The notes under the pieces are model-generated. The model worked only from the letters and a program-made list of their open reading frames with translations, did no database searches and was not told the DNA's origin. Below, piece by piece: positions 1-64,000 of a stretch of 64,000 bases of DNA (the first letter of the stretch is position 1; the number at the start of each line of letters is the position of its first letter). This DNA comes from Pelagibacteraceae bacterium AG-390-L03 (GTDB taxonomy: Bacteria; Pseudomonadota; Alphaproteobacteria; Pelagibacterales; Pelagibacteraceae). The DNA lies in contig QCHA01000002.1 of the NCBI GenBank assembly GCA_003279685.1, positions 80,303 through 144,302 on the forward strand, in the 5' to 3' direction. A program made the translations under genes and the position numbers.

Positions 1-508
1 CTAGCAATCTTCTTTCTCCACCAGATAAAACTTTTGCAGGTTGTGTTCTTCTATTTCTTAATCTTTCATATTTTGCAAAAATCTTTTCAGCTTCTTCATA
101 AGATTCGTCTGTTTTATCTTTGATATATCCACCCATTAATAAATTTTCTTCAACTGTCATGTCGGGAAAAACAGAATTATCTTGAAGAATATAAGCTATC
201 CCTACTGATTTTAATTTTTCAGCTGGTGATAAATTTGTAATTTCTTTTCCTTCTATTTCTATTTGACCTGAAAAAATATTTGTAAATCCATAAATAGAAT
301 GAAGTATTGTAGATTTACCAGCTCCATTAGGGCCAATTAAACATAACGATTGAGCTTTATTTACAAACAAATCAAAGTTATGCAAAATTTCCATTTTACC
401 GTATCCTGCATTTAAACCTTTAATAGTTAAATGAATTTCATCTGGAGATAATTTTTTTAAATCATCTGCTGTTGGAGCTTTTCCTAATACTTCATATTGG
501 TTTGACAT
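1..508 (-). CDS. livF: Branched-chain amino-acid ABC transporter ATP-binding protein LivF (3' part outside window)
   Basis: Not in the ORF track because it runs off the left edge; I translated it by hand. The first 169 codons are visible. The ATG overlaps the livG stop by one base (TAATG). After an unusual N-terminal extension of about 25 residues comes an ABC ATPase domain with Walker A GPNGAGKST near residues 59-67, a Q-loop (YILQDN), and the signature LSGGERR close to the window edge. Walker B and the H-loop lie outside. LivF is one of two ATPases that power LivHM at the inner membrane. It is the last visible gene of the liv operon. Family certain; the transported substrate (branched-chain or another amino acid) cannot be told from sequence. 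Confidence 0.9.
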   Translation of the reverse strand, partial: MSNQYEVLGKAPTADDLKKLSPDEIHLTIKGLNAGYGKMEILHNFDLFVNKAQSLCLIGPNGAGKSTILHSIYGFTNIFSGQIEIEGKEITNLSPAEKLKSVGIAYILQDNSVFPDMTVEENLLMGGYIKDKTDESYEEAEKIFAKYERLRNRRTQPAKVLSGGERRLL

Positions 509-1248
509 TATTGAGCTCCTAAATACGCATCTATAACACGTTTATCATTTTTAATTTCATCTGGAGAACCATTTGCTAGCATCTTTCCATGAGCTAGACA
601 GAAAATATCTTCAGCTAATTGCATAATCACCCTCATATTATGCTCGATAACTAGCAGAGTGATTCCAAAATCTTGGTTAACTTTGATTAATCTATCAATA
701 ATCCCGTTAATCAATGTAGGGTTAATTCCTGCTGTAGGCTCATCCAATAGTAGCATCTCGGGTTCATTCATTAAAGCCATAGCAAGCTCTAATAATTTTT
801 GCTGCCCAAAAGATAAGTCTCCTGCTCTTAACTTTCTTTTTTGATATAAACCTACAAAATTTAATAAATTTTCTGCTCTTTCATTAAGCTCTTTAGGAAT
901 TTTTGAAAATATAGTCATTATATTTGCATCACTATCTTTATGGCTAATAAGCATGTTTTCTACACAGTTTAGCTTGCCGTAAATTCGAGTTTGTTGAAAT
1001 GTTCTTAATAAACCAAGTTTTGCTATAATGGGGACAGGTAACTCTGATACTTCTTTACCATTAAATTTGATAGAACCATTATCTATTGGATATGTTCCAA
1101 CAATAGAATTAAATAATGTAGTTTTTCCTGATCCATTTGGGCCAATCAAACCTACAATTTTGCCTTTTTCAACATTCATTGAAATATCAACATTAGCTTT
1201 TACACCACCAAATGATTTGCTTACGTTGCTTACTTCTAAAATACTCAT
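508..1248 (-). CDS. livG: Branched-chain amino-acid ABC transporter ATP-binding protein LivG
   Basis: A 246-residue ABC ATPase of the LivG type. Visible motifs in order are Walker A GPNGSGKTT near residue 36, signature LSFGQQK near 145, Walker B MLLLDEP near 165, and the switch histidine in VIEHN near 200. The C-terminal stretch HGKMLANGSPDEI is typical of LivG. It would pair with LivF to drive uptake through LivH and LivM on the cytoplasmic face of the inner membrane. It overlaps livM upstream by 4 bp and livF downstream by 1 bp, so it is translationally coupled within the operon. Length is normal for the family. Confidence 0.93.
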   Translation of the reverse strand: MSILEVSNVSKSFGGVKANVDISMNVEKGKIVGLIGPNGSGKTTLFNSIVGTYPIDNGSIKFNGKEVSELPVPIIAKLGLLRTFQQTRIYGKLNCVENMLISHKDSDANIMTIFSKIPKELNERAENLLNFVGLYQKRKLRAGDLSFGQQKLLELAMALMNEPEMLLLDEPTAGINPTLINGIIDRLIKVNQDFGITLLVIEHNMRVIMQLAEDIFCLAHGKMLANGSPDEIKNDKRVIDAYLGAQ

Positions 1249-2297
1249 TTAAGTTCTACCTGTGCTTTTCGATCTGCTTCATCTACAACTTCCCCAAATC
1301 TTTCTGGATATTTTTCTCTCAACCAACCCATAATTCCCTCAGGGAAATATATTACAATTACAACAATTAAAACTCCAAGAGCTACGTACTGCCAGCCCAA
1401 GAAGAATGTCCAAAAGCCTTCTTTAAAAATATGAAATATGGTTGCTCCAATAACTGGTCCCCATAAAGTTCCTTTACCACCTAAAATTGCCATTAAAACC
1501 ATGAACACTCCCATCTCTCTTCCATCGAATGCAACATCGGTTGAGTCAATGTAACCAACTAATCCTCCCATGATTCCTCCAGCTAAACCACAAAAGAAAG
1601 CTGATATCATCCAACCAATGATTTTGTATTTCATAGTTTGAATTCCCATAGCTTCCGCTTTATCTTCGTTATCTCTTATTGCATTCAAGATTAATTTGAA
1701 TCGAGTAGAGTAAATTGATTTAACGGATATAAAAGTTAGTACTAAAACTAAAAAGCTTAAAAAATAAAAAAACTCTCCTCGTGCTTCTAAATCTCCAACT
1801 TCTGGGAATGGAGGAGTTGTAAAGCCTTGACCAGCTCCTATAATTTCTATTCCACCCGAAATCTCTCCTGCCGCAACTCCTAAACCTAAAGTGCAAATTG
1901 CAAAATAGTGACCTCTTAATCCTAGAATTGCATATCCAATTAAACCGGCAACTATTGTTGGGACTATTGCAGCAACTACAAGTCCATATGCCATACCTTG
2001 GAAAAATTGACTTGGAGTATGTACGAAAGTTTTTTCTCCACCACTTTCAGTCCATTCAGCTAAAGGGAAAAACATGCCAACTTGAACTGAAGCACATAAA
2101 TACATTCCAAGACCATAGAATAGAATATTACCAAACGTATTATAACCCATTTCACCACCTTGAATATTCCAAGTCAAAGCTAGTACAATAAGTATACAAA
2201 GAATAGATAACTGAACCTTAAAGGCAGGTAATACAAATGGTGCAACTACTCCAAAGATTAATATTGCAGCGTATAAAATAATATTTTTATTTATCAT
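1245..2297 (-). CDS. livM: Branched-chain amino-acid ABC transporter permease LivM
   Basis: A 350-residue polytopic membrane protein with many hydrophobic helices and the LivM hallmark region GLRGHYFAICTLGLG followed by a conserved EISGG stretch. A second conserved block is AIRDNEDKAEAMGI, the cytoplasmic loop that contacts the ATPases. The C-terminus is polar and charged (EKYPERFGEVVDEADRK). With LivH it forms the transmembrane channel of the importer. Start and stop overlap livH and livG by 4 bp each, so it is in the same operon. Family assignment is firm; substrate range is inferred only from the family. Confidence 0.92.
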   Translation of the reverse strand: MINKNIILYAAILIFGVVAPFVLPAFKVQLSILCILIVLALTWNIQGGEMGYNTFGNILFYGLGMYLCASVQVGMFFPLAEWTESGGEKTFVHTPSQFFQGMAYGLVVAAIVPTIVAGLIGYAILGLRGHYFAICTLGLGVAAGEISGGIEIIGAGQGFTTPPFPEVGDLEARGEFFYFLSFLVLVLTFISVKSIYSTRFKLILNAIRDNEDKAEAMGIQTMKYKIIGWMISAFFCGLAGGIMGGLVGYIDSTDVAFDGREMGVFMVLMAILGGKGTLWGPVIGATIFHIFKEGFWTFFLGWQYVALGVLIVVIVIYFPEGIMGWLREKYPERFGEVVDEADRKAQVELK

Positions 2298-3187
2298 TTT
2301 AGGTACTCTCTTTTTTTGGAAAGTTTAAATCTTCTGTAAACTAAAATTAAAACTAACAACATGAAAACAGAGCCAATTCTGAATTCTGTTCCAAGAATAT
2401 AATCTGCGAATTCTTCAAATACCCCTAGACCCATACCTGAAACTGCAACACCAGGTAAATTTCCTAATCCAGCAATAATAACAATCATGAAAGATCTTAT
2501 TGTATATGGTAGCCCCATATAAGGATGAATTGTAAATGTAATAGCAACTAATGCTCCAGCTACACCACAAAGTGCAGCATTTATACCAAATGTAGCTGCA
2601 TAAACTTTTTCAGTATCAACACCTAAAATTTTTGCTGCTCTAGCATTTTGTGCTGTTGCTCTAATTGCACGACCTAACTTTGATTTTCTCATGTAAATAA
2701 CAAGACCTATAGCAAAAATAATACTTATGATTGCTGCAAATATTTTTGAATTTGGTAATGTCACTGAATTATTAAACAACATTGTTGTTCCAAATTCAGA
2801 ATTTGCAAGAACAACATCTGCACCAAAAGCAAAGTTCATTAATTGCATGAAAAGTATACTTATTCCAAACGTAGCTAGTATCGATATGAATAAATCTCTA
2901 TCTACAACTTTATTGATGACTAATTTATAAAGACCTACACCTACAAAATACATTATAGCAGGTGCTACTATAACTCCTAGCGCTGGATGTATTCCTGATA
3001 GATACATAAAATAAGTAATATAACCTCCAAGAATTACTAAATCTCCTTGAGCTATATTAATTATATTCATTACTCCCCATTGAAGAGCCATTCCATATGC
3101 AATAAGTGCAAATAAAATTCCAAGTAATATTCCATCTAATGATGCTTGAACCATTAATATTGGTACTTGAAATATAAGTAGATCCAT
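2294..3187 (-). CDS. livH: Branched-chain amino-acid ABC transporter permease LivH
   Basis: A 297-residue polytopic inner-membrane permease. It has the LivH pattern: an N-terminal DGILLGILFALIAYG helix, then NIINIAQGDLVILGGY, and the cytoplasmic coupling loop GRAIRATAQNARAAKILGVD. It partners LivM. It lies 68 bp behind livJ, and that gap holds a strong hairpin (listed separately) that may lower permease expression relative to the binding protein. The stop overlaps the livM start by 4 bp. Length is normal. Confidence 0.92.
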   Translation of the reverse strand: MDLLIFQVPILMVQASLDGILLGILFALIAYGMALQWGVMNIINIAQGDLVILGGYITYFMYLSGIHPALGVIVAPAIMYFVGVGLYKLVINKVVDRDLFISILATFGISILFMQLMNFAFGADVVLANSEFGTTMLFNNSVTLPNSKIFAAIISIIFAIGLVIYMRKSKLGRAIRATAQNARAAKILGVDTEKVYAATFGINAALCGVAGALVAITFTIHPYMGLPYTIRSFMIVIIAGLGNLPGVAVSGMGLGVFEEFADYILGTEFRIGSVFMLLVLILVYRRFKLSKKREYLK

Positions 3188-3213
3188 AATTTTTTATTGA
3201 GACTTTCTATATA

Positions 3214-3243
3214 AAAATGCCCCCTATTACTAGGGAGCATTTT
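3214..3243 (-). terminator. Hairpin between livJ and livH (attenuator or mRNA-stabilising element)
   Basis: AAAATGC-CCCCTA pairs with TAGGGA-GCATTTT around a TTAC loop, a 13-bp stem with one mismatch. Read on the minus strand it ends in GCATTTTTATAT, a short T-run. It sits after the binding-protein gene and before the permease genes, so it probably reduces read-through or protects the livJ mRNA 3' end. The same layout recurs after dppA and pal in this window. Confidence 0.7.
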
Positions 3244-3255
3244 ACAAATTAGATA

Positions 3256-4491
3256 TTATCTTTGAGACCAAGAAGGAATCGGGTGTATTAACTCAGCTGA
3301 GGCCCATTTAGTAGGAGCTACAACTTTGTTTTCACATTTATCCCCATCACACATAACTTGGAATAACACCATCGGCTTATCAACATTCTGACCACCTTCT
3401 GCAAATTTTATGTTTCCATAAAAAGTTTGCATGTTGGTATCAGCAAGTGCATCTCTTACTTTAACTTTATCAAAAGAGTTTGCTCTTTCAAATGCATCTT
3501 TAAAAACCAATAAAGCTGCTGAAGACTCAGCTGCTTGATAAGGAGGTGCATAACCGAACTCTTTAGTAAAGTCAGCATCATAAGTCATACCGTCTTTAAA
3601 AAAGTTATCTTTATAAGTTAAAGTTTTATGCCATTGTGAAGCACATAATGCATACTGAGAATTTTTACCATGTTGTTTTGATAATTTCGCAGCATCACAG
3701 TGAGTCATTGCAAGCATTGGTACGTCAACTTTCATTTCAGCAATTTGTCTAATTGCTGTCAAAGCACCTTTAGTATGACCAGAAACTACTAGAACATCTG
3801 GTTTAACGGCTTTAACTTTTGCTAAAGTTGCTGCCATGTCATTTAGTTCTTTTGGAAGTTTGTCGTCAATTACTTTTTTAGATCCAGTTCTTTTGATTGC
3901 ATCTAAAACACCTAATCTTACATCTTGAGAAAAAGCATCTTGTTCAAATGCCATTGCAACAGATACCGGTTTACCATTATTTTTCTCAACAGCTAAATCG
4001 ATAGCTACATCAAGATATAAATTTGCTGGTGCAAGCACTGCAAAAAGATATTTGTAACCTTTAGTGAACAAAGATCTTGAAGCACCGTTTGCTTCAACCA
4101 TTGGTACACCATACTTTTCAGTTACAGGAGCTATTGCTTTAGTCAATCCTGAGCTGTATGGCCCAAGCATAAACTCAACTCCATCTTGTTTGATTAATCT
4201 TTCTGCAAGTTGCGCTGCTCTTTTTGGGTTTGACTCATCATCATAATAAATGATTTCAAACTTATAAGTTTTTCCACCAACCTTAACACCACCCATGCTA
4301 TTAATTCTATCAACGGCCATATTGTAACCGTTTTGAGTATGAACACCATTAGAAGAGTATTTACCAGTTAGTGAAATAGCAGATCCTAAAACTATCTTGT
4401 CACCTACAACTTTTGCAAAAGATGTAACTGATGAAGATAATAAAATTGCCAATGCAGAAACAAAACTTAAGATAATTTTATTTAATTTCAT
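3256..4491 (-). CDS. livJ: Periplasmic amino-acid-binding protein of the Liv ABC importer
   Basis: A 411-residue type I periplasmic binding protein. A signal peptide is visible (MKLNKI, hydrophobic core, cut near TSFA-KVVG). The mature part begins with IVLGSAISLTGKYS, the usual ligand-binding start of LivJ/LivK-like proteins, and contains MLGPYSSGLTKAIAPV. It is the first gene of the livJ-H-M-G-F operon, preceded by the Shine-Dalgarno-like AGAGGA and a plausible promoter. It delivers the substrate to LivHM in the periplasm. The exact ligand (leucine, isoleucine, valine or another amino acid) cannot be settled; this family also binds amides and aromatic compounds. Confidence 0.88.
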   Translation of the reverse strand: MKLNKIILSFVSALAILLSSSVTSFAKVVGDKIVLGSAISLTGKYSSNGVHTQNGYNMAVDRINSMGGVKVGGKTYKFEIIYYDDESNPKRAAQLAERLIKQDGVEFMLGPYSSGLTKAIAPVTEKYGVPMVEANGASRSLFTKGYKYLFAVLAPANLYLDVAIDLAVEKNNGKPVSVAMAFEQDAFSQDVRLGVLDAIKRTGSKKVIDDKLPKELNDMAATLAKVKAVKPDVLVVSGHTKGALTAIRQIAEMKVDVPMLAMTHCDAAKLSKQHGKNSQYALCASQWHKTLTYKDNFFKDGMTYDADFTKEFGYAPPYQAAESSAALLVFKDAFERANSFDKVKVRDALADTNMQTFYGNIKFAEGGQNVDKPMVLFQVMCDGDKCENKVVAPTKWASAELIHPIPSWSQR

Positions 4492-4526
4492 TTTATTTCC
4501 TCTGGTTATTAATTAATTAATGAATG

Positions 4527-4555
4527 ATTAAATAAAGAAATTGACCTTAATGCAA
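4527..4555 (-). promoter_or_regulatory. Candidate sigma-70 promoter for livJ
   Basis: On the minus strand TTGCAT is followed after 17 bp by TTTAAT, a fair -35/-10 pair about 35 bp before the livJ start. The leader then has tandem TTAATTAATTAA and an AGAGGA ribosome-binding site. Matched by eye only; in AT-rich DNA such pairs occur by chance. Confidence 0.4.
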
Positions 4556-4581
4556 GAGGCAATAAGAACCACGTATTTATG

Positions 4582-5196
4582 TTAATATTGCTGAGTTATA
4601 ACTATTATCAATGCAATTATTAGTAAAACGCACGCTGAAATTGTATTAATAACTTTAGGGTTTGCTTTAATCCAAACAATTAGTTTTCTTGCAAGCACCG
4701 CGTAAGCAATTAAGGATAAAAAATCTAAAACAACATAAGTTGTGATCAAAATAAAAAATTGAGCAATATAATTTGTACTAAAATCGATAAATTGGGGAAA
4801 TATTAATGGAAAAAACATCCATGCCTTTGGACTTGTGCCTGCAACTAAAAAACCATCTCTATAAAAAGAAAATAAACTTTTTGATAAAACGTTATCTGAA
4901 TTTATATCTTTTGGTTTTGATTTATAAAGATCATAAGAAAGATATAAAATATAAGTTACTCCAACCCATTTAAAAATATTTAAAAAATTTGGATTATCGA
5001 CAAAAAAAGATCCAATTACAAAAATTACTAAGGTCGCCTGTATAAAATTTGCTGTCACATCTCCTAATGCTGTCCAGATACATTTTTGAATTCCATAATT
5101 CATAGAATAAGAAATAATTACAATTCTAGGTGTACCTGGGGTGATGAATAGAAATAAAATTATTTGTAAAAATAAAAAGTAATTTAGGGGGTACAT
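4582..5196 (-). CDS. LysE/RhtB-family amino-acid exporter
   Basis: A 204-residue inner-membrane protein with about six hydrophobic helices. The N-terminal FLFITPGTPRIVIISYSMNYG matches the LysE signature region (usually TPGP), followed by GDVTANF. This family exports amino acids or similar metabolites, and here lies next to an amino-acid importer, so a role as an overflow valve is a reasonable inference. It is transcribed alone, divergent from the DUF2805 gene. A large inverted repeat ends 10 bp before its start codon. The substrate is unknown. Confidence 0.8.
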   Translation of the reverse strand: MYPLNYFLFLQIILFLFITPGTPRIVIISYSMNYGIQKCIWTALGDVTANFIQATLVIFVIGSFFVDNPNFLNIFKWVGVTYILYLSYDLYKSKPKDINSDNVLSKSLFSFYRDGFLVAGTSPKAWMFFPLIFPQFIDFSTNYIAQFFILITTYVVLDFLSLIAYAVLARKLIVWIKANPKVINTISACVLLIIALIIVITQQY

Positions 5197-5205
5197 TTTA
5201 TAGAA

Positions 5206-5252
5206 GATAGTCCAAAAAAACCGGGAGCTAAAGATGGCTAAGATGGACTATC
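5206..5252. promoter_or_regulatory. Inverted-repeat element with internal direct repeat in front of the LysE gene
   Basis: GATAGTCCA (5206-5214) and TGGACTATC (5244-5252) form a perfect 9-bp stem around a 29-nt interior. Read on the minus strand the interior carries two near copies, CCATCTTAGC and CCATCTTTAGC, followed by TCCCGG. The arm nearest the gene ends 10 bases before the LysE ATG. It may be a structured 5' leader of the exporter mRNA, or an operator, or a small RNA on the plus strand. It matches no riboswitch I can recall. Confidence 0.5.
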
Positions 5253-5316
5253 AGATACATTAATATCATGCTCTAAAAAAAATGCATTAATCTTTTTTTT
5301 CAAATATAAAGGATTT

Positions 5317-5613
5317 ATGAAAAAAAAAGGTCACACCCCTATCACGAGAGTTAAAAATCCTGAACCAGAGGTTAATGACCCAGATTGGGTTATTTGGGCT
5401 GCCTGGGCAGATAGGATTACCTTTGAAGAGATAGAAAAAAAAACAGGTAAAACAGAATCTGAAGTAATTAAGATTATGAGAAGATCTGTAAAACCTTCTT
5501 CATTTAGATTATGGAGAAAAAGAGTTAATCAAAAAAGTATAAAACATAGAAAAAAATTTGAATATTCTAGAAAAGAAATAACTAGTAAATTGAAAAAGAA
5601 TGATTATTTATAA
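5317..5613 (+). CDS. DUF2805 / TIGR03643 family protein
   Basis: A 98-residue basic protein. The block DPDWVIWAAWADRITFEEIEKKTG followed by SEVIKIMRRSVKPSSFRLWRKRV is the hallmark of the DUF2805 family, which reads like a small helix-turn-helix fold. Function is not established for the family. The last 25 residues are very lysine-rich. It lies 3 bp ahead of the glutaredoxin gene, so the two are probably cotranscribed. The gene is real: family conservation is strong and it sits in a compact operon. Confidence 0.8.
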   Translation: MKKKGHTPITRVKNPEPEVNDPDWVIWAAWADRITFEEIEKKTGKTESEVIKIMRRSVKPSSFRLWRKRVNQKSIKHRKKFEYSRKEITSKLKKNDYL

Positions 5614-5616
5614 TAT

Positions 5617-5871
5617 ATGAAATCGGTAACAATTTATACAGGTCCTCTTTGCAATTATTGTGATGCAGCAAAAAGATTACTAGCTAGAAATAATATTGAA
5701 TATAAAGAAATTAATATTGCTACAGTTGATGGTGCAATGGATGAAATGATTAAAAAAGCTAATGGTAAAAGAACCATTCCTCAAATTTTTTTTGATGATA
5801 AACACATTGGTGGTTACGATGAAACACGAGAGCTTGAAAAGTCTGATAAGTTAAAAGACCTTCTTAAATAA
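5617..5871 (+). CDS. grxC: Glutaredoxin 3
   Basis: An 84-residue thioredoxin-fold protein with the redox motif CNYC (residues 12-15; classical glutaredoxins have CPYC), the cis-proline motif TIPQIFFDD, and the glutathione-binding GGYDE near residue 66. It reduces protein disulfides and glutathione mixed disulfides in the cytoplasm. It is the second gene behind the DUF2805 gene. The CNYC variant, with Asn in place of Pro, may shift redox potential; this is inference. Confidence 0.9.
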   Translation: MKSVTIYTGPLCNYCDAAKRLLARNNIEYKEINIATVDGAMDEMIKKANGKRTIPQIFFDDKHIGGYDETRELEKSDKLKDLLK

Positions 5872-5891
5872 AAAAATATTAATTAAATACC

Positions 5892-6758
5892 TTAATTTGC
5901 AGTCATTATTGCCTGGAAAGGTCCACTACCAATAAATAATTTGTTACTACCACCATTAACAAGGTGCATTCCCTCACCTACATTAAATTTCATACTTAAA
6001 GAGGTAGTGTCTGCAGTAACAACTACTGGATTTGCAAATGACACTAAACCCTCAAGTTTATCAACCTCACCTGTAGTTGAAGCTCTATGACCATTAGTGT
6101 CAACTAAATATCCATTAATTGCTGCTGTAGTTCCATTAATATTTTCAACTTCAGCTTTTGATTTAAAATCTTCTTCTGCTCCATCGAATGTTGCTAGAGT
6201 TTCAACAAATTTTCCTGCAGTTATTGCACTTGAACCACAAACAGAACTATTGGTATGAGTGCTGCCTTTTGCATGTGTTCCTGAACCAGCTACAGTTCCA
6301 CAAAAAACTCCTGTGCCACCTGTCATTCCAGTCATTGATGCAGCAAGCTCTCCTGACCAAGTTAAACCAAAAGTATTATCCATAAAAGCATATCCATGAG
6401 TATAAGTTCCGGTTGGAGGTCTTGTATAAGTTCCATCTAAAACTATATCTGCTCCTTGGGTTACAGACGCAGTTGCTCCACTTGAACTGTTAAAAACTTG
6501 TGAACATGGAGTTAAAACAACTGCCGAAGATGTGGTAGCTTCTGTTGGAGAACTTGTACACAAATATAACTTATAAATTACTACTTCATAAAGAGCTGGA
6601 GTTTCATCACATCCGTCATCAATAAAATCAGCACCATCACCACTTTCCTTTGCCACAACTCCATCAGTAACTGTGCATGCCTCTGCTTGTTTGGAATTTA
6701 CCATCTCAAAAACAAAGATTATAGATAAAATTAGAAATAAATATTTAGCATATTTCAT
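5892..6758 (-). CDS. Unrecognised secreted protein coupled to an inverse-autotransporter barrel
   Basis: I do not recognise this 288-residue protein. It has a clear signal peptide (MKYAKYLFLILSIIFVFEMVNS, cut near QAEA-C), then a Thr/Ser/Gly/Ala-rich, lysine-poor mature chain with several cysteines that could form disulfides, a YEVVIYKLYLC segment near residue 60, and a C-terminal GEGMHLVNGGSN. No transmembrane helix follows the signal peptide. The ATG directly follows the barrel gene's stop (TAAATG), and a strong Shine-Dalgarno AGGAGG lies at the right distance inside the end of the barrel gene. That argues for coordinated, high expression. An exported surface or passenger-like protein is plausible but inferred. 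Confidence 0.75.
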   Translation of the reverse strand: MKYAKYLFLILSIIFVFEMVNSKQAEACTVTDGVVAKESGDGADFIDDGCDETPALYEVVIYKLYLCTSSPTEATTSSAVVLTPCSQVFNSSSGATASVTQGADIVLDGTYTRPPTGTYTHGYAFMDNTFGLTWSGELAASMTGMTGGTGVFCGTVAGSGTHAKGSTHTNSSVCGSSAITAGKFVETLATFDGAEEDFKSKAEVENINGTTAAINGYLVDTNGHRASTTGEVDKLEGLVSFANPVVVTADTTSLSMKFNVGEGMHLVNGGSNKLFIGSGPFQAIMTAN

Positions 6759-7607
6759 TTAAAATCCTCCTGCTTTAACAGAGAAATCCTTTGATTTAAT
6801 AATTAGATTTTCTCTTCTCACTTTTTCGTATTTTTTATCTTTCATTGAAACTCTTTCAAAAGCTTCGTCACTTACTAAACTTATATTAGGGTTAATTTTA
6901 GTTAAATTAAATGTTAAGTTTAAAAACCATTGGTCTTCATAACTATTATTACCATAGTCTTTAAAACCAACTTCAACATTCATTCCAGAATTTGGAATAC
7001 CAATTTTCGATGAATATTCTATTCCTTCAAAGTCTGATCCACCTGGAATTTCATATTCAAATAATTTAGTATAAATCTTTGCAGTTGGCATATAAGGAAT
7101 GTGAGCTCCAACTTCTAAATCATACCCATCTGCAACCTCTTCTTTAATACTATTTTTTCCAGTTACTTGGTTAGATATAGCAAAATAGTGATTGGTATTT
7201 AATTCTAAGATAGAAGATTTAATTTCAGCTCCAATACTTGCTCTTTGGTGATCGTAATCTAACTCATGATCATAAAATGCATTTAACCCAAACAAAAAAC
7301 TTTCATCATCACTCAGCATTCTTTTTCCAAAACCTAAGTTTAAAGTTTCTCTATCTCCATCATGGGTAAATAATGACCCTTGAAAAAAAGTTAAACTATC
7401 ATCGCTATCGTTTAATGGTTTAAACGTTAAAATTCCTATTTCTGGTTTATTGCCTTCCTTAGACTTAATGGAAAAATCAGTATCTTTAAAATTACTATCA
7501 AGTAAACTTTCTATTGAACTAAAAAAATTATCTTTTAATTTAGAAGTATCAGCACTTGAAGTTGAAAATACTAAAGCAGTAAACAAAATTATAAAATATC
7601 TTTTCAC
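6759..7607 (-). CDS. Stand-alone inverse-autotransporter (intimin/invasin-type) beta-barrel protein
   Basis: A 282-residue outer-membrane protein starting at a GTG codon, with a signal peptide (cut near FSTSSA-DT). The central part carries inverse-autotransporter beta-domain signatures: GDRETLNLGFGKR, then FGLNAFYDHELDYDHQRASIGAE, then EEVADGYDLEVGAHIPYMP. The chain ends soon after the barrel in an arginine-rich linker (KVRRENLIIKSKDFSVK), where intimins and invasins would continue into Ig-like passenger domains. None is present. It is directly followed by, and coupled to, the secreted 288-residue gene. Family call is firm; whether it exports anything is open. Confidence 0.8.
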   Translation of the reverse strand: MKRYFIILFTALVFSTSSADTSKLKDNFFSSIESLLDSNFKDTDFSIKSKEGNKPEIGILTFKPLNDSDDSLTFFQGSLFTHDGDRETLNLGFGKRMLSDDESFLFGLNAFYDHELDYDHQRASIGAEIKSSILELNTNHYFAISNQVTGKNSIKEEVADGYDLEVGAHIPYMPTAKIYTKLFEYEIPGGSDFEGIEYSSKIGIPNSGMNVEVGFKDYGNNSYEDQWFLNLTFNLTKINPNISLVSDEAFERVSMKDKKYEKVRRENLIIKSKDFSVKAGGF

Positions 7608-7699
7608 AACTAAACTCTTAATTAAATATAAAACCTATCAAATATTAGATTATTTTAAATCAATAAAATTAATTAGAAAAACTTGTATTTTAGTAATAA

Positions 7700-8938
7700 T
7701 TAATCAATATTATCTAGGGATAGTTGTTTTTTTGCTATAGAATTTAAATTCTCTAATTTCATTCTACCTTTATAATTAATTTCATAATCTTCTGGCGCAA
7801 AATCAGGTGGGCTCTTACCTTCTAAAAATTTTTTTGATTGTTTTAAAGTATAATCAAGATTTTTTTTACAGTATGGAGTTGCACCAACGTAAACAACATT
7901 AGAATATTTTTTTCCTAAATGTTTATCCTCAACAGCATGAACGATATCTGGATGCCACCAAATTGTATCTCCTGGTTTCATTTTTGGAATTGAAACTAAA
8001 CCTTTTAAAAGTAATTCATGATAATCTTTGTTTACTGACAAAGCTTTGCCAAGTTTTGAACCACATAATTCATTTTTAGGAACATCATCAAGTAAAGCCC
8101 TAGTTAAAATATAAGCCATCCCTTTTGCAATCGGAATTAACTGTAAGGTGCCATCATTAGGACCTTGTTCAGTTAAAGCAGTCCAACCTTGAAAAGTTCT
8201 AAAGACATGCGCAACTGCGGGAGACTCAAATTCAATTACTTTATCCCTATACTTTGCATCAAAAGGATCATAATTTCTAAAGTTATCTGAAAAGATATCT
8301 TTATAAATTTTTTGATAAGAACTATCTGTCCATCTTTCAACTGATCCTGCATCACAATGGGGAGATAAGCCTAATGTATCATCACCTGGCTCTCTTCTTC
8401 TTACTCTGTCAGCATAAGATAATTCTCTATTAGGATCAAAAACCTTATATTCATCATTTTCATATACCCAAAGATTATTAAGCCATTTTTTAACTTTTGC
8501 CATTTGCTCAGAATGTCTAATTTCTATTTGTGTTTTAGACCAATACAATCCAAAAATCTGAGGTTTTCCAGATTTAAGGTCGCTGAAGTATTTATCTAAA
8601 TCAGATTTCTTCTTTTGATCAGTGTAATAATCATTGATATTTATATAATCTTCTAATTCTTTATTTAGAATATTTATTATTTGAGCATTAAATACATTCC
8701 TAACAATTACACATCCTCTATGTTTTATTTTTTTAATTAATTCTTCATTATTACCCTCAATACTATCAAAATTTATTTCAGGAATTATTGGTTGGTTTAA
8801 ATCTTTAGATCTTTTAATTTTTGCAATTTCAATATCTATATAGCTTTTGATATTATTAAAATTCTGAATGTAGTCTTTTGATTTTTTTCTTAATATCTTT
8901 TTGGCAAACTTAATTTGATTATCGATATCATCAAACAT
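7700..8938 (-). CDS. DUF1479 (YbiU-like) putative Fe(II)/2-oxoglutarate-type oxygenase
   Basis: A 412-residue protein of the DUF1479 family. A likely iron-binding facial triad is visible: HCD in LGLSPHCDAGSVERW (near residue 194) and a distal histidine in TIWWHPDIVHAVED (near 335). Other family blocks are RRREPGDD and FRTFQGWTALTEQGPNDGTLQLIP. Members are thought to be dioxygenases with unknown substrates, in E. coli YbiU. It is the last gene of the six-gene operon starting with the DadA-like gene, 5 bp behind msrB. The N-terminal 60 residues are lysine-rich and variable. Confidence 0.8.
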   Translation of the reverse strand: MFDDIDNQIKFAKKILRKKSKDYIQNFNNIKSYIDIEIAKIKRSKDLNQPIIPEINFDSIEGNNEELIKKIKHRGCVIVRNVFNAQIINILNKELEDYININDYYTDQKKKSDLDKYFSDLKSGKPQIFGLYWSKTQIEIRHSEQMAKVKKWLNNLWVYENDEYKVFDPNRELSYADRVRRREPGDDTLGLSPHCDAGSVERWTDSSYQKIYKDIFSDNFRNYDPFDAKYRDKVIEFESPAVAHVFRTFQGWTALTEQGPNDGTLQLIPIAKGMAYILTRALLDDVPKNELCGSKLGKALSVNKDYHELLLKGLVSIPKMKPGDTIWWHPDIVHAVEDKHLGKKYSNVVYVGATPYCKKNLDYTLKQSKKFLEGKSPPDFAPEDYEINYKGRMKLENLNSIAKKQLSLDNID

Positions 8939-8943
8939 TTTTA

Positions 8944-9318
8944 CTAGCTTTTAGGTTTAAAAACCAAACACACTCCATTATTACAATATCTTTTACCAGT
9001 TGGGTTTGGTCCATCTTCAAATATATGTCCGTGATGTCCACCACATTTTTTACAATGATATTCTGTTCTTGCATAACCTAGATGATGATCAGTTTTAGTT
9101 TCAAATACATCGGGAAGAGATTGATAAAAAGATGGCCAACCTGAACCACTTTCATATTTAGTATTTGAGTCAAATAATTCTTCTCCACAATTAGCACAAT
9201 GAAAACTTCCTTCTCTTTTTTCATGATTTAACTCACTTGTGCCTGCCATTTCTGTGCCCTCTTCAAACAAAACTGATTTTTGTTCTTCAGTTAGATTGGG
9301 ATTAATTTTTTTAGTCAT
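8944..9318 (-). CDS. msrB: Peptide-methionine (R)-S-oxide reductase
   Basis: A 124-residue MsrB. Two CxxC zinc motifs are visible (CANC and CKKC), along with GSGWPSFYQ and [11 protein letters not shown], and the catalytic cysteine in [11 protein letters not shown] near the C-terminus. A normal MsrB has RYCINSVALSF; here the residues around it are NNGVC, so a second cysteine lies four residues after the catalytic one and could act as the resolving cysteine. It repairs oxidised methionine in the cytoplasm. It sits 3 bp after the deacetylase gene and 5 bp before DUF1479, in one operon. Confidence 0.93.
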
Positions 9319-9321
9319 AAT

Positions 9322-10215
9322 TTAAAATAATCTAGCACAAGACTGATGCAATAAAGAATGTAATTCTACCAATTTATTAAAATCTTTATTATATCCTCCA
9401 CCTAAAACACCACAGATAGGTATTTTTTTTGAAGAAAAATTTTCAATTACTAATTCATCTCTTTGTTTTACTCCTTCATCTGAAATTTTTAACTTACCTA
9501 ATAGATCGTTAAAATGAATATCAACACCCGCTATATAAAAAACAAAGTCAAAGTTTTCATTATTGAGTGTATTTATATAAAATTTAAGTGTCTTTAGATA
9601 AGCATCATCTTCAATGTTATCTTCAAGCTCCACATCTAAATCACTAATTGATTTTTTCGCAGGATAATTAGTTTTTGAATGCATACTAAAAGTAAATACA
9701 CGTCTATTATCTTTAAAAATTTCTGAGTTTCCATTTCCCTGATGAACATCTAAATCTATAATTAAAATTCTATTGGCAAATCCTCTATCTAATAAATAGT
9801 GAGCAGCTACAGCTACATCATTAAAAACACAATAGCCAGCACCACCATCATAATTAGCATGATGACTTCCTCCAGCAGTGTTACACGCAACTCCATAATT
9901 TAATGCAAGTTTTGATGCTAAAACAGTACCGCCAGTTGCAACTAATGATCTTTGAACCACACTATCAACTAATGGAAAGCCAATTTTTTTAATTCCATTT
10001 TTGTCTAAAGTCTTATTCTTTATATTATCTATATAATTTGCTGAATGAGCTCTATTTAAAGTTTCAAAAGAACAGGCAGTAGGATTATAAAAATTTTTTA
10101 CAACCTTTTGATTAAGTAGATACTTGGCAAGTTCGCCAAATTTATTTATTGGAAATTTGTGATCATCTCCAATTTTTGCAACATAATCTTTATGATTTAC
10201 TACTGGTAGCTCCAT
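9322..10215 (-). CDS. Histone-deacetylase-like amidohydrolase
   Basis: A 297-residue protein of the HDAC/acetoin-utilisation/acetylpolyamine amidohydrolase superfamily. Zinc-dependent active-site blocks are present: GGSHHANYDGGAGYCVFND (catalytic histidine pair), IIDLDVHQGNG (zinc ligands Asp and His) and AGVDIHFNDLLG (third Asp). It is shorter than eukaryotic HDACs, as usual for bacterial class IV-like members. It probably removes acyl groups from a small amine or a protein lysine; the substrate is unknown. Its ATG overlaps the stop of the upstream dehydrogenase by one base (TAATG). Confidence 0.82.
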   Translation of the reverse strand: MELPVVNHKDYVAKIGDDHKFPINKFGELAKYLLNQKVVKNFYNPTACSFETLNRAHSANYIDNIKNKTLDKNGIKKIGFPLVDSVVQRSLVATGGTVLASKLALNYGVACNTAGGSHHANYDGGAGYCVFNDVAVAAHYLLDRGFANRILIIDLDVHQGNGNSEIFKDNRRVFTFSMHSKTNYPAKKSISDLDVELEDNIEDDAYLKTLKFYINTLNNENFDFVFYIAGVDIHFNDLLGKLKISDEGVKQRDELVIENFSSKKIPICGVLGGGYNKDFNKLVELHSLLHQSCARLF

Positions 10216-11168
10216 TACTTTTCAATAACACGAATGGGCTTTCCGTTTACACAAGCCTCAAGATCTTCAATCATCTGTGTATAAAATATACTATAATTTT
10301 CTACTGTTACATATCCAATGTGAGGAGTAAGTAACGCATTAGGTAAAAATCTTAATTTATTTCCTTCAGGCAGAGGTTCTTTGTCATAAACATCAATTCC
10401 TGCACCCATAATAACATTAGTTGATAATGCAATTATTAAATCATCCTCGTTAACGATAGGGCCTCTAGAGGTATTAATTAAAAAAGCTGTCTTCTTCATT
10501 TGATCAAATTCTTTTATAGTAATGCAATCATTATAACGTTCGCCACCTTGAACATGAATTGAAATATAATCTGATGTTTTAATTAAATCTTCTTTACTAC
10601 ATGGAAGGACATTTAATTCTTTGCATTTGTTTAGATCTAGGTTTTCACTCCAAGCCATAACTTGCATACCAAAAGCATTAGCTATTTTTGCCACTTGCGA
10701 ACCTACTCTTCCAAGGCCAATTAAACCAATTATTTTACCTTTTAATTCAAAGCCAACAGTTGTTTGCCAATAACCTTGGTACATATTATCAATTTCAGTC
10801 TTTAAATTTTTTGATAGACCTAGAATTAAAGCCCAAGTTAATTCACAAGTTGGATTAAAATTAATCTCAGTACCACTAACTATAATTTTTCTTTTTTTTG
10901 CAGCCTCTAAATCAATTGCTTTATTTCTTGAGCCACTTGTGATGATATATTTAAGATTATTAAGATTATCGATTAAATTTTTTGTAATTGGTGTTCGCTC
11001 TCGCATGATTAATAATGCTTCAAAATCTGATAATTGCTCGATAGCATCAGCTTCATCCTGAAAGGGTTCACTAAATATTTTAAATTCATATTTTCCAGAT
11101 AATTTTCTTAAATCTACAAATTCTTGTGAAACATCTTGATAATCGTCTAGTATTGCAACTTTAAGCAT
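10215..11168 (-). CDS. D-2-hydroxyacid dehydrogenase family protein
   Basis: A 317-residue NAD-dependent 2-hydroxyacid dehydrogenase (SerA/LdhA/glyoxylate reductase superfamily). The Rossmann motif GLIGLGRVGSQVAKIANAFG lies near residues 145-164, the signature INTSRGPIVNEDDL near 230, and the catalytic His in LTPHIGYVT near 285. It interconverts a D-2-hydroxy acid and a 2-oxo acid; the precise acid cannot be told. It overlaps the EamA gene by 8 bp upstream and the HDAC-like gene by 1 bp downstream. An upstream gene that oxidises D-amino acids to 2-oxo acids would make a compatible metabolic partner. Confidence 0.85.
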   Translation of the reverse strand: MLKVAILDDYQDVSQEFVDLRKLSGKYEFKIFSEPFQDEADAIEQLSDFEALLIMRERTPITKNLIDNLNNLKYIITSGSRNKAIDLEAAKKRKIIVSGTEINFNPTCELTWALILGLSKNLKTEIDNMYQGYWQTTVGFELKGKIIGLIGLGRVGSQVAKIANAFGMQVMAWSENLDLNKCKELNVLPCSKEDLIKTSDYISIHVQGGERYNDCITIKEFDQMKKTAFLINTSRGPIVNEDDLIIALSTNVIMGAGIDVYDKEPLPEGNKLRFLPNALLTPHIGYVTVENYSIFYTQMIEDLEACVNGKPIRVIEK

Positions 11169-12063
11169 TTTGAACTTTCCTATTTGATAATAAAATCCCT
11201 GTAATAATAAAACAGGCTCCTAAGATATGATAAAACATAAATTTTTCATTAAAAAAAATCATAGCCATAATGGCACTGAATATAGGCATCAAATGTAAAA
11301 ATACTCCAGATCGATTTGCTCCAATCATAGATATACCTTTAATCCATAATATAAATGAAGCTAAACCAGGAAGCAAAACAACGTATGATAAAATTAAAAT
11401 AAATGGTGTATCAATTTTAATTCTAAAGCCAATTTGATACTCCATGAAATAAACTGGAATTAAAAAAATTAATCCGAATGTAATCAGAACTTGTAATAAG
11501 CTTATTTGTGAAATTTCATATTTTTGTTTTTTTAATAAACTTGAATATAGGGCCCATGAAAACATAGCTACAACCATCGTAATATCTCCTTTATTAAAAT
11601 TTAAATTTTTTAAAATTTCAAAATTAGCTTTAGTTATAATTACGATAACTCCAATGAAAGACAGTATTACTCCTATGATTTGAAAAATATTTGTTTTTTC
11701 AATTTTTAAAATTGATGAAAAAAACATTATCATTACAGGAATTGTAGATATCATTAAAACACCACTTATAACTTGTGTGAAATTTAAAGAATAATAAACA
11801 ATTGAATTAAAGATTGTAATACTTGTAACTCCTAGAATTATAAACAATTTATAATTTTTGATTATGTAATCTTTTTTTCTAATAATTTCAGGTAAAGTGA
11901 AAGGGGCTAAAATCAACCAAGCAAAAAACCAACGATAAAAATTTAATGAAAATGGTGGAACGTTGTAAAGACTGGCAAATTTACCAATAATAAAATTACC
12001 TGCCCAAAAAGTTACGGTTAGTAACAAAAAAACATACGCAAGAAAGTTAGTCTCCTTTCTCAC
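11161..12063 (-). CDS. EamA/DMT-family inner-membrane transporter
   Basis: A 300-residue protein with about ten hydrophobic helices in two repeated halves, the drug/metabolite transporter (EamA) pattern, with N-terminal FWAGNFIIGKFA and MFSWALYSSLLKKQ at the start of the second repeat. The start codon is GTG, directly after the DadA-like gene stop (TAG then GTG). Members move amino acids, cofactors or drugs. In this operon it may import or export the substrate of the DadA-like oxidase or the dehydrogenase; this is inference. Confidence 0.85.
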   Translation of the reverse strand: MRKETNFLAYVFLLLTVTFWAGNFIIGKFASLYNVPPFSLNFYRWFFAWLILAPFTLPEIIRKKDYIIKNYKLFIILGVTSITIFNSIVYYSLNFTQVISGVLMISTIPVMIMFFSSILKIEKTNIFQIIGVILSFIGVIVIITKANFEILKNLNFNKGDITMVVAMFSWALYSSLLKKQKYEISQISLLQVLITFGLIFLIPVYFMEYQIGFRIKIDTPFILILSYVVLLPGLASFILWIKGISMIGANRSGVFLHLMPIFSAIMAMIFFNEKFMFYHILGACFIITGILLSNRKVQNA

Positions 12064-13305
12064 CTAACTAAATCTTAATGAGCTATATGGTTTTAAATCT
12101 AAGTTCGTATTTTCGTTTGCAATCATTCCTGAAACAATCTTTCCAGATATCGGACCTAAAGTCCATCCTAAATGATGGTGACCAAAACAATAAAAAACAT
12201 TTTTATATTTTTTTGAGGGGCCCATAACTGGTAAAAAATCTGGTAATGATGGTCTAAAGCCTAACCATTCATCTTCGTGTTCAGGTAATTCACCAAGCAT
12301 GTATTTAGCATTGTCAATTAAGTTTTTAATTCTTGATTTAGATAAAGGATTTTTCAGACCTCCGAATTCTACTGTACCTACAACCCTTAAGCCCTGTTCC
12401 ATTGGAGTAATGCCAAATCCACGATTTGAAAATATCACAGGTCTATTCAACAAATGATCACAACCTTTAAAATGAACATGATATCCTCTTTCTGTATCTA
12501 GAGGAATTTTTTCATCTAGGTTATCAGTTAATATTTTTGAAAAAGCTCCACAAGCAATTACCACTTTATCAAAAATAAAACTTTGATTTTCTGTTTTAAA
12601 AACTGGTTTTTCTTCATCAAAATTAATATCTTTAATATTAACTTTATTGAATTTTCCACCTTTTTTTAAAAACAAATCAAAAAGTTTTAAGAGAATTTTT
12701 TTTGGGTTTCTTGCATGTCTTGCGTATGGATAATATACACCCGCATGATAAAAAGGTTTGATGTGTGGCTCTAAATCATGAATTTCAGATTTGCTAACTA
12801 ATTGTTGTTCAACACCCAGTTCATCTCTTATTTTGATTTCTAACTCTCTACTTTTTAGGTCTTGATCGTTCCAAATATATAATATTCCTTTATTTTCAAC
12901 TAAACCCTCTAGATTAATTTCATCAAATAGTTCATCATAAGCGGGTAATGCTAAGTCTAAAATTTGATGCATATTTTTTGCAGTATGCATCATATTCTTT
13001 GTAGTTGAATTCATAATAAATTTCATAAACCATGGGATCATTTTTGGAAGGTAATTCCATTTTAATGCTAAAGGACCTGAAGAACTTAAAAGCATAGCAG
13101 GAACATCTGCTAATACATCTGGTCTATTAAGAGGAACTGAAGCATATGGGGAAAAATGACCTGCATTTCCATAAGATGCTGCTTGTGCACCAGGGTTGTC
13201 TCTATCGAAAATAGTAACACTAAATCCTTTTTTTTGAAGAAATAATGCGTTTGAAACTCCTTGAATACCTGCTCCAACTATTCCAACTTTAATATTTTTA
13301 TTCAT
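12064..13305 (-). CDS. DadA-family FAD-dependent D-amino-acid dehydrogenase / amine oxidase
   Basis: An FAD oxidoreductase of the DAO/DadA family, about 413 residues. The N-terminal dinucleotide motif is VGIVGAGIQGVSNALFL, followed by the DadA hallmark QAASYGNAGHFSPYASVP. The C-terminal block is GHHHLGWTLGPISGKIV. I start it at the ATG at 13305; the ORF track adds five codons by using a TTG at 13320, but that TTG overlaps the candidate -10 box TATAAT. It would oxidise a D-amino acid or related amine to a 2-oxo acid, passing electrons to the respiratory chain. It is the first gene of a six-gene operon. Confidence 0.83.
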   Translation of the reverse strand: MNKNIKVGIVGAGIQGVSNALFLQKKGFSVTIFDRDNPGAQAASYGNAGHFSPYASVPLNRPDVLADVPAMLLSSSGPLALKWNYLPKMIPWFMKFIMNSTTKNMMHTAKNMHQILDLALPAYDELFDEINLEGLVENKGILYIWNDQDLKSRELEIKIRDELGVEQQLVSKSEIHDLEPHIKPFYHAGVYYPYARHARNPKKILLKLFDLFLKKGGKFNKVNIKDINFDEEKPVFKTENQSFIFDKVVIACGAFSKILTDNLDEKIPLDTERGYHVHFKGCDHLLNRPVIFSNRGFGITPMEQGLRVVGTVEFGGLKNPLSKSRIKNLIDNAKYMLGELPEHEDEWLGFRPSLPDFLPVMGPSKKYKNVFYCFGHHHLGWTLGPISGKIVSGMIANENTNLDLKPYSSLRFS

Positions 13306-13319
13306 AAAACTTTTATACA

Positions 13320-13346
13320 ATTATAATTTAATAATTATAGTGACAA
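13320..13346 (-). promoter_or_regulatory. Candidate promoter for the DadA-like operon
   Basis: On the minus strand TTGTCA is followed after 15 bp by a consensus TATAAT, ending 15 bp before the chosen ATG. The spacer is short, but the -10 box is perfect and this is the only gap between rodA and the operon. Confidence 0.4.
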
Positions 13347-13373
13347 ATTATACACCTGTTTAAAGTTTAATTG

Positions 13374-14498
13374 TTAAGCAATGAGTTGTTTGTGATTTAT
13401 TTTGGCACTCAAGACAATACCAAACCCAATCATTGTTGCCATCATTGAAGATCCACCATACGACATGATTGGTAAAGGAGAGCCTACAATAGGAAGTAGA
13501 CCTAGCACCATACATAAATTTACTATAATATAAATGAAGATTGCAAAAGCAAACCCAAAACAAAAAAGCTTTGAAAAATCACTTCTCGAAATAGCTCCTA
13601 TTCTTATAATTCTAATGATAATTATTGAATAAATTAATAAAAGAAAAATTGATCCAACAAAACCAAATTCCTCTGAAAACAAAGTAAAAACAAAATCTGT
13701 ATGCTTTTCAGGTAAAAACTCTAAATAACTCTGTGTGCCTTTTAAAAAACCTTTTCCATTAAGTCCGCCTGACCCAATTGCAATTTTAGATTGGATAATT
13801 TGATATCCCGCACCTAGTGGGTCTCTGTCTGGATCTAAAAAAGTTAAAATTCTCAATTTTTGATATGGTTTCAAAAAAGAAATAATAAAAGGTAATGAAA
13901 TGAGGAAACTAACAAAAGAAATAAAAAAATATTTCATTCTTACACCTGCTAACCATAAAATTATTAATCCACTCGATGCTATTAATATAGATGTTCCAAG
14001 GTCAGGTTGAGATACAACTAACATAATTGGAATAACAATAATTATAAGAGCAACAAAAATACTTGAAAATGAATTTATATTATCAACTTTTAGTCGATGA
14101 TAATATTTTGCTAAGCACAAAATGATTGCAATTTTCATTAATTCTGAAGGCTGTAAAACTATAAAATATAAATTTATCCATCTTTGTGATCCTGAAACCT
14201 TAATTCCATAAACTGAAACCCAAATCAAAAGAAGAAGGATAATAAAATAAATAAAATAAGAAGTAATATGCCACAAACGTATATTAAAAAAAGAAATTAA
14301 TATCATTAATGAAAAAAAGGTTAATAGTTTTATAAAATGACTTTTAGTATGATAAAGAACTTGCCCACCATCAGTTGAGTACATAACTAAAACACTGACG
14401 ATTGATAATATAATAAGACAAAGTAACAAAATAAAATCTAAATTTTTAACTTTTTGAATAAATGTTAGCTCATTATTAAGTCTGTTATGTTGGATCAT
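13374..14498 (-). CDS. rodA: Rod-shape SEDS glycosyltransferase RodA
   Basis: A 374-residue SEDS-family polytopic membrane protein, about ten helices. Characteristic blocks are GSQRWINL near residue 103, QPSELMKIAI, VVSQPDLGTSILI, and the late motif LPIVGSPLPIMSYGGSSM. It polymerises lipid II into glycan strands along the cell cylinder, in a complex with PBP2 (the gene just upstream) and MreBCD. It is the last gene of the mre/mrd cluster and abuts mrdA. RodA rather than FtsW is supported by the cluster context and the HTDFVFTLFSEEFGF block shared by both. Confidence 0.93.
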   Translation of the reverse strand: MIQHNRLNNELTFIQKVKNLDFILLLCLIILSIVSVLVMYSTDGGQVLYHTKSHFIKLLTFFSLMILISFFNIRLWHITSYFIYFIILLLLIWVSVYGIKVSGSQRWINLYFIVLQPSELMKIAIILCLAKYYHRLKVDNINSFSSIFVALIIIVIPIMLVVSQPDLGTSILIASSGLIILWLAGVRMKYFFISFVSFLISLPFIISFLKPYQKLRILTFLDPDRDPLGAGYQIIQSKIAIGSGGLNGKGFLKGTQSYLEFLPEKHTDFVFTLFSEEFGFVGSIFLLLIYSIIIIRIIRIGAISRSDFSKLFCFGFAFAIFIYIIVNLCMVLGLLPIVGSPLPIMSYGGSSMMATMIGFGIVLSAKINHKQLIA

Positions 14499-16403
14499 TT
14501 AAATATCTATTTCCTCAAAATTAGATTGTTTTTCTCTCATAGCATCTCTATCAATGATTAATTTGAAAAGCTCTTTTGCTATTGGTGCCGCAGCTTTACT
14601 ACCTGATCCTCCATGTTCAACAATAATGCTAAGAGCATATCTTGGATTAATATATGGACCATAAGCTACATATAAAGCGTGATCTCTATCTTTATATGGT
14701 ATTTGCTCTAATTTAAGATCTAATTCTCTTTCTCTTTTACTTATTCTTTTTACTTGTGCAGTACCTGTTTTTCCAGCAAATTGATATTTTGGGTCATCTA
14801 TCCTCGATCGATATGAGGTTCCTCTAATTTCATTGGTAGAACTAAACATTGCTTTTTGAACTATTTTTAAATTTTTTTTATCTTTAATTAGTTGAAGATT
14901 AGGTTCAATAGAACTTTTTAATTCCATATTCTTTTTTGCTTTTAGAAAATTTAATGGCTTATTATTAACAATAATTTTTGGGGAAATTTTGTATCCACCA
15001 TTTGCAATTTGAGCTGTCATTAAACATAGTTGTAAAGGTGTAGTTTGAATATATCCTTGACCAATACCAGTTATCAATGTTTCACCCAATACCCATCCTT
15101 TTCCAAGATTATTTTTTTTCCAAACTGTATTTGGAAATAAACCATGCTTCTCATTTTCATAGTATTCCCCCAGAACTTTTTTTCCTAAACCAAATTTTTC
15201 TGCAGTAATTTTTAATTTATCTACCCCAAGAATTCTTGCAATTTCATAAAAATATGTATCACAAGATTGCTTCATCGCATTTTTTAAACTCATTACACCA
15301 TGCCCTTTTTCTTTCCAGCAATGAAATGTTTGACCATAAAGCTCCGTCTTACCCGTGCATTTAACTTTAAAGTTAGGGCCAATTATATTGTTCTCTAAAG
15401 CTGACAAAGCTACGATTGGTTTTATTGTAGAGCCTGGAGAATAAAGACCTGAAAGCGTCTTATTTATTAGTGGTTTTAAGGGATTATTTCTAATTAGCTC
15501 CCAATTATCATTGCTTATGCCAAATAAAAATAAATTAGGATCATATGATGGTGAAGAATACATTGCTAAAATCTCACCGGTGTAAATGTCCATAACGCTT
15601 ATAGATCCAGCCTTACTGGCTAATAACTTTGCTGACAACTTTTGTATCTCTGTATCTAAAGTTAATCTAATTTTAGATCCTTGTTTACCTTTTTGGTGTT
15701 CAAGTTGATTAATTCTTTTTCCATAGGCATTTACTTCATATCTTTGAATATCATTTGTGCCTATTAAATAATTTTCTAATCTTTTTTCTAAACCTAACTT
15801 TCCGACTTTCATTCCTGTTACAAATCTTTCTTGGATTATTTTATTTTGCAAGATATCATTTTCATTAGGCTGACTCACATAGCCTAAAACATGTGTGTAG
15901 ATATCACTAAATGGATAATTTCTTGAAATAGTCATTACTGGTTTTACTCCAACTAAATCATACAAATAGTTATTAATTTTCAAAAACTGTTCCCAACTTA
16001 AATTTTCTGAAACAATAATACTTTCCCAGGGTTTTTTTTGTTTTTTTGATTTTAAAATTTTTGTAATTTTTTTATCAGTCAATTCTAAAAGAGTTTTTAA
16101 TCTAGATAAAATATAATTAAAATTTTCTACTTGTTCTGGTATAATATGAAGTTGATATACTTTTAAATTACCAGCAATTATATTTCCAAAATAATCTACT
16201 ATATTTCCTCTGATTGGAGGTAATTTCCACTCCCTAATTCTATTTTTATCCGACAGAGTTAAATATTTTTTATTATCATTAATTTGTAAAGAAAATAAAC
16301 GAGCAACTATTCCAGAGAATATTATTAACTTTGCAGCCCCAATGATAAACATTCTTCTGTTTATTATATCTGTTTTTCTTATACCCGAACTATCTTTAAT
16401 CAT
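14499..16403 (-). CDS. mrdA: Penicillin-binding protein 2
   Basis: A 634-residue class B PBP. One N-terminal transmembrane helix (FIIGAAKLIIFSGIVARLF) precedes a dimerisation region with the block RNYPFSDIYTHVLGYVS. The transpeptidase domain has the acyl-enzyme motif SPGSTIKP (SxxK), a second motif SCDT where most PBP2s also have SCD, and KTGTAQ near residue 545. It cross-links elongation peptidoglycan in the periplasm together with RodA. The start overlaps mreD by 8 bp and the stop abuts the rodA start. Confidence 0.95.
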   Translation of the reverse strand: MIKDSSGIRKTDIINRRMFIIGAAKLIIFSGIVARLFSLQINDNKKYLTLSDKNRIREWKLPPIRGNIVDYFGNIIAGNLKVYQLHIIPEQVENFNYILSRLKTLLELTDKKITKILKSKKQKKPWESIIVSENLSWEQFLKINNYLYDLVGVKPVMTISRNYPFSDIYTHVLGYVSQPNENDILQNKIIQERFVTGMKVGKLGLEKRLENYLIGTNDIQRYEVNAYGKRINQLEHQKGKQGSKIRLTLDTEIQKLSAKLLASKAGSISVMDIYTGEILAMYSSPSYDPNLFLFGISNDNWELIRNNPLKPLINKTLSGLYSPGSTIKPIVALSALENNIIGPNFKVKCTGKTELYGQTFHCWKEKGHGVMSLKNAMKQSCDTYFYEIARILGVDKLKITAEKFGLGKKVLGEYYENEKHGLFPNTVWKKNNLGKGWVLGETLITGIGQGYIQTTPLQLCLMTAQIANGGYKISPKIIVNNKPLNFLKAKKNMELKSSIEPNLQLIKDKKNLKIVQKAMFSSTNEIRGTSYRSRIDDPKYQFAGKTGTAQVKRISKRERELDLKLEQIPYKDRDHALYVAYGPYINPRYALSIIVEHGGSGSKAAAPIAKELFKLIIDRDAMREKQSNFEEIDI

Positions 16404-16914
16404 TTGGCTGTGACAAAATTTTTTGGTCTAAATAGTTAAAAATAAAAAAAAATATTGGGTACAATATAAATGTAAATCCAGAGTTAATTAAATAAGATAG
16501 GTAATTTGGATTAAAATTGAATACAAAATCAAGAATTAATATTTGGATTGAATTTATTAACAACAATGTAAATAATATTGATATCCAATCATTTATAAAA
16601 TTATAAATTAAAGTTATATTTCTAATATATGCAGTTACTGCACAAATTAACAAATAACATAAGCTGCTTATTCCTATTGGGAAACCAATGATAACATCAT
16701 TAATAATGCCAGCTAAAAATATTGAAATGTAACCAAGTTGATTAGGATTTCTTAGGGTCCAATAAAAAATTAAAATATACACAAAATTGAATGAAAAATA
16801 TTCAATTTCTAAATAATTAAAATCATACTCATTAAATACTGACAAGAACAATAATAATGTTGGAAAATATGAAAATAATATTTTAGAAAAAGTTGATTTG
16901 TTAAGTGAAGACAT
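16396..16914 (-). CDS. mreD: Rod-shape-determining protein MreD
   Basis: A 172-residue hydrophobic protein with about five transmembrane helices, normal size for MreD. Sequence alone is weakly conserved (a GIINDVIIGFPIGISSL segment fits the family), but its place between mreC and mrdA makes the call firm. It links the elongasome in the inner membrane. It overlaps mreC by one base and mrdA by 8 bp. Confidence 0.88.
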   Translation of the reverse strand: MSSLNKSTFSKILFSYFPTLLLFLSVFNEYDFNYLEIEYFSFNFVYILIFYWTLRNPNQLGYISIFLAGIINDVIIGFPIGISSLCYLLICAVTAYIRNITLIYNFINDWISILFTLLLINSIQILILDFVFNFNPNYLSYLINSGFTFILYPIFFFIFNYLDQKILSQPND

Positions 16915-17762
16915 TATTTTTGACTCTCCATATCAAAAGAAACTATTTTCACATATTCCAATTGAGTAAATTTAGAAAAAAAATCAATTTGACCATTTGA
17001 TTTTTCAGACATTCTGCCCACTGGTATTCCAGATTTAAATAATCCAGCAAACCCAGAAGTATAAATTACTCTATCTTTTTCATTAATTTCCTTATCTTCT
17101 TTTTCTTTGCTATATTCAATAATGCCATAATTTTTTCCAGTTCCAGAAACTACTGCTTGAATTCTATCTGGTAACAACATCACTGGAATCTTGCTGTTTA
17201 GATCTGATAAAAGTAACGCTCTTGAATTTGTGTAATTTACCTCGATAACTTTTCCAGCCAAATAAGAACCATCCATTATAGCCATTCCAATTTTTACATT
17301 ATCTTTACTGCCTTTGTTTAAAACAATTGATTTTAAATATGGGCTTTCCTTATCAATTAAAACCTTAGCTAATATCTCTTCTGAAGAAACACTTTCATTA
17401 ATTAGATTTCTTAATTTTTTATTTTCTAGTTTTAAAAAATCGCTAGTTAACTTTTCTTCTTTTAAAATATTAAGTTCAGATTTTATATCTTGATAATTGT
17501 TATATATTTCTAGATGGGCTGTTAATTGATTATTTATTTTTTGTATTTTATTTTCTGGTATTGAAATTAAATAAGACAATCTATAAACAACTTCATTAAT
17601 TCCAAACTTTATGAGTTTAATTACCTTAAAATCAAAATTACTTAAAATAATTACAAAAATAGATAAGAATATTAGAGTTAATAATGAAAAACGTTGCTTA
17701 TCTTTTTTTTTTAAAATTGCTGACCTAAAGGCTATTACAAAATCATCTCTGCCTTTAACCAT
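16914..17762 (-). CDS. mreC: Rod-shape-determining protein MreC
   Basis: A 282-residue bitopic protein: a basic N-terminus, one transmembrane helix (FSLLTLIFLSIFVIILSNF), a coiled-coil region rich in Leu/Lys/Glu at about residues 85-125, and a periplasmic beta domain with VLNKGSKDNVKIGMAI and TSGFAGLFKSGIPVG, both MreC signatures. It scaffolds PBP2 and RodA on the outer face of the inner membrane. It starts 5 bp after mreB. Confidence 0.93.
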   Translation of the reverse strand: MVKGRDDFVIAFRSAILKKKDKQRFSLLTLIFLSIFVIILSNFDFKVIKLIKFGINEVVYRLSYLISIPENKIQKINNQLTAHLEIYNNYQDIKSELNILKEEKLTSDFLKLENKKLRNLINESVSSEEILAKVLIDKESPYLKSIVLNKGSKDNVKIGMAIMDGSYLAGKVIEVNYTNSRALLLSDLNSKIPVMLLPDRIQAVVSGTGKNYGIIEYSKEKEDKEINEKDRVIYTSGFAGLFKSGIPVGRMSEKSNGQIDFFSKFTQLEYVKIVSFDMESQK

Positions 17763-17767
17763 TATTT

Positions 17768-20375
<2,608 letters not shown>

Positions 20376-20397
20376 AACTAAATAATTTAGAAAAACT

Positions 20398-20425
20398 ATA
20401 ATACAATCTATAAGAGAGATTGCAA
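20398..20425 (-). promoter_or_regulatory. Candidate promoter for leuA
   Basis: On the minus strand TTGCAA, a 16-bp spacer and TATTAT precede the leuA ATG by about 23 bp. If used, the leader would be very short. Judged by eye only. Confidence 0.4.
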
Positions 20426-20449
20426 AATAATTTGTTGAATTTCTCTTAT
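20410..20449 (-). terminator. Inverted repeat between the dpp operon and leuA
   Basis: ATAAGAGA and TCTCTTAT form a perfect 8-bp pair around a 24-nt loop, and a smaller GACC/GGTC hairpin lies just before it on the minus strand (about 20454-20467). They follow the last gene of the peptide importer and may end or weaken its transcript, or belong to a leuA leader. There is no clear T-run, so termination is uncertain. Confidence 0.3.
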
Positions 20450-20476
20450 TATTCGACCGTTTCAGGTCCTCCAATT

Positions 20477-22159
20477 TTAGTTATAAATTGACTCAATTTT
20501 TGGCATTAAGTGCAAAAGTTTTTTTGTGTACTCATGCTGAGGTTTCAAAAAAAGCTCTTCAGTATTTGAAACTTCACACAATTTACCATCTTTTAATACT
20601 CCAATTCTATCACACATTTGTCTTACTACTGGTAAGTCATGACTAATAAATAGTATTGTTAAATTCAATTGTTCTTGTAAATCTTTTAATAAGTTTAATA
20701 TTTGTGCTTGGATACTTACATCTAGCGCTGAAGTTGGCTCATCACAAACAAGAAGTCTTGGTTGAGTGGCTAATGCTCTTGCAATTGATATTCTTTGTCT
20801 TTGCCCTCCAGAAAACTCATGAGGGTATCGATCAGCAGACTTTTGTGATAACTCTACAGATTCTAATAAATCAAAAATATAACCATCTAAATCAATATTT
20901 GAAATTACTGGATTGTGAAGTTTGATTGGTTCTGAAATTATATCTCTAACTTTTAATCTTCCATTTAAAGAAGAATATGGGTCTTGAAAAATCATTTGTA
21001 TCTGCTTTCTAAATTTCATCATTTCAGATTTATTATTTATTTTTGTGATACAAATATTATCAAAAAAAATATCTCCTGAAGAAGGTTTAAACAAATTTAC
21101 AATCATCTTTGCAATTGTTGACTTTCCACTTCCACTTTCACCTACTAATCCAAACGACTCACCCTCTTTGATTTTAAAAGAAACATCGTCTACAGCCATT
21201 ACAGAATTTTTTGAACTTTCAGTAAAAAAATTATCATCAAAACTTTTGCCAAGATTTTTAATTTGGACTAAGTCTTGCTTTATAATTTCTTTCTTATCCC
21301 ATCTATTTAAAATCTTAATATTATTTTCTTGATTTTTTTTATTTTGTTTATCGACAATTACAAATCTTGAAATCTTCTTATTAGTTGGAGGAACTGAGCT
21401 AACTAAACTTTTTGTATAATTTTTTTTTGGTTTTGTTAATATTTCTTTAGTCACTCCAATTTCAACTAATTGGCCACTTTTCATTACCGCAACTCTATTT
21501 GCTGTCTCTGCAATCACTCCCATATCATGAGTAATCAAAATTACTGCAAGATTTCTTTCTTTTGTAAGTTTTTTAATCAAATCAAGAATTTGGGATTGTA
21601 TTGAAACATCTAAAGCTGTTGTTGGTTCATCTGCAATTAAAAGTTCTGGTTCACAGCATAGGGCAAGTGAAATCACTACCCTTTGCCTCATACCTCCTGA
21701 GAACTGGTGAGGATAATTATTAAATCTTATTTCTGCATCTTTGATTCCAACCTCTTTTAAAAGATCTATTGATTTGTTTTTCGCTTCATCTTTTGTCAAA
21801 TTAAGATGTGTTTGAATAGTTTCTATTAATTGCTCGCCAATTGTAAGTATTGGGTTTAGTGAGGTTTGAGGGTCTTGAAAAATAAGGCCAATTTTTTTAC
21901 CTCTATACTTTATAATGTTATTTCTATCTTCATGAATGTTAAGATCGCCTAAAATTACCGAACCACTTGATACTTTTCCAGGTTCGTCTATCAAATTAAT
22001 AATTGCATTACCAACTGTGCTTTTTCCTGATCCAGATTCACCAACTAAGCCTAATATTTCTCCTTTATTTACCTCTATATTTACATTCTTTGCAGCATAA
22101 ACGGTTTCTTTCCTCATAGGGTAATCAACACTAAGATTTTTAATTTTTAAAAAACTCAT
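20477..22159 (-). CDS. Fused dipeptide/oligopeptide ABC transporter ATPase (DppD-DppF fusion)
   Basis: A 560-residue protein with two complete ABC ATPase domains. Each has Walker A GESGSGKST (near residues 36 and 340), a signature (FSGGMRQR near 148; FSGGQRQR near 460), and a Walker B (LLIADEP and LLVCDEP). In E. coli Dpp and Opp these are separate proteins; the fused form resembles YejF and GsiA. It powers peptide or related uptake with the two permeases upstream. It overlaps the DppC-like gene by 4 bp and ends the operon. Substrate (dipeptide, oligopeptide, other) is not decided by sequence. Confidence 0.92.
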   Translation of the reverse strand: MSFLKIKNLSVDYPMRKETVYAAKNVNIEVNKGEILGLVGESGSGKSTVGNAIINLIDEPGKVSSGSVILGDLNIHEDRNNIIKYRGKKIGLIFQDPQTSLNPILTIGEQLIETIQTHLNLTKDEAKNKSIDLLKEVGIKDAEIRFNNYPHQFSGGMRQRVVISLALCCEPELLIADEPTTALDVSIQSQILDLIKKLTKERNLAVILITHDMGVIAETANRVAVMKSGQLVEIGVTKEILTKPKKNYTKSLVSSVPPTNKKISRFVIVDKQNKKNQENNIKILNRWDKKEIIKQDLVQIKNLGKSFDDNFFTESSKNSVMAVDDVSFKIKEGESFGLVGESGSGKSTIAKMIVNLFKPSSGDIFFDNICITKINNKSEMMKFRKQIQMIFQDPYSSLNGRLKVRDIISEPIKLHNPVISNIDLDGYIFDLLESVELSQKSADRYPHEFSGGQRQRISIARALATQPRLLVCDEPTSALDVSIQAQILNLLKDLQEQLNLTILFISHDLPVVRQMCDRIGVLKDGKLCEVSNTEELFLKPQHEYTKKLLHLMPKIESIYN

Positions 22160-23082
22160 TTTTTTAACCTTGGATTTAAAGTGTCTCTCATCCAGTCACC
22201 TAATAGATTTATTGAAAAAGCTAGTATTACTAAAAAAATTGCTGGAAAAAACGTAATCCACCACTCTCCTGAAAAAAGAAAATCATTACCTAGTCTAATT
22301 AAGGTTCCTAGAGACGGAGTAGTGGGAGGAACTCCAACACCTAAAAAACTTAAAGTTGACTCTGCTATGATTGCAAGTGCAAGTCCAATAGTTCCTATTA
22401 CCAATACTGGTCTTAAAATGTTTGGTAAAATATGTTTAAACATAATAACTAAATTTGAAACTCCAATTATAGTTGAGGCTGATACATAATCTTTATTTTT
22501 TTCAACTAGTGTAGCTGCTCTTGATACTCTTGCAAATTGCGGCCACTCTGAAATTCCAATAGCAAATATTAAAACATAAATAGCCATCTCATCATGCATC
22601 TCTCTTGAAATTAATCCTCTGGCAATTCCGTCAACCAAAAGAGCCATCAGAATACTTGGTACTGTCAATTGTACATCTGTTAATCTCATTACTATCATTT
22701 CATATTTTCCACCAAAATATCCTGCTGTTAATCCTAATCCAACTCCAAGTATTAAACTAAATATAATTGCAGAAAAACCAACAATTAAAGAAATTCTTGA
22801 ACCATAAAGAATTGTAGATAACATATCCCTACCTTGACCATCAGTGCCTAAAATAAATTTTGAAAGACCATCTTCTGTCCAAGACGGTGGGGTAAAAGCT
22901 TCCATCAAAGATAATGAAGATGGATCAAAAGGATTATATGGAGTAATAAATTCTACAAAAAAAGAACAAAAGAAAATTATAAATAAAATAACTGATGAAA
23001 CAATTGCTGTAGGGGACTTAATAAAACTATGATAGATATCACTATCCTTAATTCTATCCCAACTAGTGATAATTTTATCCAC
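22156..23082 (-). CDS. Peptide ABC transporter permease, DppC type
   Basis: A 308-residue inner-membrane permease. An N-terminal OppC-type segment (SPTAIVSSVILFIIFFCSFFVEFITPYNPFDP) is followed by FILGTDGQGRDMLSTILYGSRISL, a DppC/OppC hallmark, and the EAA-like coupling loop VEKNKDYVSASTIIGVSNLV. It forms half of the channel with the DppB-like protein. It overlaps its neighbours by 8 and 4 bp. Confidence 0.9.
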   Translation of the reverse strand: MDKIITSWDRIKDSDIYHSFIKSPTAIVSSVILFIIFFCSFFVEFITPYNPFDPSSLSLMEAFTPPSWTEDGLSKFILGTDGQGRDMLSTILYGSRISLIVGFSAIIFSLILGVGLGLTAGYFGGKYEMIVMRLTDVQLTVPSILMALLVDGIARGLISREMHDEMAIYVLIFAIGISEWPQFARVSRAATLVEKNKDYVSASTIIGVSNLVIMFKHILPNILRPVLVIGTIGLALAIIAESTLSFLGVGVPPTTPSLGTLIRLGNDFLFSGEWWITFFPAIFLVILAFSINLLGDWMRDTLNPRLKK

Positions 23083-24058
23083 TTGAAATATCTCCTTTCA
23101 CTCTAATTCTTGGATCTATAAAATAATAAAGAATATCAACAATAAAATTTATCATTACAAAAACAAAAGCTATAAAAACTAAATAAGCTGACATAATTGG
23201 TATATCAACGAACTGTACTGCTTGAATAAATAAAAATCCCATACCGGGCCATTGAAAAACTGTTTCGGTAATTATTGAAAATGCAATTAAAGTACCAATA
23301 TTAATTCCTGCAATAGTAATAACTGGAATTAGTCCATTTTTTAACGCATGTTTATATTTAATACTATTTTCACTTATGCCTCTTGCACGTGCAAATTTAA
23401 TATAATCTGTTTGTAAAATCTCCATCATCTCTGCTCTTACAAGTCTAATAATATAAGTCATTTGAAAAAGGCTTAGAGTAACCGATGGAAGTATAATTGC
23501 TTTTAATCCAGAGGTTGTTAAAAAACCAGTAGTCCAAAAACCTAAGTCAACCACCTCACCTCTTCCAAATGAGGGTAAAATTCCTAAAATTACTGCAAAC
23601 AAATAAATAAAAAGTATGCCAATAACAAATGTGGGAAGCGATACTCCTAGCAAGGAAACAGCTAAGATAATATCACTAAAAAAACCTTTTCTATTAATTC
23701 CTGTGTAAACTCCTAGCAATGTGCCAGATACTAAAGCTATTAAAGCTGAAATTACTACAAGCTCTATAGTAGCAGGCAATCTTTCAACTATTAAATCTGA
23801 AACTGGCCTTCTTAATTGATATGAAATTCCAAATTCTCCTTTAGATGCATTAACAACAAATCTAGAAAATTGAACATGAATTGGGTCCATTAATCCAAGA
23901 GTTTCTCTAAGTTCGGCCCTTTCTTCATCCGATGTTTCTTCCCCAACCATATTATTTATTGGGTCTCCGACAAAATTAAATAAAGAGAAAGATACAAATG
24001 CAACGACTAGCATTACCAAAGCTGATTGAAACAGCCGTTTAAAAAAATATTTTATCAA
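23075..24058 (-). CDS. Peptide ABC transporter permease, DppB type
   Basis: A 327-residue inner-membrane permease with about six helices. The N-terminal FFKRLFQSALVMLVVAFVSF and LGLMDPIHVQF are DppB/OppB features, and the coupling loop QTDYIKFARARGISENSI matches the EAA motif. It heads the permease block 61 bp behind the binding-protein gene, with a strong hairpin in the gap. It pairs with the DppC-like protein. Confidence 0.9.
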   Translation of the reverse strand: MIKYFFKRLFQSALVMLVVAFVSFSLFNFVGDPINNMVGEETSDEERAELRETLGLMDPIHVQFSRFVVNASKGEFGISYQLRRPVSDLIVERLPATIELVVISALIALVSGTLLGVYTGINRKGFFSDIILAVSLLGVSLPTFVIGILFIYLFAVILGILPSFGRGEVVDLGFWTTGFLTTSGLKAIILPSVTLSLFQMTYIIRLVRAEMMEILQTDYIKFARARGISENSIKYKHALKNGLIPVITIAGINIGTLIAFSIITETVFQWPGMGFLFIQAVQFVDIPIMSAYLVFIAFVFVMINFIVDILYYFIDPRIRVKGDISSG

Positions 24059-24076
24059 TTTTAGAAGATTTTAAAT

Positions 24077-24109
24077 TTACAAGCCCTCTATATTTTAGAG
24101 GGCTTGTAA
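24077..24109. terminator. Perfect hairpin between the peptide-binding protein and its permeases
   Basis: TTACAAGCCCTCTA and TAGAGGGCTTGTAA form a perfect 14-bp stem with a TATTT loop. No T-run follows on the minus strand, so it is more likely an mRNA-stabilising or attenuating element than a full terminator. It would leave the binding protein more abundant than the permeases. Confidence 0.65.
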
Positions 24110-24119
24110 TAATTTTTAT

Positions 24120-25682
24120 TTAATTGAAACTAGCAGTTCTAAATAACGGCTCGTTATTTGGTCTGATAGGTACGTTAACTCCACTTTTAGATGCCCAAGA
24201 GATTACTTGATGGTGAAGAGGAAGATAAGAAATATCATCTTTCACAATTTTCCAAGCCTTAGCTATTGCAGCATTCCTTTTATCTAAATCAACTTCACCT
24301 TCCATAACTCTTATTGCAGCATCTACTTCTGAGTTACTAAAGTTAACTTTATTCCAACTAGCACCTGATTCATATAAATAATGAAAAACATAGTGACTAT
24401 CTAGAGTAGGAACACCCCAACCAAGCATATAGAAATCACCTTGATTATCTTTAAGCTCTTTAAAGTGTTTACTCTTAGTTTGAGCAAATAAATTTACGTT
24501 AACACCAATTTTACCAAACATACCAACAACAGCAGTGCAAATAGCTTCGTCATTTACATATCTGTCATTTGGACATCTCAACTCAACATCAAAACCATTT
24601 GGATAGCCTGCATCAGCTAATAGTTTTTTTGCTGCATCAACATCGTAAGGCAATCTTTTATCAAGATCTGTGGTGTAACCATTTACACCAGGAAAAGTTA
24701 TAATACCTGCAGGCTCACTCAAACCTCTCATAACTTTTTTCTTGATAGCTTCAATATCAATCGCCTGATAAAGAGCTTGTCTTACTGCTTTTTTCTTAAA
24801 TGGATTATCACCTGTATTACCAGTTCTTAATTTGTCAGCAGATTGATCCATACCCAAGAAAATCGTACGCATTTGCGCAGTACTTTCAACTTTATGTGCT
24901 GATGAAGATCCAATTCGAGCTAAATCTTGAACTGGTGCATCAGTAACTACGTCAATTTCTCCTGATAAAAGTGCTGCAACTCTTGTTGCTGCATTTTTAA
25001 TTGGAAGTAATTCAATTTCAGTTACTGTTTTATCTGTCATCTCACCCCACCAATGTTTATTTCTTTTAAACACAGTTTTAGTATTAGGTTCTCTTAAAGT
25101 AATTTTAAAAGGTCCAGTTCCAAGAGCATTTGTTGCTGAAAAAGTTTCTTGTCCAGCGTCCCAGTTTTGAGGTGACATTGCAAAATTCTTTTCAGACCAT
25201 GCTCTAGACATTATAAAAATGTTTGATAACTGGTTTAAAAGAATAGGATTGGGCTTACTTGTTGTAATTTTAACAGCATAATCACCAACAGCTTTTACTC
25301 CTGAAATTGTACTGATATATTCTTTAAAATCAGATGTTCTTTGCTTAGCTCTTAGAATGCTAAACACAACATCTGCAGATGTCATTCCTGACCCATCAGA
25401 AAACTTAGCGTCTTCTCTTAATGTAAAGATCCAAGTATTTGGATCAGTAGCTTTCCATTTTGTTGCTAAAGCAGGACCTATTTTCATATCCAAGCCTCTT
25501 TGAACAAGTGCTTCATATACTTGTCTTGATACTTGAGTCGTTGGTCCTTCGTTTTGTGCATGTGGATCTAAAGTTAGACTGTCTCCTTGCATTGACCATT
25601 TAATAGTTTTGGCCCATGCTGAAGAAAATCCAAATACTAGAACTACTGATAGTAAAACTCTAATAAAATTTTTGATTTTCAT
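24120..25682 (-). CDS. Periplasmic peptide-binding protein (SBP family 5)
   Basis: A 520-residue extracellular solute-binding protein of family 5 (DppA/OppA type). A signal peptide is visible (cut near SSAWA-KTIKW). The mature chain opens with WSMQGDSLTLDPHAQNEGPT and has YEALVQRG and TLREDAKFSDGSGMTSADVVFS, all typical. It is the first gene of the peptide-import operon and has a GAGGG ribosome-binding site. In the periplasm it would bind a peptide or small organic ligand. Ligand identity is open. Confidence 0.9.
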   Translation of the reverse strand: MKIKNFIRVLLSVVLVFGFSSAWAKTIKWSMQGDSLTLDPHAQNEGPTTQVSRQVYEALVQRGLDMKIGPALATKWKATDPNTWIFTLREDAKFSDGSGMTSADVVFSILRAKQRTSDFKEYISTISGVKAVGDYAVKITTSKPNPILLNQLSNIFIMSRAWSEKNFAMSPQNWDAGQETFSATNALGTGPFKITLREPNTKTVFKRNKHWWGEMTDKTVTEIELLPIKNAATRVAALLSGEIDVVTDAPVQDLARIGSSSAHKVESTAQMRTIFLGMDQSADKLRTGNTGDNPFKKKAVRQALYQAIDIEAIKKKVMRGLSEPAGIITFPGVNGYTTDLDKRLPYDVDAAKKLLADAGYPNGFDVELRCPNDRYVNDEAICTAVVGMFGKIGVNVNLFAQTKSKHFKELKDNQGDFYMLGWGVPTLDSHYVFHYLYESGASWNKVNFSNSEVDAAIRVMEGEVDLDKRNAAIAKAWKIVKDDISYLPLHHQVISWASKSGVNVPIRPNNEPLFRTASFN

Positions 25683-25764
25683 TATTTCCCTCTTTTTTAA
25701 ATTTATTTAAAAAAGTATAGGTGAAATAAGCAAATTTTTATAGAAAAAATTTTATAATAAAAAA

Positions 25765-26802
<1,038 letters not shown>

Positions 26803-26806
26803 TTAA

Positions 26807-27355
26807 TTAGTTAAATATTTCAGCGCCTCTAGTCATTGCAACCGCTCCAGTTCTTGAGACACTTATAAGACCGTGCGATTTTAAATTTTTTGCCATTTTA
26901 TCAATTTCTCTTCTGAGTGCCGTAATTTGAATTACAGCAGATTTTTTTGTTTGATCTAATATAACTGGATTATAATTTTTACAAGCATTTAAAGCTTTAT
27001 TTATTTTAATTGAATTTCCAACTACTTTAAAAAGTGCCATTTCTTTAAAAATTACATTTTTATCATCTCTTTTAAAATTACCAACTTTGTGAACAGGCAC
27101 TAACTTTTTCAATTGAAGAACTATTTGTTCTATTACTTCAGGAGTTCCTGTTGTTACAATTGTAATTCTTGAAAGATTATTTTTTTGATCAACCTCCGCT
27201 ACTGCAAGTGACTCTATGTTATATCCTCTACCAGAAAAAAGACCCACCACCCTTGATAAAACGCTTGCTTCATTAGCTACCCAAACAACAATTATATGAG
27301 TTTCTAATTTACTTACTTTCGTTGGAGTACTATATGCTGATTTAGATTTTGGCAT
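26807..27355 (-). CDS. ilvN: Acetolactate synthase small (regulatory) subunit
   Basis: A 182-residue small subunit (called ilvN or ilvH in different species). The N-terminal ACT domain reads ANEASVLSRVVGLFSGRGYNIESLAV near residues 28-53; a C-terminal domain follows with QITALRREIDKMAKNL. It binds valine and controls IlvB. Its start directly follows the ilvB stop. There is a lysine-rich N-terminal extension of about 15 residues. Confidence 0.95.
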   Translation of the reverse strand: MPKSKSAYSTPTKVSKLETHIIVVWVANEASVLSRVVGLFSGRGYNIESLAVAEVDQKNNLSRITIVTTGTPEVIEQIVLQLKKLVPVHKVGNFKRDDKNVIFKEMALFKVVGNSIKINKALNACKNYNPVILDQTKKSAVIQITALRREIDKMAKNLKSHGLISVSRTGAVAMTRGAEIFN

Positions 27356-29122
27356 TTAAACTAACGCTTTTCCCTTGCCTGTAATTTTATTTTCTTCTTG
27401 GTCTTTTGGACCTAACAACATTTGATTATGAGGTTTTCCAGATGGGATCATTGGAAAACAGTTCTCTGCTTGATCCACAAGACAATCAAAGATAACTGGC
27501 TTATCAACACTGATCATTTCCTCTATTTTTTCATCTAATTCGTCTGGATTTTCAGCTCTAATACCAACACATCCATAAGCCTCAGCTAACTTTACAAAAT
27601 CAGGTAATGCCTCAGAGTAACTTTCTGAGTAATTTTTTTCATGTAGTAATTCCTGCCACTGTCTTACCATTCCCATATATTGATTATTTAAAATGAAAAT
27701 CTTTATTGGTAAATTATATTGAATTGCAGTTGAGATTTCTTGCATTGTCATTAAAATCGACGCTTCACCAGCTACATCAATCACCAATTTGTTTGGATTT
27801 GCGACCTGAACACCTATCGCAGCTGGTAAACCATAACCCATAGTACCAAGACCACCTGAAGTCATCCATCTATTTGGTTTATTAAATTTATAGTGTTGTG
27901 CAGCCCACATTTGATGTTGGCCAACCTCAGTTGTAATAAAAGTATCTTGATTTTTAGTTAACTCATAAAGTCTTTGAACTGCGTGTTGAGGCTTAATAAT
28001 TTTATCACTATTAATAAAGTTTAAAGATTGTTTTGTTCTCCACTTTTGTATTTGTTGCCACCATTTTGAAATTTTTTGTTTATTTGATTTTTCTAAATTT
28101 AAATTTTTCCTCTTTAAAGTTTTTGTTGTTAACTTAATAACATCAGTTACATCTCCAACAATTGCTAAATCTACTTTTATAATTTTATTAATTGATGAGG
28201 GATCAATATCAATATGTACTTTTTTTGATTTAGGAGAGAATTCGTCAATTTTACCAGTAATACGATCGTCAAATCTTGCACCAATATTAATTAGTAAGTC
28301 ACAATCGTGCATAGCATTATTAGCTTCAAATGTTCCATGCATTCCAAGCATCCCTAAGAATTGATTATCCTCACCAGGGTATGAGCCTAAACCTTGAAGA
28401 GTTGAGGTGATCGGAAATCCAGTTAATGCAACTAATTCTCTTAAAAGTTCACTTGCTTTCGGCCCTGAGTTTATAACACCTCCACCAGTATAAAAAATTG
28501 GTTTTGAAGCCTTATTCATTAGTTCAATTAATTGATCAATATCTTTTTGATTAAATCTATTTTTATTTTTAATTTCTATTTTCTTTTCTTTTTTAAGAGA
28601 AACATATTTAGTTTTTGCAAATTGAATATCTTTTGGAATATCAACTAATACTGGACCAGGTCTGCCTGTTGTTGCAACTTCAAATGCTTCATACATAACT
28701 CTTTGAAGATCTTTAATATCTTTTACTAACCAATTATGTTTTGTACATGGTCTAGTAATTCCAGTCGTATCACATTCCTGGAAAGCATCTGTTCCAATTA
28801 AATGAGTTGGTACCTGTCCTGAAATGCAAACTAGTGGAACTGAATCCATATATGCATCAGTTAGTGCAGTAACAACATTTGTTGCACCAGGTCCAGAGGT
28901 AACTAAAACAACTCCAGGCTTACCTGAAGATCTTGCGTAACCTTCTGCTGCATGACCAGCTCCTTGTTCATGTCTTACTAAAATATGTTTAATAGATGTA
29001 TGATTTTTTAATTCATCATAAATTGGAAGAACTGCTCCTCCAGGATAACCAAAAATATGACTTACCTTTTGCTCTTCAAGGCATTTAAAAACAATTTCTG
29101 CTCCAGTATATAATTTTGGCAT
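27356..29122 (-). CDS. ilvB: Acetolactate synthase large (catalytic) subunit
   Basis: A 588-residue thiamine-diphosphate enzyme (called ilvB or ilvI). N-terminal domain: FGYPGGAVLPIYDEL and the catalytic Glu in RHEQGAGHAAEGYAR near residue 52. The C-terminal cofactor region reads VAGEASILMTMQEIST, so the usual Asp of the GD motif is Glu, followed by LNNQYMGMVRQWQ. It makes 2-acetolactate from pyruvate, the first common step to valine and leucine. It starts the ilvBNC block and may have its own promoter. Confidence 0.95.
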   Translation of the reverse strand: MPKLYTGAEIVFKCLEEQKVSHIFGYPGGAVLPIYDELKNHTSIKHILVRHEQGAGHAAEGYARSSGKPGVVLVTSGPGATNVVTALTDAYMDSVPLVCISGQVPTHLIGTDAFQECDTTGITRPCTKHNWLVKDIKDLQRVMYEAFEVATTGRPGPVLVDIPKDIQFAKTKYVSLKKEKKIEIKNKNRFNQKDIDQLIELMNKASKPIFYTGGGVINSGPKASELLRELVALTGFPITSTLQGLGSYPGEDNQFLGMLGMHGTFEANNAMHDCDLLINIGARFDDRITGKIDEFSPKSKKVHIDIDPSSINKIIKVDLAIVGDVTDVIKLTTKTLKRKNLNLEKSNKQKISKWWQQIQKWRTKQSLNFINSDKIIKPQHAVQRLYELTKNQDTFITTEVGQHQMWAAQHYKFNKPNRWMTSGGLGTMGYGLPAAIGVQVANPNKLVIDVAGEASILMTMQEISTAIQYNLPIKIFILNNQYMGMVRQWQELLHEKNYSESYSEALPDFVKLAEAYGCVGIRAENPDELDEKIEEMISVDKPVIFDCLVDQAENCFPMIPSGKPHNQMLLGPKDQEENKITGKGKALV

Positions 29123-29128
29123 TTCGCA

Positions 29129-29157
29129 ATCTAGCTGAAGTTGTACTGATTGGTCAA
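29129..29157 (-). promoter_or_regulatory. Candidate promoter for ilvBNC
   Basis: On the minus strand TTGACC, a 17-bp spacer and TAGATT lie between the miaA stop and ilvB. Transcription would begin at or very near the ATG, giving an almost leaderless mRNA. By eye only. Confidence 0.3.
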
Positions 29158-29170
29158 GTTTTAGAATGAA

Positions 29171-30082
29171 TTATTTAATTTTTTTTATAAATTTATTTAA
29201 GTCTTGTGGTGGTAATTTTATCCAACTCATCATGTTGCCTCTAGCCCAAGTACTTTGTCTTTTTGCATATTGTCTAGTCTTTATTGATATTTTTTCAATA
29301 ACGTAGCTTATATCTTTTGTTTTTTCTAAATATTCTTTTATTTCATGGATACCGATGGCCTTATTAACGCTCTTATCTTTTCTAATTTTTAATTTTAGAA
29401 ATCTTTTAACCTCGTTAATTGCACCAATCTTAATCATTTGTTCAGCTCTTTTGTTAATTCTTTGAATTAGCTCTTCACGGGGATAGTCTATGTAGATTTT
29501 AAAAAAATCATCTTTAACAAAATGTGATTTGGTATTTTGAAACCAATTATGAAGTGATTTTTTAGTAAATTGTTTAACTTCATAAGCTCTAATTGATCTT
29601 TGAGAGTCTGTTGGATCAATCTTATCTTTAGAGCTTGGGTCAAGCTTCAAAAGTTTTTGATAAAATTTTTTTTGTCCTAAACTTTTATGTAAAGCTCTTA
29701 TTTTATTTCTAAATCGAATTGGAATATTGGGAATACTTGTTAATCCATCGGTTAAAGCTTTAAAGTATAAACCTGTTCCCCCAACAAAAATAGGAGTTTT
29801 TTTTCTTGCTTTAACTTCTTTGATTTTTTTAATTGCATATTTTAACCAATCTCCTGTTGAGAAATTAATTTTAACACTATTAAAACCATACAAGTGATGC
29901 TTTATTTTTTGATAATTTTTAGGATAAGGGCGCGCAGATAAAATCTTCAATTCTTTATAAACTTGCATGCTATCCGCATTAATAATTTCGCCATTAACTT
30001 TTTTAGCAAGTTTAATTGCAAAATTTGATTTTCCTGATGCTGTTGGTCCAGAAATTAAAATAATCTTGGATTTTAAATCCAT
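29171..30082 (-). CDS. miaA: tRNA dimethylallyltransferase
   Basis: A 303-residue MiaA. The P-loop is ISGPTASGKSNFAI near residue 9, followed by the DSMQVY substrate motif, VGGTGLYFKALTDGL and the C-terminal IKTRQYAKRQSTWARGN. It adds a dimethylallyl group to A37 of tRNAs that read UNN codons. It lies 2 bp behind the DegP-like gene and ahead of ilvB, so it may be cotranscribed with the hflKC-degP genes. Confidence 0.95.
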   Translation of the reverse strand: MDLKSKIILISGPTASGKSNFAIKLAKKVNGEIINADSMQVYKELKILSARPYPKNYQKIKHHLYGFNSVKINFSTGDWLKYAIKKIKEVKARKKTPIFVGGTGLYFKALTDGLTSIPNIPIRFRNKIRALHKSLGQKKFYQKLLKLDPSSKDKIDPTDSQRSIRAYEVKQFTKKSLHNWFQNTKSHFVKDDFFKIYIDYPREELIQRINKRAEQMIKIGAINEVKRFLKLKIRKDKSVNKAIGIHEIKEYLEKTKDISYVIEKISIKTRQYAKRQSTWARGNMMSWIKLPPQDLNKFIKKIK

Positions 30083-30084
30083 GA

Positions 30085-31494
30085 TTAATCTAGTTTTACA
30101 CCAATATATCTTCTTTGATTTTGGGTATTATAGATTGCAAATAATATTGTCTTTTGATTAGATTTTAAAACATCTTTAACTATTTTTTCTAAATCACTTG
30201 CACTTCTTATTCTGGTCTTTTGTGCTTCAACGATAACACTATTTGGGTTAATTGAATTAAGTAAAGGGCTAGTATTACCAACTTTAGTTACTATTAAACC
30301 AGTAGTTTGGTTTGGTAATTTTCTCTTTTTAATATCTTCCTTTGTTAACTTTTTAACTGTTATTTTTAAATCCTCTATTATTAAATCTTTTGGTAGTTCT
30401 GGTGTTTTTTCACCTACTTTAAAATCATCTGAAGTTTCTAATCTACCTAAAAGAATACTTTTTGTTATTTCTTTTTTATTTCTCCAAACTTTAACTTTAA
30501 CTGTTGTTCCAACTTTTGTTTTAGCAACAATTGCTGGCAACTCTTTCATTTGATTAATTTTAACACCGTTAAATTCGAGAATAATATCACCTGCTTTAAT
30601 TCCACCTTTATCTGACGGACTATTTTCTGCAACACTTGCAACTAATGCCCCTCTCGGTTCATCTAATTTTTCAACATCAGCTATTTCTTGAGTAACATCT
30701 TGAATTCTAACCCCTAGCCAACCTCTTTTCGTTTCACCAAATTCAATTAATTGATCTATAACTAACTTTGCATCATTAGCTGGAATTGAAAAACCAATTC
30801 CAATAGACCCATTTCTTCCTAGTATTGCTGTATTAATTCCTATTACATCTCCATTCATATCAAACAGTGGTCCACCTGAGTTACCTGAGTTAATAGATGC
30901 ATCTGTTTGAATGTAATCTTCATATCTTGATAGTCCAATTGATCTATTTCTTGCCGAAATAATCCCAGATGTAACTGTTCCCCCTAATCCAAAAGGATTT
31001 CCAATAGCTATAACCCAATCTCCAATTCTTGCTTTATCTGAGTCTCCAAACTGAACTGGTATAAATTTTTCATCTGTTTCTAATTGCAAAACTGCAATAT
31101 CTGATAAAGGATCAGCTCCAATTACTTTTGCTTTATATTCTTGATCACCGTTAACTCTAACTATGATATCTTCTGCTCCCTGAATTACATGATTGTTAGT
31201 AACTACTAATCCTTTTTCATCAATAATAAATCCCGAACCTAAAGCAGATGATTTTCTCTCTTGAGGAGTTCCAAATTCTCTAAACATATCTTCAAAAGGT
31301 GACCCTGGTGGAAATGTAAAGGGTAGTGGATTGGTATTCGTGACCACAGTTTGTGTAGTTGAAATATTTACAACTGAAGGCATTAATCTTTCAGCAAGAT
31401 CAGCAAATGATGCTGGTACCGGATTAGAGCTTGATATTGTTTGGAAACTTAAAGTAAAAAATAATGCTAAGAATATAAATCTAATTTTTTTCAT
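30085..31494 (-). CDS. DegP/DegQ-type periplasmic serine protease
   Basis: A 469-residue HtrA protease with a signal peptide (cut near TISSS-NPVPA). The trypsin-like triad is visible: His in VTNNHVIQGAED, Asp in ADPLSDIAVLQ and Ser in NSGNSGGPLFDMNG. Two PDZ domains follow (the first with AENSPSDKGGIKAGDIILEFNG near residue 290; the second in the last 90 residues). It degrades or refolds misfolded envelope proteins. It follows the DUF2065 gene by one base. It is typically induced by envelope stress; no such promoter is visible here. Confidence 0.92.
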   Translation of the reverse strand: MKKIRFIFLALFFTLSFQTISSSNPVPASFADLAERLMPSVVNISTTQTVVTNTNPLPFTFPPGSPFEDMFREFGTPQERKSSALGSGFIIDEKGLVVTNNHVIQGAEDIIVRVNGDQEYKAKVIGADPLSDIAVLQLETDEKFIPVQFGDSDKARIGDWVIAIGNPFGLGGTVTSGIISARNRSIGLSRYEDYIQTDASINSGNSGGPLFDMNGDVIGINTAILGRNGSIGIGFSIPANDAKLVIDQLIEFGETKRGWLGVRIQDVTQEIADVEKLDEPRGALVASVAENSPSDKGGIKAGDIILEFNGVKINQMKELPAIVAKTKVGTTVKVKVWRNKKEITKSILLGRLETSDDFKVGEKTPELPKDLIIEDLKITVKKLTKEDIKKRKLPNQTTGLIVTKVGNTSPLLNSINPNSVIVEAQKTRIRSASDLEKIVKDVLKSNQKTILFAIYNTQNQRRYIGVKLD

Positions 31495-31495
31495 A

Positions 31496-31681
31496 CTAAC
31501 TTTTAATATAATAAATAATTACAAATCCTATAATTGCAAAAATTAGCCCACCAGTTCTTAATTGGCTATCGTTTACAATTTCTAATTTTTTTAACATACT
31601 TTTCATTTTTGATGGAAATATGGCATACAAAATTCCTTCTATAAAAAGAAAGAGACCAAATGCTATGATCAATTCCTTCAT
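31496..31681 (-). CDS. DUF2065 small membrane protein (YjeT-like)
   Basis: A 61-residue protein with two transmembrane helices separated by a short basic loop (FPSKMKSMLKKLEIVND). The pattern, length and position behind hflC match DUF2065 (E. coli YjeT, found next to hflKC). Function is unknown; the setting suggests an accessory to HflKC. It lies 9 bp behind hflC and ends one base before the DegP-like gene. Confidence 0.8.
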   Translation of the reverse strand: MKELIIAFGLFLFIEGILYAIFPSKMKSMLKKLEIVNDSQLRTGGLIFAIIGFVIIYYIKS

Positions 31682-31690
31682 AAAAATAGG

Positions 31691-32561
31691 TTATTGTGAT
31701 TTAGGTTTTATATTTCCAAAAAACTTAAAAAATTCACTATCAGGAGATAATATCAATGATGTATCTCCACCAATTAGAGCGGTTTCATATGCTTGCATCG
31801 CTCTATAGAATGCAAAAAATTCAGGATCTCTTCCAAAGGCTTCAGCAAAAATTTTATTTCTTTCACCATCCCCTTCTCCTTTCATGATCTCAGAGTCTTT
31901 ATTTGCATCTGCTAAAATTATCGAAACTTCTTTATCAGCTGTTGAAGTAATAGTTACCGCCATTTCAGCGCCTTTTGCTCTAAACTCTTTTGCTTCTCTC
32001 TCCCTTTCGGTCTGCATTCTTCTGTAAATTGCATCACTATTTGCCTGTGGAAGGTCAGCTCTTTTTATTCTGACATCAACAATTTTAATTCCAAACTTTT
32101 GAGCTTCTGTATTTACTCCTTCTTGAATTAATGCCATTTGTTTTGATCTATCTTTTGATAATAGGGTTTGTAGCTCTTGTTGTCCTAAAACATTTCTAAT
32201 TCTTGAGTTAATAATTGTTGCTAGTCTTGATCTTGCAACTCTTTCATTTCCAACGGAAATATAGAATTTTAAAGGATCTATAATTTGAAATCTTGCAAAT
32301 GCATCAACGATTAATCTTTTTTTGGTCAGATGCGATAACTTCTGCTGGTGGAGTATCTAAATTTAAAATCCTACTATCTAAAAAAACAACATTTTGGATA
32401 AAAGGTAATTTAAAGTTTAAACCTGGTTCAATTATAATTTTTTTAGGATCACCAAATTGAAGAACTATTGCTTGATTAACTTCTTTTACAATGAATACTG
32501 AAAAGAAAACTAAAGCTCCTAAAACAGCTAATATCGGTAGTAATATTTTTTGTGCTTTCAT
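31691..32561 (-). CDS. hflC: HflC, interrupted by an apparent single-base frameshift
   Basis: Two adjacent ORFs together make one HflC. The first (85 codons) has a transmembrane helix and QAIVLQFGDPKKIIIEPGLNFKLP and runs to SDQKK before a premature stop. The second frame, read directly after the A-run, gives RLIVDAFARFQIIDPLKFY and continues to a normal C-terminus. The break is at 32317-32323, a run of seven A on the coding strand; removing one A restores about 289 residues, the normal length. HflC and HflK form a membrane ring that controls FtsH. The cause (sequencing error, real mutation, slippage) is unresolved. Confidence 0.85.
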
Positions 32562-33665
32562 TTAATTAGTCGCTTTCTTTTTATTTAATTCTGGTAATGG
32601 AAGATAAGGTACTACTCCTGATCCTGCATTTTTCTCAATAATTACTTTTTCAATATCTGCTAAAACTTTTTCCATAGTTTCTAAATACATTCTCTCTTGA
32701 GTAACTTCTTTTGCTTTTGCATACTCATCATAAATTGATACAAATCTACTAGCTTCACCCTCTGCTTTAGCAACAACTTGTTTTTTATAAGCTTCTGCTG
32801 CTTGTAATATTTTTTGGGCTTCCCCTCTAGCTCTTGGAATAACATCATTTGCGTAAGCTTCAGCCTCATTTTTAGACCTTTCCATATCTGCTCTAGCAGC
32901 TTGTACATCTCTAAATGCATCAATTACCTGATCTGGTGGGTCTGCTTTTTGTGTTTGCACCTGTGTAATTTGAATACCACTATTATATTCATCTAAAATG
33001 GATTGAATAATATCTTGTGTCTCTACTTCAATCTTTGCTCTACCCTCAGTTAAAATTGGTTGAATATCACTTTTTGCAATTACTTCTCTCATTGCAGTCT
33101 CTGCAGCTGCTTTAACTGTTCCTTCAGGATCTTGAATTTCAAATAAAAATTTACCAGCATCTTTAATTACCCAGAATACAGAAAAATCGATGTTCACAAT
33201 ATTTTCATCACCCGTTAACATTAAACTTTCTTGAGGAACATCTGCAACTCCTCCACCTGTTGAAAATCCACTATCTCTCTCTGATCTAAAACCAATATCC
33301 ATTCTATTAACTTTTGTGACTTTTGGAGTTTCAACACTCTCTACTGGAAATGGAATATGATAATTAAGACCAGGTTGTGTTGTTTTTACAAATTTTCCGA
33401 ACCTCAACACTACACCCTGTTCATCAGGTAGCACTCTATATAGTCCGCTTGCTAACCACACAAAAAGCAAAATAATTAAAATTAAGCCAATTGGTTTTCC
33501 ACCCGATTTACTTCCACCAGGTAAAAATTTATTAATTTTGTTTTGAATATCTCTTATTATTGCATCGATGTCTGGTGGTGTCGGTCCTCTACCTGAACCG
33601 TTTCCCCCTCCACCTGGAGGTGACCCCCATGGACTTCCGCCTCTGCCTTTTAAATCGTCTGACAT
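32562..33665 (-). CDS. hflK: HflK, membrane regulator of FtsH
   Basis: A 367-residue SPFH/band-7 protein. A glycine- and proline-rich N-terminus (GSPWGSPPGGGGNGSG) is followed by one transmembrane helix (PIGLILIILLFVWLASGLY) and the band-7 start VLPDEQGVVLRFGKF. A long alpha-helical region with Ala/Glu/Lys repeats spans about residues 245-320. It forms a ring with HflC around FtsH on the periplasmic side. It abuts hflC. FtsH itself is encoded at 58-60 kb in this window. Confidence 0.94.
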   Translation of the reverse strand: MSDDLKGRGGSPWGSPPGGGGNGSGRGPTPPDIDAIIRDIQNKINKFLPGGSKSGGKPIGLILIILLFVWLASGLYRVLPDEQGVVLRFGKFVKTTQPGLNYHIPFPVESVETPKVTKVNRMDIGFRSERDSGFSTGGGVADVPQESLMLTGDENIVNIDFSVFWVIKDAGKFLFEIQDPEGTVKAAAETAMREVIAKSDIQPILTEGRAKIEVETQDIIQSILDEYNSGIQITQVQTQKADPPDQVIDAFRDVQAARADMERSKNEAEAYANDVIPRARGEAQKILQAAEAYKKQVVAKAEGEASRFVSIYDEYAKAKEVTQERMYLETMEKVLADIEKVIIEKNAGSGVVPYLPLPELNKKKATN

Positions 33666-33716
33666 ATGACAAAGTATATAGTGTCTTTATTGTAAAAAAC
33701 AAGTAATGATCAAAAA

Positions 33717-34541
33717 ATGACAGATAAAAAGCCAGAACTAAGTGACGCAATGAAAAAAAAATTAGAGCCAAGAAAATTCATTAAAAATCCAATTTTAGGT
33801 ACAAAATTTACCATTGCAATTTCAAGTGCCAAGGGTGGAGTTGGCAAATCTACATTTGCAACGAATCTTGCTTTAGCCTTAAAACAAGTTGGTTGCAAAG
33901 TTGGTTTATTAGATGCTGACATTTATGGCCCATCAATTCCAAAGATGTTTGATATTAATGAAAAACCAAAAAGCGATGGTCAAAAATTAGATCCTATAAT
34001 CAAGTATGACATTCAATGTATGTCTATCGGTTTTTTAGCAGATCAACAGACACCCATGATTTGGCGTGGACCTATGGTGACAAGTGCTATTAAAACTTTT
34101 ACTCAAAAAGTTAATTGGAAAGATTTAGATTTTATAATCGTTGATATGCCTCCAGGAACTGGAGATACTCAATTAACTTTCTCACAAGAAATTAAAATGG
34201 ATGGAGCAATAATTGTCTCAACTCCTCAAGAGGTAGCTCTATTAGACGTTAAAAGAGGTATTAAAATGTTTGATAAACTGGGAGTAAAAATTTTAGGATT
34301 AGTCGATAATATGAGTTATTTTACTGGAGACGATGGAAAGAAATATAAAATTTTTGGCGAAGGTGGTGTTAAAAAAACTGCAGAAGAATTTCAAAAAGAA
34401 TTTTTAGGGGAAATACCTATTAATCCTGAAGTTGGAAAAAATGGAGATGAAGGCAAACCTATTGTTGAAGCCAATCCTCAACATGAAATTTCTAAAATTT
34501 ATTTAGATTTTGCAAATAAAATTAAATCAATTTATCTTTAA
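33717..34541 (+). CDS. Mrp/ApbC/NBP35-type P-loop iron-sulfur carrier
   Basis: A 274-residue ParA-like ATPase. Deviant Walker [11 protein letters not shown] near residue 38, [15 protein letters not shown], and [14 protein letters not shown] are the Mrp hallmarks. The usual N-terminal MIP18/DUF59 domain (about 90 residues) is missing; only about 30 charged residues precede the ATPase. The CxxC pair near the C-terminus of many Mrp proteins is also absent ([13 protein letters not shown]). It likely helps deliver Fe-S clusters. It diverges from hflK over 51 bp and overlaps thyX tail-to-tail by 20 bp. Confidence 0.85.
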
Positions 34542-35469
34542 GATTAAAAGCGATCATTAACTCGTTCCACTCTCTCTTTGAAAGTCCTGAGCTTTCTACA
34601 TCAACATTTTCACCTTTAATAAGTTTTTGAATAATTACTTTTCCTTTAGCTGAAACTTCCGTTCCACCAACTCTGTAATCCATAAATGCATCGTAAGTTA
34701 TTGGAACCCATTTTTTTACTGTATCTAGCATGATATCTGCATAGATTCTAATTTCATATTGCGCATGGCTATCAGCTCTTAATCTCAAGAAATTCATCAG
34801 ATTTAATAAATCAGTTTTCCAGTACCACTGAGTATAAGTATTAAGAGTTAAATTCATTCTAGCGAGTTCTCTTGCTAATCCTTTTTTATTTTCGTCAATA
34901 GTTGAACCATCAAATCTTTCATTTAACATCGTCTCATAATTATCATAGGTTCTTTCAGCATCATTTTTTAAAAGTTCTAAAACTTCTTTAGCCTGTTCTC
35001 CCTGTAAAACATCTCCTCTGCCTTGCCTATTACTTGAAGATTGAGCAGCTAAATTTTCTGCGCTTGGTAAATAAAATTCTTTATCTAAAATTGAATATCT
35101 TGCTGAATATTCATTAACATTTGCCGTTCTGTGTCTAATCCACTGTCTTGCAATAAATATAGGAAGCTTGATATGATATTTTACTTCACACATTTCAAAC
35201 GGCGTACTATGCCAATGTCTCATTAAATATTTAATTAAACCTTTATCTGTTGAAACTTGTTTTGTACCTTTGCCGTAAGAAACTCTTGCTGATTGAACTA
35301 TAGATGTATCATCACCCATGTAATCAATTACTCTTACAAAACCATGGTCTAAAGCTGGAATAGCTTCATAAAGAATTTTTTCAAGTTCTGGAGCAGTAAC
35401 CCTTTTTGTTGGATTGCTCTGACTTTGTTGATTTTTTATTTCGTCTGCCTGTTCTTTTGTTAATTTCAT
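34522..35469 (-). CDS. thyX: Flavin-dependent thymidylate synthase
   Basis: About 315 residues from the ATG at 35469 ([12 protein letters not shown]). The ORF track extends to 35592, but those 41 codons read backwards through the tmRNA acceptor piece and are rejected. The ThyX motif is [15 protein letters not shown], with the upstream block [26 protein letters not shown]. It methylates dUMP to dTMP using methylene-tetrahydrofolate, FAD and NADPH. It overlaps mrp by 20 bp at the 3' end. ThyX instead of ThyA is common in small alphaproteobacterial genomes. Confidence 0.94.
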
Positions 35470-35477
35470 GATTGTTA

Positions 35478-35505
35478 TTGAATCTGTTGTAAATCCTTTT
35501 ATATT
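35478..35505 (+). promoter_or_regulatory. Candidate promoter for the tmRNA gene
   Basis: TTGAAT, a 16-bp spacer and TATATT lie just before the first hairpin of the tmRNA precursor, predicting a start near 35512. It overlaps the divergent thyX leader, so the two share about 40 bp. Confidence 0.45.
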
Positions 35506-35511
35506 AATAAT

Positions 35512-35775
35512 GTTGGTTTTCCAACTACGACGATAAACGAATTTCGTAATAACCATTGCGGACGTGGGGGCAGTACCCACCACCTCCACCATTACAACTT
35601 ATGGGGGTGAACTAGATTCGACGGATGACTAAAGGCTATTCTTTCGTTCGGGATTGTTCCACCGTGACGGGCTAATTTATAATTGCTAACGAAAGTTACG
35701 CACTTGCTGCCTAATTAACTTTGTTAATTAAGTAGACGGGGTTTGGGGCACCTGGCAACAGAACGCCCCTATTTA
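35512..35775 (+). ncRNA. ssrA: tmRNA, circularly permuted two-piece form
   Basis: The order is permuted as in other alphaproteobacteria. The acceptor piece comes first (about 35512-35591), with hairpin GTTGG-TTTT-CCAAC, a T-arm GTGGG-GGCAGTA-CCCAC and the 3' end CACCTCC-ACCA. An 11-nt intervening stretch follows (35592-35602). The coding piece starts at 35603 with GGGGGTGAACTAGATTCGACGG, whose first seven bases pair with CACCTCC. The tag reading frame at 35685-35714 gives ANESYALAA then TAA. A GGGGC/GCCCC stem and short T-rich tail end it. It rescues stalled ribosomes. The exact processed ends are estimates. Confidence 0.93.
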
Positions 35776-35888
35776 TTTGTTAATTTAGTTTGCCACATCA
35801 AGTTTATTAAAAAATATGAGCAATCAATTCAGCCAATAAATGAAAAAAGTTTGATCAGAACCTATTATAAAAGAAACTTGGTTATAGT

Positions 35889-35908
35889 TAACAATATAAA
35901 TATTGTTA
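35889..35908. repeat. Perfect palindrome ahead of the FkbM-like gene
   Basis: TAACAATAT-AA-ATATTGTTA is a 9-bp perfect inverted repeat 30 bp before the methyltransferase start. It could be an operator or a weak hairpin. The rest of the 163-bp stretch between ssrA and the gene holds nothing I can name. Confidence 0.45.
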
Positions 35909-35938
35909 TAAGATCTTTTAATAAAAAAAATAAATAAT

Positions 35939-36712
35939 ATGTATTCAAAATATAAAAAAAATTACTTTTCTCAAAATGGAGAGGATGGAATAATTGAAAA
36001 AATCATTAGTGACTTAAAAATAACTAAAAAATTGTTTGTTTGTGAATTTGGAGCATGGGATGGTGTTTTTTTATCAAATACATTTAATTTAGTGAAAAAA
36101 TTTAATGCTATAGCATTATTGATTGAAGGTGATAGTGAAAGATTTAATGATTTGATTAAAACATCAAAAAAAAATCCATCAATAATTCCAGTAAAAAAAT
36201 ATGTAAAATCAAGTGGACACTGTTGTTTAGATGAAATTCTTAAAGAAAATAATTTTCCTAATAATTTTGATGTACTTTCAATAGATATAGACAGCAATGA
36301 TTTAGAAATTTGGGAAAGTTTAAATAATTATAATCCAAAAATTGTTGTGATTGAAATTAATTCAGGGATTTTACCTGGGATTGAACAAAAACATAACTTG
36401 GAAGATAATAAACAAGGAAACTCTTTTACATCGACCTTAATCGTAGCTAATAAAAAAGGATATTCATTAATCGTTCACACTGGTAATTTAATTTTTTTAA
36501 GAAATGACTTAATAAATAAAATTGAATTCAATCAAGAACTATTAAATGATCCCAATAAACTTTTTGATTATGATTGGATTAATGTTAAAAAAAAAGATAA
36601 TAATATTATTATCAGAATATTAAAAACCTTAATTCCAAAATTTATAAGAAAAAATATTTCATCAAGTTTAAAATATAATATTATACGAATTTTAAATAAG
36701 ATTAATAAATAG
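35939..36712 (+). CDS. FkbM-like SAM-dependent methyltransferase
   Basis: A 257-residue protein resembling FkbM-family methyltransferases that begin FSQNGEDGIIEKI. A SAM-binding-like block is VCEFGAWDGVFLSNTF near residue 34, and LSIDIDSNDLEIWESL near 125 fits the family. The C-terminus is basic and hydrophobic (RILKTLIPKFIRKNI), perhaps membrane-associated. Such proteins often act on polysaccharides or glycans. It is a single gene between ssrA and ppdK, with very AT-rich coding and unrelated neighbours, so acquisition at the tmRNA locus is possible. Function unproven. Confidence 0.65.
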   Translation: MYSKYKKNYFSQNGEDGIIEKIISDLKITKKLFVCEFGAWDGVFLSNTFNLVKKFNAIALLIEGDSERFNDLIKTSKKNPSIIPVKKYVKSSGHCCLDEILKENNFPNNFDVLSIDIDSNDLEIWESLNNYNPKIVVIEINSGILPGIEQKHNLEDNKQGNSFTSTLIVANKKGYSLIVHTGNLIFLRNDLINKIEFNQELLNDPNKLFDYDWINVKKKDNNIIIRILKTLIPKFIRKNISSSLKYNIIRILNKINK

Positions 36713-36746
36713 AAAAATCTAATTTATAAAAAAATTAAAAATTAAT

Positions 36747-39423
36747 TTAATAAAATTGTATTTTTATTTTTTTTAATTCAGCCTGAGCTGCTGCCAGTCT
36801 AGCTATTGGAACTCTGTAGGGTGAACACGAAACATAATTCAAACCTGCTTTAGAGCAAAATTCAATACTTTTTGGGTCTCCACCATGTTCACCACAGATC
36901 CCAAGCTTCAATTTTTTATTTTGACTTTTACCTTTATCAACAGCAATCTCAACTAAGTCTGCAACACCATCATCAATAGATACGAATGGATCAATTGAAA
37001 ATATTTTGTTATCCAAATAGTCATTTAAAAACTTACCACTATCATCTCTACTAATTCCAAATGTTGTTTGTGTTAAATCATTAGTTCCAAAACTAAAAAA
37101 TTCCGCATGCTTTGCTATTTCTTTAGCTTTTATTGCAGCCCTAGGTAGCTCAATCATTGTGCCAACCAAGAATTCTATTTTAATTTTATTCAGTTTTTGA
37201 ACCTCACTTGCAATATTTATCACTAAATCTTTCATTATCTTTATTTCTGCTTCAGTAGAAACAAGGGGAATCATAATTTCAGGAAAAGCTGATTTAATTT
37301 TTTTTTTTTTAAGTTCGGCTAATGCTTCGAAAATAGCTCTACATTGCATTTCGTAAATTTCTGGAAATGATATTCCCAGCCTACAACCTCTATGTCCTAA
37401 CATTGGGTTTTGTTCATGCAATTCTTCTATTCTAGTTTCAATTTCTTTCGTCGAAAGTCCTACTACATTTGCAACTTCATCAATTTCTTTACTTGTTCGT
37501 GGTAAAAACTCATGTAAAGGGGGATCCAACAATCTTACTGTAACTGGCAGACCATTCATAATTTTAAAAATTTCTACAAAATCTTTTTTTTGATGAGGCA
37601 AAAGTTTTTCAAGTGCTATTGCTCTATCCTCTTTAGTTTTTGATAGAATCATTTCACGAACAGACAAAATTCTCTCTTCATCAAAAAACATATGCTCAGT
37701 TCTACAAAGACCAATTCCTTCTGCTCCAAAATCTTTTGCTGTTTTAGTATCTCTGGGTGTCTCTGAATTAGTTCTAATATTTAATTTTCTAAAACTATCT
37801 GCCCATGACATTAGTTTTGAAAAGTCACCTGAAATTTCAGGTTTAACTGTTGCAACACTTCCTAATATGATTCTACCAGTTGATCCATCAATCGTAATAA
37901 TTTCACCTTCTTTAATTTCTAAAGATGCTGTTTTAAATGATTTGTTCTCATAATTAATATCAATTTCACTAGAACCAGAAACACAAGGTCTTCCCATACC
38001 TCTTGCAACAACAGCTGCATGACTTGTCATTCCACCTCTTGCAGTCAAAATTCCTTTAGCTGCGTGCATTCCTTGAATGTCTTCTGGTGACGTTTCCACT
38101 CTTACTAAAATCGTATCTTGCATCATTCCAGTCAGTCTTTCAGCCTCTTCAGAGGTAAAAACGACTTTTCCACTTGCAGCACCTGGTGAAGCTGGCAAAC
38201 CATTGGCAATAACATTTATCGAGCTTTTTTCATCTAATGTAGGATGAAGTAAAGTGTCTAATGAATTTGGATCAATTCTTAGAACAGCCTTTTTTTTTGA
38301 AATTAGTTTCTCTTTAACCATATCAACTGCAATCTTTACCGCTGATTTCGCAGTTCTTTTTCCAGATCTAGTTTGAAGCATCCATAGTTTTTTATTTTCA
38401 ACAGTAAATTCTACATCTTGCATATCTTTGTAATGCTTTTCTAATTTTTTTAAAATTTTGTGAAGTTGTCTATAAACATTTGGCATAACCTCTTCCATTG
38501 ATGGTGCTTTTACTTTGGCCTGTTGTCTTGCTTTTTTAGTTATGTATTGGGGTGTTCTAGTTCCAGCTACAACATCTTCACCTTGAGCATTTATTAAATA
38601 TTCACCATAAATTTCATTTAATCCATCAGAAGGGTTTCTTGTAAAGACCACTCCAGTTGCACAATCATCACCCATATTACCAAAAACCATTGATTGAACA
38701 TTTACTGCTGTGCCCCATTCAGCAGGGATTTGATTTAATTTTCTATAAACTTTTGCTCTGTTACTTTCCCAAGACAAAAATACTGCATTAATTGCACCCA
38801 ATAATTGCTGATACACATCTTGGGGAAAATCTTTTTTGGTTTTTTCTTTAACAGTTCTTTTAAAATCAACTATTAAACCATCCCAATCATTTTCATCAAG
38901 ATCTGTATCTAAGAGAACTCCTTTTGTGAGCTTATAATTTTCAATTAATTCCTCAAAATGATAACCTTCGACTCCCATTACTACATTTCCATACATTTGA
39001 ATAAACCTTCTGTAGCTATCTTTAGCAAATCTTCCGTTTGAAGTTTTTGAAGCTAAGGCATTTACAGTCTTATCGTTTAAACCTAAGTTTAAAATTGTAT
39101 CCATCATACCCGGCATAGACACTCTTGCTCCAGATCTTACGGAAAGTAATAAAGGATTTTTTAAATCACCAAATTTTTTACCTACATCTTTTTCAACGAT
39201 ATTTAATTCTTTTTTTATTTGGGATACTAAATTTTTATTCAATTTTTTTTTTATCTTTATAAAAAATTTCACACACTTTTGTTGAAATTGTAAATCCTGG
39301 TGGAACAGGAAGACCCATTCTACCCATTTCAGATAAATTAGCACCTTTCCCACCTAAAAAAATTTTAGGTTCTTTAATCTTTTTACTATCTTTAGATTTA
39401 AAATTTAAAATTAGTTTGTTCAT
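36747..39423 (-). CDS. ppdK: Pyruvate phosphate dikinase, interrupted by an apparent single-base frameshift
   Basis: Two overlapping ORFs make one PPDK. The first (from ATG 39423) has [25 protein letters not shown] and stops at DKKKIE; the second frame continues [20 protein letters not shown] through the whole enzyme. The break is the ten-A run at 39243-39252; nine A would give about 891 residues, normal length. Catalytic parts are intact: phosphohistidine in [15 protein letters not shown] and the Cys in [10 protein letters not shown]. It interconverts PEP and pyruvate with ATP/AMP and pyrophosphate/phosphate. The ATG overlaps the glyS stop (ATGA). Confidence 0.88.
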
Positions 39424-41489
39424 TGATGGGAATCGATTAAGGAAAAATTAACATAATAATCGAATGTTTTACATAACATTTGGATTAGTTCCAGTCTGTT
39501 TTTCTTTATTGAGAAGTCGTCTTCATTAACAATGACATTGTCAAAAAAATCAAAAATTATTTTTTTAGACTCTGCCAAATTATTGATTGATAGATCAAAA
39601 TCCTCGTCTTTATTAATATTTTGAAAGTATTTTCTTAATTCATTAATTTTTTTATATAAATTTTTTTCAATCTCAGTTTTGAAAATACCAGGGTCAGTTG
39701 TATTTGATAATTCTAATTTTTTATCTCTTAGCTCACTTTCCAAAATACTTGAGGCTCTTTTGAAACTTGCAATTACATCTATTCCATTGGGTTTATTAAT
39801 ATACTTATTTAAAGTTCTAGCCTTACCAAAAATAATCACAGATTGATCTAAATTAAGGAAACTTGTAGAGGCCAGAATAATATCACTCCGAATTTTCTCT
39901 TCTTTCATATAAAATTTTAATCTATCCATCAAAAAATTTACCAATTCGTTTTGTAGAGATTTATTCTCAAATTCAAAACCTTGATCAAGATACAAACCAG
40001 CTGAATAACTAATCAAATCTCTGATTTTAAAATCTTTTTTATTTTCAACTATTGTTTTGATTACTCCTGAGGCCAATCTTCTTAAAGCAAATGGGTCTTT
40101 TGAACTTGTTGGTTTTTGATTTATTCCAAAAAAACCTACTAGCGTATCTATCTTATCTGTAAGAGATAGTGCTATACTGTATGGCTTTTTGGGCACTTTT
40201 GAATTTAGTCCAACTGGTAAATATTGCTCACTAATAGCTTTGCAAACATCTTTCTCAAAGCCCTGAGCCTCTGCAAAATAACCTCCCATAATACCTTGAA
40301 GTTCTGGGAATTCTCCAACAAGTTCCGAGACTAAATCAACTTTACAAATGGATGCAGATAATTCAACTTTGTCTTTGCTAATTAATAATTCATCAGAAAG
40401 CATTCCACCTAGTTTTCTCATTCTTTGAACTTTGTCAAAATACGTTCCAAGTCCTTTGAAATAATTCATAGATTTAAGCATTGATACCTTTTTAACTAAG
40501 TTTTGAGATTTATCTTTTTTCCAAAAAAACTCTGCATCGTTTAATCTAGCTTCTACAACTCTTTCATTTCCAAGTTTTATTAACCCATTTATATCTTTCT
40601 TATTTGTTACAACTAAAAATTCATTTGTAATATTTCCTTTTTTATCAAATGTTGGAAAATATTTTTGATGATGCTGCATGGTAATTATTAAAATTTCCTT
40701 TGGAATATTTAGAAATTTTCTATCAAATTCACACAATATAACATTAGGTTGGTCTGTTAAATCAACAACTTCATCAAGTAACTTAGGATTATCTTCAATT
40801 ATTATATTTTTCTTATTTGAAATATCATTTAATTTTTTTTCTATAAAATTTTTTCTTAGATTGTGATCTATGATTATATTTAATTTTTTGAAAAAATTAT
40901 TATAATCTTTAAAATCAATAAATATTTTTTTCTTCTCCTCAAACTCTTTATCTATAAATGTTGAATTTGAAGAGGTTAAATGATGAAAATTAAAAGTTAA
41001 TCTTTTTTTATCAAATATTGCTAAAATTGATTTTAATGGTCTTCCCCAATTTAAATTAAAATCACTCCATCGCATAGATTTTTTCCACTGAATTTTATGT
41101 AATATTGATGGAACTAACTCTTCTAATAAATTTTGAGTATTAATTTTTTGTAATTTAGTTTTAAAAAAATAAAATTCACCTTTATCTGTTGTTTTTTTAA
41201 AAAGGTCTTTTTTATCAATATTATTTGATCTGATAAATCCTTCTAATGCTACTTCTGGGGCTTTTACATTTGGGCCTTTTATTTCTTCTGATTTAAAAGT
41301 TATCTGTTTGTGTAAACCCTCAAACAAAATAACCAGTCTATTAGGTGTTGAAAATGATGAGCTTTTTTTAAATGAAATTGATTTTTCATTAAATATTTTA
41401 ATAAAATTATTTAAAAGATCTTCTCTTAAACTCTTTTGAAGAGATGAAGGTATTTCCTCACTAAATAATTCTAAAAAAAATTCTGACAT
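39420..41489 (-). CDS. glyS: Glycine-tRNA ligase beta subunit
   Basis: A 689-residue GlyS. The N-terminus [15 protein letters not shown] is the family hallmark, and later blocks are [14 protein letters not shown] and [27 protein letters not shown]. The C-terminal part is an anticodon-binding domain. It joins GlyQ to charge tRNA-Gly in the cytoplasm. The start abuts glyQ and the stop overlaps ppdK by 4 bp, so it is in one operon with both. Confidence 0.96.
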
Positions 41490-42371
41490 TTAGCTTTGAC
41501 TATCTAACCAAATACCTGCGACCGCTTTAGTAATATCTCTAATTCTTCCTATATATCCAGCTCTTTGAGCAACGCTTATTGCTCCTCTAGCATCTAAAAT
41601 ATTAAATATATGGCTCGCTTTTAAGCATTGGTCATATGCTGGTAATGATATTTTTTTTTCTACAAGAGATATGGCTTCTTTTTCAATCATATCAAACATT
41701 TTTAATAAATTTTCAACATTTGCGTGCTCAAAATTGTATGCTGAAAATTCTTTTTCTGCTTGATGAAAAACGTCGTGATATTTTATTCCATCATCATTCC
41801 ATATTAAATCATAAACATTCTTTTGTTGCTGGGTAAACATACATATTCTTTCTAATCCGTATGTAATTTCTACTGAAACAGGTTTACATTCATATCCTGC
41901 CATTTGTTGAAAATAAGTAAATTGTGTTATTTCCATACCATCACACCAAACTTCCCAACCCAAACCTGCCGCACCAAGTGTTGGGCTTTCCCAATCATCT
42001 TCAACAAATCTTATGTCATGTTCATTGTGATCAATACCAATTAGGGACAAACTATTTAAATATAATTTTTTTATATTATCTGGTGAAGGTTTAATTAAAA
42101 CTTGAAATTGATAATAATGTTGTAATCTATTTGGATTATCACCATATCTTCCATCTGTTGGTCTTCTTGATGGTTGAACGTATGCAGCTTTCCAATGTTT
42201 TGGACCCAGTGATCTTAATGTGGTTGCGGGATGAAATGTTCCAGCACCAACTTCCATATCGTATGGCTGAAGAACAATACATCCTTTTTTACTCCAAAAT
42301 TTTTGAAGATTAAGAATTGTATCTTGAAATGATTGAAATTTTTTTTTTGGTTTTTTTATTTTAGAAACCAT
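41490..42371 (-). CDS. glyQ: Glycine-tRNA ligase alpha subunit
   Basis: A 293-residue class II synthetase subunit. [37 protein letters not shown] opens the catalytic core, followed by [29 protein letters not shown] (motif 2 region). It activates glycine in the alpha2-beta2 enzyme. It overlaps the upstream S49-peptidase gene by 11 bp and abuts glyS. Length is normal. Confidence 0.97.
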
Positions 42372-43167
42372 ATCTTTGCCAGATTGACCTTTCGTCTAAA
42401 ATATTGGCTAATTGATCTACTTGATTATTGGATGAAGAAAGTTTTTGACTTAACCAACCTTTAGATTTTTCAAATTTTTTAATAACAACATCATTTCCAA
42501 ATTTTTCTTTAAGAACTTGATGAGCATCTCCTAATCCATCTATTAACCCTAAATCTTTAGCTTTGCTTCCTGACCAAAATTCTCCAGAAAAAAGTTCTAC
42601 TTCAGATTTATTTAACTTCGATCCTCTACTTTTTTCAACTACATCAATAAAATCTTTATGTAAATCTAGCTGAATATTTTTTAATCTTTCTATGTCCTCA
42701 TTTTTTTCTTCTAAAAAAGGATCTAAAGTACTTTTGTTTTTCCCAGCTGTGTGAACTCTTCTTTCAACACCAATTTTTTTTATTAACTCTGTAAATCCAA
42801 AAGAAGAATAGATAACTCCTATAGAACCAATTATTGAACTCGAATTTGCATAAATTTCATCTCCAGCACATGAAATTAAATATCCACCAGATGCCGCAAC
42901 ATCTTCAGCAAATACAATTACTTTTTTTTTGTTATTTTTAGCTTCCTGTCTGATAAAATTATAAATCATGTGTGACTGAACTGGCGACCCACCCGGCGAG
43001 TTTATGGATATAGCTACACATGAAGCTTTTTTTAGAGAAAAAGCCTTTTTAATAATCTCCTCTTGACCAGCAAAATCGATACCTTGTTTGAATTTTCCAG
43101 CATTTCCAATAACTCCATTCAATTTGATATGAGCTACGGTCTTTTTCTTTTTTAAAAAAGAGAACAT
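42361..43167 (-). CDS. S49-family signal-peptide peptidase-like serine protease (SppA/SohB type)
   Basis: A 268-residue S49 peptidase. Family blocks are [20 protein letters not shown] near residue 53, the nucleophile Ser in [19 protein letters not shown] near 90, and the general-base Lys region [13 protein letters not shown] near 140. A lysine-rich N-terminus (FLKKKKTV) is followed by only moderate hydrophobicity, so membrane association is uncertain. These enzymes degrade signal peptides or membrane proteins. It starts the operon that includes glyQS and ppdK; a divergent promoter region lies before it. Confidence 0.85.
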
Positions 43168-43281
43168 TATTATCCCTTATAGAATTATTTATTGAATATA
43201 TAAAATACTTATAATTGAAGAATTAGGTGCGTCAATTGATAAGTAATATATAAAACTCAAATATATTAATTTAAAATCATT

Positions 43282-44295
43282 ATGGGAACTGTAGTTCAAC
43301 TCAAGAATCAAATAAACGACTCATACTTTCAACTTAAGGATTCTGTTGAGGACAAACTAATTCTCACTGAAGAAAAGATAAAATCAAAATTAACAAGCGA
43401 TGTTGGGTTAGTACAAAAAATGACAGACTATCACATTCAAACTGGTGGAAAAAGATTAAGGGCCCTATTAACTCTTGGGTCTGCAAAATTATGTGGGTAC
43501 TCTAAAGGCTCAAGAGATATTAATTTGGCAGCTTGTGTTGAATTAATTCACAGCGCAACTTTAATGCATGATGATGTAATTGATGAAGGAAAGGTAAGAA
43601 GAGGCAAAGATACATTAAATAAAGTTTGGGACAATCATTCATCAGTTTTAATTGGGGACTATTTATTAAGTCGATGTTTTGAAATGATGGTAGAAGATGG
43701 TAATTTAGAAGTTTTAAAATTATTATCATCAACTTCTTCAAAAATTGCTCAGGGAGAGGTTTTGCAGCTTCAACATAAAGGTGAAGTTGATATGCTTGAA
43801 GAAACTTACCTTAAAATCATATCAGCAAAAACTGCTGAACTTTTTGCAGCTGCAACAAAAGTAGGAGCAATTTTATCTGACGTTGAATCTAAAGAAAAAG
43901 ATGCTCTTGAGTTCTATGGAAGAAATCTTGGATTAACTTTTCAAATTGCCGATGATACTCTTGACTACAATTCAGATTTAAAATTATTTGGTAAAAAGAT
44001 AGGTCAAGATTTTTTTGAAGGTAAAATTACTTTACCTATTATTTTACTATTTCAAAAAATAGATTTTGATGAAAAAAAATTAATAACTGAATTTTTTAAA
44101 AAAGATTTTAGAGAAAAAAATGATTTTAAAAAAATAATTGTTTTGATAAAAAAATATGACATTATAAATGAGTGCTATCAAAAAGCTCAACATTACATTA
44201 ATCTTGCCTCAAACTCTCTTACAGTATTTAAAGATACAAAAGAAAAAACTATTTTAAGAAGCCTTACTTCGTTTAGTTTAGCTAGAAATTTTTAA
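43282..44295 (+). CDS. ispB: Octaprenyl/polyprenyl diphosphate synthase
   Basis: A 337-residue trans-prenyl synthase. First Asp-rich motif LMHDDVIDEGKVRRGKDT near residue 95, second QIADDTLDYNSD near 226, and GGKRLRALL near 55. The bulky residues before the first motif suggest a long-chain product, most likely the ubiquinone side chain. It draws isopentenyl diphosphate from the Dxs pathway (dxs lies at 46-48 kb) and primer from IspA. It overlaps pdxH tail-to-tail by 4 bp. Confidence 0.9.
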   Translation: MGTVVQLKNQINDSYFQLKDSVEDKLILTEEKIKSKLTSDVGLVQKMTDYHIQTGGKRLRALLTLGSAKLCGYSKGSRDINLAACVELIHSATLMHDDVIDEGKVRRGKDTLNKVWDNHSSVLIGDYLLSRCFEMMVEDGNLEVLKLLSSTSSKIAQGEVLQLQHKGEVDMLEETYLKIISAKTAELFAAATKVGAILSDVESKEKDALEFYGRNLGLTFQIADDTLDYNSDLKLFGKKIGQDFFEGKITLPIILLFQKIDFDEKKLITEFFKKDFREKNDFKKIIVLIKKYDIINECYQKAQHYINLASNSLTVFKDTKEKTILRSLTSFSLARNF

Positions 44296-44918
44296 GGACT
44301 TAGTAAAGATCTTATCCAATTGCCACTTTTATCAATAGTGTAATTTAATCTTTCATGAATTCTGTTTTCTCCATCTAACCAAAATTCGATTCTTGTCGGT
44401 GATAAATTCCAACCAGACCAATGGTTGGGTCTTGGTACATTGTTTTCATCATTAAATTTTTTTTTAAACTCTTTAATTGAGTTTTCAAGTTCATCTCTAT
44501 TTTTTAATTCTTTACTCTGTTTTGATGCCCAAGCTCCAATTCTACTATCATAACTTCGCGAATTGTAATATTGATCAGCTACATTGTCTTCTACTTGAAT
44601 TATTGTTCCACTAATTCTTATTTGTCTTAAAAGACTTTTCCAATGAAAACACATTGCAGCATTTGGATTTTTTTTAAGCTCATTTCCTTTTTGACTATTT
44701 AAATTAGTATAAAATACAAATCCATTTTTATTAATCTCTTTTAATAAAACCATTCTGACTGATGGTAAGTTATTTCCACTAGATGTTGCTAATGATAGAG
44801 CATTAGGATCATTGGGCTCTGATTTTTTTGCTTCATCCATCCACACTTTAAACAATTCAATAGGATCATCTAGATCTAAGAAACATTTATTGAGACCAAG
44901 TGAGTTTTTTTGATTCAT
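44292..44918 (-). CDS. pdxH: Pyridoxamine 5'-phosphate oxidase
   Basis: A 208-residue FMN flavoprotein. Typical blocks are ALSLATSSGNNLPSVRMVLLKE, FVFYTNLNSQKGNEL, and the C-terminal WSGWNLSPTRIEFWLDGENRIHER with RLNY. It oxidises PNP or PMP to PLP, the final step of vitamin B6 synthesis and salvage. It diverges from aroC over only 33 bp and converges on ispB with a 4-bp overlap. Length is normal. Confidence 0.94.
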   Translation of the reverse strand: MNQKNSLGLNKCFLDLDDPIELFKVWMDEAKKSEPNDPNALSLATSSGNNLPSVRMVLLKEINKNGFVFYTNLNSQKGNELKKNPNAAMCFHWKSLLRQIRISGTIIQVEDNVADQYYNSRSYDSRIGAWASKQSKELKNRDELENSIKEFKKKFNDENNVPRPNHWSGWNLSPTRIEFWLDGENRIHERLNYTIDKSGNWIRSLLSP

Positions 44919-44951
44919 AATTTAAACAAAATAATCTATACAATATAAATA

Positions 44952-46034
44952 ATGTCATTTAATACTTTTGGAAAGCTATTTCGTTTCTCAACTTGGGGAG
45001 AGTCTCACGGACCTGCAATAGGCTGTATAGTAGATGGATGCCCACCTAACATAAGTATTAAAGAACAAGATATTCAAATAGAACTGGATAAAAGAAAACC
45101 AGGACAATCAAAATTTACAACTCAACGTAAAGAAGACGATAAAGTTCAAATCCTATCTGGTGTGTTTGAAGGAAAGACAACTGGGACTCCTATATCACTC
45201 ATAATTTACAACAAAGATATGAGATCTAAAGATTATGTGAACATAAAAGATAAATTTAGACCAGGGCATGCTGATTTAACTTATTTTAAAAAATATGGAA
45301 TTAGAGATTATAGAGGTGGAGGAAGATCCTCAGCAAGAGAAACTGCAGCTCGTGTTGCAGCTGGTGCTATAGCTAAATTGGTTTTACAAAATAAATTAGG
45401 TAAAAAGTTTAAGGTTATAGGAGCTGTAACTCAACTGGGAATATTAGGATGTGATACAAATCAATGGAACGATAGGGTAATCAAGAAAAATCCATTTTTT
45501 TGTCCAGATAAGTCAATGATTAAACTTTGGGAAAAATATTTATTAGGTGTTAGAAAATCTGGATCTTCTTGTGGAGCTGTGATTGAAATAAGAGCAAGAG
45601 GAGTGCCTCATGGATTAGGTGCCCCAATATATTCAAAACTAGACTCTGATATTGCTTCAGGTTTAATGAGTATTAATGCTGTTAAAGGAGTAAACATTGG
45701 ATCAGGTATGAACTCAGCCCAATTAAGTGGTGAACAAAACTCAGACGAAATTTCCCAAAAAGGTAAAAAGTTAAAATTTAACTCTAACAATGCTGGAGGT
45801 ATCTTGGGTGGCATATCAAGCGGTCAAGAAATTATTGCCTCTTTTGCTGTTAAACCCACATCATCAATTTTAACAACAAGAAAAACAATTAATAAATTTG
45901 GAAAAAATACAACTATATCTGTTAAAGGAAGACATGACCCTTGTGTAGGTATAAGAGCTGTTCCAGTTGGTGAAGCTATGATGAATTGTGTTTTACTAGA
46001 TCATTATTTAATGCACAAAGCTCAGTGTAGTTAA
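44952..46034 (+). CDS. aroC: Chorismate synthase
   Basis: A 360-residue AroC. N-terminal [24 protein letters not shown] and [30 protein letters not shown] are diagnostic. The C-terminus has the block [18 protein letters not shown]. It converts EPSP to chorismate with reduced FMN, at the end of the shikimate pathway. It ends 8 bp from the convergent dxs gene. No terminator is visible there. Confidence 0.97.
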
Positions 46035-46042
46035 AACTATAT

Positions 46043-47956
46043 TTAATTTTTAACTACCTTAATTGAGTCTTTTGTAAACAAAATATCCATAACTTTCTTT
46101 GAAATTTGTGAAGCATTTAACCCAGCTACGTCATACATTTTCTTAGGATTATCTTGTTCGATAAAAGTGTCGGGTAGTGTCATTGCTCTAAACTTCAATC
46201 CTTTGTCAAATATTCCTTTCTCAGCTAATAAATTTTTAACATGAGAACCAAAACCACCTATTGATCCTTCTTCAATCGTGATCATTACTTCGTGTTGTCT
46301 AGCACATTTCAAAATAAGGTCTTGGTCTAAAGGTTTAGCAAATCTTGCATCAACAATTGTTACTGATACACCTTTATTCTTTAATTCCTCAGCTGCTGAT
46401 TTGCACTCTTCAAGCCTAGTTCCCAGACTTAAAATGCAAACTTGATTTCCTTCTTGAACTACTTTTCCTTTGCCTATTTCAATCTTTTCCTCAATTGAGG
46501 GTAGGTCCAGACCGACTCCTGTTCCTCTAGGATATCTGATTGCACTTGGTTTATCATTAATATCCACGGATGTATTAATCATTTTTACCAACTCAACTTC
46601 ATCACTTGCTACCATTACTATAAAATTAGGCAAAGTTGATAAGTATGTAATATCAAATGAGCCAGCATGTGTGGATCCATCCGCACCTACTAGACCTGCT
46701 CTATCTATTGCAAACCTTACGGGTAAGCTTTGAATAGCTACATCGTGTACTACCTGATCATAAGCTCTTTGTAGAAAGGTAGAATAAATTGCAGCGTAAG
46801 GTTTATAACCTTCTGTAGCTAGACCAGCTGCAAAAGTTACTGCATGCTGTTCTGCTATACCAACATCAAACATTCTTTTAGGAAATTCTTTTCCAAAAAT
46901 ATCCATACCTGTTCCACCTGGCATTGCAGCTGTAATTCCAACAATTTTACTGTCTTTTTGAGCATGTTTAACCAAAGTATTTGCAAATACCTTTGTATAA
47001 GCTGGAAGATTGCTACCACTTTTTACTTGTTCTCCCGTCTTCACATTAAATTTTGAAACACCGTGGTAATGATCAGTTGCTTTTTCTGCATAAGAATAGC
47101 CTTTTCCTTTTTGTGTTTTAATGTGGATCATAATTGGTCCTTCATGTTTAGAATCTCTTGCATTTTTAAGAATAGGAATAAGACTATCTAGGTCGTGACC
47201 ATCAATTGGACCTGCATAATAAAAACCTAATGAATTAAATAACGTACCTCCTGTAACAGCTGATCGTAGAAAATCTTCGGCTTTACCAGCTTTTGCACTA
47301 AATCGTTTTGAAAACGAGGAAGTTATCAATTTAATAGTTTCTCTCAGACTGAAATAAATTTTTCCAGTAAATAATTTTGCTAGATAAGTTCTCATAGCAC
47401 CTACTGGTTTTGCAATTGACATATCGTTATCATTCAAAATAACAATCATTTTTGTTTTTGATGCTCCAGCATTATTCATTGCTTCATAAGCCATTCCTGC
47501 ACTGATTGCACCGTCACCAATTACTGCAATTACATTTGATGATTTATTTGCTAATTTATTTGCTTCAGCAATTCCTAATGCTGAAGATATAGATGTTGAA
47601 CTATGAGCAGCACCAAAAGGATCATATTCGCTTTCTGATCTTTTTGTAAATCCTGACAAACCATTTCCTTGTCTTAAAGTTCTAATCTTATTTTTTCTTC
47701 CAGTTAAAATTTTATGTGGATAAGATTGATGTCCTACATCCCAGATCAATTTATCATTGGGTGTGTCAAAAACATAGTGAAGAGCAACTGTTAATTCTAC
47801 TACTCCTAAACCTGCACCTAAATGTCCTCCAGTTTCAGAAACTGCACCGATCATTTCCTCTCTAACTTCATCGGAAACTTTTTGCAAATCATCTTCTGAT
47901 AGTTTTCTTAAATCAGATGGAAAATTTATATCATTTAAAAATTTATAATTTTTCAT
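46043..47956 (-). CDS. dxs: 1-deoxy-D-xylulose-5-phosphate synthase
   Basis: A 637-residue transketolase-family enzyme. ThDP-binding [18 protein letters not shown] near residue 150, [24 protein letters not shown] near 43, and [19 protein letters not shown] near 370 (catalytic Glu region). It makes DXP from pyruvate and glyceraldehyde 3-phosphate, first step of the MEP isoprenoid pathway and a precursor for thiamine and PLP. It overlaps ispA by one base; the pair feeds ispB next door. Confidence 0.97.
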
Positions 47957-48828
47957 TACTTCTCTCTATGCAAAATATAATTCAATGTTTCTTTTATATA
48001 TTTAGAATTTGAACCATATTTCTTTAAATTTTTATTTGTTTTTGAAATAATTCTATCACAATATTTAATTGCATTCATGTGACCTAACAAACTTATTAAT
48101 GTAGCTTTACCTTTTTTTTGATCTTTTCCTGTTTTTTTCCCAGCTATTTTGGAACTACCTTTAAAATCAATTAAATCATCAGCTATTTGAAATAATAAAC
48201 CTATATCAGAACCAATAATTTCAAAAAATTTAATTTCTTTAGTATTTTTTTTTTTAATAATTGCAGGTGCAGCACAACAAAAACTAAATAATTTTCCAGT
48301 TTTTTTTATTTCCATTTCTATAATCTTTTCTTTAGATATCTTTTTTTTTTCGTAACTTAGATCTAAATATTGACCCCCTGCTATACCTAAATGACCTGAG
48401 CATTCAGATAATTTCTTTATTAAATTAATCTTAATTTTTTCACTTAATTTTAAAGTGGGACTTGCTAAAATTTCAAATGCCGTTGTAAGTAATGAATTTC
48501 CAGCTAAGACTGCTGTTGACTCTCCAAACCTAACATGTGTAGATGGTTTTCCTCTTCTAATTTTATCATTGTCCATACATGGTAAATCGTCATGAATTAG
48601 GGAATAAGCATGAATACATTCCACAGCGGCGCCGACAGCAATTAATGTTTTATAATCTATTGCTAGTAACGAACCAATATCAATCAAAATTTTAGATCTA
48701 ATTTTTTTTCCACCAGGAAATAAACCATATTTCATGGCTGGAAGTAATTTAGAATTATTTTGCTTATTAAGAAATTTCTTTAGAAAATTATTTGTCTCTT
48801 GTGCAATCTTATTAAGTTTAGTTTTCAT
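47956..48828 (-). CDS. ispA: Farnesyl/geranyl diphosphate synthase
   Basis: A 290-residue short-chain prenyl synthase. First motif [22 protein letters not shown] near residue 80 (DDxxxxD form typical of bacterial FPP synthases), second [12 protein letters not shown] near 215, and [10 protein letters not shown] near 37. It makes C10-C15 diphosphates for IspB and undecaprenyl synthesis. It sits between xseB and dxs in the order common to many Proteobacteria (xseB-ispA-dxs), overlapping both. Confidence 0.93.
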
Positions 48829-49061
48829 TTTTTCTTAATGATTTCTTTAACTTTTTTATTAGTTTCTTCACCTATAGATCTAAAACTTTTATGAAATTTT
48901 TTTTCAATAATATTGTTTAATTTCAATAATTCTTGATAAGTTTCAACAGAATTGTTTAAGTCTTTTTCATTTTCCAAAGACTCAATTATTTGATTTGCTT
49001 GATCTGTTAGTTCTTCAAGTGTCTCTGCATTATTATCGGGTAGTAAATTTTTATCTTTCAT
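48825..49061 (-). CDS. xseB: Exodeoxyribonuclease VII small subunit
   Basis: A 78-residue, highly charged all-helical protein. TLEELTDQANQIIESLEN followed by a helix with regular Leu/Ile and a lysine-rich tail fits XseB, and its position ahead of ispA is the conserved one. It binds XseA to make single-strand exonuclease VII. It overlaps ispA by 4 bp. It diverges from tsaC over only 20 bp. Confidence 0.82.
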   Translation of the reverse strand: MKDKNLLPDNNAETLEELTDQANQIIESLENEKDLNNSVETYQELLKLNNIIEKKFHKSFRSIGEETNKKVKEIIKKK

Positions 49062-49081
49062 ATAATAATAATTATTAATAC

Positions 49082-50014
49082 ATGAAATCTATTCAATCAA
49101 ATATCAAAAAAGTAAAAAAATATTTAGATAAAAATCATTGTGTGGCTGTTCCCACTGAAACTGTCTATGGATTAGCTGGGAATGCTTATTCAGATCTATC
49201 TGTAAAGCAAATATTCAAGTTAAAAAAAAGACCTATGAACAACCCTTTAATTGTTCATTATTCAGATATAGGCAAACTTAATAATGATTGTGTTGTAAAT
49301 GATAATTTTATTAAGCTTTATAATAAACTATCTCCTGGACCAATTACATTTGTCTTGAAATTGAAAAAAGGTTCCAAAATTTCTAAATTTGTAACTAATA
49401 AACAAAAAAGTCTTGCAGTTCGTTTTCCAAAACATCCATTATTTAAAAAACTACTTAAAAGTTTGGACTATCCTTTGGCTGCTCCAAGTGCAAACATATC
49501 TACTAGACTAAGCTCTGTTAAAGCATCTGATGTTATTGAAGAGTTTCGATCAAGAATTAAATATGTCTTAGATGGGGGCAAATGTCAGATTGGTTTAGAG
49601 TCCACTATTATTAATCTTATAGATAAACCAACAATACTTAGATTTGGAGGATTAGATGTTTCAAAAATAGAAAAAATATTGAAAAAAAAAGTTTTAATCA
49701 AAACTAATTTAAAAAAGAAAATTGCTCCTGGACAATTTCCCTTGCATTATTCCCCTGGTATTCCATTAAGAACAAATGTTAAAAAACCAAAAAAAGATGA
49801 AGCCTTTGTATTAATAAAAAGAAGAAGAACTACATATAAAAATTACTACTACTTAAGTAAAAAAAATAATCTTCAAGAATCTGCAAGAAATCTCTACTCA
49901 TTATTAAGAAAAATTAAAAAAGATGGTTATAAAATGATTGCAGTTGAAAAAATTCAAAACAAAGGTATTGGTAAAACAATAAATGATAGATTGAACAGAG
50001 CCTCAAAATACTAA
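49082..50014 (+). CDS. Threonylcarbamoyl-AMP synthase (Sua5 type)
   Basis: A 310-residue YrdC/Sua5 protein. The YrdC domain has VAVPTETVYGLAGNAYSD near residue 20, IFKLKKRPMNNPLIVHY near 42 and YPLAAPSANISTRLS near 138. After ITTL-type linkers, KKKIAPGQFPLHYSPGIPL marks the Sua5 C-terminal domain, so this is the long Sua5 form rather than short TsaC. It makes threonylcarbamoyl-AMP for t6A37 tRNA modification. Very lysine-rich C-terminus. It abuts the ABC ATPase gene. Confidence 0.9.
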   Translation: MKSIQSNIKKVKKYLDKNHCVAVPTETVYGLAGNAYSDLSVKQIFKLKKRPMNNPLIVHYSDIGKLNNDCVVNDNFIKLYNKLSPGPITFVLKLKKGSKISKFVTNKQKSLAVRFPKHPLFKKLLKSLDYPLAAPSANISTRLSSVKASDVIEEFRSRIKYVLDGGKCQIGLESTIINLIDKPTILRFGGLDVSKIEKILKKKVLIKTNLKKKIAPGQFPLHYSPGIPLRTNVKKPKKDEAFVLIKRRRTTYKNYYYLSKKNNLQESARNLYSLLRKIKKDGYKMIAVEKIQNKGIGKTINDRLNRASKY

Positions 50015-50752
50015 ATGTCAAATTCAATTGAAGTAATTAATTTATCAAAAAGCTATAAGTCAAAACAGGCTGTAAACAATATTAACTTTAAAATTAACGA
50101 AAATGAAATTGTTGGTTTGTTGGGACCGAATGGATGTGGGAAAACCACTACAATTGGAATGATGTTAGGTTTGTTAAAGCCAACCAGTGGAAAAGTTTTA
50201 ATTAATGGAATGGATATTGAAAAAAATAAAATTTCTCTTCTCCATAGAATGAATTTTATTTCTCCTTATATAGAATTACCAAAAAAACTTACAGTTAGGC
50301 AAAATTTAGTGGTCTATGGAAAATTATATAATGTGCATAATTTAAATGAACAAATTGATTATTTATCAAATAAATTAAGATTAAATAAACTATTAGATAG
50401 AGTTACAGGAGAACTTTCTTCAGGGCAAAAAAATAGAGTGAGTTTAACAAAAGCATTAATTAATAATCCCACTGTGCTTTTACTTGATGAACCTACTGCA
50501 TCTTTAGATCCAGAAACAGGGGATTTTGTTAGAACTTTTTTAGAGAATTATAAAAAAGAAAATAAAATATCAGTATTGCTCGCTTCACATAATATGGATG
50601 AAGTTAAGAGACTATGTGGCTCTGTTTTAATGATGAAAGATGGGACAATAGTAGATAGTGGTACCCCTGATCATTTGATTAGAAAGTATGGAAGAAAAAA
50701 TTTAGAGGAAGTTTTTTTAGAACTTGTGAGAAATAAAAATGAATTTAACTAG
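50015..50752 (+). CDS. ABC-2 type exporter ATP-binding protein
   Basis: A 245-residue single ABC ATPase. Walker A GLLGPNGCGKTT near residue 34 (with Cys after Gly), signature LSSGQKNR near 135, Walker B VLLLDEP near 155, and ASHNMDEVKRL as H-loop near 190. It partners the ABC-2 permease overlapping by 14 bp downstream. The substrate is unknown; the family includes drug, polysaccharide and lipid exporters. No accessory genes hint at a substrate. Confidence 0.87.
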   Translation: MSNSIEVINLSKSYKSKQAVNNINFKINENEIVGLLGPNGCGKTTTIGMMLGLLKPTSGKVLINGMDIEKNKISLLHRMNFISPYIELPKKLTVRQNLVVYGKLYNVHNLNEQIDYLSNKLRLNKLLDRVTGELSSGQKNRVSLTKALINNPTVLLLDEPTASLDPETGDFVRTFLENYKKENKISVLLASHNMDEVKRLCGSVLMMKDGTIVDSGTPDHLIRKYGRKNLEEVFLELVRNKNEFN

Positions 50753-51530
50753 AATTTATGGTCTTTTTTTAAGACACTTTTACTTAATCACAAGATCGTT
50801 TCCAAGAATTTTAGATTTAATTTATTGGCCATCTATTCAAATCACGCTATGGGGTTTTATTTCAAATTTTTTTGCAGACCATAGCGACTACTATAATGGT
50901 GCTGTAGGGGTAATACTTTCTTGTGCAATACTGTACGATTTTTTATTTAGAACTAGTATTGGGTTTAATATGCTATTTTTAGAGGAAATTTGGAGTAGAA
51001 ATTTTACCAACTTATTTATTGCTCCAATGAAAATAAGTGAAATTATTGTATCGCTAGTCTTTACTGCTTTGATTAGAGCTTTAATTGGGTTGGTTCCAGC
51101 AATATTATTAACATCTCCTATATTTGGAATTTCTTTATTAGATTTAGGTTTGCCTCTAGCATTTCTTTTTTTAAGTTTATATATTTTTGGAATTACTTTG
51201 GGTTTATTTGTTTCTGCAGGATTGTTAAGATTTGGGCCTTCTTTTGAAAATATTGCCTGGTCAACTATGTTTTTACTTGCACCCTTTGGATGCATATATT
51301 ACCCAGTTGAAACTTTACCAGAAATTTTTCAGCTTATAGCTTATGCTCTTCCGTTAGTTTATATCTTTGAGGAAACAAGAAATATATTAGTTAATCAATC
51401 TGTAAATTATGAAAATATCATTCATGCCCTTTATTTTAATGGTGCATATCTAATTGCTGCAGTATCTGTATTTTACTATTCTTTTGATAAAGCTAGAGAG
51501 AAAGGAACTTTAATCAATATAGGTGAATAA
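50739..51530 (+). CDS. ABC-2 type transporter permease
   Basis: A 263-residue inner-membrane protein with about six helices. LEEIWSRNFTNLFIAPMKISEIIVSLVF near residue 84 is the ABC-2 membrane signature and resembles the NodJ/YadH type. It pairs with the ATPase upstream. It ends just before tRNA-Arg on the opposite strand, 2 bp from the encoded CCA end. Substrate unknown. Confidence 0.85.
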   Translation: MNLTRIYGLFLRHFYLITRSFPRILDLIYWPSIQITLWGFISNFFADHSDYYNGAVGVILSCAILYDFLFRTSIGFNMLFLEEIWSRNFTNLFIAPMKISEIIVSLVFTALIRALIGLVPAILLTSPIFGISLLDLGLPLAFLFLSLYIFGITLGLFVSAGLLRFGPSFENIAWSTMFLLAPFGCIYYPVETLPEIFQLIAYALPLVYIFEETRNILVNQSVNYENIIHALYFNGAYLIAAVSVFYYSFDKAREKGTLINIGE

Positions 51531-51532
51531 AT

Positions 51533-51609
51533 TGGTGCGCCTGCTAGGAGTCGAACCCAGAACCTCCTGATCCGAAGTCAGGCGCTCTATCCAGTTGAGC
51601 TACAAGCGC
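51533..51609 (-). tRNA. tRNA-Arg, anticodon TCG
   Basis: All arms fold: acceptor GCGCTTG/CAGGCGC, D arm GCTC/GAGC, anticodon stem CCTGA/TCAGG around CTTCGGA (anticodon TCG, reads CGA), a 5-nt variable region, and T arm CTGGG-TTCGACT-CCTAG. The discriminator is A and the CCA tail is encoded. 77 nt including CCA. Confidence 0.96.
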
Positions 51610-51632
51610 ATATAGTATTAATATTACATTTT

Positions 51633-52613
51633 ATGGAAAAAAACATTAATTTTATAGTTGAAGAAAATGAAAATAATCTGAGAGTTGATGTATTAATCAA
51701 CAAAAGAGAGGAATTGATAAGCAGAACTAGAATTAAAAATTTAATCCTTAAAGAAAAACTAAAACTAAATAATACAATTATTAAAAGTCCTTCAAAAAAA
51801 GTTTTAACTGGGGACAAGTTAAGTCTTAATATCCCAGAACCTCAAGAAACTTCACTAAAGCCCTATGATTTTAAACTAAATATAGTTCATGAAGATAATG
51901 ATCTCTTAGTAATTAATAAGCCAGCTGGAATTATTATGCACCCAGGTGCTGGAAATTATGACAAAACTATTGTCAATGCTTTAATGCATTACGATGAAGA
52001 CTCACTATCAACTATTGGAGATGAATTAAGACCAGGAATAGTACACAGAATTGATAAAAATACGTCAGGTTTAGTTGTTATTGCAAAAAATAATGAAACA
52101 CATGAAAACTTGTCAAAGCAATTTAGTGATCATACAATCACAAGAGTTTATCAACTATTAATATGGGGAAAGCTTAGACCTTCAAAAGGAAAAATTGATA
52201 CTCTTATAACACGCAGTTCCAAAAACAGACAACTAATGGAGGTTAGTATTTCAAAAGGAAAACGAGCAATAACAAATTATAATACTATAGAAGTTTATGA
52301 AAACGATAAAACACCGACATTAAGTTTGGTGGAGTGTAAATTGGAAACTGGAAGAACCCATCAAATTCGTGTTCATATGACTCATATGGGAAACAGTATA
52401 GTTGGGGACGATAAATATAAAAAAAAATACAAGAAGCTTAAAAATATTGATATGGGATTAGAAAGTTTAATTTCTAAACTTAATAGACAATTCTTACACG
52501 CAAAAACTTTAGGATTTATTCATCCAAAAACTAATGAGGAAATGATTTTTTCCTCAATTTTGCCACAAGAACTGGAAAATTTATTAAAAATGCTTAGAAA
52601 TACTAGCGAATAA
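51633..52613 (+). CDS. rluD: RluD-type 23S rRNA pseudouridine synthase
   Basis: A 326-residue RluA-family enzyme. The N-terminal S4 RNA-binding domain spans about residues 10-75. The catalytic block is RPGIVHRIDKNTSGLVVIAKN (Asp in the RxD motif) near residue 135, with INKPAGIIMHPGAGNYD ahead of it and LETGRTHQIRVHMTHMG near 240. It makes pseudouridines in helix 69 of 23S rRNA if it is a true RluD; RluC is the alternative. It starts 23 bp after tRNA-Arg (opposite strand) and lies 41 bp before rpoH, the order found in other alphaproteobacteria. Confidence 0.85.
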   Translation: MEKNINFIVEENENNLRVDVLINKREELISRTRIKNLILKEKLKLNNTIIKSPSKKVLTGDKLSLNIPEPQETSLKPYDFKLNIVHEDNDLLVINKPAGIIMHPGAGNYDKTIVNALMHYDEDSLSTIGDELRPGIVHRIDKNTSGLVVIAKNNETHENLSKQFSDHTITRVYQLLIWGKLRPSKGKIDTLITRSSKNRQLMEVSISKGKRAITNYNTIEVYENDKTPTLSLVECKLETGRTHQIRVHMTHMGNSIVGDDKYKKKYKKLKNIDMGLESLISKLNRQFLHAKTLGFIHPKTNEEMIFSSILPQELENLLKMLRNTSE

Positions 52614-52629
52614 ATCATTGAAAATTTAA

Positions 52630-52651
52630 TATAGTTAATTAAATAACTATA
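52630..52651 (+). promoter_or_regulatory. AU-only hairpin in front of the rpoH start codon
   Basis: TATAGTTA-ATTAAA-TAACTATA is a perfect 8-bp stem with a six-base loop, ending three bases before the ATG. It would cover the ribosome-binding region, and no purine-rich Shine-Dalgarno is visible. A heat-melting switch is one reading; an operator or a chance AT palindrome are others. Confidence 0.4.
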
Positions 52652-52654
52652 GCC

Positions 52655-53548
52655 ATGAATGCAACTTTTAATAGCAACCTGCCAGCTCTTTCGAATGAAG
52701 GAGGCCTGTCTGCATATTTAGAGCAAATCAAAAAATTTCCAATGTTAGCTGCAGAGGAAGAATACATGTTAGCAAAAAATTGGAAAACTAAAGGAAATAT
52801 CAAAGCAGCAGAAAAATTAGTAACAAGTCATTTAAGATTAGTAGCTAAAATTGCAATGGGCTACAAAGGATATGGACTTCCTGTTAATGAAATGATTTCA
52901 GAGGGTAATGTTGGTCTTATGCAAGCTGTTAAAAAATTTGAACCCGAAAAAGGTTTTAGATTAGCAACATACGCCATGTGGTGGATTAAGGCTTCTATCC
53001 AAGAATATATTTTAAGATCTTGGAGTTTAGTAAAAATAGGAACAACTACAGCTCAAAAGAAATTGTTTTTCAATCTTAAAAAAATAAAAAACCAAATTGC
53101 GCCTCAATCAGAAGGTGATTTAAGGGATGAGCATGTAAATGAAATTTCTAATAAATTAGATGTGAGTAAAGAAGAAGTGGTTTCAATGAATAGAAGACTA
53201 TCAGGTAAAGAATTTTCATTAAATGCTCAAGTTGGCGAAGATGGAGATGAGTGGCAAGACTGGTTAGTTGATAAAGAATTAGACCACGATTTAAAGTTTG
53301 CACACCAAGAAGAAATGGAGCAAAGAAAAGATCTATTAAAAAATTCAATTAAAGTCTTGAATGAAAGAGAAAAAGAAATTTTATATTCCAGAAGATTAAA
53401 TGAAAATCCAACAACTTTGGAGGATTTGAGTAAAAAACATAAAATTAGCAGAGAAAGAGTTAGGCAAATTGAAAATAAAGCATTCGAGAAGTTACAAAAA
53501 CAAATGCTACTTATGGCAAAATCTAAAAATCTACTACCAGTAAATTAA
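52655..53548 (+). CDS. rpoH: RNA polymerase sigma-32 factor
   Basis: A 297-residue RpoH. Region 1.2 is [26 protein letters not shown]; region 2 has [22 protein letters not shown] and [31 protein letters not shown]; the RpoH box is [13 protein letters not shown] near residue 131, which separates it from RpoD. Region 4.2 ends with [17 protein letters not shown]. It directs heat-shock transcription. FtsH (58-60 kb) and HflKC (32-34 kb) in this window are its usual degraders. It overlaps purA tail-to-tail by 4 bp. Confidence 0.94.
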
Positions 53549-54837
53549 ACATCAAAAGGATTCTCAACTAAGATAGTATCATCTCTTTCAGGGCTAGTTG
53601 ATATACTGGAAACTCTTGCAGCTATAAATTTTTCTACTGCATAAATATATTTTTTTGCATTTTCAGGTAAAGCATCCATATCTTTAATTCCATTAGTAGA
53701 TGTTTTCCATCCAGGAAAGGTTTTATAAACAGGTTTAATTTTTAACTGGTCTTCAACTGCTGCAGGTAAATAATCTATTTTTTTTCCATCAAGCTCATAT
53801 TCAACACACATTTTAATTTCATCTAATTCATCAAGAACATCTAGTTTAGTAAGTGCAATACCATCAATGCCTGAAATTTTTATTGTCTGTCTTACCAATA
53901 CACCATCAAACCAACCGCATCTTCTTTTTCTACTAGTAACAGTACCAAACTCTTTTCCACGTGTGCCTAATAATTCTCCCACATCATCAGTTAATTCAGT
54001 TGGAAAAGGACCTTCTCCAACTCTAGTTGTATAGGCTTTTGTAATTCCCAAAACATAATTAATTGAATTTGGACCACATCCCGTGCCTGTTGCAGCACTT
54101 GATGCAACTGTGTTAGAGGATGTTACATAAGGGTAAGTTCCATGGTCCACATCTAATAAAATTCCTTGAGCACCTTCGAATAAAATTTTCTTTTTTTGTT
54201 TTTTAAATTCATCAATCTTAAGCCAAACAGGCTGAGAAAATTTCAATATTTGAGGTGCAATTTTTAATAAATCTGATTTTAATTGTTCTTTTTCATAAAT
54301 TTTTTTTCCTAGACCTTTTCTAATTGCATTGTGATGAACTAAAACGGACTCTAACCTTTGGTCTAAATTTTTTTCAGATCTAAGATCCATTACTCTAATA
54401 GATCTTCTTCCAACTTTGTCTTCATACGCTGGGCCAATTCCTCTTCTAGTTGTTCCGATTTTACCTTTCCCTGCTGCATCCTCTCTTATTTCATCCATTT
54501 CTCTATGAAATGGTAAGATTAAATTTGCAGCTTCAGAAAGAATAAAATTATTGATGTTTACATCAACTCCTTTTGATTTTATTTCCTCAATTTCTTCTAG
54601 TAATGCCCACGGATCTACAACAACTCCATTTCCAATAATTGAAATTTTATTTTTTCGCACAATTCCAGATGGTAATAATCTTAACTTATAAGTTACACCA
54701 TCAATTACTAGTGTATGACCTGCGTTATGCCCTCCTTGAAATCTAATTACTACATCTGCTTGTTCAGAAAGCCAATCAACAATTTTACCTTTTCCTTCAT
54801 CACCCCACTGAGATCCTACTACAACTATATTTTTCAT
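53545..54837 (-). CDS. purA: Adenylosuccinate synthetase
   Basis: A 430-residue Pur[24 protein letters not shown] near residue 8 (GTP P-loop), [35 protein letters not shown] near 127 and FPTELTD near 300. It joins IMP and aspartate using GTP on the way to AMP. The start overlaps thiD by one base. It is the last gene of a six-gene minus-strand run. Confidence 0.97.
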
Positions 54838-55679
54838 TATCTAAACTTTCTTTCTATATTAATTGTATGAAGATGATTGATTGGACCATGACCTTTACCA
54901 TATTTAGGATTAAATTTAATGCCAGAATTTACATATTTAATACCAAGCTCACAAGATTTCTTTATAGGTTTTCCACATGACAAAAATGTAGTGATTGCAG
55001 TAGATAAGGTACAGCCTGTTCCATGGGTATTTTTTGTATTATATCTTTGACTATTAAAAATTTTAATTTCAGATTTTGAAACAAATATATCTTGAACAGT
55101 TTTTGAGTTTAAATGTCCTCCTTTGATTAATACATTATTTGCACCAATTTCTATTAATTTGTAAGCTGAAAAGATCATATCCTCTTTACTTATTATTTTC
55201 ATATTAGTTAATATTTCAGCTTCAGGGATATTAGGAGTAATTAATGTAACTCTTTTTACCAGTTTATTTTTTAATAATTTGATAGCTTTTTCATCTATTA
55301 ATTTTGCCCCCCCTTTTGCTACCATTACAGGATCAAGAACTATTTTATTTAAACTAATAATTTTAAGAGAATTAATAACTGACTCTATAACCTTAGTAGA
55401 ATGTAACATGCCAATCTTTATTGCATCAGGCTTAATATCTTTAGCCGTAAATAAAATTTGATTTGAAATTTCTTTTGTTGGTATTGATACGATTGATTTT
55501 ACTCCTGTTGTATTTTGAGCTGTAATAGCAGTGATAGCGGTCATTGCATAAGATCCAAGCGCAGTAACAGTTTTTATGTCTGCCTGTATTCCAGCACCAC
55601 CTGATGAATCAGAGCCTGCAATGATTAATACTTTAGAATTAGGCTTCACTTTATTTTGGTTAAAATAATATTTAAACAC
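54837..55679 (-). CDS. thiD: Hydroxymethylpyrimidine/phosphomethylpyrimidine kinase
   Basis: A 280-residue ribokinase-fold enzyme. The N-terminal [21 protein letters not shown], then [15 protein letters not shown] and the anion hole block [14 protein letters not shown] near the C-terminus (catalytic Cys/His region GTGC). It phosphorylates HMP and HMP-P in thiamine synthesis. The track ATG overlaps glmM by 34 bp; a GTG at 55649 would overlap by exactly 4 bp (GTGA) and start [12 protein letters not shown], which may be the true start. Confidence 0.92.
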
Positions 55680-56977
55680 TTTACTAAAAGTTTTTTGTTT
55701 TCACTTTCACCCATAACTCTTATTTTTGACTCTGTACCTGATGCTCTCACTAATATTCTCCCATGACCATTCATTAATTTTTCAGCTTCTTTAATAGATT
55801 TTTTTACATCTAAATTTTTAATTATTGATTTATCTTTAACTAAGATATTTTCTAGAATTTGAGGAGTTTTTTTAAACTTATTAAAGAAAGAACTGGCTTT
55901 TTTTCCTTTTCTTATCGCAAATAACACTTCTAGTGCAACTAACAACCCATCTCCAGTTGTTGCAAATTTACCCAAAATAATATGACCAGATTGTTCACCA
56001 CCTAGGTTAAAATTATTTTTTTGCATTTGTTCTTTTACATATCTATCTCCAACATTTGCTCTAATAAATTTAATTTTATTTGCTTCGAAAAATCTTTCTA
56101 ATCCATAGTTAGACATCAATGTTCCAATAACTCCACCTCTTAACATCTTTTTGTTTTTCCATCTTGTAGCTATTGCTGCAATTATTTGATCTCCATCAAT
56201 TATATTTCCTGCTTCATCGCTCATAATAATTCTATCAGCATCACCGTCTAGAGAAATACCAAGATGAGCTTTGTATTTTTTTACTGCAAGTTTAATCTTG
56301 TTAGGATGTGTTGAGCCACAGTTTTGATTAATATTTACTCCATTTGGATTTACACCAATTGCAATCACTTTTGCTCCTAAAGACTTCAGCAACTCTGGTC
56401 CAGCTTTATAACCAGCACCATGCGCACAATCGATTACTATTCTTAATCCTTTTAAATTAAATTCTTTCGGAAAATTTTTTTTTATTATTTTTATATATTC
56501 TTTTGTCCCACTCTCTAATCTTTTTACTCTACCTAACTTTTCAGGACTAGAAAGATTTTTTGAAATTTTCTTATCTATTAATTTTTCAATTTTTTTTTCA
56601 ATTTTGTCAGATAATTTCATTCCATCTGGACCAAATAATTTTAAACCGTTATCATTATAAGGATTATGAGAAGCAGTTATCATAATACCCATATTTGCTT
56701 TCATTATTTTAGTCAACATAGCCAAACCATTTGTTGGCATAGGCCCAAATGTATAAACATGCATTCCAGCTGAGGCTAATCCTGATACAAGTGCAGGTTC
56801 GAGTGCATAACCAGATAATCTTGTATCTTTAGCTATAATTGCTGTTTGTTTTCTTTTTTTTTGAGACTTAAAATATGTTCCTGATGCTAATCCAAACTTA
56901 AAAAACATATCTCCGTTAATATGCTTACTGTTAATAGCGCCTCTTATTCCATCGGTTCCAAAATATTTTTTTGTCAT
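55646..56977 (-). CDS. glmM: Phosphoglucosamine mutase
   Basis: A 443-residue phosphohexomutase. KYFGTDGIRGAINS opens it, the phosphoserine loop is GIMITASHNPYNDNGLKLFGPDG near residue 97, the metal loop is SLDGDADRIIMSD near 240, and the C-terminus has GRILVRASGTESKIRVMGE. The ITASHNP serine and GTESKIRVM are the GlmM forms. It makes glucosamine 1-phosphate for UDP-GlcNAc. Its start overlaps folP by one base. Confidence 0.96.
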   Translation of the reverse strand: MTKKYFGTDGIRGAINSKHINGDMFFKFGLASGTYFKSQKKRKQTAIIAKDTRLSGYALEPALVSGLASAGMHVYTFGPMPTNGLAMLTKIMKANMGIMITASHNPYNDNGLKLFGPDGMKLSDKIEKKIEKLIDKKISKNLSSPEKLGRVKRLESGTKEYIKIIKKNFPKEFNLKGLRIVIDCAHGAGYKAGPELLKSLGAKVIAIGVNPNGVNINQNCGSTHPNKIKLAVKKYKAHLGISLDGDADRIIMSDEAGNIIDGDQIIAAIATRWKNKKMLRGGVIGTLMSNYGLERFFEANKIKFIRANVGDRYVKEQMQKNNFNLGGEQSGHIILGKFATTGDGLLVALEVLFAIRKGKKASSFFNKFKKTPQILENILVKDKSIIKNLDVKKSIKEAEKLMNGHGRILVRASGTESKIRVMGESENKKLLVKCLNIILTKIK

Positions 56978-58029
56978 TAATGTTTTATTGTCTCTTTAAA
57001 GACTTTTATGCCTTGAAGCAATTCATTTACATCATGAATTCGTAAAATTTGAACACCTTGCATCATCAGATAAATTGAAGATGCTACTGTTCCTCCAATT
57101 CTATTCTTACTGTCATTATTTCCTGCTATTTCTTTTATAAATCTTTTTTTTGAATTACCTACAAGTATAGGAAAACCTAATGAATGAAAAATAGAAATAT
57201 TGCTAATAAGATTAATATTATGTTTCAAATTTTTTCCAAAACCTATACCAGGATCAATAATAATATTGTTGTGTTTAATACCAATTCTTTTTAAAAACTT
57301 TATTTTCTGGTCAAAAAAATCATATATGTCTAATAATTCATTTTTATACTTTGGTTTATTTTGCATATTCTCAGGTGTTCCTTGTGAATGCTGGATAACA
57401 AAAGGAATTTTATATTTTTTAAGAACATCAGTAGTTTCAGAATCGTAATCTAGTCCAGAGACATCGTTAATAATTTTTACACCATACTTAATTCCACTCT
57501 TCATAATTTCAGATTTTCTAGTGTCTAATGAAATTGGAATTTTTTTACTCAGCAATTTAATTACTTTTTCTATTCTTTTCCATTCTGTTTTATTGTCTAT
57601 TGCTTTTGATCCTGGGCGAGTAGATTCACCACCTATATCAATAATATTTGCTCCTGAGTCAAACATTTCTAAAGCATGTTTTAAACCCTTTTTACTTGTA
57701 TTAAATTTTCCTCCATCAGAAAAACTATCTGGTGTGAGGTTCAATACTCCCATTATATTTGGTATTTGTAAAAAATTTAAATTTGAAAAATTTTTTTTCT
57801 TTAATCTTATTTTTTTTAAATCTAAAACGATTAATTTTTTTAATGATTTAGCTAAACTATTAATTTTATTTATAGATATTTTTTTTTTTGAAGTTCTTGA
57901 TATTATTTCTATATGATCAAATGAAATATTTATATTTCCATTAAGAGGGATAGATTTATTAGTATTGACTAGTAATCTTGATTCTTTACCGTAATAGAAA
58001 TTACACACTCTAGTGTAATATCTTCTCAT
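56977..58029 (-). CDS. folP: Dihydropteroate synthase
   Basis: A 350-residue FolP. IPNIMGVLNLTPDSFSDGGKF near residue 90 and ANIIDIGGESTRPGSKAI are the pterin-binding signatures, and the p-aminobenzoate region is LIPIDPGIGFGKN-like (IIDPGIGFGKNLKHN). About 85 residues precede the TIM barrel, longer than E. coli FolP but common in alphaproteobacteria. It makes dihydropteroate in folate synthesis. It lies 9 bp behind ftsH, ahead of glmM. Confidence 0.94.
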   Translation of the reverse strand: MRRYYTRVCNFYYGKESRLLVNTNKSIPLNGNINISFDHIEIISRTSKKKISINKINSLAKSLKKLIVLDLKKIRLKKKNFSNLNFLQIPNIMGVLNLTPDSFSDGGKFNTSKKGLKHALEMFDSGANIIDIGGESTRPGSKAIDNKTEWKRIEKVIKLLSKKIPISLDTRKSEIMKSGIKYGVKIINDVSGLDYDSETTDVLKKYKIPFVIQHSQGTPENMQNKPKYKNELLDIYDFFDQKIKFLKRIGIKHNNIIIDPGIGFGKNLKHNINLISNISIFHSLGFPILVGNSKKRFIKEIAGNNDSKNRIGGTVASSIYLMMQGVQILRIHDVNELLQGIKVFKETIKH

Positions 58030-58038
58030 TACTTTTTG

Positions 58039-59946
58039 TTAATGAACTATTTTTGGTTTTAAACCCATTGCGCCTAAAGCTGAGCTTTGATCATCATTTT
58101 CTTCGGGTTTTTCAACTATTTTATCTTTTGGATATAAATTTTTATTAATTATATTTTCAATTTCTTCACCAGTTAAAGTCTCATATGTAATTAGTGCTTT
58201 AGCAATTTTATGTAGGTCATCAATTTTTTCAGTTAATATTTTGGTAGCCTGATTGTAGCCTTCATCAACAAGTTTTCTAATTTCTTTATCTATCTTTTGG
58301 GCCACTTCTTCTGAAACAGATTGTGTTTGTGTAACTGATCTTCCTAAAAATACTTCCTCCTGGTTTTCACCATATTCTATTGGTCCCATTTCTTCACTCA
58401 TACCATATTTTGTAACCATAGCTCTGGCAAGTTGTGTAGCTTGATTTATATCTGATCCACTACCACCTCCAGCACCTGTAGAAATATTATCTTTTCCAAA
58501 AATCAACTCTTCTGCAACTCTGCCACCAAAACACACAGCCATTCTAGCTTTTAAGTATTTTATTGAGTATCCATGTTTGTCTCTTTCAGGTAAATTCATA
58601 ACCATACCAAGGGCTCTACCTCTTGGAATTATTGTTGCTTTATGTATTGGATCATAGCTCGGCATATTAAATGAAACTAAAGCATGTCCACCTTCATGAT
58701 ATGCTGTTAATTTTTTTTCATCCTCTGTCATCACCATTGAACGTCTCTCGGATCCCATCATTACTTTATCTTTAGCTTCTTCAAACTCAATTAAGGTTAC
58801 AATTCTTTTATTTTTCCTTGCAGCCAATAAAGCTGACTCATTAACCAGATTAGCTAAATCAGCTCCAGAAAAACCAGGGGTTCCTCTAGCTATAGTCCTT
58901 AAATTTACATCTGGTGCCATTTTAATTTTTTTAACATGAACTTTTAAGATTTTTTCTCTTCCAATAATATCTGGATTTGAAACAACTACCTGCCTATCAA
59001 ATCTACCAGGTCTTAATAAAGCTGGATCAAGTACGTCAGGCCTATTAGTTGCAGCAATTATAATAACACCTTCGTTAGTTTCAAACCCATCCATTTCTAC
59101 TAACAATTGGTTTAAGGTTTGTTCTCTTTCATCATTTCCACCTCCCAAACCAGCACCTCTACTTCTGCCGACTGCATCTATTTCATCTATAAAAATAATA
59201 CATGGTGAATTTTTTTTACCTTGTTCAAACATATCTCTTACTCTTGAAGCTCCTACTCCAACGAACATTTCTACAAAATCTGAACCTGAAATTGTAAAAA
59301 AAGGAACGCCTGCTTCCCCTGCAATTGCTCTTGCTAGTAAAGTTTTTCCTGTTCCTGGAGGTCCAACTAACAATGCACCTCTTGGTATTTTTCCTCCAAG
59401 TCTACTAAATTTTTTTGGATCCTTTAAGAATTCTACAATTTCTTCTACCTCCTCTTTAGCTTCCTCAACTCCAGCAACATCATTGAATGTAACCTTTCCC
59501 TTTATCTCGTTCATCATTTTTGCTTTAGATTTTCCAAATCCCATCGCACCACCTTTGCCACCTTGCATTTGTCTCATAAAGAAAATCCAAACTGCAATTA
59601 ATAGTAACATCGGGAACCAAGATAAAAGAACCCCAAACAATGAAGGCATTTTTTCATCTAAAGGTGCAGCTGAAATGCTAACTCCTTTATCTGATAATTT
59701 TTCAATTAAGTTAGGATCATTAGGAGAGTAAGTAGAAAAAGAATTTCCATTAGAAAAAACTCCCTTGATATTGTTTCCTTGTATCTCAACTTTTAAAACT
59801 TCACCATTTTCAACTGAGGTTAAAAATTCTGAAAATATAATTTGATTTCCACCTCTCACATTTGATTGTGGATTCTTAAACATGTTATATAGACCAATAG
59901 TCAAGAAGACTATGATTCCCCACATAGCAAGATTTTTTAAATTCAT
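58039..59946 (-). CDS. ftsH: ATP-dependent zinc metalloprotease FtsH
   Basis: A 635-residue FtsH. Two transmembrane helices (residues 6-22 and about 105-123) flank a periplasmic domain. AAA parts: [17 protein letters not shown] (Walker A) near residue 195, [16 protein letters not shown] (Walker B), and RPGRFDRQV (arginine fingers). The protease motif is [12 protein letters not shown] near residue 415, and a distal Asp lies in [10 protein letters not shown]. It degrades membrane proteins and sigma-32. The ftsH-folP-glmM order is widely conserved. Confidence 0.97.
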
Positions 59947-60012
59947 AGTAGTAAGATAAGAATTATTGCAAGATTAACAAGTGACAAAATATCATTAAAT
60001 ATTTATGTTTTA

Positions 60013-61038
60013 TTACTCTTTTGATAATATAATGGTTTTGTTAACCTTTTTAATTAAACATCCACCTAAAGTAACTTTAAATGATGATTTAGAATCAACT
60101 AAATCAATAATCTTATTAATCTTTTTTCCTCTAACAATATAATATTTTTTTCCTACAATCTTTATTAGTTCGCCTAGAGATCTAAATATAACTTCTTCTG
60201 ATTGAGAAAAAAAATTTTCTTTTAGAATAGCATTTTGTTTTTTTTTTAAAATAGTTACATTTTCTTCTAAGTTTTTTTTTGTATAAAATTTAATACTCTC
60301 ATTAGCAAATTTTAAATTTTTTATTGTTAAAAAAAATTTATTTCTATCCAATCCTTCTAAACTTAATTCTTTTAATAAATTTCTAACTTTAACTCTCTTA
60401 AACTTATCATCTTGATTAGAAGGGTCTTGAACATATGATCCAAAAACATGATTACTAATATAAACTAAATCATCTTTATCAATATTTATCAAAGGTCTAA
60501 TTAGATTAATATTATTTTTTTGTGTTTCTCTATCTAAAGAGATTAATCCTTGTAGACCACTCCCTCTTAAAATTCTTATAAAAAAATTTTCAAATAAATC
60601 ATCTAAATGATGCCCGACTAAAATATTTTCTATTCTAATTTTTTTTGCTATATCACACAATAATTCATATCTTTTTTCTCTAGCAATAGACTGGATATTT
60701 TTTTTTGGCTTAAGTCCTCTCCAAGTTAAAATATTTAATTTTATCAAAAAATTTTTTAATTTTTTTTGAACATATTTAACTTCTAATGATGAGTTTTTTC
60801 TCAATTTGTGGTCAACAATAAAATATTTTACATCTAAAGATTTTTTAATTGAATATATTTTTGATAAAAATGATAAAGCAAGACTATCTGGGCCTCCTGA
60901 AACAGCTACAATAAAATTTTTGTTAATTGATAATTTACCTTCAAATTTTTTATAAATTTTAAGGGTTCGTCTATCTTTTAGTTTATTTAATAAAAACCTA
61001 TGAGTCTTCTTTGATACATTCGAATTTTTTGGACTCAT
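60013..61038 (-). CDS. tilS: tRNA(Ile)-lysidine synthase
   Basis: A 341-residue PP-loop ATPase. The motif is FIVAVSGGPDSLALSFLS near residue 43, followed by VDHKLRKNSSLE, HHLDDLFENFFIRILRGSGLQGL and RPLINIDKDDL. The chain ends early compared with E. coli TilS (about 430), lacking most of the C-terminal domain. It modifies C34 of tRNA-Ile(CAU) to lysidine, an essential step. It overlaps cpoB by 41 bp, a long overlap with no obvious later start. Confidence 0.93.
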   Translation of the reverse strand: MSPKNSNVSKKTHRFLLNKLKDRRTLKIYKKFEGKLSINKNFIVAVSGGPDSLALSFLSKIYSIKKSLDVKYFIVDHKLRKNSSLEVKYVQKKLKNFLIKLNILTWRGLKPKKNIQSIAREKRYELLCDIAKKIRIENILVGHHLDDLFENFFIRILRGSGLQGLISLDRETQKNNINLIRPLINIDKDDLVYISNHVFGSYVQDPSNQDDKFKRVKVRNLLKELSLEGLDRNKFFLTIKNLKFANESIKFYTKKNLEENVTILKKKQNAILKENFFSQSEEVIFRSLGELIKIVGKKYYIVRGKKINKIIDLVDSKSSFKVTLGGCLIKKVNKTIILSKE

Positions 61039-61993
61039 ATTTTGCTTTTTGAATTACTGATTTATTTGCTTTAGGATATTGTAACTCTACACCATTTATC
61101 ATTTTACAACCTTGGTCTTTTTCTCCAATTTGAACCATGGATACACCAAGTTTTAATAGATTTACAGGAGCCTTCTTGCCTTTGGGATATTTTTGATAAC
61201 CTTCTAAATAGGCAGATGCAGCATCAGTATAAAGTTGTCTTATTCTAAATGTTTCTGCGTACCAGTACTGAGCACTGCCAGCCAATTCATGCTCACCATT
61301 GTCTAAAACAAATTCTCTAAAAGCTCTTTCAGCTGTATTATAATCACCAACTTTTAAAAAACTTGTTGCAAATTCATACTGTTTCTTTGGAGTTAAATCT
61401 TGAGGTAATAATTTTTCTTCGGCTTGAAAAGTTTCAGTCAAGACAGTTGCAGTAGTATCTACTGATTGAATTTGTTGAGAAGTTTCAGATGTTTCGGTAT
61501 CTTTGTATGAAATTGTACCTAGATCTTGTGGTTTAGAGCTCCCTGGTAATATTTCATTTTTTGTGTCTATTTTTGGTTTTGAAGTCAACTTTGTTGTAAT
61601 TTCACCAGAACTTATTGTAGACTCTATGTCTTGGAATCGTATCTGGTTATCAGATTGAATTTTTGACAACCTATTAGATAATTTATCAAGCTTAAAATTA
61701 ATTTCTTCAAACTTATTAGTTAATTGTCTAAACTGATCTTCAACTTCAGATAATTTTAATAAATGCCTTGTTAGCACATCCTCTGAGTTACTATCTGACC
61801 CAATACTTGAACTTTCATTAGATGATGATGTATTAATTTCCATTGAACCAGAATAAACTGCTCTTTCAAGAGTTTTAAGATCATTCTTGATAATTTCTAA
61901 AGTTTCATAAATATTATGATTATCTCCAAAAGAATTATTTAAAAAACTTAAATTAAATAAAATTAATATTATTATCTTAAGTGTAAATCTCAT
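60998..61993 (-). CDS. cpoB: Tol-Pal system protein CpoB (YbgF)
   Basis: A 331-residue periplasmic protein. Signal peptide MRFTLKIIILILFNLSFLNNSFG, a coiled coil at about residues 75-115 (SEVEDQFRQLTNKFEEINFKLDKL), a Ser/Thr-rich linker, and TPR-like repeats in the C-terminal half (AERAFREFVLDNGEHELAGSAQYWYAET; DAASAYLEGYQKYPKGKKAP). It coordinates peptidoglycan synthesis with Tol-Pal constriction at the septum. It follows pal across a hairpin terminator. Confidence 0.88.
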   Translation of the reverse strand: MRFTLKIIILILFNLSFLNNSFGDNHNIYETLEIIKNDLKTLERAVYSGSMEINTSSSNESSSIGSDSNSEDVLTRHLLKLSEVEDQFRQLTNKFEEINFKLDKLSNRLSKIQSDNQIRFQDIESTISSGEITTKLTSKPKIDTKNEILPGSSKPQDLGTISYKDTETSETSQQIQSVDTTATVLTETFQAEEKLLPQDLTPKKQYEFATSFLKVGDYNTAERAFREFVLDNGEHELAGSAQYWYAETFRIRQLYTDAASAYLEGYQKYPKGKKAPVNLLKLGVSMVQIGEKDQGCKMINGVELQYPKANKSVIQKAKYESKKFECIKEDS

Positions 61994-62026
61994 TGATTAG
62001 ATTTATGGTTATAAAAATGGCAAAAA

Positions 62027-62060
62027 AAAGACCCTTAAACTTTCACGTTTTAGGGTCTTT
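62027..62060 (-). terminator. Rho-independent terminator or attenuator between pal and cpoB
   Basis: AAAGACCCTTAAAC and GTTTTAGGGTCTTT form a 14-bp stem with one mismatch and a six-base loop. On the minus strand the stem runs into eight T. It should stop or reduce transcription from pal into cpoB. Confidence 0.85.
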
Positions 62061-62072
62061 AAATTTAAATTA

Positions 62073-62633
62073 TTAATTTGCTTTGACAGTTACTGATCTT
62101 CTGTTTTTTGACCAAGCTAAAGGAGTAGAGCCAGCATCAACCGGTCTTTCTTTACCATAGCTTAGTACTGATATTCTGTCTGAAGAAATTCCATAGGTCA
62201 TTAAATAGTCTTTAGCTGAATTAGCTCTTCTTTCTCCTAGAGCTAAATTATACTCTCTTGTTCCTCTTTCATCAGCATGACCTTCAACAACTACATTAAT
62301 ATTAGAGTTTTGTCTTAGCCAAGCTGCTTGCGCTCTTAAAGTTTCTCTAGAAGCTGTAGTTAAAATTGATTCATTCGTTGCAAAGAAAACTCTGTCTGGA
62401 ACTCCGTCAGCTAAATATTTAACCGTATCATCTCCAATATATGTATCACCTTGCATTTGACCTGAAATTTTTGGAGCGGCATCAGTAGTAGTAGAAGTAG
62501 TAGAAGTAGAAGCACTAGTAGTAGTATCATCAGTAGTAGTAGTAGTAACTTCTTTTTTAGTTGCACAGGCTGTTAAAACCAGGCACGCCGCTATTATTAG
62601 AAATCCATTTTTAAAAATTTTGCTTAATATCAT
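62073..62633 (-). CDS. pal: Peptidoglycan-associated lipoprotein Pal
   Basis: A lipoprotein of about 186 residues from ATG 62633, which has AAGGAG eight bases ahead; the track adds nine unlikely residues. Lipobox LVLTAC (cleaved before Cys), a Thr/Ser-rich low-complexity linker, and an OmpA-like domain with VVEGHADERGTREYNLALGERRANSAKDYL and ISVLSYGKERPV. It ties the outer membrane to peptidoglycan and binds TolB. It lies between tolB and cpoB as usual for tol-pal. Confidence 0.94.
   Translation of the reverse strand: MILSKIFKNGFLIIAACLVLTACATKKEVTTTTTDDTTTSASTSTTSTTTDAAPKISGQMQGDTYIGDDTVKYLADGVPDRVFFATNESILTTASRETLRAQAAWLRQNSNINVVVEGHADERGTREYNLALGERRANSAKDYLMTYGISSDRISVLSYGKERPVDAGSTPLAWSKNRRSVTVKAN
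62484..62548. repeat. Triplet-rich low-complexity tract inside pal
   Basis: GTAGTAGTAGAAGTAGTAG-type triplets on the plus strand code for the Thr/Ser run of the Pal linker. In-frame triplet gain or loss here would change linker length without breaking the gene. Confidence 0.7.
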
Positions 62634-62718
62634 TAAATTGCTCCTTGCTGCTAATTTCAATTCGTTACTTTTTCACAACTAATTAGAGGTTTCAAGTCAA
62701 AAAATCAAGTTTTTTTAC

Positions 62719-64000
62719 TTAATTACTCAATAAAGATGACCATGATGGGTCGGAGGCATCAGTTTGAGTTTCAACTAAACGTTCATTATACCCAGTTAAA
62801 TCTATTGACCATAACTTAGCAGAAAATCCTTCACCTTTTGCGTTAGTTTTTGTTTCTCTATAAAAAATTAGAACTCTTCCATTTGGAGACCAAGATGGTG
62901 CCTCTTGATAATAGTTTTCAGTTAATAATCTTTCTCCTTTTCCATCTGTCCTCATTACTCCAATATAAAATTTTCCTTTATGTAGCTTTGTAAAAGCTAT
63001 CAAGTCACCTCTGGGCGACCAAACAGGTGTTCCATAAATACCGTTTCCAAATGAAATTCTTCTTACATCACTCCCATCACTTTTCATTATATAAATTTGT
63101 TGGTATCCGCTTCTGTCAGAATTAAAAGCAATAAATTTTCCATTAGGAGAATAAGATGGTGATGTGTCAATTGATGGATGATTTGTGATTTTTTCAACTA
63201 ATCTATTTTCTAAATCCATCGTATATATGTCTGATTTTCCATCTTTAGCAAAACTCATTATTATTTTTTTTCCATCTGGAGAAAATCTTGGCGCAAAAGT
63301 CATGCCAGGAAAGTCACCCACAACTTCTTGTGTTCCTGTTTCAATATCTAGCAGATACACTCTTGGTAAATTTTTAAAGTACGACAAATATGTAACCATT
63401 TGACTTGCAGGGTTAAATCTTGGAGTTAATACAAGCTCATTTCCAAGTGTAAGAAATTTATTATTCGCACCATCTTGATCCATGATTGCCAACCTTTTTT
63501 TTCTTTGAGTTTTTGGACCTTCCTCAGCAACATAAATTATCCTTGTATCAAAATATCCTTTTTCTCCAGTCAATCTTTCATAAACTTTGTCTGATATAAT
63601 GTGTCCTACTCTTCTCCAGTTACTAGGTACCGTGGTAAATGCTAATGCCATCATTTCTTTAGCTGCTAAAATATCCCATAACCTAAATTCAACCCTCAAT
63701 TTTTCATTAACATATGTTACTTTGCCAGTAATAAGTGCTTGAGCTTTAATTAAATTCCAATCTTCAAATCTAGGTTTTAAATTTGCAATATCTGGTGCTT
63801 GTAAAAATGCATCTTTACTTAATGGATTAAATAAACCAGATGTCCTTAAATTATTTTCAACTATAATTGAGATTTCAGATCCTATATTTTCTTTTTTGAG
63901 GATTTTTTCAAAACTTATTTTTGATTTATCATCGATTGACAAAGGTGATACTGCTAATGGAAGTGGGTTTAAATTTCCTCTAGTGATATCTACTTCAATT
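62719..64000 (-). CDS. tolB: Tol-Pal translocation protein TolB (5' part outside window)
   Basis: The ORF track starts at an internal TTG (63942); the frame stays open to the right edge with [20 protein letters not shown], the usual TolB N-terminus, so the signal peptide lies outside. The N-terminal domain includes [31 protein letters not shown], followed by beta-propeller repeats such as [48 protein letters not shown] and [15 protein letters not shown]. It is a periplasmic protein that binds Pal. It stands 86 bp before pal. Confidence 0.94.

Follow-up and report, generated by a model that had tools for sequence, protein, structure and literature searches.

A candidate split inverse autotransporter in SAR11 bacteria: a stand-alone barrel paired with a separate, predicted secreted protein

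In a 64,000-nucleotide stretch of the genome of Pelagibacteraceae bacterium AG-390-L03 (contig QCHA01000002.1; hereafter, the window), we found a stand-alone inverse-autotransporter barrel gene followed directly by a gene for a separate, predicted secreted protein, and about a third of the sampled Pelagibacterales genomes carry this barrel-partner module. We consider it very probable that the two genes function as a unit. To the reading that they encode a two-polypeptide inverse autotransporter, in which the barrel would export and/or anchor the partner at the cell surface, probably via a conserved C-terminal tail, we give a probability of roughly 0.5. The initial annotation of this DNA had proposed such a split or two-partner system, and the pairing in that proposal held up: because of co-occurrence, one-to-one adjacency, recurrence in distant alphaproteobacteria, and cassette behavior, the split paired architecture is strongly supported, whereas a confident complex of the two proteins did not emerge.

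SAR11 bacteria are among the most abundant cell groups on Earth, and little is known of the surface that they turn toward phages, grazers, and other cells. Among the open-licence papers searched, none dealt with SAR11 inverse autotransporters. In the literature, this class of proteins is described as nearly confined to Gammaproteobacteria (PMC6714894).

Results

The barrel gene lies at positions 6759..7607 of the window on the minus strand, starts with GTG, and encodes 282 amino acids, including a signal peptide whose cleavage we placed by eye at about A19/D20. Confirming the intimin/invasin beta-domain signature that the initial annotation had read in this gene, PF11924 (IAT_beta) matched over profile positions 29-279 of 279 with E=1.2e-36 and 127.2 bits (cut-off, 22.3 bits) and was the sole Pfam domain of the protein. 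An AF2 model contained 12 strands over model residues 23-215, with pLDDT of this block mostly 80-90; as model residue + 19 gives the protein residue, the predicted 12-stranded beta-domain spans residues 42-234 (6906..7484, minus strand). This barrel was taken from a read-through fusion in which the TAA was read as Gly, modeled with an alignment of 59 rows drawn from the window and fetched-locus sequences. A barrel model lacking a 12-strand pore had been named as an argument against a paired system; the model has the 12 strands, and the top PDB folds returned by Foldseek were invasin (4e1t) and intimin (5g26 and 4e1s), with E from 6e-14 to 1e-12 and TM by target of 0.77-0.80. By its PF11924 match and predicted 12-stranded beta-domain, the window barrel belongs to the inverse autotransporters (type Ve). 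A genome search found a single barrel copy in the source genome, and named relatives are from Pelagibacteraceae/SAR11.

The barrel stops right past the pore, as had also been noted from the sequence. Pfam detected no fused C-terminal extracellular (Ig-like) passenger in the window barrel, which ends in DFSVKAGGF (ending, VRRENLIIKSKDFSVKAGGF) about eight residues beyond the pore-exit strand and 12 residues beyond a linker motif. This motif, V-[RK]-R-x-N-x-I at residues 263-270 (6798..6821, minus strand), was matched by eye, at the level of residues, to the pore-traversing linker described for intimin (PMC13078405), and V263, R265, and N267 are invariant in 30 divergent barrel homologues. The window barrel thus has a type Ve linker with the conserved Arg and Asn, and the AF2 model did not resolve its putative passage through the pore. 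The C-terminal tail that follows, KSKDFSVKAGGF (residues 271-282; 6762..6797, minus strand), is proposed from tail comparison to comprise an exit strand and a docking strand and is followed by the stop codon.

The partner gene (5892..6758, minus strand) encodes 288 amino acids. Its ATG, at 6758, abuts the barrel TAA with zero gap (TTT TAA ATG) and the two genes share a frame in the window, so that the next gene does start directly after the barrel stop, as initially annotated. The strong ribosome-binding site reported within the barrel gene was likewise found: AGGAGG at 6771-6766 (6766..6771, minus strand) sits 7 nt before the partner ATG and forms codons for the A-G-G of the barrel's C-terminal A-G-G-F. 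The claim that the partner bears a signal peptide and is secreted agrees with our reading by eye of a hydrophobic N terminus and an AxA-type cleavage site, KQAEA before C, which gives a signal peptide of residues 1-27 (6678..6758, minus strand; MKYAKYLFLILSIIFVFEMVNSKQAEA before C). Cys67 (6558..6560) and Cys153 (6300..6302, both minus strand) are invariant in 30 divergent partners and may form a disulfide. A lipoprotein partner was considered and rejected, since Cys at +1 occurs in some partners only (AEA before C in the window) and is missing from most classes.

The libraries searched contain neither a family nor a fold that matches the partner superfamily. The window partner and its relatives had zero matches in Pfam, NCBIfam, and PHROG (weak PHROG noise only), and a PDB sequence-profile search with the partner came back empty. 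Modeled alone by AF2, the partner is predicted to be all-beta, with a mean pLDDT of 73.6, a pTM of 0.73, and a core above 90. Foldseek with this fold found nothing significant in the PDB, where the listed spike-protein matches had a meaningless TM of about 0.1, or among viral models in BFVD. We rejected a phage origin because of the BFVD result, the noise-level PHROG matches, and a scan of IMG/VR that yielded no relative.

We analyzed 65 Pelagibacterales barrels from two families, and all 65 are followed by a same-strand gene at -14 to +14 nt that encodes 230-380 amino acids with a hydrophobic N terminus. Identity among these downstream proteins drops below 20%. Iterated profiles from seven partner seeds each converged on exactly those 65 among 778 ORFs, and therefore the partners constitute one superfamily with two invariant cysteines. 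These 65 loci also bear on whether the window holds an ordinary inverse autotransporter split by a premature stop, as a pseudogene or through a sequencing error. The shared frame in the window, with only TAA between the genes, is what such a break would leave. However, the second gene carries a signal peptide and a ribosome site of its own, all frames are represented among the 65 gaps, the same split occurs in many independent assemblies, and a fused barrel-partner polypeptide was never seen. We therefore rejected a broken gene, whose probability we regard as negligible.

Co-occurrence was scored in 397 Pelagibacterales genomes. The barrel (PF11924) was present in 129 genomes and the partner in 131, with both in 126 and neither in 263 (126/3/5/263 for both, barrel only, partner only, and neither). 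The partner lies directly downstream of 147 of the 150 listed barrels: 138 had a listed partner there, and reading the DNA behind the other 12 revealed one in nine. Two of the three remaining barrels are at contig ends, and the third has an inverted partner on a 3.9-kb contig. On that contig (L149, 423-2459), the inverted partner stands beside a C-terminally cut barrel, probably an amplification or assembly chimera. The five partner-only genomes comprise two with the partner at a contig start (G047 and G061), two with 63-codon remnants (G130 and G203), and one weak hit (G335; E=2.6e-4). At L214 and L215, 63-codon partner remnants with no barrel nearby represent decayed cassettes. Separated homologues, which would have spoken against a pair according to the initial annotation, were thus limited to contig breaks, decayed remnants, one probable chimera, and one weak hit. 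Forty-four more named loci had the same pairing. Three second partners (G022:C7, G068:C9, and G337:C3) are included as listed. Chance adjacency was rejected on the basis of the 65/65 neighbors, the seed convergence on 65 of 778 ORFs, and the 126/3/5/263 co-occurrence.

The pair also occurs outside SAR11. PF11924 proteins in 399 sampled Pseudomonadota are mostly long single chains. In L178, from an unrelated alphaproteobacterium, a homologue of the partner (E=2.6e-12) comes after a stand-alone barrel. Searching 385 Alphaproteobacteria for the partner added nine more non-SAR11 genomes, and an order-level search added one further. All non-SAR11 alphaproteobacterial partners found are directly downstream of a barrel that exceeds the PF11924 curated cut-off; in one of these loci, L198, the reading frame of the barrel is fragmented. 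These pairs belong to several alphaproteobacterial families, with different loci and different GC contents, and their distribution is patchy even within orders. Other alphaproteobacterial inverse autotransporters (L179-L183 and L191) are long chains of the usual type and show no homology to the partner. The partner profile found no match at E<=10 beside the enterobacterial inverse-autotransporter genes sampled.

Comparison of loci shows that the pair behaves as an exchangeable cassette, whose site some relatives leave empty. Many Pelagibacter genomes carry it with glutaredoxin/DUF2805 genes on one side and msrB/histone-deacetylase-like/dehydrogenase genes on the other, a site that spans 5317-11168 in the window and that we observed in empty, single-pair, multi-pair, and 113-aa-gene states. 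By Pfam, one flank consists of the DUF2805 and glutaredoxin genes (5317..5871, plus strand), which all compared loci with the pair share with six pairless loci, and the other is msrB (SelR domain; 8944..9318, minus strand), which adjoins glutaredoxin in pairless loci. Glutaredoxin abuts msrB with the pair absent in L204, L205, L206, and L208, and a 113-aa gene replaces the pair in L203 and L207. The same site in other genomes holds partners of differing classes or two pairs. Inside the site in the window, just upstream of the pair, is a Gig2-like/PhyH-type dioxygenase gene (7700-8938, minus strand) that we saw at this position in none of the other loci compared.

Divergence is greater among partners than among barrels. 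Barrels 30-40% identical to each other have a median partner identity of 21%, partners of barrels 40-55% identical reach up to 91%, and those of barrels 55-65% identical range from 22 to 90%. As partner identity varies so widely at a given barrel identity, barrels and partners also recombine with each other. Judged from sequence identities, the clearest exchange is in L093/L098, where the barrel is 56-62% identical to L077/L089-type barrels and only about 33% to the window class, and the partner shares about 45-50% identity with the window class and 22-24% with the others. L200 may be a second exchange, with a barrel in the GF-tail lineage and a partner and tail of another type, on a long branch. 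Superclass labels on the barrel tree were set by a simple pattern; since these labels are partly wrong (L078 and L202 are mislabeled) and the non-SAR11 branches are long, we use the tree only in support of the L093/L098 exchange.

These patterns weigh on two further alternatives. That the two are unrelated envelope genes that share an operon and are co-transferred, with physical or functional contact absent, seems to us very unlikely. Tight operons with embedded ribosome sites are common in compact SAR11 genomes, and co-transfer at the cassette site would alone keep both genes together. Yet the adjacency persists across the alphaproteobacterial families, loci, and GC contents described above, one-gene losses are hardly seen even though barrels and partners recombine (L093/L098), and one barrel lineage occurs with a different class of partner and is never partnerless. 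We also consider it improbable that the partner is periplasmic, serving a barrel that works as a specific pore by plugging it, gating it, or assisting its assembly. A signal peptide alone gives no proof of surface exposure, two invariant cysteines suit a periplasmic disulfide, and a passenger-less barrel could be a porin, but an accessory factor is usually better conserved than its client, the reverse of what we observed, and several partner classes share one site. In addition, the pore is probably filled because the pore-traversing linker is invariant.

The reading of the pair as a two-polypeptide inverse autotransporter assigns a central role to the barrel tail. This tail extends 15-20 residues past the conserved N in 100 of 100 distinct pairs and ends in GF in 61. 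It looks like a short strand (FSVKAGGF, MDLTVIGF, GSVIITSQ, GSATISRTD, and GSVTISRGS). In intimin, the equivalent stretch forms the exit strand, and hairpin formation is prevented if this small extracellular sheet is abolished (PMC13078405). The tail of one relative, L217 (1230-3559), is strand-like as well (QITITIKGYAT) and stands at the end of a barrel protein with two Big_12 domains, followed by two tandem partner genes; since it comes after the two domains, the tail can also cap a classical passenger at its far end.

Part of the tail conservation is due to the Shine-Dalgarno sequence that overlaps the tail codons: GGA accounts for 90 of 111 Gly codons in the tail (81%) versus 806 of 1844 in the body (44%). 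Nevertheless, SGF tails are kept by synonymous codons in L194-L196, where the ribosome site follows the stop, and L077 and L088 have SGF tails with differing codons, again with the ribosome site after the stop. These codon differences suggest selection on the tail at the peptide level. In cases of conflict between the histories of barrel body and partner, the final five residues of the tail track the partner (cross-class triples, 659:0, non-independent and resting on one or two exchanges, of which L093/L098 is the clear one), and whole-tail triples are mixed, leaning to the barrel (782 barrel versus 628 partner). Because the last five to six residues were chosen after the data had been seen, the Shine-Dalgarno sequence overlaps the tail, and linkage is a confounder, we treat tail-partner covariation as a hint only; linkage alone could carry the tail along, as it lies beside the partner gene.

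Alternatively, the barrel could be a translocator dedicated to secreting the partner, which would end up in the medium with no anchoring, and the tail would be the leftover of a lost passenger; ZirS reaches the medium in a ZirT-dependent manner (PMC2270342). We think this unlikely. The gene order is that of ZirTS, with the barrel first and the cargo directly downstream, and one barrel before two partners (L163 and L217) resembles zirTSU, but a leftover tail would be expected to drift, and its length is constrained in every distinct pair and distant genomes preserve SGF as a peptide. A released monomer would, by an ecological argument, also gain little for a free-living cell in dilute seawater.

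We also modeled the barrel and partner together, as the initial annotation had suggested, and obtained no confident contact. The read-through fusion model had a good barrel and a pTM of 0.46, with pLDDT mostly about 30-55 in the tail and also low at the partner C terminus. This model may be hindered because the linker and signal peptide lie between the barrel and the partner.

Discussion

In the two-polypeptide inverse autotransporter that we favor, the barrel and partner would both exit the cytoplasm via Sec, the 12-stranded barrel would enter the outer membrane, and the linker would cross the pore as in intimin, so that the short C-terminal tail would emerge outside, where a fused Ig passenger normally starts. 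Inverse-autotransporter barrels export their C-terminal passenger as a hairpin through their own pore (PMC6555100), and ZirT was found experimentally to export ZirS, a separate protein, and to do so in E. coli K-12 as well (PMC2270342). The window barrel may help export its partner as ZirT does for ZirS, and the partner could then be kept at the surface through beta-strand pairing with the barrel tail. The barrel with its linker and tail would be a minimal anchor and the partner would replace the passenger as the variable outward-facing part, in a cassette swapped at a fixed site, as often happens with surface-antigen or receptor genes. We infer surface exposure, barrel-dependent export, tail docking, and a role in adhesion or in interactions with phages or grazers. 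More tentatively, Alphaproteobacteria may possess a split inverse autotransporter in which the short outer strand of a minimal barrel captures a separate, exchangeable secreted partner of new fold, a plug-in surface display swapped by SAR11 cells at a fixed site. If this mechanism is true, a type Ve barrel and its passenger can be uncoupled and the passenger exchanged, and the crossing of an inverse-autotransporter barrel by its cargo becomes testable with two separate proteins.

The architecture and families are related to known kinds. Like intimin, invasin, and YchO (type Ve), the window barrel has a PF11924 12-stranded barrel, a conserved linker, and a predicted topology with the N terminus in and the C terminus out; unlike in type Ve, what would be the passenger is encoded as a separate polypeptide, which carries a signal peptide and has no fold match. 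The pair shares with type Vb (TpsB/TpsA) an outer-membrane barrel and a secreted protein as two polypeptides of one operon. TpsB, in contrast, forms a barrel of 16 strands and carries two POTRA domains, and its partner TpsA contains a TPS domain (PMC6555100). We rejected a type Vb assignment since Pfam found no POTRA, Omp85, or TPS match in either protein.

The closest precedent is ZirT/ZirS of Salmonella. In the ZirT/ZirS(/ZirU) system of Salmonella enterica, an intimin/invasin-type barrel is likewise encoded directly upstream of a separate Sec-exported protein (PMC2270342, PMC6714894). Secretion by the barrel is experimental for ZirT/ZirS, whereas the SAR11 pair is known here from sequence and models. 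ZirT, at 660 amino acids, carries a C-terminal passenger of IgSF domains, unlike the window barrel, which ends just outside the pore; among the relatives we met such domains only in L217, with its two Big_12 domains. SinH/SinI of Salmonella and IatB/EcSMS35_2660 of E. coli also consist of an inverse-autotransporter gene followed by a gene for a barrel-less protein, but SinH and IatB carry their own Ig-like passengers, and in biofilm assays IatB does not need the downstream protein to function (PMC6714894). With these precedents, the suggestion of a new two-partner surface system stands for the paired, split architecture and not for a wholly new kind of system.

As in zirTSU, one barrel may serve two partners, and L163 (3704-6157) has one barrel followed by two partner genes. 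In L051 (5300-13269), 8 kb of a single genome contain three barrel-partner pairs that differ in class, with two genes of about 380 amino acids after the first pair.
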